Virus record (IMG/VR): IMGVR_UViG_3300048929_000575
Location: 1 to 26,086 of that record
Direction: 5' to 3' (one strand)
Length of the DNA: 26,086 bases
Source of the DNA: a virus
The notes below the pieces were generated by a model. It saw nothing but the letters and a program-made list of their open reading frames with translations, ran no database searches and was not told where the DNA came from. Numbering within the stretch: the first letter of the stretch is position 1; each line of letters starts with the position of its first letter. Both the position numbers and the translations under genes were made by a program. Below are positions 1 to 26,086 of the stretch, piece by piece.

Positions 1-127
1 CCATCATGGATTACTGGCGTGCTGTCGATGTAGTCAAATGACGCGCTTTTTCAAGCCCCGAGGTCCATAATGTGTCCACCATGCGCATACAGAGGACCAT
101 CAGCGTATTAAAAGAATCGGGGTATCA

Positions 128-637
128 ATGGTGTTTCCTTGTTGTCTTTCTGCCTTTGCAGTAAAGTCTTCGGTGTTCTTTATACATAGTAGATTCAATA
201 ACATAGGCGTTGGAGGACGTCTAAATCCGATCACTTCACCTCGAGAGCGTTATCTGACACTGCACGACCTGCTTGCGATCTTTAAAAACTCCCGCGCTCT
301 CCGCCGGGAGGCCTCAACCATCCACGTCGCAAACCCCGCGCACCAGTTCGAATTCGACTCCGTAATGGCCCTCAGCACAGGATGTGGCTCCGAGGTAACG
401 TCCCGGATGGCGATAGTTGTACTAGGTGAGCAGCTAGTTTGCCGTATACTGCCAACTGTGCCACCTTGGCATACGATTGCTCTACTGGGTACATATCGAA
501 AACAGTTGGGACTGATCAAACAGCTACTTGATCTTGGCGAGCGTAATAGTAACCCCCCACCGAGAAAGAGCAGGTTTACGAGTGAAGACAGAAATGACAA
601 GCCCTTTAAGTCCCGACGATCTGACCGCTCAGATTGA
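128..637 (+). CDS. doubtful ORF, 169 aa, unknown
   Basis: An open frame of 169 codons starts at ATG, with a GGGG run 5 nt upstream. I recognise no family. The middle part (about residues 40-145) has plausible codon use and protein-like composition. The first 40 and last 30 residues look less protein-like. The frame overlaps the start of the next gene (582) by 56 nt. A minus-strand open frame (250-684) covers the same bases and cannot be fully excluded, but its composition (Arg/Ser-rich) looks worse. It may be a real hypothetical gene or chance. Confidence 0.3.
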   Translation: MVFPCCLSAFAVKSSVFFIHSRFNNIGVGGRLNPITSPRERYLTLHDLLAIFKNSRALRREASTIHVANPAHQFEFDSVMALSTGCGSEVTSRMAIVVLGEQLVCRILPTVPPWHTIALLGTYRKQLGLIKQLLDLGERNSNPPPRKSRFTSEDRNDKPFKSRRSDRSD

Positions 638-1091
638 TAGTCAGATCGCGGGCGTTGAACAACTCTTGCGCTCGATCCTGGCAACCAGCAGCCAGGGCGT
701 ATTGGGCGAGCAGTACATAGGCATCCTCAAGACCTTATATGCTGCTCGCTCCGGGGCCGCTCCTCCAGACCAGGTGCGCTCCTCGCAAGAACCGCGAGGC
801 CGCTTTGTTCACCCTAAGACCGGGAAGGGGATCGATCCAATTAAAGCCATCCGGATCCTGTTTCGCGATCACGGAAAGGATGAGATGCCCACACAGGAGC
901 TCTTCGCTCTTCTTGAATCCGGGGGCGCTTTTAAAGATAAGGGCGACAGCGTGAAATCGTTCAAGCAGACCATCACTCAGAACGTAAACGCCAAGAATAT
1001 CCGTCAAAAAGGACCCGATGGCGTAGAGACCGGACAATGCCCGGAAGATGCTCCTCCCTTCGCTGGATCCACGATTCTCTTGAAAAAATAA
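582..1091 (+). CDS. hypothetical protein, 169 aa, possible winged-helix C-terminal half
   Basis: The start is taken as GTG 582 because a CAGG Shine-Dalgarno lies 7 nt upstream; ATG 594 is the alternative. The N-terminal 50 residues look helical (a Leu/Ile/Gln-rich stretch). The second half, from a GRFVHPKTGKG segment onward, has an alternating pattern of 'AIRILFRDHGKDEMPTQEL' followed by a Gly-Gly turn and a Lys-rich segment. That pattern resembles a HARE-HTH or other winged-helix fold, which is inference only. There is no catalytic signature, signal peptide or membrane segment. The next small plus-strand gene begins about 70 nt downstream. Confidence 0.6.
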   Translation: MKTEMTSPLSPDDLTAQIDSQIAGVEQLLRSILATSSQGVLGEQYIGILKTLYAARSGAAPPDQVRSSQEPRGRFVHPKTGKGIDPIKAIRILFRDHGKDEMPTQELFALLESGGAFKDKGDSVKSFKQTITQNVNAKNIRQKGPDGVETGQCPEDAPPFAGSTILLKK

Positions 1092-1099
1092 ACGTTCGC

Positions 1100-1118
1100 G
1101 TGTCCACCATGTGTCCAC
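1100..1118. repeat. tandem GTGTCCAC boxes with a copy near base 72
   Basis: GTGTCCAC occurs at 1100 and again at 1111. The 12-mer GTGTCCACCATG at 1100-1111 is repeated at 72-83, about 1 kb away. The same stretch forms an imperfect hairpin (CACCATG / CACGGTG, loop TGTC, one mismatch). It could be a binding site for a small DNA-binding protein or chance; I see no further copies. Confidence 0.3.
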
Positions 1119-1163
1119 GGTGTATGCATTTGATAATGCGTACTTTGTGCTTACTATGTGACG

Positions 1164-1346
1164 ATGCCAAGGCGGATGAGACGCGTGATTTTCGAGGTCG
1201 GTCCAAGACACGACAAAGAACTGGACTGGCTCATGGAACGATGGGGGCTTGATCGATCCAACACCCTCAGGATGCTCATCTCCAATGAATATCGAGAGGC
1301 TAAACTGAAGGACCAGAGATCCCGGGAAACGAAAAAGGAAGATTAG
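1164..1346 (+). CDS. small ribbon-helix-helix-like protein, 60 aa
   Basis: A short basic/acidic protein with the pattern expected of a CopG/Arc-type regulator. A beta-strand-like RRVIFEV is followed by 'DKELDWLMERWGLDRSNTL' (helix, turn, helix) and a charged Lys/Glu tail. It starts at ATG 1164, with GTG 1158 and ATG 1176 as alternatives; no strong Shine-Dalgarno is seen. Its stop overlaps the stop of the convergent secreted-protein gene (bases TTAG at 1343-1346 serve both). The DNA-binding role is inferred from the pattern only; no partner toxin is adjacent. Confidence 0.5.
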   Translation: MPRRMRRVIFEVGPRHDKELDWLMERWGLDRSNTLRMLISNEYREAKLKDQRSRETKKED

Positions 1347-1771
1347 TGGCTTATGTCCTTTGACGCTTCCGCCTCGAGCCTGGCCTTGGTCGATGCCACG
1401 ATTCTGAGTTGCCCCATTACCATCATCAGCCGGCCAGTGCTCATTTGATCGTGTTCGTCCAGGCGGGCGGGGTACGTTCGGTCCATCTTCGTGTTCACGC
1501 GATCGCAGAGCGCCTGCTCATTCGCAACGACCTTGCGCGCGATATCCACATACATGCTGGCGGCCTGAGCCATGGCTAGGGTTGCATCCAAGTCGTGGCC
1601 CGTCTCATTCGCCAGGTTCCAGTCGCTGAGCAGATATTCCCCATTGTGCCCTATGACCTGCATCGCCTTCAGGCAGGATGGAGAATCAGGAGTGGGAGCG
1701 GCGGGGGACTGGGCATTCGCATAGCTTGCGAGAGCGGCTATTCCGAGCAGTATTGCTGCGATCCGATTCAT
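1343..1771 (-). CDS. secreted or periplasmic hypothetical protein, 142 aa
   Basis: The start is ATG 1771, 6 nt behind a GGAGGA Shine-Dalgarno, rather than the TTG in frame 12 nt upstream. Residues 1-20 form a Sec signal peptide (MNRIAAILLG..., small residues ending in YANA before QSPA). The mature part is about 120 aa, largely helical, with two Cys. It has the features of a periplasmic helical protein but matches no family I know. It is transcribed alone, convergent with the small plus-strand gene and divergent from the 97-aa gene. In a phage it could be a moron, or it could be host DNA. Confidence 0.65.
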   Translation of the reverse strand: MNRIAAILLGIAALASYANAQSPAAPTPDSPSCLKAMQVIGHNGEYLLSDWNLANETGHDLDATLAMAQAASMYVDIARKVVANEQALCDRVNTKMDRTYPARLDEHDQMSTGRLMMVMGQLRIVASTKARLEAEASKDISH

Positions 1772-1783
1772 GTCTTCCTCCAA

Positions 1784-2051
1784 CCGCGATCAATCAATGT
1801 TACGCATGTCCATGGCCAGGTAGTTATTCCCCGGTTGGGTTAGTGGTGTTACCGGGGCGCCAATCTTCCGAAGCGCGTTGCGGCTCTCTCTGCTCCTTAA
1901 ATCTTTTGCGAGGGCGCCCGTCCAAAAGCGCCCGCGCGGATCAAGACTGAGTTCTCTTCGTTGAACGTTCCTCCTATTTTGGATTTAAGGACCTACACTT
2001 TTTGGTAACCGGGCGACGTGGTAGACTGCCCGGCATAGATAGTGAGGGACT
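1784..2051. other. intergenic region with two inverted repeats
   Basis: No convincing gene in these 268 bases. Two perfect 6-bp inverted repeats are present: GGGCGC/GCGCCC at 1912-1933 (10-nt loop) and CCGGGC/GCCCGG at 2009-2033 (13-nt loop). The second lies just upstream of the Shine-Dalgarno of the 97-aa gene. A weak promoter-like pair (TTGAAC about 1961, TTTAAG about 1984) points rightward. Neither repeat is followed by a T-run, so neither is a standard terminator. Confidence 0.4.
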
Positions 2052-2345
2052 ATGGCCCAACTTTTTGCGCGCATCGAGCTTCGCGGAGACCCTGGCTTTG
2101 AGATCTATCGACAACTCCACGGGTACATGAAGTCGAATCATTGGTATCAATTCATTGAAGGGAGGGACTCCGGGTTGGTACGCAGGGTGGATTTGCCCCA
2201 TGCCGTATATCAAGCCGTTAACTCCGGCACGCCAAATTTTCTTTCGATGGCTCAAGAGATCAGAACTTACATCCAGGCAAACATCTGGGCGGATGTAATT
2301 GTCTTGGTTATAGAAGCAAACAATTGGGCCCTGGATCCTAGCTGA
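2052..2345 (+). CDS. hypothetical protein, 97 aa
   Basis: ATG at 2052 with GAGGGA 3-5 nt upstream. A compact alpha/beta protein: 'MAQLFARIELRGDPGFEIY' begins a strand-helix unit, a central LPHAVYQAV segment follows, and the C-terminus is a hydrophobic strand (ADVIVLVIEA). No family is recognised with confidence. An overlapping minus-strand frame (1974-2396) lacks a Shine-Dalgarno and has poorer composition. It stands alone, convergent with the leftward early operon, with only 14 nt between the two stops. Confidence 0.7.
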   Translation: MAQLFARIELRGDPGFEIYRQLHGYMKSNHWYQFIEGRDSGLVRRVDLPHAVYQAVNSGTPNFLSMAQEIRTYIQANIWADVIVLVIEANNWALDPS

Positions 2346-2359
2346 ACCTTTCTGTGGAT

Positions 2360-3466
2360 TCATACTCTCCGCTCCCCGCTGGGAAATTCTCGCCACTCAC
2401 GGCCGTCGAGCATAGCCCCGGATACCTTCTTGCCGACGCGGCGCACGGTCGTTCCGTCTGGGAAAGAGTGATGGGCGCCCGCGCCGGCGACTTCGCTGAC
2501 GGACACGTACTCGCCGTTTTGCTTGAAGAAGAACGGGACGTAGGCCGCCTGACATTCGTCGCGCAGCCATCGTGCCCAGTCCGGATGCATTGGACGCGCA
2601 CCCCTACCGCTTTCGCCTCCGGCTATCACCCAGTTGACACGCGGCCCATTAAATCCGACCAGGCGCCCATGGCGAAAGAAATCGCCTGTAAGTGCGTTTT
2701 GGTCGATCCAACCGTATAGCGTCTCCGGCATACGGATGCGCTTCAGGGATATCTCGCCGAGCAGTGGCTCCGCGCTTATGAAGCGCACTGCGGCTGGAGT
2801 CTGCAACAGCCACGGGATGCGCTTGTCAGCCGTCTCCTGATCCTCGCAGGAGACGCCTAGGTGGACGTTAGGCAGCGGGAGATCGCACTGGTTTATCGCT
2901 GGGCGCTTCGGATAGTCATATCCGAGGATCGCTTTCGCCGCTTCATGAATTCGCTGGAACAGATACATGTCCGAGCAATACATCGCCATCCGTTCCGGCC
3001 TCTTTGTGAGCACTTGGAACGTGTGCTGCGGGCAGAGAGCCATCACCGCGAATATCTGGTCGATCCATTCGTCGGTCACGTTCTCGTGGAAGAGATCGCT
3101 CATTGAATTGACGAATATGCGGCGCGCCCGTTCTCTGGTCAGAGACACGGTTCCATCCCTATGAACCCTCTGCCGGAGCTCGCCATCGCCGCGTGCAATT
3201 CCTGTTAAAACGGGCTTCAACTTCAGAGGGTCGAGCAGGTGCTCTTCGACAAACTTGATCTGACCATTCCATTTCGGAAGCCGCATACCATCCGGCGTGA
3301 GCTGTACGAGGCCTTTGTATGGGGCAGGCCTTCCATCAATCCGCTCCCCGCTGAATCGATAGGCGATGCTTTCGGCATAACAGTTACGGCAGCCTTCGCT
3401 CACCCGGCTGCAGCCGCGCAAAACGTTCCATGTGGAGTCAGTCCACTCGATGCTGGTCTTATTCAC
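2360..3466 (-). CDS. phage Gp37/Gp68 family (DUF5131) protein, 368 aa
   Basis: Starts at GTG 3466, with AAGGAAG upstream and a 4-nt GTGA overlap with the stop of the preceding gene; the longer frame to 3583 is not needed. The N-terminus is the family hallmark SIEWTDSTWN followed by three cysteines, C19-x6-C26-x2-C29, inside GCSRVSEGCRNCYAE. Later segments (FVNSMSDLFHE, FQVLTKRPERM, HLGVSCEDQ, RFISAEPLL, VIAGGESG) are all typical of the family. Members are common in phages and mobile DNA; the Cys cluster resembles that of radical-SAM enzymes, but the biochemical role is not established. Last gene of the early operon. Confidence 0.9.
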   Translation of the reverse strand: MNKTSIEWTDSTWNVLRGCSRVSEGCRNCYAESIAYRFSGERIDGRPAPYKGLVQLTPDGMRLPKWNGQIKFVEEHLLDPLKLKPVLTGIARGDGELRQRVHRDGTVSLTRERARRIFVNSMSDLFHENVTDEWIDQIFAVMALCPQHTFQVLTKRPERMAMYCSDMYLFQRIHEAAKAILGYDYPKRPAINQCDLPLPNVHLGVSCEDQETADKRIPWLLQTPAAVRFISAEPLLGEISLKRIRMPETLYGWIDQNALTGDFFRHGRLVGFNGPRVNWVIAGGESGRGARPMHPDWARWLRDECQAAYVPFFFKQNGEYVSVSEVAGAGAHHSFPDGTTVRRVGKKVSGAMLDGREWREFPSGERRV

Positions 3467-3975
3467 AAGCTTCCTTTTCGCAACTCGGCCATGAACCCGT
3501 ACATCTCTTTGCCGTCTTTGCTTTCGAGTGCGGCTTCCCACATCTCGGTCAGCTTGTCCCACTCGCGTACGAACGGCAACCAATCGGGGTACCTGTCAGA
3601 CACCTCTTCCAGCTTCGGACGCCAATCGGGGAATAGCTTAAGCAGGCGATAGCAGCGCCCGAAATCGGATGGATCGTGGGGGATGTCATAGCGACCGTAC
3701 GGTCCGCGCGATCGCGTCATGACGGCGTAAATTGTGCCAGAGGATATGCCAGTGTCGCGGCCGCGCGCCCAGTCCGCCGGCGTTTTGGCCACAGGCTCTA
3801 CAGGCCCCTTGTCTGTGCATTGCGAATGCACCTTGACAAAAGCTTTCATCGCGGCGGAGACGACTTCGATGTGCTGTGGCATCTCCAGGCGAAGCCCGGA
3901 ACCACATCGTTTGCAATGCCCATGTTCGTCGACCCGGCCGCCGGCTACAACCCACTCCGCTTTGCTCTTTGTCAT
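3463..3975 (-). CDS. zinc-finger-like phage protein, 170 aa, DUF5131 partner
   Basis: Two parts are visible. Residues 1-60 carry a possible metal site (H18-x-H20-C21-x2-C24, with a later HSQC). Residues about 65-170 form a domain beginning TPADWARGRDTGISSGTIY, with downstream KLFPDWRP and YPDWLPFVREWDKL segments. I recall this second half as a phage hypothetical often found beside DUF5131 genes, which is recollection rather than a search result. The start ATG at 3975 overlaps the upstream gene's stop (ATGA), and its own stop overlaps the DUF5131 start, so the two are probably translationally coupled. Confidence 0.75.
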   Translation of the reverse strand: MTKSKAEWVVAGGRVDEHGHCKRCGSGLRLEMPQHIEVVSAAMKAFVKVHSQCTDKGPVEPVAKTPADWARGRDTGISSGTIYAVMTRSRGPYGRYDIPHDPSDFGRCYRLLKLFPDWRPKLEEVSDRYPDWLPFVREWDKLTEMWEAALESKDGKEMYGFMAELRKGSL

Positions 3976-4184
3976 CGCCGCGGCCTCCCTCCGAAGTGTC
4001 GGATCGCCATGATGATGCCTCTTCTTTTTTGGTCATACCGAGCGCATATTTGGCACGGATTGTCGTGGCCTTCGGGCGTCTGACTCCATGAATGGATGTG
4101 CTCGTTTTGCTGTTCTCGCAGTTCGTTCCACACGCCATATAGTTCGTGGCGCACGTCAGCCGCGTTGTAGAGAAGATGCTTCAC
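3972..4184 (-). CDS. small His/Cys protein, 70 aa
   Basis: Coupled on both sides by 4-nt ATGA overlaps, the main reason for accepting it over the alternative frame at 3686-4138. Residues 28-50 contain HIHSW...HDNPCQIC, a possible zinc site of His and CxxC type. The remainder is helical and basic at the C-terminus. No family recognised. A small metal-binding accessory protein of the early operon is the likeliest reading. Confidence 0.6.
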   Translation of the reverse strand: MKHLLYNAADVRHELYGVWNELREQQNEHIHSWSQTPEGHDNPCQICARYDQKRRGIIMAIRHFGGRPRR

Positions 4185-4375
4185 GAAGCCCTCCCGGGAC
4201 GGGCAGTCACCATGGCGTCCACGATTTTCAAGGCCTGTTCAATCGTTATGGTTTCGTTGCTCGTTTGAACTCCCATGGCTGCCAGGAACCTCAGCGTTGA
4301 CCGTTCATCAGCCCTCATTGCGGCTGCTCGGCTGTTTGCCATAACCTTTTCGACTCTGCGGATGATGTCTTCCAT
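4181..4375 (-). CDS. small hypothetical protein, 64 aa
   Basis: ATG 4375 lies behind a GAGGG element and the stop overlaps the next start (ATGA). The sequence is charged and helical (MEDIIRRVEKVMANSRAAAM...) with a second helix near the C-terminus (TIEQALKIVDAMV). It may be a small helical adaptor or coiled coil. No recognised domain; supported by operon position and overlap. Confidence 0.6.
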   Translation of the reverse strand: MEDIIRRVEKVMANSRAAAMRADERSTLRFLAAMGVQTSNETITIEQALKIVDAMVTARPGRAS

Positions 4376-4383
4376 GGGGGCCC

Positions 4384-4542
4384 TCAGTACTCGTGCTTAA
4401 ACCGTGGGTTGGTGCGCCGGTTGCGATCCGCGACAGCTGCCGGCCAGCCCACGCGCCAGCAGTGCAACGGGAGCCACACGAAGACAGCAAGCACTGCGAC
4501 TAAGCAGAACCAACCCGGCGCGACTCCCGTATCGATCCACAT
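4384..4542 (-). CDS. small membrane protein, 52 aa
   Basis: The start is taken as ATG 4542, 2 nt after the TAG stop of the KTSC gene, with an AGCAGG element upstream; a longer frame to 4596 would overlap that gene. Residues about 7-28 (VAPGWFCLVAVLAVFVWLPL) form one transmembrane helix, followed by a short basic tail. A single-span phage membrane peptide of unknown role, perhaps an inhibitor or holin-like peptide, though its early-operon position argues against lysis. Confidence 0.55.
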   Translation of the reverse strand: MWIDTGVAPGWFCLVAVLAVFVWLPLHCWRVGWPAAVADRNRRTNPRFKHEY

Positions 4543-4544
4543 GG

Positions 4545-5594
4545 CTAAGCCTGCTTCCTCGACTTCGGTGATACGCGCATGCCGCCGCGGTCCCAAAAGC
4601 GCACGCCCGGAATTTCGGCGCGTTCTTTCAATGTGGTGGCCTCTTGCTTGATTGCCTTTTCGTCGACGATCAGGTATTTGCGCGGGATCTGTTTTGCGTC
4701 AACGATCTCGAAATGCCAATCCTCTACGTGCGTGATGCCCTTAGTTTTAGGCGTCGTGCTCGCGAATGTGACGGGCCCGACGTACCTGGCCTGCATCGGA
4801 AGCGGGGCGCTGTTGAGGATCACCTTGGCAAGTTCTGGCTCGCCGCGCTGTTCAGCGTCAATCGCATCGGCAATCTGCAATTCCTGCGCTTGAGTCTTGG
4901 CCTCAGCATCCGCCTCTGCCTGGAGACGATCCCTCTCCGCCTGTTCATCCTTTAGGCGTTGGGCATCCTGCTGTTTCTTGAAAGCACTCATCCCCTCGCG
5001 CAGGCGCTTGTCATCGCTCTCGAGCGGGGCGTCATAGTGATTCAGCACAGCCAACGCCGCCTTCCACACCTTATGCTTCTCTGCAATGTCTGGGCGGAAT
5101 GTCGTCTCCAGGGCGGCGCGCATGCCGGCGATCGCCAAAAGCGTGGTGGCGGCCAGTTCGTAGGCTTCGGGCGAGGCGATCACAATCGCCTTCGTCTTCT
5201 CGCTAAGCGCCAAAGCCTCTTGCTTCAGTTGCTCCGGATCATCCGATTTAAGTACCTCGGCCAGGAGCGCTTCGCCAGCCGGAGTGACGGGAAGGGGCGT
5301 GCCATCGTCCGTGAAGTCGGTCGACTGCTCTGCCGTTGGCGGCTCGGGAAGCGAGTCTAGGTAGCGGAATGGGAACTTTTCCTTGAAAGGTCGGACGTTC
5401 CGGTAGAAGAAGCTGCCCATGCTCTCCGCCTCCATCATCTCCGCGTACATCTCCGGCGGAAAGTTCGAGTACTCGGCTATCTTCGGGCTGACGGTTCCAT
5501 CTTTGTCCTTGAAGCGAAGGTAAAGAAGGAACGAGTCGACATCGTATCCCTGCTCGGCGATGTTCGATGACTTAGGTACGGCGGTGAGTTCCAT
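4545..5594 (-). CDS. KTSC-domain phage protein, 349 aa
   Basis: ATG 5594 is chosen because AGGGGG lies just upstream and the frame then begins at the domain. Residues about 8-75 match the KTSC domain: SSNIAEQGYD, then YSNFPPEMYAEMMEAESMG and FFYRNVRPF. The middle (about 125-235) is helical; a charged coiled coil runs about 205-255 (many Lys/Glu/Gln, 'KDEQAERDRLQAEADAEAK'). The C-terminal 80 residues (HVEDWHFEIVDAKQIPRKYL, IPGVRFWDRG) resemble C-terminal parts of proteins I associate with phage recombination cassettes. It sits directly after the nuclease and annealing-protein genes, so a role in recombination or replication is inferred. Confidence 0.75.
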   Translation of the reverse strand: MELTAVPKSSNIAEQGYDVDSFLLYLRFKDKDGTVSPKIAEYSNFPPEMYAEMMEAESMGSFFYRNVRPFKEKFPFRYLDSLPEPPTAEQSTDFTDDGTPLPVTPAGEALLAEVLKSDDPEQLKQEALALSEKTKAIVIASPEAYELAATTLLAIAGMRAALETTFRPDIAEKHKVWKAALAVLNHYDAPLESDDKRLREGMSAFKKQQDAQRLKDEQAERDRLQAEADAEAKTQAQELQIADAIDAEQRGEPELAKVILNSAPLPMQARYVGPVTFASTTPKTKGITHVEDWHFEIVDAKQIPRKYLIVDEKAIKQEATTLKERAEIPGVRFWDRGGMRVSPKSRKQA

Positions 5595-5602
5595 AAATCC
5601 CC

Positions 5603-6307
5603 CTATGCTGCCTTTGGCTCTTGAAGCAGGCCATGCTTGATTCGCTCTGTTGCGTTGCAAAGTGCGCTCATGAACTGTTGCGCATCGTTATCGTGGTTCT
5701 TGTGCTCAACCAGCCGGCCGGGGGAACCGTCTGCTTTCAGCCTTACAACCGCGCGGATGACGCGGCCAACTCGCGGAGACCGAAAGTAGCCAATCTCATA
5801 GCCACCGGTCTGATACCCCCACGATGGCGGATTCCACTCGCTGCACTTCTTATCGAGGATCGCCGGGTACTTTCCGTGGAGGAGGCCGAAGTTATCGATC
5901 TCCCCCGTGAAGCGCATACCGTTGACCGTAGCGACGAAGCGGTAGGAGTTATAAACCGGAACGAAGCCGGACATCTCGCGGAAACGTATCCATGACTGGC
6001 AATAGCCTTCAGTTTCAGGTCGAAGCCAGGTCGGGTCTAAAGCCTCGAACTCGTCGTACATATCCGTGAGATCGTGAACTTCTGAACCCAACTTCGACTT
6101 CCGATCGATCTTGTCTCGCCCCGCCTCCGCGTCGCCGCGGCCTATCCGAAGCGCCACCTCGTCCCAGTCCGTTGACAGACCTTGCGCATCCAGAATCTGG
6201 GTCACGCTGGGAACCCATAGGCCACGTTCGTCGCGGCACAGATGCAAGGCCTTATCGAAGGAGAATGGCTCCATTGGTAACGGCGGCGGGATGGCGATCG
6301 CGCTCAA
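5603..6307 (-). CDS. RecB-like PD-(D/E)xK exonuclease, 234 aa
   Basis: The active-site pattern of the RecB/Cas4-like nuclease group is readable in order: H78 (GSEVH), D138 (TGEIDNF), D152-x-K154 (AILDKKC) and Q166-x3-Y170 (YQTGGY). The QxxxY motif is characteristic of RecB-type nucleases. Length suits a stand-alone phage exonuclease that resects dsDNA for single-strand annealing. ATG 6307 overlaps the stop of the annealing-protein gene by 4 nt, so the pair is probably translated together. Only one Cys (C155) lies next to the motif, so an Fe-S cluster as in Cas4 is not evident. Confidence 0.85.
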   Translation of the reverse strand: MSAIAIPPPLPMEPFSFDKALHLCRDERGLWVPSVTQILDAQGLSTDWDEVALRIGRGDAEAGRDKIDRKSKLGSEVHDLTDMYDEFEALDPTWLRPETEGYCQSWIRFREMSGFVPVYNSYRFVATVNGMRFTGEIDNFGLLHGKYPAILDKKCSEWNPPSWGYQTGGYEIGYFRSPRVGRVIRAVVRLKADGSPGRLVEHKNHDNDAQQFMSALCNATERIKHGLLQEPKAA

Positions 6308-7323
6308 ACTGCCTCCCGCTTCATCACGAGAATCTTGAGTTCACCAAGGATCTTCGCCCAGTCACCGGAGTACTGCTCGACGAACCTCTGTTGCGTTTTT
6401 TCGTCCCAGCCGAGAACAGAGAACGCCGTGCGCGCTTCGGATTCGGGACCGGCAGCTGCTGCTACCTGCTTCTCATCCGGTACAGGCTCGGTAGACAGAG
6501 CCCAGCGGCAGGCTTCCTTGTAGAACTTCGCCGGCATCTCACGCGAGTCGCCCACGCCGCAGACGCGCTTGAGGTAGAGCTTTACCTCCTCCGCGGAGCG
6601 GGGCGGGGTGCGATCTTTCGACCAGATGTAGAAAAAGCGGCCGGCTTCCTTCTTCTCGATCACCGGGCCCTGATCCTTCGCTGGGGTAGAAGCGGACTTC
6701 GCGCTGGTAGCCTTTGGCGCAGCGCCCTGGCCCTCGGGGAGGTCTTCTTCCCGGTCTTGCGTGAACAGATTGCTGCAACCTGTCACGGTGAGAACAGCAT
6801 CGATCAGCGCTCGCTTCTTCGCGATCTTCAGCATGTTGTTCTCTTTGTCCGCCGGATTCTCGCGAACCTGGAGTATGGTGTCCGCGCGGCCGGTGCGGTC
6901 GTCTACGTACCACTTGAAGCGGCGTTTCCACGGGTCGGTCGCCTCGTACTCTTCTTCGCAAACGGCTTTACGCCATGCGAATTTCGTCTCTTTCGTAGAG
7001 GCCTGGCCGATGCCTTCGCCCAGTAGATTCCCAGAGGCCGCAGACAGCGAGACGGTTAGGCGAAAAGTGACATCTTCTCCGTCGCGGTACTCCTCCGCGC
7101 GGATCGTCGGAACGAACCTGAAAAGGTTGCAGATCTTCTCGGCGCCTGGCTTTAGCAGGCTCTTCTTCTTGGTGCCCGGAATAACCGCGTAGTCGTTGTC
7201 GATACCTTCCTGTAACACCTCGTCAAGGAGCTTATGGACCTGGTGCTGCATATACTTCAGGTCTTCGATTGTTCGCGCATCGGTGAGTCCCGCGGGCCTT
7301 GCCACTGCCAATTCAGTTGCCAT
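6304..7323 (-). CDS. probable phage ssDNA-annealing (recombinase) protein, 339 aa
   Basis: Residues about 20-190 form the conserved part: YAVIPGTKKKSLLKPGAEKI, FRFVPTI, SLSAASGNLLGEGIGQAST, DTILQVRENPADKENNMLKIAKKRALIDAVL. Proteins with this block occur in phages next to exonucleases. I infer an annealing role comparable to RecT/Erf/Rad52-like proteins, but I cannot assign the superfamily. A Pro/Ala/Lys-rich linker (about 200-220) leads to a C-terminal domain (about 225-335) of small helical segments. It partners the nuclease immediately downstream (4-nt overlap) and overlaps the Fis-type regulator upstream by 11 nt. Confidence 0.7.
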   Translation of the reverse strand: MATELAVARPAGLTDARTIEDLKYMQHQVHKLLDEVLQEGIDNDYAVIPGTKKKSLLKPGAEKICNLFRFVPTIRAEEYRDGEDVTFRLTVSLSAASGNLLGEGIGQASTKETKFAWRKAVCEEEYEATDPWKRRFKWYVDDRTGRADTILQVRENPADKENNMLKIAKKRALIDAVLTVTGCSNLFTQDREEDLPEGQGAAPKATSAKSASTPAKDQGPVIEKKEAGRFFYIWSKDRTPPRSAEEVKLYLKRVCGVGDSREMPAKFYKEACRWALSTEPVPDEKQVAAAAGPESEARTAFSVLGWDEKTQQRFVEQYSGDWAKILGELKILVMKREAV

Positions 7324-7600
7324 GTGTTCCCCCTCTTAAAGCCTTTGCTATTTCCCTTACGTCGGTGGAAGCAATCCCCAGAGCCTTCAGGGTTCGACCG
7401 ATCGTGTTGCGGTGTAACCCCAGCTTCTCGGCCGTCCGTTCATGGTTGCCATCGTTCTGAAGCAACGCCTCGAAGACATACATTTGTCTCAGTCTGAGTT
7501 CCGTTGCCCGATAGGCCCGATCGCTGGCCAGGATCCGGCGCGCCATGTTGGCGAGTGTGCCCTTGGTGCTTCTGTCTTTGATCCAAATGTCGATGTTCAT
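7313..7600 (-). CDS. Fis-type HTH DNA-binding protein, 95 aa
   Basis: Residues about 43-75 are a Fis-family helix-turn-helix: FEALLQNDGNHERTAEKLGL followed by HRNTIGRTLKALGI, as in the C-terminal domain of NtrC-type activators. The N-terminal 40 residues are basic and helical. No ATPase domain is present, so it is a stand-alone DNA binder, perhaps a control or packaging/replication accessory protein. ATG 7600; the stop overlaps the annealing-protein start by 11 nt. Confidence 0.8.
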   Translation of the reverse strand: MNIDIWIKDRSTKGTLANMARRILASDRAYRATELRLRQMYVFEALLQNDGNHERTAEKLGLHRNTIGRTLKALGIASTDVREIAKALRGGTHGN

Positions 7601-7616
7601 AGGGACTTCCCGAATC

Positions 7617-7763
7617 TCACAGGCTGAAATCCCGGCCGACCGCGAACTTATGGGTCGGGAACGCGGCGAGCAGAGCGTCCACGTGGCTCTGAGCTTCCAT
7701 GGCCGATAGGCCGGTTATCAGCGTTTCGCGGTTCTTGCAGTTGACTACCTTGTATCTCGACAT
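7617..7763 (-). CDS. first gene of the leftward operon, 48-aa peptide
   Basis: Read directly from the minus strand: ATG 7763 behind a strong GGGAGG Shine-Dalgarno, 48 codons, TGA at 7617-7619. The product begins MSRYKVVNCKNRETLITGLS and ends with a FAVGRDFSL segment. It is basic and apparently alpha/beta, of unknown function. It lies about 20 nt downstream of the predicted transcription start, so it is the promoter-proximal early gene, a position often held by small host-takeover or regulatory peptides. Confidence 0.65.
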   Translation of the reverse strand: MSRYKVVNCKNRETLITGLSAMEAQSHVDALLAAFPTHKFAVGRDFSL

Positions 7764-7790
7764 TTTGTGGCCTCCCTGACTTGCAAATAC

Positions 7791-7820
7791 ATCATGCTGC
7801 TTTCATGTTGCATGTGTCAA
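7791..7820 (-). promoter_or_regulatory. leftward early promoter
   Basis: On the minus strand a perfect -35 TTGACA (7820-7815) and a -10-like CATGAT (7796-7791) are 18 nt apart, placing the start about 20 nt before the first early ATG. It is the only consensus-like sigma-70 promoter in the divergent region. Confidence 0.6.
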
Positions 7821-7847
7821 GAATAATTCCAGAAAAACTAGAATAAT
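7820..7847. promoter_or_regulatory. twin AGAATAAT boxes, candidate operator
   Basis: AGAATAAT is present at 7820-7827 and again at 7840-7847, exactly 20 bp (about two helical turns) apart in direct orientation. The first copy abuts the -35 of the leftward promoter. Such phasing fits a repressor or regulator binding one face of the DNA. Candidate binders are the HTH protein at 8440 or the Fis-type protein at 7313. Confidence 0.4.
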
Positions 7848-7873
7848 CACGTTACCTGTGTAATTATCACCAA

Positions 7874-8464
7874 ATGGGTCACTCTAGCAACGCGCGATAC
7901 CGGGTGCCGATGATGCGTGGAAAAAGGGCGGAGCTAGGCGTTTACCGCAAGCTTCTGCATCTCGGCTTTCGGGACGTGCGCAGGTTCGCGCATAATGCAG
8001 CGTGGGACATTGAAGTCGATGGATACCCGGTCGAAGTGAAGGCGTCCGTGGCATATCCATCCAGGAAACACGGTCTCAAATGGTCATTTCTTCTTAGAGA
8101 CTGGAAGTCTCCGCTCGTGATGCCGGTGATCGCGTACGTACTTTGCCTCGAGGGGGTTCCTGGCACGTCAGAGTTTACGCACTTGGTCATCCCGGGCCCA
8201 ATCGAGGAGAATTCCTATAAAGTTAGTCTTGGCTCGCTGGAGGGTGACCACATCCAATACATCGACAATTGGTCGATCCTGCAGCCAGTTCAGTACCCCT
8301 TGATCCCGCGGGAGAATATCGAACACTTGATCCTGCCCGCGGTTGGGTTTCCTGCATCGTCACCCGAGTACGAAAGGGCGCGATTGCGTAGCGCATTGCG
8401 CGGTCAAACGTGGGATGAAAGAAAGAGGATTTGCAAAGAATGGCAAACAAGAAACAGCCGCTGA
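7874..8464 (+). CDS. PD-(D/E)xK nuclease-like protein, 196 aa
   Basis: The N-terminal 75 residues have the restriction-endonuclease-fold core seen in Holliday-junction-resolvase-like and Mrr-like proteins: E20 in a helix (RGKRAELGVYRKLLHLGF), D45 (NAAWDIEV) and E54-x-K56 (YPVEVKAS). The remaining 120 residues are unassigned. It opens the rightward operon, where a repressor is often found. No Shine-Dalgarno precedes ATG 7874, while a TAATTAT (-10-like) lies 7 nt upstream, so a leaderless transcript is possible; ATG 7910/7913 is the alternative and would keep the catalytic residues. Function is inferred as DNA processing or defence. Confidence 0.75.
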   Translation: MGHSSNARYRVPMMRGKRAELGVYRKLLHLGFRDVRRFAHNAAWDIEVDGYPVEVKASVAYPSRKHGLKWSFLLRDWKSPLVMPVIAYVLCLEGVPGTSEFTHLVIPGPIEENSYKVSLGSLEGDHIQYIDNWSILQPVQYPLIPRENIEHLILPAVGFPASSPEYERARLRSALRGQTWDERKRICKEWQTRNSR

Positions 8465-8718
8465 TTATCGAGCAGAAGGATTTCAAGGTGTTTTTGGCCG
8501 CTCGCATGGGCGTCTTGGGTGGCGATATCGCTGGTCTGGCCGAGTTTCTGGGCGTAAGTCAGGCTACGGCATACCAGCTGCTGAGTGGGGCCGCCGAGCC
8601 GAGCGCTGAGGTCTTGAAGAGGGCTGGGCTGCGTAGCGTGTATGTGATGGACGTTAATATGCCGGATCCCCAAGAGGATCAAGCGCCGGCGGAGAAACCG
8701 AAGCGCATCAAGAGGTGA
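8440..8718 (+). CDS. HTH transcriptional regulator, 92 aa
   Basis: Start at ATG 8440 (AGAGG about 10 nt upstream), overlapping the nuclease-like gene by 25 nt; a TTG in frame at 8431 is less likely. Residues about 25-60 form a Cro/YdaS-like helix-turn-helix: AGLAEFLGVSQATAYQLLSG, followed by AEPSAEVLKRAGL. The tail is short, Pro/Lys/Glu-rich and probably disordered. With no cleavage or dimerisation domain visible it is more Cro-like than CI-like. It probably acts at the divergent control region. Confidence 0.75.
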   Translation: MANKKQPLIIEQKDFKVFLAARMGVLGGDIAGLAEFLGVSQATAYQLLSGAAEPSAEVLKRAGLRSVYVMDVNMPDPQEDQAPAEKPKRIKR

Positions 8719-8720
8719 GC

Positions 8721-8948
8721 ATGCAGCCACAGACGGACGAAGAGAACCCTAGCGACTTCCTGATTTCCAAGATGGAAGGTATGGATGATGTGGTCCAGGT
8801 GTTAATTGTGACCCGCACGGCCGACGGCGAAATGAGCTATGACACCTGCGGTCAGGTAGTGGCGGACACGTTGGGCATGGTTGAGTTTGTACGTATAGCG
8901 GCTGCGGAGCATCTGCGTCGCGAGCTCTACGGCGACGATGATGATTGA
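8721..8948 (+). CDS. small acidic protein, 75 aa
   Basis: ATG 8721 behind AGAGGTG; GTG 8715, overlapping the preceding stop, is an alternative. The sequence is strongly acidic, with an EEN/D-rich start and a GDDDD end. Its core (VVQVLIVTRTADGEMSYDT) is a beta-hairpin and the second half is a helix. No family recognised. Strong acidity recalls DNA-mimic or anti-restriction proteins, but that is only a suggestion. Confidence 0.65.
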   Translation: MQPQTDEENPSDFLISKMEGMDDVVQVLIVTRTADGEMSYDTCGQVVADTLGMVEFVRIAAAEHLRRELYGDDDD

Positions 8949-9028
8949 CTTTCCGCCTGGCCTCGGGAGCGGCCGTGCGGGGACGCGTGGCGGGTTTAGG
9001 CCCGCTGCGCGATAAGAGGAAGGTGCCA

Positions 9029-9364
9029 GTGAAGATTTACCGCCGCAATGAGTTTCTCGCGCTGCCCGAAGGGACCTTCTACGCTAAGGGCAAGCCGTGG
9101 TACTTCGGGGAGCTCAGCATTAAGCATGATACGTCGTCTCAGCTCAGCGATTGGTGGTCGCTAGATCCGTGCTGGATTGCAGCAAATGACTCTGGTGAGG
9201 CAGTAGACCGACTAGATGAAATGCTGGAGAAGGGTGCATCCTACCCGATGCAAGATGCTATTTCTCGCGACGGACTGTGGGACGAGGACGATCTATTTTT
9301 GGTCTTCGAAAAAGATGACCTTCTCAAACTACGCGAGATGATCGACAAGGCTATCAGCCTATGA
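9029..9364 (+). CDS. hypothetical protein, 111 aa
   Basis: The frame is open from TTG 8945, but the protein-like part begins at GTG 9029 (KIYRRNEFLALPEGT), which has AGGAAGG about 5 nt upstream. The 80 nt before it hold a GCGGG/CCCGC hairpin (8990-9005). The product is acidic with Trp-rich central segments (KPWYFGE, DWWSLDPCW) and a helical C-terminus. Function unknown. It is coupled to the next gene by a 4-nt ATGA overlap. Confidence 0.65.
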   Translation: MKIYRRNEFLALPEGTFYAKGKPWYFGELSIKHDTSSQLSDWWSLDPCWIAANDSGEAVDRLDEMLEKGASYPMQDAISRDGLWDEDDLFLVFEKDDLLKLREMIDKAISL

Positions 9365-9570
9365 CCTGCCCGCACTCAAATCTGCGTTCGGTGGCCGTGG
9401 TTATGCACCCGACCCAGCCAGGCGAACCCCACCGAGCTGTATGGCAGATCAGCTGCCAGGACTGCGCGGCCGTGTTCCGGTTCGTCGACGGTGACGGGGC
9501 CATCTGCTTTAACGATGACCGCACCCGAATGGAAGCATGGGTTGTGGAGGCGGAGAAGGGGGAAGGATGA
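9361..9570 (+). CDS. small zinc-ribbon-like protein, 69 aa
   Basis: Two candidate metal half-sites are visible: C3-P-H5 near the start and C32-x2-C35 (SCQDC), followed by beta-rich segments. This is the layout of a small zinc ribbon. ATG 9361 overlaps the upstream stop and its own stop overlaps the next ATG. Function unknown, with nucleic-acid or protein contact likely. Confidence 0.65.
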   Translation: MTCPHSNLRSVAVVMHPTQPGEPHRAVWQISCQDCAAVFRFVDGDGAICFNDDRTRMEAWVVEAEKGEG

Positions 9571-9710
9571 AATATTTCGAGGTTCTTTTCATCGACGGCA
9601 CTCGCCGTTACGTATATGGCAGTGAGATTGTAGGAGCGCTGAGCACTCTAGGTGCCGACGCATACAAAGTGATCAAGGTGGCTGAAGTTGGGTATTGGAA
9701 CTTCAGTTAG
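9567..9710 (+). CDS. 47-aa peptide
   Basis: Read directly: ATG 9567 behind GGGGGAAGG, overlapping the preceding TGA by 4 nt, with 47 codons to TAG 9708-9710. The product begins MKYFEVLFIDGTRRYVYG, a strand-turn-strand pattern, and ends YWNFS. The strong Shine-Dalgarno and the overlap support it. Function unknown. Confidence 0.6.
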   Translation: MKYFEVLFIDGTRRYVYGSEIVGALSTLGADAYKVIKVAEVGYWNFS

Positions 9711-9722
9711 CAGGAGACTCGA

Positions 9723-10142
9723 ATGGCAGATGATATACCAGGAATTTGTACGCGTGCCGATGGCCACTTGCCGCCTTGCAACGGCCTTGCGCGGATCAGT
9801 AGCGTTGATGGCAAAGACGTGACCTGCTGGCGTCCATATACGTTTACAGATGTGATCGGTTCGGTTGCTGATTTGCCACCGGCGTTACGTGTGGTGCTCC
9901 CCGATGATCCAGTATGCGATTGCTCTCGCCAAGATGGGCTTCACGAACACACTTGCCGGTTGGTGCGTCCAACCGAAGAAGAGAATCGCAAAGCTGAAGC
10001 GTTCTTCGCCGTCTGCGACTGCCCTGAAGACCAATTGCCATCACACAGAGCCAGCCTGTTGCGCGCGGAGAACGAAAGGCTTAAGGCCGAGGTGAAGCGG
10101 CTGAATCGGAAACTTGGTCGTGGCGATAAGGACGATTGGTAA
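9723..10142 (+). CDS. Cys-rich protein with C-terminal coiled coil, 139 aa
   Basis: Starts at ATG 9723 behind AGGAG. The N-terminal 100 residues contain about seven Cys and several His (GICTRADGH, VCDCSRQDGLHEHTC, VCDCPED), probably metal-binding. Residues about 110-130 are a short coiled coil (LLRAENERLKAEVKRLNRKL). No family recognised; the layout suggests a dimeric metal-binding adaptor. Last gene of the rightward operon, 22 nt before the terminator. Confidence 0.65.
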   Translation: MADDIPGICTRADGHLPPCNGLARISSVDGKDVTCWRPYTFTDVIGSVADLPPALRVVLPDDPVCDCSRQDGLHEHTCRLVRPTEEENRKAEAFFAVCDCPEDQLPSHRASLLRAENERLKAEVKRLNRKLGRGDKDDW

Positions 10143-10164
10143 ATTACTTTTCTTACGGACAATA

Positions 10165-10194
10165 GAAAAGGCCCGCCTTTCGGCGGGCTGCTTT
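10165..10194. terminator. hairpin terminator between convergent operons
   Basis: GCCCGCC at 10171-10177 pairs perfectly with GGCGGGC at 10182-10188 around a TTTC loop, with an A-rich flank on the left and a short T-rich flank on the right. It lies after the last rightward gene and after the end of the leftward late operon, so it may act in both directions. Confidence 0.75.
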
Positions 10195-10222
10195 CGTCGT
10201 ATTTTATTTGCTGCTACCCGGC

Positions 10223-10456
10223 CTAGACCTTCGCTCCAGGCGGAGGTGCGTCGTTGGTCTGCGTCACCGTGCCGATGTGGTCGACGTTCATCGTCTGCTT
10301 CGTCTCAGCCTTGTTGAAAGCATTGACGCCGGCACCGATGATCATGGAACCGATGTCCGCGGCGATCTGAAACTTGTGGCAAACGATCGCCATAACGCAG
10401 CCGGAAACTACGAAGACGTATGCCCAGCTCTGATCGGAGAGTTTAAAGTTGCTCAT
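10223..10456 (-). CDS. small membrane protein, holin-like, 77 aa
   Basis: Residues about 10-30 (SWAYVFVVSGCVMAIVC) form a transmembrane helix and about 32-50 (IAADIGSMIIGAGVNAF) a second hydrophobic stretch. The remaining tail is polar, ending in PPPGAKV. ATG overlaps the kinase stop by 4 nt. Size, topology and position in the late/lysis end fit a holin or accessory lysis membrane protein; no sequence family is recognised. Confidence 0.6.
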   Translation of the reverse strand: MSNFKLSDQSWAYVFVVSGCVMAIVCHKFQIAADIGSMIIGAGVNAFNKAETKQTMNVDHIGTVTQTNDAPPPGAKV

Positions 10457-11136
10457 GACGCCCTTTCTCGGTCGATCCCGACCTCTTCCAGCCCGAAAAG
10501 TCGCGCAACCGCCAGATCAAAGAAGGCGACGGCATCATCCCTCAATTCTTGCTCGGATCCATCGTTGACAAGGATGTGCGACCATGCCTCGTCTGGCATG
10601 GCATCCAGGGCTACTTCTGAGATGTGGTGCTGCCCGTCGTCGATTTCGAAGCCAGGCCGATCAAGTCTGATCGTGCAGCCATGCGCCTTCACAAGTTCGA
10701 ATTCATTGAAGAATCGCACATTACTTATGATCGCTACATCTGGGGAATCGCGCTCGATCTGTTCAGCTATTCGTTTTACCCAGTAGTCTGGATCCTGATC
10801 GCGACGGTACATTCCCCACCACTGAAGAATTTGGCGCTGTTTACCGGCAGGATAGAACCGGTCGCGTATTGCATTGGCATCGTATGCCACGCCCGCCCAT
10901 CTACAGAGCAGTTGCATGGCGGCTTGCTCGTCGTATGGCCCAGCAGGACCTTCCTGCACCCATCGGTCGAGAAGCGCCTGTTGCACCTCATGCCGAACCG
11001 TATCCCCAAATGAATACTCTCTGATGTCGAACTGGTTTTTGCGGGCCTCTAAAATTGCTGCGCATGCTGTACTCTTCCCGCGCCTGGCTTTGTATCCGAA
11101 ACCGATGACGAGCGTCTTCCCGAGTGAACCTGGCAC
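10453..11136 (-). CDS. deoxynucleoside monophosphate kinase-like protein, 227 aa
   Basis: A P-loop fills residues 12-23 (GFGYKARRGKST). The block RQILQWWGMYRRDQDPDYWV, then VAIISNVRFFNEFELVKA and a later RLDRP, follow the pattern of phage dNMP kinases of the T4 gene 1 type, which phosphorylate dNMPs to dNDPs for phage DNA synthesis. Starts at GTG 11136 behind AAAAGGAC. It is placed at the end of the late operon rather than in a replication cluster, which is slightly unusual. Confidence 0.8.
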   Translation of the reverse strand: MPGSLGKTLVIGFGYKARRGKSTACAAILEARKNQFDIREYSFGDTVRHEVQQALLDRWVQEGPAGPYDEQAAMQLLCRWAGVAYDANAIRDRFYPAGKQRQILQWWGMYRRDQDPDYWVKRIAEQIERDSPDVAIISNVRFFNEFELVKAHGCTIRLDRPGFEIDDGQHHISEVALDAMPDEAWSHILVNDGSEQELRDDAVAFFDLAVARLFGLEEVGIDRERAS

Positions 11137-11228
11137 TGTACCGTCCTTTTATTTTTTCTGTGTTGGCACACGTTCTCGTAGCAATCGCTCGCGCAGTCCT
11201 CTTCGGGTTCGTACTCCAAATAGGCCAT
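11049..11228 (-). CDS. doubtful small Cys-containing ORF, 59 aa
   Basis: The frame from ATG 11228 reads MAYLEYEPEEDCASDCYENVC and continues to overlap the kinase start by 88 nt. Acidic residues with three Cys look protein-like, but there is no strong Shine-Dalgarno and the overlap is long. Only the first 30 codons are convincing. Confidence 0.25.
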   Translation of the reverse strand: MAYLEYEPEEDCASDCYENVCQHRKNKRTVQCQVHSGRRSSSVSDTKPGAGRVQHAQQF

Positions 11229-11281
11229 GGATGTCTCATTGGGTGAGCGAAGATATAGGTTTTCGTGCAACTAATGAGTCG

Positions 11282-11665
11282 CTACTGTGGCGGGTATATA
11301 AGCTCTTTCACGCGGGACCACTCTTCGACAGTGATCTGCGCGTACTTCTTGTTCGATCCCACGGCCGACTTGCCCTTCTCTGTGTGGAGGGCGTAGTAAT
11401 GGGCGGAGATAGATCCAGCAAGCGTCAGAGCAGTGTAATAGGCCCCCGTACCGATCGCGGCCCACGTGCCGTATTTGCCGGTCATCATGGCGAACATTCG
11501 GCTAAATATGAAGGTCTGGGAAATGAACCATACCCCATTTGAGAAAACACCGGCGATCGCGTGGCGTCTCAGGGAGCCGCTATTGCGTGCCCTGGAGACA
11601 GCGGTGAATGCAAAGTTTTGGGCGATCAGAATGACGCCCCACAGGATCCAGCTCGCGATGCTCAT
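11282..11665 (-). CDS. three-span membrane protein, 127 aa
   Basis: Three hydrophobic segments at about residues 4-23 (ASWILWGVILIAQNFAFTAV), 35-58 (around GVFSNGVWFISQTFIFSRMF) and 65-92 (around AAIGTGAYYTALTLAGSISA). A basic loop (SRARNSGSLRRH) follows the first helix and a Lys-rich tail follows the last. I recall similar phage membrane proteins with the SRARNSGS loop, but no defined function. The three-span topology and nearness to the endolysin make it a class I holin candidate. Confidence 0.65.
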   Translation of the reverse strand: MSIASWILWGVILIAQNFAFTAVSRARNSGSLRRHAIAGVFSNGVWFISQTFIFSRMFAMMTGKYGTWAAIGTGAYYTALTLAGSISAHYYALHTEKGKSAVGSNKKYAQITVEEWSRVKELIYPPQ

Positions 11666-11667
11666 CT

Positions 11668-13287
11668 CTATTTGCTGCCCCTTTCCAGATATTCCTTCGC
11701 GAATCTGCCGTAGTCGTTCATGTCAGCTTCGGAGCGCTGCACCTTCGTCACCTCTAGAAAGTAAGACCATGTTTCGAGTCGACTCTCGGTGACGCCGAAG
11801 ATCTGCTGACCCGCCGGTATCGGTTCGAGCTGCCAATTAACCCCGAGAGAGTTCTGCCCGGGAAGGGAACCGTTGCCCTTGTATCTGGGAAAACTGACAG
11901 GCACATGGATGTCCCCGCCGCACGCCCTGGCGAACGTTTCACCCTGCAGGCCATTCTCCTGGCGCCACTGGGGGCTATCGAAGAGAGCGCGGGCGAGAGC
12001 CATGAACTGGCTGATTGATTTTGCTTGGGCGTCGGGAGAATTCTTATAGCCGATCTGCATTCCGTGGCAGAACAGATGCCTCCACCCGCGGATGGTCTCG
12101 AAGATGAATGGGGACATCTCTTTGCGGATCGTGACCTTCGGATGCCTTGAGAACTGCTCGATCAGAAATTGGTAGATCAGCCAGTCGAACGTGCGCCGCG
12201 CCTGGAGATCGTGCGGCATCTTCTCATCCATCCGCATGTGATTGCCGACCGTAAAAAGCAGGACGATCTCTTCCACTACGACCAGGCCAGTTTTCTTATC
12301 CGGAATCGTGAGCGTGAGAAGGTCTTCGATCCCGAACTTCAGCATGTAGTAAGCAAAATGGACCTGCTCCGTGATCATCAGGTCGTTGCTTTTGGCAGAG
12401 TCGTGCAGTTCGCCGTTGCCGATGTCGCCGCCGATCCAGACGTAGAGCTTTTTAATCGGGTAAGCTGCCCGCTGAATGGAAAGTACTTCTTTGGCCGATG
12501 CGATAACGGATCCCATGCGGTTGGCCAGGATGACGGAATCGCATACCTGGAACCCAGAAACATCCTCGCGCCGGTGCTTCTCCCCGAAATGCGTGTCGGA
12601 CAAGAGAAGGACAGCATCTTCCGTGTGGCCCGGCTTGACGGCTGCCTTGATGCGCGCAGCGGCCGGGCTGATCATCGACGGCCGCAATCTAAAGTCGCCG
12701 AGCGATTCTTTGAGGGATCGCATGTTTTCGATCAGGTCGTCGTAGCCGGCATGGTTCTGCGCCAAGCGCTTTGACATCACCTTTTCTTTGCCGAGCGAGA
12801 TCTGCATCTTCGCTACCTGGCTGCGTAGGCGAATGTTTTCTTCGATGTACCCTTCTGAGGTCTCATGCCTACGCTTACGCAGGAACGCCTTGACCTGGAA
12901 CAGGGGAGCGGTCACGATGTGAGCACTTTTCGGCTCACCAACCTTTATGCCTACTTCCCACTTATTGCAGATGAACCGCTCGACATCCCACTGCGCAAGG
13001 TCGATCTTGCAGTGCTCCACGAGCTCATCCAGCGTGCAGATGCGCGTCTTCGGGATCGAGACTGTCCAGGTATCCCCAGCGACCTCGTGGCTTTCAGATA
13101 CCGCACCGGGTCTATCCTTGGGTTGACTTCGGACGCGGTCATCCGGCTTCTGATCTCTGTACCTCAACACCGTGGTATGGTGGACGGCTAATTTCGCTGC
13201 TATCTCACGATTCGATAGACGGGGGATTTGCTGGCCCAGTTCATAGATCTTGCTTGAAATTTCCGCAGCAATAGGAGGAGTCGGCAA
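11668..13287 (-). CDS. HTH-metallophosphoesterase fusion, 539 aa
   Basis: The N-terminus (residues about 15-45, LSNREIAAKLAVHHTTVLRY) is a helix-turn-helix. A middle region of about 100-200 includes a coiled-coil-like stretch. The calcineurin-like phosphoesterase core follows, with D231-x-H233 (LLLSDTHFGE), G287-D288 (WIGGDIGNG), G348-N349-H350 (TVGNHMRM) and a distal H408-G409 (LFCHGMQIG). GNHD reads GNHM here. These residues bind two metals in the family. The start is a TTG at 13287 with GAGG 7 nt upstream. It sits between endolysin and a membrane protein, so a DNA- or nucleotide-directed phosphatase/nuclease acting late is inferred; substrate unknown. Confidence 0.8.
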   Translation of the reverse strand: MPTPPIAAEISSKIYELGQQIPRLSNREIAAKLAVHHTTVLRYRDQKPDDRVRSQPKDRPGAVSESHEVAGDTWTVSIPKTRICTLDELVEHCKIDLAQWDVERFICNKWEVGIKVGEPKSAHIVTAPLFQVKAFLRKRRHETSEGYIEENIRLRSQVAKMQISLGKEKVMSKRLAQNHAGYDDLIENMRSLKESLGDFRLRPSMISPAAARIKAAVKPGHTEDAVLLLSDTHFGEKHRREDVSGFQVCDSVILANRMGSVIASAKEVLSIQRAAYPIKKLYVWIGGDIGNGELHDSAKSNDLMITEQVHFAYYMLKFGIEDLLTLTIPDKKTGLVVVEEIVLLFTVGNHMRMDEKMPHDLQARRTFDWLIYQFLIEQFSRHPKVTIRKEMSPFIFETIRGWRHLFCHGMQIGYKNSPDAQAKSISQFMALARALFDSPQWRQENGLQGETFARACGGDIHVPVSFPRYKGNGSLPGQNSLGVNWQLEPIPAGQQIFGVTESRLETWSYFLEVTKVQRSEADMNDYGRFAKEYLERGSK

Positions 13288-13306
13288 GGAAAGACCTCGA
13301 GGGTAG

Positions 13307-13777
13307 TTAGGCTACTGGCTGACTTGAATCTGGAGTGTTGAAGAGAACTTCTTCTGCCTTGCGCCTTCTCAGTAGACCGGCCATCACTTGGCCGCCGGCG
13401 CGGTCCCACATCTCGAAGGCACTTGCGGCACCGTGATGGTCGCCGGCGTTTAGGCGTGCGCGCGCAGTGGAGTCCAGCCACCGCGCGCAGCCGATGTTGT
13501 ATATGAGGTCTGTGCAGGCATCGAATTCGTTTTGTGTGACCGCCACGTGGATGGATAGACTGGCACAGCCAGCGGCGCCTTCCAGGCCCTTGGCGAGCTG
13601 CAACAGGGCTTCATCCCGAGTGCAGTACATGCCCTGGACAACACGCTTCCCATCCCAGTAGGTCGAGCCGAAGCCCAGCGTCCAGATGTCCGCTGGATCC
13701 TCAGGATGATGCACCGAGACCGGGGAATAGCCCTCGAACGAAGCCGCGAACGCAGGGGCGCTCTTGCTGTAGTCCAT
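13307..13777 (-). CDS. phage endolysin, GH24 lysozyme, 156 aa
   Basis: ATG 13777 follows AAAGGAG; the longer frame to 13828 is rejected because it lacks one. The GH24 catalytic triad is visible as E15 (FEGYSP), D27 (PEDPADIW) and T33 (IWTLGFGS), spaced E-x11-D-x5-T rather than the common E-x8-D-x5-T. Later motifs typical of the family are VTQNEFDACTDLIYNIG and a basic LLRRRKAEEVLF near the end. No N-terminal signal or SAR segment, so it probably depends on a holin. It cleaves the MurNAc-GlcNAc bond of peptidoglycan. Confidence 0.9.
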   Translation of the reverse strand: MDYSKSAPAFAASFEGYSPVSVHHPEDPADIWTLGFGSTYWDGKRVVQGMYCTRDEALLQLAKGLEGAAGCASLSIHVAVTQNEFDACTDLIYNIGCARWLDSTARARLNAGDHHGAASAFEMWDRAGGQVMAGLLRRRKAEEVLFNTPDSSQPVA

Positions 13778-13787
13778 GGTGACTCCT

Positions 13788-14912
13788 TTAGGTGCCCGAT
13801 ACGGTGCAATCGATCTCGCTGTATCCACTCACGACAGCTTGACTACCCTGCCCGTTGGAAATGATCACCGTGATGCTTGTGGTTCCCTTGGTTATGCTCT
13901 GGATGTAAGGCGCTCCGCTACCGCCAACGCCCGTGCAACTCGCCTTGTAAAGCGTGTCGGGCATCGTTTGATCGAGCGGCACGCTGGTAGACGCTGTGCT
14001 TCCGGCTGAACTGGCGGTGGAGTTTACTGACGTCGTCTTAGCCCCCACAGGACCAGCGCACGATAAGTTTCCGTTCGCCGCGATTGTGTTCGCGAAGGTG
14101 TTTGCGACGGTGCAGTCGGTGGGGTTTGCTGCCAAAGCAGTTGCCGTATCAGCATTCCCGACGACATGGTTCACGGTTAAGTTGCCGGCTGTATCCAAGC
14201 TCATGATTGAGCTTGTTAGGGAGGACCCAGTAGGGGCCCACCAGGCGAATCCGCCCGTGTTTCCCACCGTGTACTGGTTGATGAAGTCGCTCTCTTGATT
14301 AGAGCCGCCCCTTTGCCCTAGCGACAACCATGTGCCAGAGGTAAAGCCATTCACCGGGGTCCATGGTCCGGGGGCAGAACCGGAATAGGTCGCAACCAAG
14401 TCGCCGAATGCGCCCAGCGGACCGACAGCGCTACCGGAAACGCTCCCGCTTACGTTGCCGGTCAAAGCGGAGTGGACGCTGGCAACAGTCAGTACACCAC
14501 CAGGCGTCAGCGACATGATCGAAGACCCGAGGGTAGAGGTTGTGGGAGAGAACCACGAATAGCCCCCCGTAAGTCCAGCATGGAAGTTTATGAAATCCGT
14601 TTCGCCATTCGAGCCGCCTAGGTTGTTGAACCCTAGCCAAGATCCAAAGGTGAACGATCCTGGATTCCATGGACTAGCGCCCAGTCCGTTCGCCCCGGCC
14701 ACCAGGTTTCCAAAGTTCCCGTTTGTCGCTTTGGCAGTCGTGAATGTGCCAGCGGCTGGAGAGGTTCCACCAATCACAGTGCTATCGATGAACGAGTTGA
14801 TAATTGCCATGCCGCTCTGCTGCGGGGCAGCGTAGACCTGACGTGCCGACTTAAAGGCGAACGAGGCGAGGAACAGCGCGGCCGCGCCGAGCGCGAGAGC
14901 TTTCTTCTTCAT
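13788..14912 (-). CDS. tail-fibre-like protein with signal peptide and internal duplication, 374 aa
   Basis: Starts at ATG 14912 behind GGAGAG. Residues 1-28 are a Sec signal peptide (MKKKALALGAAALFLASFAF..., cleavage plausible at VYA/AP). Then comes DSTVIGGTSPAAGTFTTAKA, a motif common in phage tail fibres. Two related ~75-residue units follow (about 68-143 and 170-247), each with GSWLGFNN or TWLSLGQR, GGSN-(E)xDFIN, then a Trp/Tyr-rich strand, SSIMSL and LTV. The C-terminal third is Ser/Thr-rich with a few Cys. It is probably a trimeric, beta-rich host-recognition protein. The signal peptide is unexpected for a tail component. Confidence 0.65.
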   Translation of the reverse strand: MKKKALALGAAALFLASFAFKSARQVYAAPQQSGMAIINSFIDSTVIGGTSPAAGTFTTAKATNGNFGNLVAGANGLGASPWNPGSFTFGSWLGFNNLGGSNGETDFINFHAGLTGGYSWFSPTTSTLGSSIMSLTPGGVLTVASVHSALTGNVSGSVSGSAVGPLGAFGDLVATYSGSAPGPWTPVNGFTSGTWLSLGQRGGSNQESDFINQYTVGNTGGFAWWAPTGSSLTSSIMSLDTAGNLTVNHVVGNADTATALAANPTDCTVANTFANTIAANGNLSCAGPVGAKTTSVNSTASSAGSTASTSVPLDQTMPDTLYKASCTGVGGSGAPYIQSITKGTTSITVIISNGQGSQAVVSGYSEIDCTVSGT

Positions 14913-14956
14913 CAGATTTCTCTCCGTGATTTAGTGCTCTGTGGACTGGGAGTAAT

Positions 14957-16741
14957 TTAAAGGGCGCTGACGGACCAGTTAGTGCCGTCGCAGTACGCCA
15001 GTACGTGGAAGGTTCCGCCGCCTGAGATAGTGGCGCCCCACGTGTTCACCGTGGAATCTGTGACGGGGGCCAGCTGGCCTTCGGTGCCCGAGACGCACGC
15101 TGGAAGGCTGGAGTAGGCACTAGGAATAATGTTCAGGTTGCCGGAAGTGAGTCCGGACATGTTCACATAGTCGAGATAGTCAGTCGTCGATGCCTGTGTG
15201 GCCCCGCTGCCCGCCCAACGATATCTTCCGACCTGATACACGTTGGATCCGTCTTCGCCGGCATGAACGCAGGCCATCTGCGGCGTGGTACGGGTAGAAG
15301 CGTTATGAACGGTGCATCCGCCCAACACTATCTGGGGAGAAGTGTTGAGCACTATATTGCTGAGATCAACCGGGCCCTCAAGTTGACCGTTTGCTCCCGA
15401 GAATCCCAAGTCCACCAGGTTAACGATCCCGGTTCCGCCGCTGGACGTATCCCACGATACGTTCATGTCGTCGATGAGCAATCCTGACGGATCGAGGAAT
15501 TGGAATGGATCGACATTGGTAGAGCACCCCGTGCAGGTCCCTACGTTCGGTGAACGGATTTCGAAGTCGGTGTTGTAAAAATGCAGCCCATACGTCTGGT
15601 AACCGGCCCCTTGGGTGGGTAACCCTGTCGTCGTGTCGCAGTTGTTTGTCACAATCAATGGGTTGAATGGGCCGTTGTGCTGGACAGCTCCTCCGGAGAA
15701 CGTATAGTTTGCCCCGCAGTTTATAGTCAGCACCGCACCCGGGTATTGAGTTGTGCCCTCGTAAGAATCAGAGAAGTTGTCGTTGAAAAAATGCTGGTCT
15801 GAGCCACCCGTCAAAGTTGCTGCATTCCCGAATGGCTGATAGGTATAAAAGTTGCTGACGAATGTGCCAATGTAAGTCTTGACGATATGAAGCAGGCTGC
15901 CCTTCATCGTGGCCGAGGGATGTCCCCAAATACCCATGCCATCGATACCAATGGACTCTTGGGTGCCGTCCATCGTTGCATTGCATACGACGTCATAGGT
16001 GGCGGCAGAAGCTCCGAGTTGCAGGTTAAGCTGTTGACCGTATCCAGGTGTAAGCCAAAATGAGTTGTTAGCAATCGGGATCATGCACGCGCCGGACGTG
16101 CCTGATATCTGACTCGCGATGTTTGCATTGATCAAGGCGGTGCTGAAGTGGATGTTCAGCGTAAACACCGTGGCCTGGTTGAAGATGATCAATATGGGGC
16201 GACTGGGCACGGAGAGCGCCGTCAGCTGCGTGGTGACAGCCAGGGTCTGCGCACCGAAACCTCTCGCGTCGATCACGCCCCCGTTTGGGATCAAGGAGGC
16301 GCAATTGTTCAACGTCGCAAAGGCATCGCTTCCAGCGGTGCACTGCGAGAGCACGACGACTGGCGCAGTTCCCACGGCCGTTCCAAGGCTGGAAGTCCAA
16401 TAGGCCGGATTCGTCGGCAAATGGCCAACGTTCCCGTTCGACAACGAGGCGTAGAAATTCCCCAAATAGAATACGATTGCGCCACTGGCGTAAGTGGTCC
16501 CGACTTGCCATGTGGTCAGTTGTGGAATACTTGCGGCGCCGCTGACAGCAATTGCTGATATCGGTTGGTTCCCAGAGAGAAGTTGGTCCAAGAGGGCTGT
16601 GTTGAAGTACCACGCCGTTTGCCAATTAGGGGTGCCATAGGCGGGATTCTTCAAGCCAATATTTGGAGTAGGCGTCTGAGCGAACACCAGCGATGGAAGC
16701 AGCGCGCACAGCACGGCGATCTTCTTGAGAAAAGAAGTCAT
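14957..16741 (-). CDS. tailspike-like protein with signal peptide and CBM-like module, 594 aa
   Basis: The N-terminus (MTSFLKKIAVLCALLPSLVF, then A/QT) is a Sec signal peptide. Residues about 24-60 (NIGLKNPAYGTPNWQTAWYF) match the entry segment of many phage fibres. Residues 78-115 (TWQVGTTYASGAIVFYLG ... NPAYWTS) have the pattern of a CBM5/12 chitin-binding-like module. The remainder (about 130-560) is Gly/Asn/Thr-rich and looks like a right-handed beta-helix of the pectate-lyase/tailspike kind, with several Cys pairs (e.g. GTCTGCST). No catalytic residues can be named. Role: host-surface polysaccharide recognition or depolymerisation. Confidence 0.65.
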   Translation of the reverse strand: MTSFLKKIAVLCALLPSLVFAQTPTPNIGLKNPAYGTPNWQTAWYFNTALLDQLLSGNQPISAIAVSGAASIPQLTTWQVGTTYASGAIVFYLGNFYASLSNGNVGHLPTNPAYWTSSLGTAVGTAPVVVLSQCTAGSDAFATLNNCASLIPNGGVIDARGFGAQTLAVTTQLTALSVPSRPILIIFNQATVFTLNIHFSTALINANIASQISGTSGACMIPIANNSFWLTPGYGQQLNLQLGASAATYDVVCNATMDGTQESIGIDGMGIWGHPSATMKGSLLHIVKTYIGTFVSNFYTYQPFGNAATLTGGSDQHFFNDNFSDSYEGTTQYPGAVLTINCGANYTFSGGAVQHNGPFNPLIVTNNCDTTTGLPTQGAGYQTYGLHFYNTDFEIRSPNVGTCTGCSTNVDPFQFLDPSGLLIDDMNVSWDTSSGGTGIVNLVDLGFSGANGQLEGPVDLSNIVLNTSPQIVLGGCTVHNASTRTTPQMACVHAGEDGSNVYQVGRYRWAGSGATQASTTDYLDYVNMSGLTSGNLNIIPSAYSSLPACVSGTEGQLAPVTDSTVNTWGATISGGGTFHVLAYCDGTNWSVSAL

Positions 16742-16774
16742 CAGGGAAAGCCTTTCGGATGTTGGTAGGCGGCG

Positions 16775-17353
16775 TTACTGAACGGTTAGCGGCGTGTCTT
16801 GGTAAATGTTCGAGGACAGGTCCACAAGAAATGCCTGGATGTTTGTCTTGCCGGCCGTGGTCGAAATCGGGGACATCGGCACAGAGCTTGGTGGGACGAA
16901 GGTACGTCCCCCTGTTCCATCCTGCTTCACAACGAATATCAGTCTCTGGCCAGGAATGAGGTTAACTATGCTCGAGCTCGATACATTCCCAGTCAGCGTA
17001 ATTTCGAAGCCTGATCCCAAGCTCGCATCGAAAACAGGTGTTGCAGAGTAGGGAACGAGGACGAGGCGGCTGACACCTTGCGCGGCGGCAATGACGGCGG
17101 CGGTTAAATTCGCGATGAGCGAAGGGGAGTTGCCATCGTCGAGAACGCTGATGTTCAGCATGTTACTGATGAACGTGGCGACCGCGTTGCCAATCATGCT
17201 CGACTGGCGCCACACCTTATTGACCTCAGCAGGCTCTGCTATTCCATCCTGGAAGCCTTCTAGTTGATAGCCTGAGCCTGCGAAATTTGCTTGGCTGTCA
17301 ACGACCGCTCCTGCGGCCGTGGCTACCGGTAGGTAGTCAACTACATTTGGCAT
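16775..17353 (-). CDS. tail fibre/baseplate accessory protein, 192 aa
   Basis: ATG 17353 follows AAAGGA. Residues about 30-65 (GFQDGIAEPAEVNKVWRQSS followed by MIGNAVATFIS) match a segment I associate with phage fibre and tail proteins, where it probably binds the baseplate. The remainder is beta-rich (LIPGQRLIFVVKQDGTGGRT) and may be a small jelly-roll or attachment domain. It lies between the DUF2612 baseplate protein and the tailspike-like protein, consistent with an adaptor that joins fibre to baseplate. Confidence 0.65.
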   Translation of the reverse strand: MPNVVDYLPVATAAGAVVDSQANFAGSGYQLEGFQDGIAEPAEVNKVWRQSSMIGNAVATFISNMLNISVLDDGNSPSLIANLTAAVIAAAQGVSRLVLVPYSATPVFDASLGSGFEITLTGNVSSSSIVNLIPGQRLIFVVKQDGTGGRTFVPPSSVPMSPISTTAGKTNIQAFLVDLSSNIYQDTPLTVQ

Positions 17354-17362
17354 AGAGGTCCT

Positions 17363-17962
17363 TTAGACGAGCGGTTTTATCCAGCAACCGGTTCCGAATC
17401 CGGCAACGGCACTGTTTTGAACACCGAATCCGAACACTGGCGCGTCTGGAACACTTGGTTCAAAAAATCCGGTGATTAAGACGCCGGCCGGGCGGAGATT
17501 AAAATACCCTCCGGCCAGGAGAGCCTTTGTAACGATGCTCTCAATCGTCCCGGTGAAGACGACGAACATGGTCATGTCTTGGTTGTCTTGGATTAGGATT
17601 CCGATGCCGGAGCTGGCGAAGACTGAATTCCATATCGCATACGCGCCTGGAACAGTACCATCCCAATGGTTCTCGGCTATGGTCAGCTTGATTAGCGTCT
17701 GAAAGTCCGCGTCTTCCAGAACCGTGATGCCATCGATCGGAACTGATAAATTGCGATTCGCCCCGACCCATAGACCAACCTTGTCGAGTTGGTCTCCGAC
17801 CGAGTCCGGAGTGAAGATCCCAATCATCGCGGCCAGCGTCAGCTGAAGGTCGACGAACGGCTGAACCGCCGCGGCAACCGTGGCCATAAACTTAGGCTTC
17901 TGATTGTGTTCCGACGTGATCAGGCCGAGGTAATACTCGAGTGTATATGGGGCGGAACTCAT
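17363..17962 (-). CDS. DUF2612 baseplate protein, 199 aa
   Basis: The N-terminus has the family signature YYLGLITSEHNQKPKFM, then 'DLQLTLAAMIGIFTPDSVGD' and QLDKVGLWVGANR. Known DUF2612 proteins sit next to baseplate J-like proteins in myovirus-type tails, the place of P2 gpI. Here its start directly abuts the J-like gene's stop. The C-terminal Gly/Phe-rich tail (VFGFGVQNSAVAGFGTG) probably contacts the fibre. Confidence 0.85.
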   Translation of the reverse strand: MSSAPYTLEYYLGLITSEHNQKPKFMATVAAAVQPFVDLQLTLAAMIGIFTPDSVGDQLDKVGLWVGANRNLSVPIDGITVLEDADFQTLIKLTIAENHWDGTVPGAYAIWNSVFASSGIGILIQDNQDMTMFVVFTGTIESIVTKALLAGGYFNLRPAGVLITGFFEPSVPDAPVFGFGVQNSAVAGFGTGCWIKPLV

Positions 17963-19150
17963 TTAGATCACCGTGAGGATGATGTTTGCAGGAACGCAGG
18001 TCGCGCCGGCGTTGAATGCGATCGGTATGTTGGATCCTGCGAGAGATCCAGGGGCCAGCCCGATGGTTAGCGACGTGATCGCAAAAGTGAGTGCCAAAGG
18101 CGAGCCGCTTAATCCGGCCACTCCGAGTAGCCAATTGAAAATGACGTCCTGTCCGATATTCAGCGACGCAATGAAGTTGGCGAGCGCGGCCACCAATGCC
18201 GTCCCTGTGCTCGCCACATATCCGGTGAGCGGCTGTATAGTGATCGCGGCGTAGATAGGCACTTCCGTCATTTCGAAGAAGTTGATCGTGATGGGTACAC
18301 CCGCGGGGTCGATCACCGTGACGCTTGTCGTTCCATAGGTCCCGGTGCCAGGCGCTTTCTTCGCTTCGATCACTGTGGCGACGGTTGTCGCGTCTCCGCC
18401 TTCAACTACAACGGCGACGGAGTTGCCGGGTTGGCCATTTCCATCTGCGACGCGCGTATTGTTCTCATAGATTTCAAATCGGGCGATACCGCCTGAGTTG
18501 GCTACGGCCGCCAAGATGGAACTCAGTGGGGTTTGGCTAGCCAAGGAAGTGCTCTGCTTTTGGCGCTGTCTCAATGCAGCATCTGTCTCTACAGCGGTAC
18601 CAGGCGTGGCCGCGGCTGGATTTGTTACTGACTGCCAACCTGATATGACCGTGTAGGGTGTGTTCACTGAGCCTGCGATCGCGCTGATCGCTCCGGCTTG
18701 CTGCGCTGTAGCAGTCTCCGTAAGGGTGCCTGCGGGAGGGATCGTTAGGTTAGTTGGAAGATTCCATAGATTGCCATTCTCATCTTTCACTACTCCAGCC
18801 GGGATCGGCGTTCCCGCTACGCCAACTATTTCCAGGATCACGGTGCTGTTGGTCGCAGCCTCTCGGTTAAGCCCGTTGATTTGGACTTGCGAGGACAGCC
18901 CTACACCTTGTGCTCCGGACGGACTATAAGAATTGTAAAGAGTGATCGCAAGATCATTTGAATCGCGGATTGCAAGCGCTCGAGTAGCGATTAACTGATA
19001 ATCCTGCGTGTCGGGAGTGAGAAGAACATCATCCCCATAGATTCCCGTGTAGGTGGCAACATCGGAGTTGACGACCTCGCTGTAAGCCGGAGCGCTGATC
19101 CCGGTCGGTGACACCTGAGCGGCGAGAGTTGGTAAAGGGTAGGTTGCCAT
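17963..19150 (-). CDS. baseplate J-like protein, 395 aa
   Basis: A J-like (Mu gp47 / P2 gpJ type) wedge protein of typical length. Recognisable parts are the ATRALAIRDSNDLAITLYNS segment near residue 55, a beta-rich middle (IPAGVVKDENGNLWNL), the ETDAALRQRQKQST motif at about residue 187, and a C-terminal region (INFFEMTEVPIYAAITIQPL). It forms the ring that carries fibres and triggers sheath contraction. The upstream gp25-like gene stops within its start (TAATG overlap). Confidence 0.9.
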   Translation of the reverse strand: MATYPLPTLAAQVSPTGISAPAYSEVVNSDVATYTGIYGDDVLLTPDTQDYQLIATRALAIRDSNDLAITLYNSYSPSGAQGVGLSSQVQINGLNREAATNSTVILEIVGVAGTPIPAGVVKDENGNLWNLPTNLTIPPAGTLTETATAQQAGAISAIAGSVNTPYTVISGWQSVTNPAAATPGTAVETDAALRQRQKQSTSLASQTPLSSILAAVANSGGIARFEIYENNTRVADGNGQPGNSVAVVVEGGDATTVATVIEAKKAPGTGTYGTTSVTVIDPAGVPITINFFEMTEVPIYAAITIQPLTGYVASTGTALVAALANFIASLNIGQDVIFNWLLGVAGLSGSPLALTFAITSLTIGLAPGSLAGSNIPIAFNAGATCVPANIILTVI

Positions 19151-19557
19151 TATTGACCAAATCCCCCTTCGCCGAAGCCTTCAACGCCGAATCCGCCAGC
19201 AACTGGAACAGTGGTTGATATCGAGAATGGTCCGTAAAGGGATTGCCCTTTGACGTTGACGGTTAGGGCCCTCGAGGATCGATTGAGAAAACTGCTATAG
19301 CTGTCGATTGCCGTGACACCTTGCGTTCCCTTGATCTGTGCTTGGATTGCCTGATCGTATAGAGCCTGCGTGCCAAATCCGATAACCTGTTGGTGCCAAG
19401 GCATCCCCGCCGTGATATCCAGGAACCATTCACCCTTAAAAAGCTTTAGGCCAGTCAAGATGGCCTGCTCTACGCATTGAGCGCTGTCGATGAGAAAATT
19501 AGCGCTACCTTGCCCAAACGTCATGTCCCCTGAACTGTCGAGCGCCCGATATCTCAT
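19150..19557 (-). CDS. gp25/W-like baseplate wedge protein, 135 aa
   Basis: Length and position (between spike and J-like gene) fit the gp25/W (Mu gp46) lysozyme-like wedge. Conserved-looking parts are FLIDSAQCVEQAILTGLKLF, then GEWFLDITAGMPW and a helical AIQAQIKGTQGVTAI. The C-terminus is a Gly/Phe-rich tail (FGVEGFGEGGFGQ). It overlaps the next gene by one base, and its own ATG overlaps the spike stop by 4 nt. In the family this protein initiates sheath polymerisation. Confidence 0.75.
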   Translation of the reverse strand: MRYRALDSSGDMTFGQGSANFLIDSAQCVEQAILTGLKLFKGEWFLDITAGMPWHQQVIGFGTQALYDQAIQAQIKGTQGVTAIDSYSSFLNRSSRALTVNVKGQSLYGPFSISTTVPVAGGFGVEGFGEGGFGQ

Positions 19558-20264
19558 GGAATTGGGGTCCCCGTGTTCGATCCGCCAGACGTAACGCCGA
19601 TGTGAAGATGGGCGCTGACCGGGATGTTGTTGAATGTGCCTTCTTCGGTGGCAGTTACCTTGCCCATGATCGATACGTCGTCACCGCCGGTCACTGTGCC
19701 AGATACGGAGAGTGCTCCAGTGATGGCCACCGGGCCAGTGATGTTGATTCCACCAGGCGCGACGATGTTGGCTACCTGTCCTTCCGCGAGTTCGTAGTAT
19801 GTGGTCCCGTCCAACGACCTGAGCTGTGCCGTATCGGTGCTCACGTTCGGGATCAGGTTTGCCTGTGATCGCGGTCCGATCAGCGCAAACCCATCCGACA
19901 TGTCGTGCATTCGAAGCTCAGCTTGCGGCTGCACCCCCCCGCTCTGCCACCAAGCATCTATGCAGCGCGAAGAGAACACGACTAGCGCCTCCTGTTTCTG
20001 CTTAATAGGGAACGTCGCCACGAAATTCCCGCCACCCATATAAACAACGGGAACATCGAGCAGGAGTGGTAGATTAGCGGTTAATACGGAGCCATCGGGC
20101 TTTGTAATCACGGCTTGGATGGCGGGTTGAATGACACAGGTTCCCGCAGTTGCGTCATAGCTTTGCACTGTCCCTGGAAGTGCGGTCCAGAGCTTCGCCT
20201 GCCATCCGCCAAGAATGGCGCGCAGCGCTTCCTGCAGATCATTAACGCGCTCTGTCTGTAGCAT
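19554..20264 (-). CDS. baseplate spike, gpV/Gp138-like, 236 aa
   Basis: The N-terminal half (LWTALPGTVQSYDATAGTCV, VPVVYMGGGNF) is the OB-fold-like domain of baseplate assembly protein V/Gp138. The middle is a beta-helical spike of short repeats (NITGPVAITGALSVSG, GDDVSIMGKVTA). The tip carries H219-L220-H221 within SAHLHIGVTSGGSNTGTPIP; the HxH motif binds iron at the point in P2 gpV and phi92 Gp138. It is the central membrane-piercing needle of the tail. Two nt separate it from the hub gene. Confidence 0.9.
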   Translation of the reverse strand: MLQTERVNDLQEALRAILGGWQAKLWTALPGTVQSYDATAGTCVIQPAIQAVITKPDGSVLTANLPLLLDVPVVYMGGGNFVATFPIKQKQEALVVFSSRCIDAWWQSGGVQPQAELRMHDMSDGFALIGPRSQANLIPNVSTDTAQLRSLDGTTYYELAEGQVANIVAPGGINITGPVAITGALSVSGTVTGGDDVSIMGKVTATEEGTFNNIPVSAHLHIGVTSGGSNTGTPIP

Positions 20265-20266
20265 TT

Positions 20267-21217
20267 TTACCCTTGAGGCAAAACGGACGATTGCGATGGG
20301 GATGAGCTGTCAACATCCAAACAGGTCAGCTCGGTGTACCAGTCGTTGTCTCTTGTGTCGCCCACGTGCTCAGCCACCAGAACCCGATAGAAGCCATCAT
20401 TTGCGACGGTCGCCGGATAATACAGCGAGGTGTAGCTGGGATAGGATTGAGACTTTACGATGGCTTGGTTGATGTCGCGGTTATTGATCTGAACCCTTTG
20501 GCCTATTTTAATAAGGGGGTTTATGTAGCAACGAATGACGATGCCATTGTCGGTCTGTTCCGGAGTTCCGATCATTCCCGACGCCGAGTTGATCTGGACA
20601 GCTTCCCCTGGAAGATATCCGGTCACCGGAACGAGCGTAAGAACTCCATTTTGAATGCTCCATCGCGTGTCGTTACTCTTTGCGAGTATTGCCATCTGCA
20701 GTCTGGCCATGCCGAACATGACCTTACCGCGGGGAAGAACTCCGCCCGTAGTAAGAAATCCGTCTGCATTCGTTGCGACTGGCAAGTTCATCGAAGCAGC
20801 CAAGGCTGAAAGCTGCTGGCTGTTAGTAGTGCCGGCGGGGAATGACTGGTTGATTACGCTCTGGTTATAGGCCTCGTCGCCATCTCCGGCGAGGATGTCG
20901 ATGTAATTGTCGACGTTCCGTTCGCGTCCGAAGCGGAACTGCTTGATATCTCCACGGAATATGGTTCCCTGGTTTCCGTTCTGATAGCCAACTGTCAATG
21001 TGACGGTATCGAACTCTTGAATGATGGAGTTGACCGTTTGCTGCGTTGGGTTAAAAACGCGGACGGACATCGTGTTCGGAGTTTCGACGTCGGACGCGCG
21101 AACTTCGAAACGGAAGCGCAGGTTCGACAGATCGAGACCTTGAGAACCATTTGAAGCCACAAGCTGGGCAAAGCGCAAGAACTGCCCGGTTGGCGGACCC
21201 TGCGTTGACGTGCTCAT
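20267..21217 (-). CDS. baseplate hub protein (gp44/gp27-like), 316 aa
   Basis: A 316-residue protein placed between plug and spike, the position of the central hub that links tube and spike. Features include the N-terminal LRFRFEVRASDVETPN and VRVFNPTQQT beta segments, VTLTVGYQNGNQGTIFRGDI (the hub tube-domain pattern), FRFGRERNVDNYIDILAGDG and a C-terminal DNDWYTELTCLDV. The order plug-hub-spike-wedge-J is as in Mu-like tails. ATG 21217 overlaps the plug stop. Confidence 0.8.
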   Translation of the reverse strand: MSTSTQGPPTGQFLRFAQLVASNGSQGLDLSNLRFRFEVRASDVETPNTMSVRVFNPTQQTVNSIIQEFDTVTLTVGYQNGNQGTIFRGDIKQFRFGRERNVDNYIDILAGDGDEAYNQSVINQSFPAGTTNSQQLSALAASMNLPVATNADGFLTTGGVLPRGKVMFGMARLQMAILAKSNDTRWSIQNGVLTLVPVTGYLPGEAVQINSASGMIGTPEQTDNGIVIRCYINPLIKIGQRVQINNRDINQAIVKSQSYPSYTSLYYPATVANDGFYRVLVAEHVGDTRDNDWYTELTCLDVDSSSPSQSSVLPQG

Positions 21218-21528
21218 GCATTTACCACAAAGTAGAGATTTCCGGCCGATCCAAGGTTTGCCAGCGTTGGAACGGCGTTCGTGTCATTGGCCGTCTGCAC
21301 GATGAGCTGGCCACCGAAATTGAGGTATCCATATGGGGCGAGGAGGTCGCCACCAGTCACGAGGGGGATTCCGGATATGATCGCGTTTCCGTTTGAGTCC
21401 GCGATGTCCAAGGTCCAGGCCTGATTCGCGTCGTTCCATCTGATCGTGAACTGGTACAGGACGCCGGCCAGAGTTACCTGAATCACTTGATTGCTGGACT
21501 GCAGCGGAATCAAAAACGGAGTCGCCAT
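21214..21528 (-). CDS. phage baseplate plug protein (DUF6983-like), 104 aa
   Basis: The sequence follows the family closely: PFLIPLQSSNQ, then LAGVLYQFTIRWNDANQAWT, LDIADSNGNAIISGIPLVTG, a GGQLIVQT strand and 'LGSAGNLYFV' at the end. It is all-beta and probably caps or plugs the tube at the baseplate. It lies between the Dit-like protein and the hub and overlaps the hub start by 4 nt. Confidence 0.85.
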   Translation of the reverse strand: MATPFLIPLQSSNQVIQVTLAGVLYQFTIRWNDANQAWTLDIADSNGNAIISGIPLVTGGDLLAPYGYLNFGGQLIVQTANDTNAVPTLANLGSAGNLYFVVNA

Positions 21529-21531
21529 CGA

Positions 21532-22134
21532 CTAACCTCCAGGATTCCCACTGTTGAAGTTTGTGGCGGGTCCCAAAGAAACCGCTCCACCATTGATCGT
21601 CGGCATGGTCTTCGCTGGAATAGATTGTTGGGAAGCTGAGCTTATGGTCACCGACGAAGTGACGGCTAAGAGAAGCTGCTTGAGCGTGATCCGGAGCATC
21701 AGGATATTCTCTGAGTCCTTATTCGTTGTTTGCGAAATCCCCTTGATCAGCATGTTCTGGTATGGCCGTTTGCCAGTGACCACAGCCAGAAGGATCTTGG
21801 CCTGCTTCAGCGTCAGGAATTGCTGGTACATCGTATTAAGGAACGAATACTGTCCGTTGTTCTGCGGACTTGCTGCAGACCACACATAGGTTAGTTCCAG
21901 GTCTTGGGGAAGATCGAAGGCGTGATCGTTCGTGACGGACCCGGTCTCGACTGGGTTTTCGGTGATGATTGACTCATCGTCGCTTCGCTCTTCGAGAACC
22001 GCATCCGCAGTTATGATTCCCCCCTGGATAGTGGTTCCATTAGGAAGAGTGGTGGTCGGCCAGCTGATGTTCCGTACCGGAGTAACGTACGGCGCCACCG
22101 GAACATCTGTGATGATTGACGGAAGAGTGCTCAC
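21532..22134 (-). CDS. Dit-like distal tail/baseplate protein, 200 aa
   Basis: Residues about 40-160 match the Dit-like N-terminal domain: ADAVLEERSDDESIITENPV, then HAFDLPQDLELTYVWS, LKQAKILLAVVTGKRPYQNM and a strand TNKDSENILMLRITLKQLLL. Such proteins form a ring around the end of the tube. The first 30 and last 35 residues are Pro/Thr/Ser-rich and probably disordered. It overlaps the tape measure stop by 4 nt (ATGA). Confidence 0.85.
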   Translation of the reverse strand: MSTLPSIITDVPVAPYVTPVRNISWPTTTLPNGTTIQGGIITADAVLEERSDDESIITENPVETGSVTNDHAFDLPQDLELTYVWSAASPQNNGQYSFLNTMYQQFLTLKQAKILLAVVTGKRPYQNMLIKGISQTTNKDSENILMLRITLKQLLLAVTSSVTISSASQQSIPAKTMPTINGGAVSLGPATNFNSGNPGG

Positions 22135-23798
22135 GATACCGCTCCCGCGAAGTTACGCACCAAGTCGCCGTTAACCCTGCTTTGTTTGCGGGCGATTTCT
22201 TGTGCCGTAGATTTGGAATCCGGGCCTGCCTCGACATGGATATCTGTCTTTTGGCTGATGGTGACGTTAGGCTTGTCTGGCGTCCGGAATAGATCCGCCT
22301 CAGCCGCACGGCGCCGGGATAGACCTTCGTTTGCCACCAGGTGACCGTTCTCCAGGACTTTGTTCCAGCGCGCGAACTGGGCGGCTGCGGCCTCCTTGTG
22401 GCCAGCGTTCAATTCCTTGAGAAGCGTCGACTTGGCCAGGTTGCCTTCGCCCAGATTGAACACGAAGTCTGTGAGTGCCTTCATCTGATTGCCGCTAAGG
22501 GCGACATGAACGAGCTTTTTGACCGACTCGCCGGCGGCCTGCAGGTCCTTCGTCAGCAAAGCTAGCGCGCCCTGCTTATCGAGGCCTTTCGAGAAATCCT
22601 CACCAGGGCGCACAAGATGGCCATAGCCCGCCGTCAGGTGACCGGCGATGTCCTTGTAGGCACCATATCCAGCCTTTGCGTGTCCTTCGAAGCCAGCGGT
22701 CATTTCGGCGAGAGACTTATTAAGGCCAGCGAGCTGATCTTTTAGTCCTGTGCCGCCCTGCTCCCGTGTGATTTCCTTTTGGTCGCCCCACCAGGTTCCA
22801 GCGGTTGCCTTCTTCAAGAGTTCAGAGCCGATAACAGCAGCGACTACGGGGGCTATCAGACCGCCAGCCACGGCAAGGAGGCCAGAGCCACCCGTGGCGG
22901 CTGCACCTGCTCCGGCACCCTCGGCTACCGCTGCACCAGCCCCGATGCCCCGTAAGGCCGCGATCGCCTTGTACGTTGTCAGAATGCCTGAGGCAACGCC
23001 TGAAACAGCCGTGAGGTGACCTAGCCACCCGCCGGTCTTGTCATCGATCTTGTTGTAATCGTCGACCAGGCTGTTCGTTACGCCGAGCACTTTCTCGCTG
23101 GCAGGCATGACGCCGGTTGCGATCTTGTCCCCAGTCAACTCAACATTCGTCGCGGTGTTGCGGAACGCGCTGGCATAGCTGTGAGCCGTGTCAGCCATTT
23201 TCTTAAGATCGAACTTGCCAACCAGCTTCTCCTGATTGGGAAGAATGCTCTTATTGAAAGCTGCCCGGTTCTTTTCAAACTGCGTCAGCGTGCTTTCGCT
23301 GATACCCACCATGGATGCTTTTTGCGCAGCAATAGCATGCGTGAACGCACCGCCGGTGTCCGATGCGGCGAGCTGCTCGAGCACCTTGAGAAAGTTCTTT
23401 GCGTCGTCGGTAGACTTCGGATCGATCTGGAACAGTTGATCAATACCGGGCATTGATCGCCGGGCTGCGCTGAACTGCTCTATCGCCCCCTGGGTCTCTT
23501 CGGCGCTGACGCCAATCTGCGCAAAAGCGCCCTGAAGCGTCTTCAGTTCCTTCGCGCTGGCGCCTGTACGCTGCGCCGCGAAGTAAAGATCCTCGAGGGG
23601 TTTTGCTATCTTCTGTAGTCCTACGGCAGCGGCAACCGCAGTTCCGACCGTCGCCGCTCCCAGCGCAGCAAAGCCCTTGACCAACGAAGTGGACGTCTTA
23701 CCAATTCCGTCCATCGACTCTTTAAATCGACGCTCCCCACTCTCGTCAATTTTCCAGCCGAGCTTTACGACGAACTCTTTGAGAACGCTTCCGGCCAT
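22131..23798 (-). CDS. tape measure protein with internal GH24 lysozyme domain, 555 aa
   Basis: ATG 23798. The N-terminal half is helical and Ala/Gln-rich, with 'FVVKLGWKIDESGERRFKES' at the start, typical of tape measures in DUF3383-type phages. Hydrophobic stretches lie at about 40-62 and 303-326. Residues about 365-505 are a complete GH24 lysozyme: E371 (GFEGHAK), D383 (AYKDIAG), T389 (HLTAGYGH), then NQMKALTDFVFNLGEG and GLSRRRAAEADLF. The last 45 residues are polar (ISQKTDIHVEAGPD). At 555 aa it would set a fairly short tail. The enzyme domain probably opens peptidoglycan during DNA injection. Confidence 0.9.
   Translation of the reverse strand: MAGSVLKEFVVKLGWKIDESGERRFKESMDGIGKTSTSLVKGFAALGAATVGTAVAAAVGLQKIAKPLEDLYFAAQRTGASAKELKTLQGAFAQIGVSAEETQGAIEQFSAARRSMPGIDQLFQIDPKSTDDAKNFLKVLEQLAASDTGGAFTHAIAAQKASMVGISESTLTQFEKNRAAFNKSILPNQEKLVGKFDLKKMADTAHSYASAFRNTATNVELTGDKIATGVMPASEKVLGVTNSLVDDYNKIDDKTGGWLGHLTAVSGVASGILTTYKAIAALRGIGAGAAVAEGAGAGAAATGGSGLLAVAGGLIAPVVAAVIGSELLKKATAGTWWGDQKEITREQGGTGLKDQLAGLNKSLAEMTAGFEGHAKAGYGAYKDIAGHLTAGYGHLVRPGEDFSKGLDKQGALALLTKDLQAAGESVKKLVHVALSGNQMKALTDFVFNLGEGNLAKSTLLKELNAGHKEAAAAQFARWNKVLENGHLVANEGLSRRRAAEADLFRTPDKPNVTISQKTDIHVEAGPDSKSTAQEIARKQSRVNGDLVRNFAGAVS
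22275..22706 (-). other. GH24 domain inside the tape measure gene
   Basis: This part of the tape measure (about residues 365-508) encodes a lysozyme-like domain. Its catalytic residues are spaced E-x11-D-x5-T, identical to the spacing in the stand-alone endolysin of the same window, although the sequences otherwise differ strongly. Confidence 0.85.
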
Positions 23799-23802
23799 GG
23801 GC

Positions 23803-23976
23803 TTATTTGTCCGATCGCAGGGCGGCCGTTAGGCGCCGCTCGTTCTCGTATTGAACATCGAGCGCATCATTCATGCGGGCGATGTCCAGAAGGTCAAGCT
23901 CACAATTTTTCAAGGATTCGTACCGGCACATACCCTCAAGCACCGGGCGCATTAGCCAGTCATCACGTTCGCCCAT
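23803..23976 (-). CDS. DUF6889-like protein, 57 aa (probable frameshift extension of the tail chaperone)
   Basis: Read directly from the minus strand: ATG 23976, 57 codons, TAA at 23803-23805. MGERDDWLMRPVLEGMCRYE is the signature I associate with the phage DUF6889 family, which sits between tail chaperone and tape measure. It has no Shine-Dalgarno. Its frame is open upstream without a stop through the end of the chaperone gene as far as the T7 run at 24033-24039. Thus it is most likely made as the C-terminal part of a ~200-aa fusion by -1 frameshifting, with or without separate initiation (GTG 23982 is also in frame). Confidence 0.8.
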   Translation of the reverse strand: MGERDDWLMRPVLEGMCRYESLKNCELDLLDIARMNDALDVQYENERRLTAALRSDK

Positions 23977-23996
23977 AGACACGGGCGTGAAACGAG

Positions 23997-24404
23997 CTAC
24001 TTCGGCTCGCCCGATGTTGGCTGGCTCATAGGAAAAAAACTTCCCATATTCTCCTGGAGAACGACTACGGTGAGTCCCATCAAGGTGTCCAGTTTGATGT
24101 CTTCGAACATCAGAACTCCGTTGGTGAATACTTTCGCGTATCCGTTATCCTGCTTTCGTTTGCACACGCCGAGGCACTTGTTGACAACGAAGTCAACGTT
24201 GCTATCAGACATCTCGCCGAATGCTTCCGCGAGCGGTCCGGCGCCAAGACCAAGCACGTCGTCAAGCGTTGATATGCCGGCCGCCAAGGCGGTGACTATT
24301 CCAACGAGGGTCTGACTAAGCCTTCGACCAACATGCAGTTGCTCGAAGGCGTTCAGGTCACCAATGATGTACTTGTGGCCGGCGAATTCTTTAAGGTTCT
24401 CCAT
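23997..24404 (-). CDS. phage tail assembly chaperone, 135 aa
   Basis: Located between tube and tape measure, the conserved position of tail assembly chaperones (lambda G-like). The sequence is mostly helical with segments KEFAGHKYIIGDLNAFEQLH, LVGIVTALAAGIST, FVVNKCLGVCKRK and LMGLTVVVLQENMGSFF. It binds the tape measure while tube protein polymerises around it. Near its 3' end (codons 122-124, AGT TTT TTT) lies a slippery heptamer in phase, allowing a longer form with the DUF6889-like extension. Starts 3 nt after the tube gene stop. Confidence 0.8.
   Translation of the reverse strand: MENLKEFAGHKYIIGDLNAFEQLHVGRRLSQTLVGIVTALAAGISTLDDVLGLGAGPLAEAFGEMSDSNVDFVVNKCLGVCKRKQDNGYAKVFTNGVLMFEDIKLDTLMGLTVVVLQENMGSFFPMSQPTSGEPK
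24033..24055 (-). promoter_or_regulatory. programmed -1 ribosomal frameshift site
   Basis: On the minus strand T_TTT_TTT (24039-24033) is exactly in phase with the chaperone codons. An internal AGGAG (24055-24051) lies 11 nt upstream, a spacing like that of the dnaX stimulatory Shine-Dalgarno. After slipping, the frame reads 19 codons (SYEPANIGRA...) and then enters the DUF6889-like ORF without a stop, giving about 200 aa. A downstream stem CGGGCG/CGCCCG (24013-24008 with 23987-23982) starts 19 nt after the heptamer, farther than usual. Confidence 0.8.
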
Positions 24405-24407
24405 GGT

Positions 24408-24857
24408 CTAGAAGCTCCCAATCCCCACACCGAGCATGGGATCAGCACTGATGGCATCGAATCCCCACTCGTTCATGTTGGCGTCTTCCGCCCACGTGAT
24501 GCCGGGGAACTTCTTGAAAGCCACGCCTGTGCAGGGATAATCGTCGCCAGTCGCCGGGTTGGTAACCGTCAGAGCATTTTGTCCCCAGAAGATCGTGGAG
24601 GCGCTCTGTTGGCTGTACATCACGTTCAACATCGCGTTGACGGGAGACGTTTTCAGCAAGCGTACGCTGATGTGCGCGGCCTTGCTGGCGCGTAGGCTGT
24701 GTACGCCGGATCCGTCCGCGCCGATCAGCATGTTGTTTTTATCGTCCACCATCTCGATAGAAATGCCTTCCTTGTCATTCCCCGCGCCGGCGCCGAGAGA
24801 GATAGCTCCGGTTGGTCCGATCAGCGTCGCGACCACATCTAGAAACGAATAGACCAT
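24408..24857 (-). CDS. phage tail tube protein (DUF3277), 149 aa
   Basis: Matches the DUF3277 pattern: YSFLDVVATLIGPTGAISLG, GISIEMVDDKNNMLIGADGS, then VRLLKTSPVNAMLNVMY and WGQNALTV; NEWGFDA lies near the end. A strong AAGGAGGAG precedes ATG 24857. It forms the inner tube through which DNA passes and lies directly after the sheath gene, the standard order in this tail type. Confidence 0.9.
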   Translation of the reverse strand: MVYSFLDVVATLIGPTGAISLGAGAGNDKEGISIEMVDDKNNMLIGADGSGVHSLRASKAAHISVRLLKTSPVNAMLNVMYSQQSASTIFWGQNALTVTNPATGDDYPCTGVAFKKFPGITWAEDANMNEWGFDAISADPMLGVGIGSF

Positions 24858-24889
24858 GTCTCCTCCTTATGGGGACAAGCTGGCGATAA

Positions 24890-26086
24890 TTAGTTGGCGA
24901 GAGTGATGAGGACGTTGACCGTCTGCACTGCGCCGGCGAGGTTGACCGCGATCTGGAATGGGACCGAGATGCGGGCGTTGCGTGGGCCGGAAGCTTGCGA
25001 TGCGATCAATGGCTGGTAAATGTAGTAGCCACTCGAGAGGGTCGGAGGGGTTCCATCTGCATTGTTCTGCAGCGCACCGAAGAGCGGGCCATTCCATACC
25101 CCTGGAACGATGAAACCGTTTGTTACGAACTGATCCAGGTATTTCTGAATGGCGATCTTTATCAGGTGGTTTCCCGGGTCGGACTGAGCAACATGCTGCG
25201 TCAGGAACAGGTTGAAGACGCCAGTTTGGATGCCGAGGCTAAGAGCGTCCGCGCCGATGACAGCATCGATCCATTGCCCGTTGCTGCAAATGCCAGGCTG
25301 AACAATGGAGGTTGGGGGAACCGTGTTGTAAGCGACGAACCCATTGGCGTTTTTGGCAATCAGGGCGCCCAGCTGGGTCGTATTGATGGCGTCGCCGGCG
25401 ACTCCAGCGAGTTGCTGCCACATAGCCGCTTTCACGGTATTGCTGCCCGTGTAGTCGACGCCCATCATGATGGCGGCCAGGGCGGCCGATGCATACAGAG
25501 AACTTCCGCTGTACTGGACGGCGACCTTCGACACGTTTGCGGTCTTCAGAATATAGGCGATGTCGGTAGTACTTGTCGGCACCAGGACACCAGCCTCTTG
25601 CGTTGCAGGCCAGTAGAAGTGCTTGTTCGACGAAGCTGCCACGACGGGAGCGACCGCCTCAATGTCGGCATCCACTGCTCCCAGTACATCCAACCCATAC
25701 CACTGGCCGCCGAACCTCGTATCGAAGAGCGCCACAGCCGCGGCCGCGGATTCTGCGGCGATGCCGGCAGCCTGGTAGGCGCCGCTCGATGCAGCACTCA
25801 GCCCGAGGATTCCGCTGATATCGGTCGATCCGCCTGTCGGTGCGGTAGCAAAACCAACCGTGGAGGTAGCGCCCGTCGAGTTGCTGGTAACGATGAACTG
25901 CCCGTAGACGGAGTTCCACACAATCGTGGCTCCCGTCAGCGCCGCCTGGATGAGTGCCGCGACGGCGTTCAGGTTCGCCGCACCGGAGAAGTTGAGCGCT
26001 GTCAGGCTCTCGGCCGATCCGCCGTCGATGACGATATGGAATCCGCCGTTCGTGATGGCCGTGAAGACACTCAAGAGCTGCTGGGC
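24890..26086 (-). CDS. tail sheath protein (DUF3383), N-terminally cut by the window edge
   Basis: The frame runs without a stop off the right end of the window (bases 26075-26086 read AQQL in frame), so the N-terminus is missing; about 398 residues are present. Family features include DISGILGLSAASSGAY, then AAAAVALFDTRFGGQWYGLD, a FYWPATQEAGVLVP strand, SSLYASAALAAIMMGVDYTG, and the C-terminal IAVNLAGAVQTVNVLITLAN. It forms the contractile outer sheath. The tube gene follows after 32 nt. Confidence 0.85.
   Translation of the reverse strand, partial: AQQLLSVFTAITNGGFHIVIDGGSAESLTALNFSGAANLNAVAALIQAALTGATIVWNSVYGQFIVTSNSTGATSTVGFATAPTGGSTDISGILGLSAASSGAYQAAGIAAESAAAAVALFDTRFGGQWYGLDVLGAVDADIEAVAPVVAASSNKHFYWPATQEAGVLVPTSTTDIAYILKTANVSKVAVQYSGSSLYASAALAAIMMGVDYTGSNTVKAAMWQQLAGVAGDAINTTQLGALIAKNANGFVAYNTVPPTSIVQPGICSNGQWIDAVIGADALSLGIQTGVFNLFLTQHVAQSDPGNHLIKIAIQKYLDQFVTNGFIVPGVWNGPLFGALQNNADGTPPTLSSGYYIYQPLIASQASGPRNARISVPFQIAVNLAGAVQTVNVLITLAN

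Follow-up and report, generated by a model that had tools for sequence, protein, structure and literature searches.

A predicted -1 frameshift joins tail assembly chaperone and DUF6889 at a conserved slippery site in contractile-tailed phages

Long-tailed phages widely conserve a low level of -1 frameshifting in their tail assembly chaperones, and the T part of lambda is known to bind the tail tube protein (PMC5009743). A conserved -1 shift at a T-rich site has also been argued for the TAC-N/TAC-NC chaperones of Vandenendeviridae and Andersonviridae in a 2025 study of Pseudomonas phage Adele (PMC12846349), whose chaperone likewise belongs to PF21822 (E 1.7e-23). The C part of the Adele protein falls in phrog_4625/3976, its site reads GTTTTT rather than a full heptamer, and no homology of this C part to DUF6889 was detected by direct comparison. 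Homologues of both the chaperone and the T part considered here occur in Burkholderia phage Magia and Klebsiella phage Mulock, where GenBank joins the two as 'tape measure chaperone frameshift product', and the paper describing Magia states the frameshift (PMC7883833). The mechanism and its use in this chaperone family are already known; what is added here is the link between DUF6889 and frameshifting across the whole family, together with the variation of the heptamer. No paper naming DUF6889 was found in a literature search.

The window analysed in this study, a stretch of viral DNA of 26,086 nucleotides, carries on its minus strand a tail sheath gene, a tail tube gene, a chaperone gene, a DUF6889 ORF and a tape measure gene, followed by Dit-like and baseplate genes. 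The relevant features are listed below.

24890..26086 (-): tail sheath gene, truncated at the edge of the window (PF11863 DUF3383, E 3.6e-80; phrog_205 tail sheath)
24408..24857 (-): tail tube gene (PF11681 KPP10_Orf10, E 1.5e-43; Magia homologue annotated as putative tail tube)
23997..24404 (-): tail assembly chaperone, G-like or TAC-N part, zero frame, 135 aa (PF21822, phrog_1688)
24051..24055 (-): AGGAG, Shine-Dalgarno-like, possible stimulator in the window's phage, 11 nt upstream of the heptamer (sequence)
24039-24033 (-): slippery heptamer T_TTT_TTT, in X_XXY_YYZ phase (sequence)
23940..24029 (-): downstream region with a moderately stable predicted RNA fold, possible stimulator (fold z against shuffles)
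23803..24033 (-): -1 frame after the slip, T-like or TAC-C part, 76 aa and stop, SYEPANIGR...RSDK* (translation)
23803..23976 (-): DUF6889 ORF as a separate annotation, 57 aa (PF21829, phrog_4364)
22131..23798 (-): tape measure gene (phrog_2276 / phrog_12506 tape measure; PF00959 lysozyme domain)

The order of tube gene, chaperone, -1 overlapping T and tape measure is that of lambda G/GT (PMC5009743), and a minor fusion is predicted for the window; the chaperone gene sits between the tail tube and tape measure genes as in loci of the lambda G/GT type. The window differs from lambda G/GT in its heptamer, T_TTT_TTT, and in its contractile tail, which is supported by the presence of a tail sheath gene in this order. 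The same succession of sheath, tube, chaperone, T and tape measure is found in the relatives. Both parts of the putative fusion can be assigned to families. The chaperone ORF matches PF21822 (Phage_TAC_15) at E 2.5e-23 with 83.4 bits, above the gathering cut-off of 22 in Pfam, and the tail assembly chaperone family phrog_1688 at E 4.7e-27; the small ORF matches PF21829 (DUF6889) at E 5.6e-17 with 61.7 bits, above the Pfam gathering cut-off of 23.9, and phrog_4364 at E 2e-18.

A first-pass annotation of this DNA, made from the sequence alone, had placed the heptamer in phase with codons 122-124 of the chaperone, and this proved exact to the base: the three codons read AGT TTT TTT and the codon thereafter is CCT. 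The heptamer is the sole run of seven T or seven A in the whole 26,086-base record, with both strands counted. After the slip the -1 frame reads TCC TAT GAG CCA and onwards (S-Y-E-P-A-N-I-G-R), and translation agrees with the claim that it stays open for 19 codons, meeting no stop before the 57-aa DUF6889 ORF at ATG 23976. The small ORF would be 59 aa long if begun at GTG 23982, and it ends at TAA 23805-23803. The zero-frame stop, TAG 23999-23997, lies 33 nt past the heptamer.

Our main reading, to which we assign a probability of about 0.92, is that the locus belongs to the lambda G/GT type of chaperone loci, here in a contractile-tailed phage, and that a minority -1 slip yields a chaperone-DUF6889 fusion of 124 + 76 = 200 aa. 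Most ribosomes would read the 135-aa chaperone and halt at its stop codon. In a minority, the two Phe tRNAs paired with T_TTT_TTT would slip back by one base, and reading would go on in the -1 frame across DUF6889 to its TAA, giving the fusion. By analogy with lambda, the short form may coat the tape measure protein, the minor fusion may recruit tail tube subunits via its T part, and both forms may leave before the tail is completed. We infer the slippage itself, its efficiency, its ribosomal nature and the function, the role of the T part being drawn from the analogy.

The case from a single genome is modest, with a probability of about 0.06 that codon choice alone places a heptamer at the site in the window, and relatives were therefore gathered in three ways: IMG/VR was searched with the chaperone, GTDB genomes and IMG/VR were searched with the T domain, and phages from GenBank were added. 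This provided 235 loci, which include some contigs met in two scans, and 140 loci after removal of redundancy. The DUF6889 frame lies at -1 to the adjacent chaperone in 235/235 loci (in the first set, 88/88 plus the window), and no locus showed any other phase (0/235). Since 146 of the loci, from two scans, were sought by the T domain itself without any demand on the chaperone, this universal phase is not a selection effect. The conserved loci span contigs of Alpha-, Beta- and Gammaproteobacteria as well as Desulfovibrio genomes, and the hosts in the genome records include Rhodospirillaceae, Brucella, Novosphingobium, Acinetobacter, Photorhabdus, Erwinia, Burkholderia and Desulfovibrio.

For 47 non-redundant loci, the window included, the site was placed from the chaperone protein alone, using a motif of the type N/S-L/M-G-x-F. 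The codon that precedes the Phe codon ends in T in 47/47 of these loci, against 16% for comparable residues elsewhere, even though such codons encode eight amino acids (Asn, Pro, Gly, Ser, Ala, Thr, Arg and Asp). The Phe codon that follows is TTT in 42 of the 43 Phe cases, as compared to 69/243 elsewhere. A heptamer was observed at the site in 45/47 loci, where 500 resamplings of synonymous codons gave an expectation of 6.2 +/- 2.2 with a maximum of 13. When the larger collection is considered, a canonical X_XXY_YYZ heptamer is found near the chaperone end in 129 of the 140 non-redundant loci. TTTTTTT is the most frequent (52), followed by TTTTTTC (23), TTTTTTG (18), CCCTTTT (13) and AAATTTT (13), while GGGAAAT (5), GGGTTTT (3), AAATTTC (1) and TTTTTTA (1) are rarer; the letters vary across the relatives and the place and phase are fixed. 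The remaining 11/140 loci retain NNT_TT(T/C) without a full heptamer, which suggests that A-site slippage alone suffices there, or that some of these loci are weak. They are L012, L033, L090, L101, L112, L127, L128, L132, L182, L199 and L223, and in L182 the chaperone end is long, with NNT_TTT at -99.

The new frame is conserved as well. In every locus of the 47-locus set, the open T frame begins upstream of the chaperone-defined site and continues through it, and in 8/47 loci its opening lies just 9 nt ahead of the site. No -1 stop occurs in 2059 codons, a count that is partly built in, as an open frame was a condition of the site search; in the +1 frame, this stretch contains 41 stops. Immediately after the slip, the -1 frame encodes conserved residues, F-[FY]-x-R-x-P. 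Both the heptamer and the new frame are under selection. The proposal of the first-pass annotation that the small ORF is the T part of a G-T protein of about 200 aa thus gains support from the universal -1 phase and from the conservation of the heptamer among homologous loci, the comparison by which it was to be checked. The outcomes named beforehand as refuting it, such as homologues in another phase, interrupted by stops or without a slippery run, did not turn up among the loci compared.

It may be considered whether chaperone and DUF6889 are instead two separate genes, a free small DUF6889 protein being made from a start of its own or by ribosomes that re-initiate after reaching the chaperone stop. 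BgManors32 is annotated in this way, and in 23/129 relatives an NTGA start in the T frame overlaps the chaperone stop (preceded by AGGAG in L016), so that a free T product could be made in those 23 loci. In the window, however, there is no Shine-Dalgarno before GTG 23982 or ATG 23976, just as had been noted for the small ORF at the outset, and a conserved Shine-Dalgarno for a free product, named beforehand as an outcome that would count against the fusion, is not seen among the relatives, of which just 6/129 have a strong one. Moreover, in 32/129 relatives the T frame lacks any start codon from the slip site up to its last 50 codons, and in four loci of the 47-locus set (L008, L029, L032 and L054) it has none at all up to the conserved core. 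Separate genes would also leave the fixed -1 phase, the heptamer and the conservation of -1 codons ahead of the chaperone stop unexplained. Independent translation of DUF6889 is poorly supported, and we regard this explanation as very unlikely.

Slippage by RNA polymerase rather than by the ribosome could also restore the -1 frame, and the window does have a 7-base homopolymer on which it might occur. Seven bases are nevertheless short for polymerase slippage, and at the same place relatives have C_CCT_TTT, A_AAT_TTT, G_GGT_TTT or G_GGA_AAT, their sites mostly containing four or fewer identical bases in a row. That the letters change while the site stays in place points to ribosomal slippage of tandem tRNAs and speaks against slippage of the polymerase on a homopolymer, an explanation that we rate as slightly less likely than separate genes. 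The modest single-genome probability of about 0.06 would agree with a T run arisen by chance next to the degenerate remnant of an ORF, with no functional fusion; this is refuted by conservation over 140 non-redundant loci from diverse hosts, and the likelihood that we attach to it is negligible.

The elements that had been noted along with the heptamer fared less well as stimulators. The AGGAG is present 11 nt upstream of the heptamer as described, at about the spacing known from dnaX, but it is not conserved, many relatives being without any. On average the upstream Shine-Dalgarno signal is stronger than the control (-5.5 vs -3.1), yet it is weak in many loci and is tied to the conserved codons for Q/K-E/D-N-L-G. 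A possible downstream stem was the weakest part of the original observation: the window does show a moderate fold, with z of -2.08 over 90 nt (6/200 shuffles were as stable) and -1.27 over 60 nt, but the family lends no support, with a mean z of -0.67 for the 60-nt fold over 47 loci and 11 loci below -1.5. A search of Rfam gave no match. As general stimulators, AGGAG and stem are not borne out across the relatives, and the site probably works mainly through the heptamer.

Pairing of the post-heptamer region with the D-W-L codons of T was also considered, being apparent in the window and in L006, L155 and L161. As a family feature it was rejected, since over 108 loci the own pairing (-15.5) was matched by that with a shuffled partner (-15.5) and nearly by cross-locus pairing (about -15.1).

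Heptamer letters unlike those of the window are seen in described relatives. The Magia heptamer is C_CCT_TTT and that of Mulock A_AAT_TTT/T_TTT_TTG, and the chaperone identity in this comparison is 35%. Aminobacter phage Erebus, with a chaperone of the same Pfam family, has GAT TTT TTT at the same place. In Pectobacterium phage PM1 of the Chaseviridae (L240, 37199-37477), the phase is again -1 and T_TTT_TTC lies exactly where the -1 frame opens; a 52-aa ORF is found between chaperone and tape measure, and the chaperone and this ORF are annotated as separate genes, PM1_049 and PM1_050. The T frame is unannotated in Acinetobacter phage AbTJ (L239) and Bordetella phage IFTN9 (L004), and the tape measure gene of AbTJ is annotated as starting inside the T frame. 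The expectation that annotation as two genes hides the fusion thus holds in part: many records leave T unannotated or separate, although Mulock and Magia already annotate the product.

The AF2 model of the chaperone (pLDDT 86.7) gave no Foldseek match against the PDB at E <= 0.001, and the solved tail assembly chaperones HK97 gp13 and YqbN are not among the matches listed for it. The best match on a second look was 5ir0 (VIA Z 8.0, rmsd 3.3, 93 residues). This entry is ORF19, a protein of unknown function, from a Vibrio cholerae PICI-like element, and the modelled resemblance is a hint of a fold shared with a satellite-element protein. The T part is modelled (pLDDT 83.5) as a small helical domain, and a 52-aa PM1 protein is among the best fold matches of this model, with a weak E of 1.4; judging from its length and place, this protein would be PM1_050. 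A sequence search of solved structures returned no credible match for either the chaperone or the DUF6889 part.

The downstream end of the T frame also deserves mention. In the window the tape measure gene begins 4 nt past the T stop with a weak Shine-Dalgarno, and the T and tape measure genes overlap in 95/129 loci. With such closeness or overlap, translation of the tape measure may be coupled to the frame-shifted ribosomes. The tape measure protein itself is just 555 aa long and contains a PF00959 phage lysozyme domain (residues 379-500, E 5e-31), that is, a wall-cutting domain inside a tape measure.

For the family as a whole, we think it reasonably probable that DUF6889 rarely if ever exists as a free protein, and that the entire family is the frameshift-made C part of Phage_TAC_15 chaperones, the letters of the heptamer being swapped around an NNT_TT(T/C) core that hardly varies, some loci relying on A-site slippage alone and no stimulatory RNA element being conserved. 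This would provide DUF6889, a Pfam family of unknown function, with a likely function, by analogy, as the C part of the tail assembly chaperone, and it means that many phage and prophage records omit or split the chaperone-DUF6889 product. The 140 non-redundant sites, with varied heptamers at a fixed place and phase, constitute a mutational series provided by nature, in which the requirements of a bacterial -1 site can be studied, and the eleven loci with NNT_TTT/TTC only are a natural set for asking if A-site slippage alone is enough.
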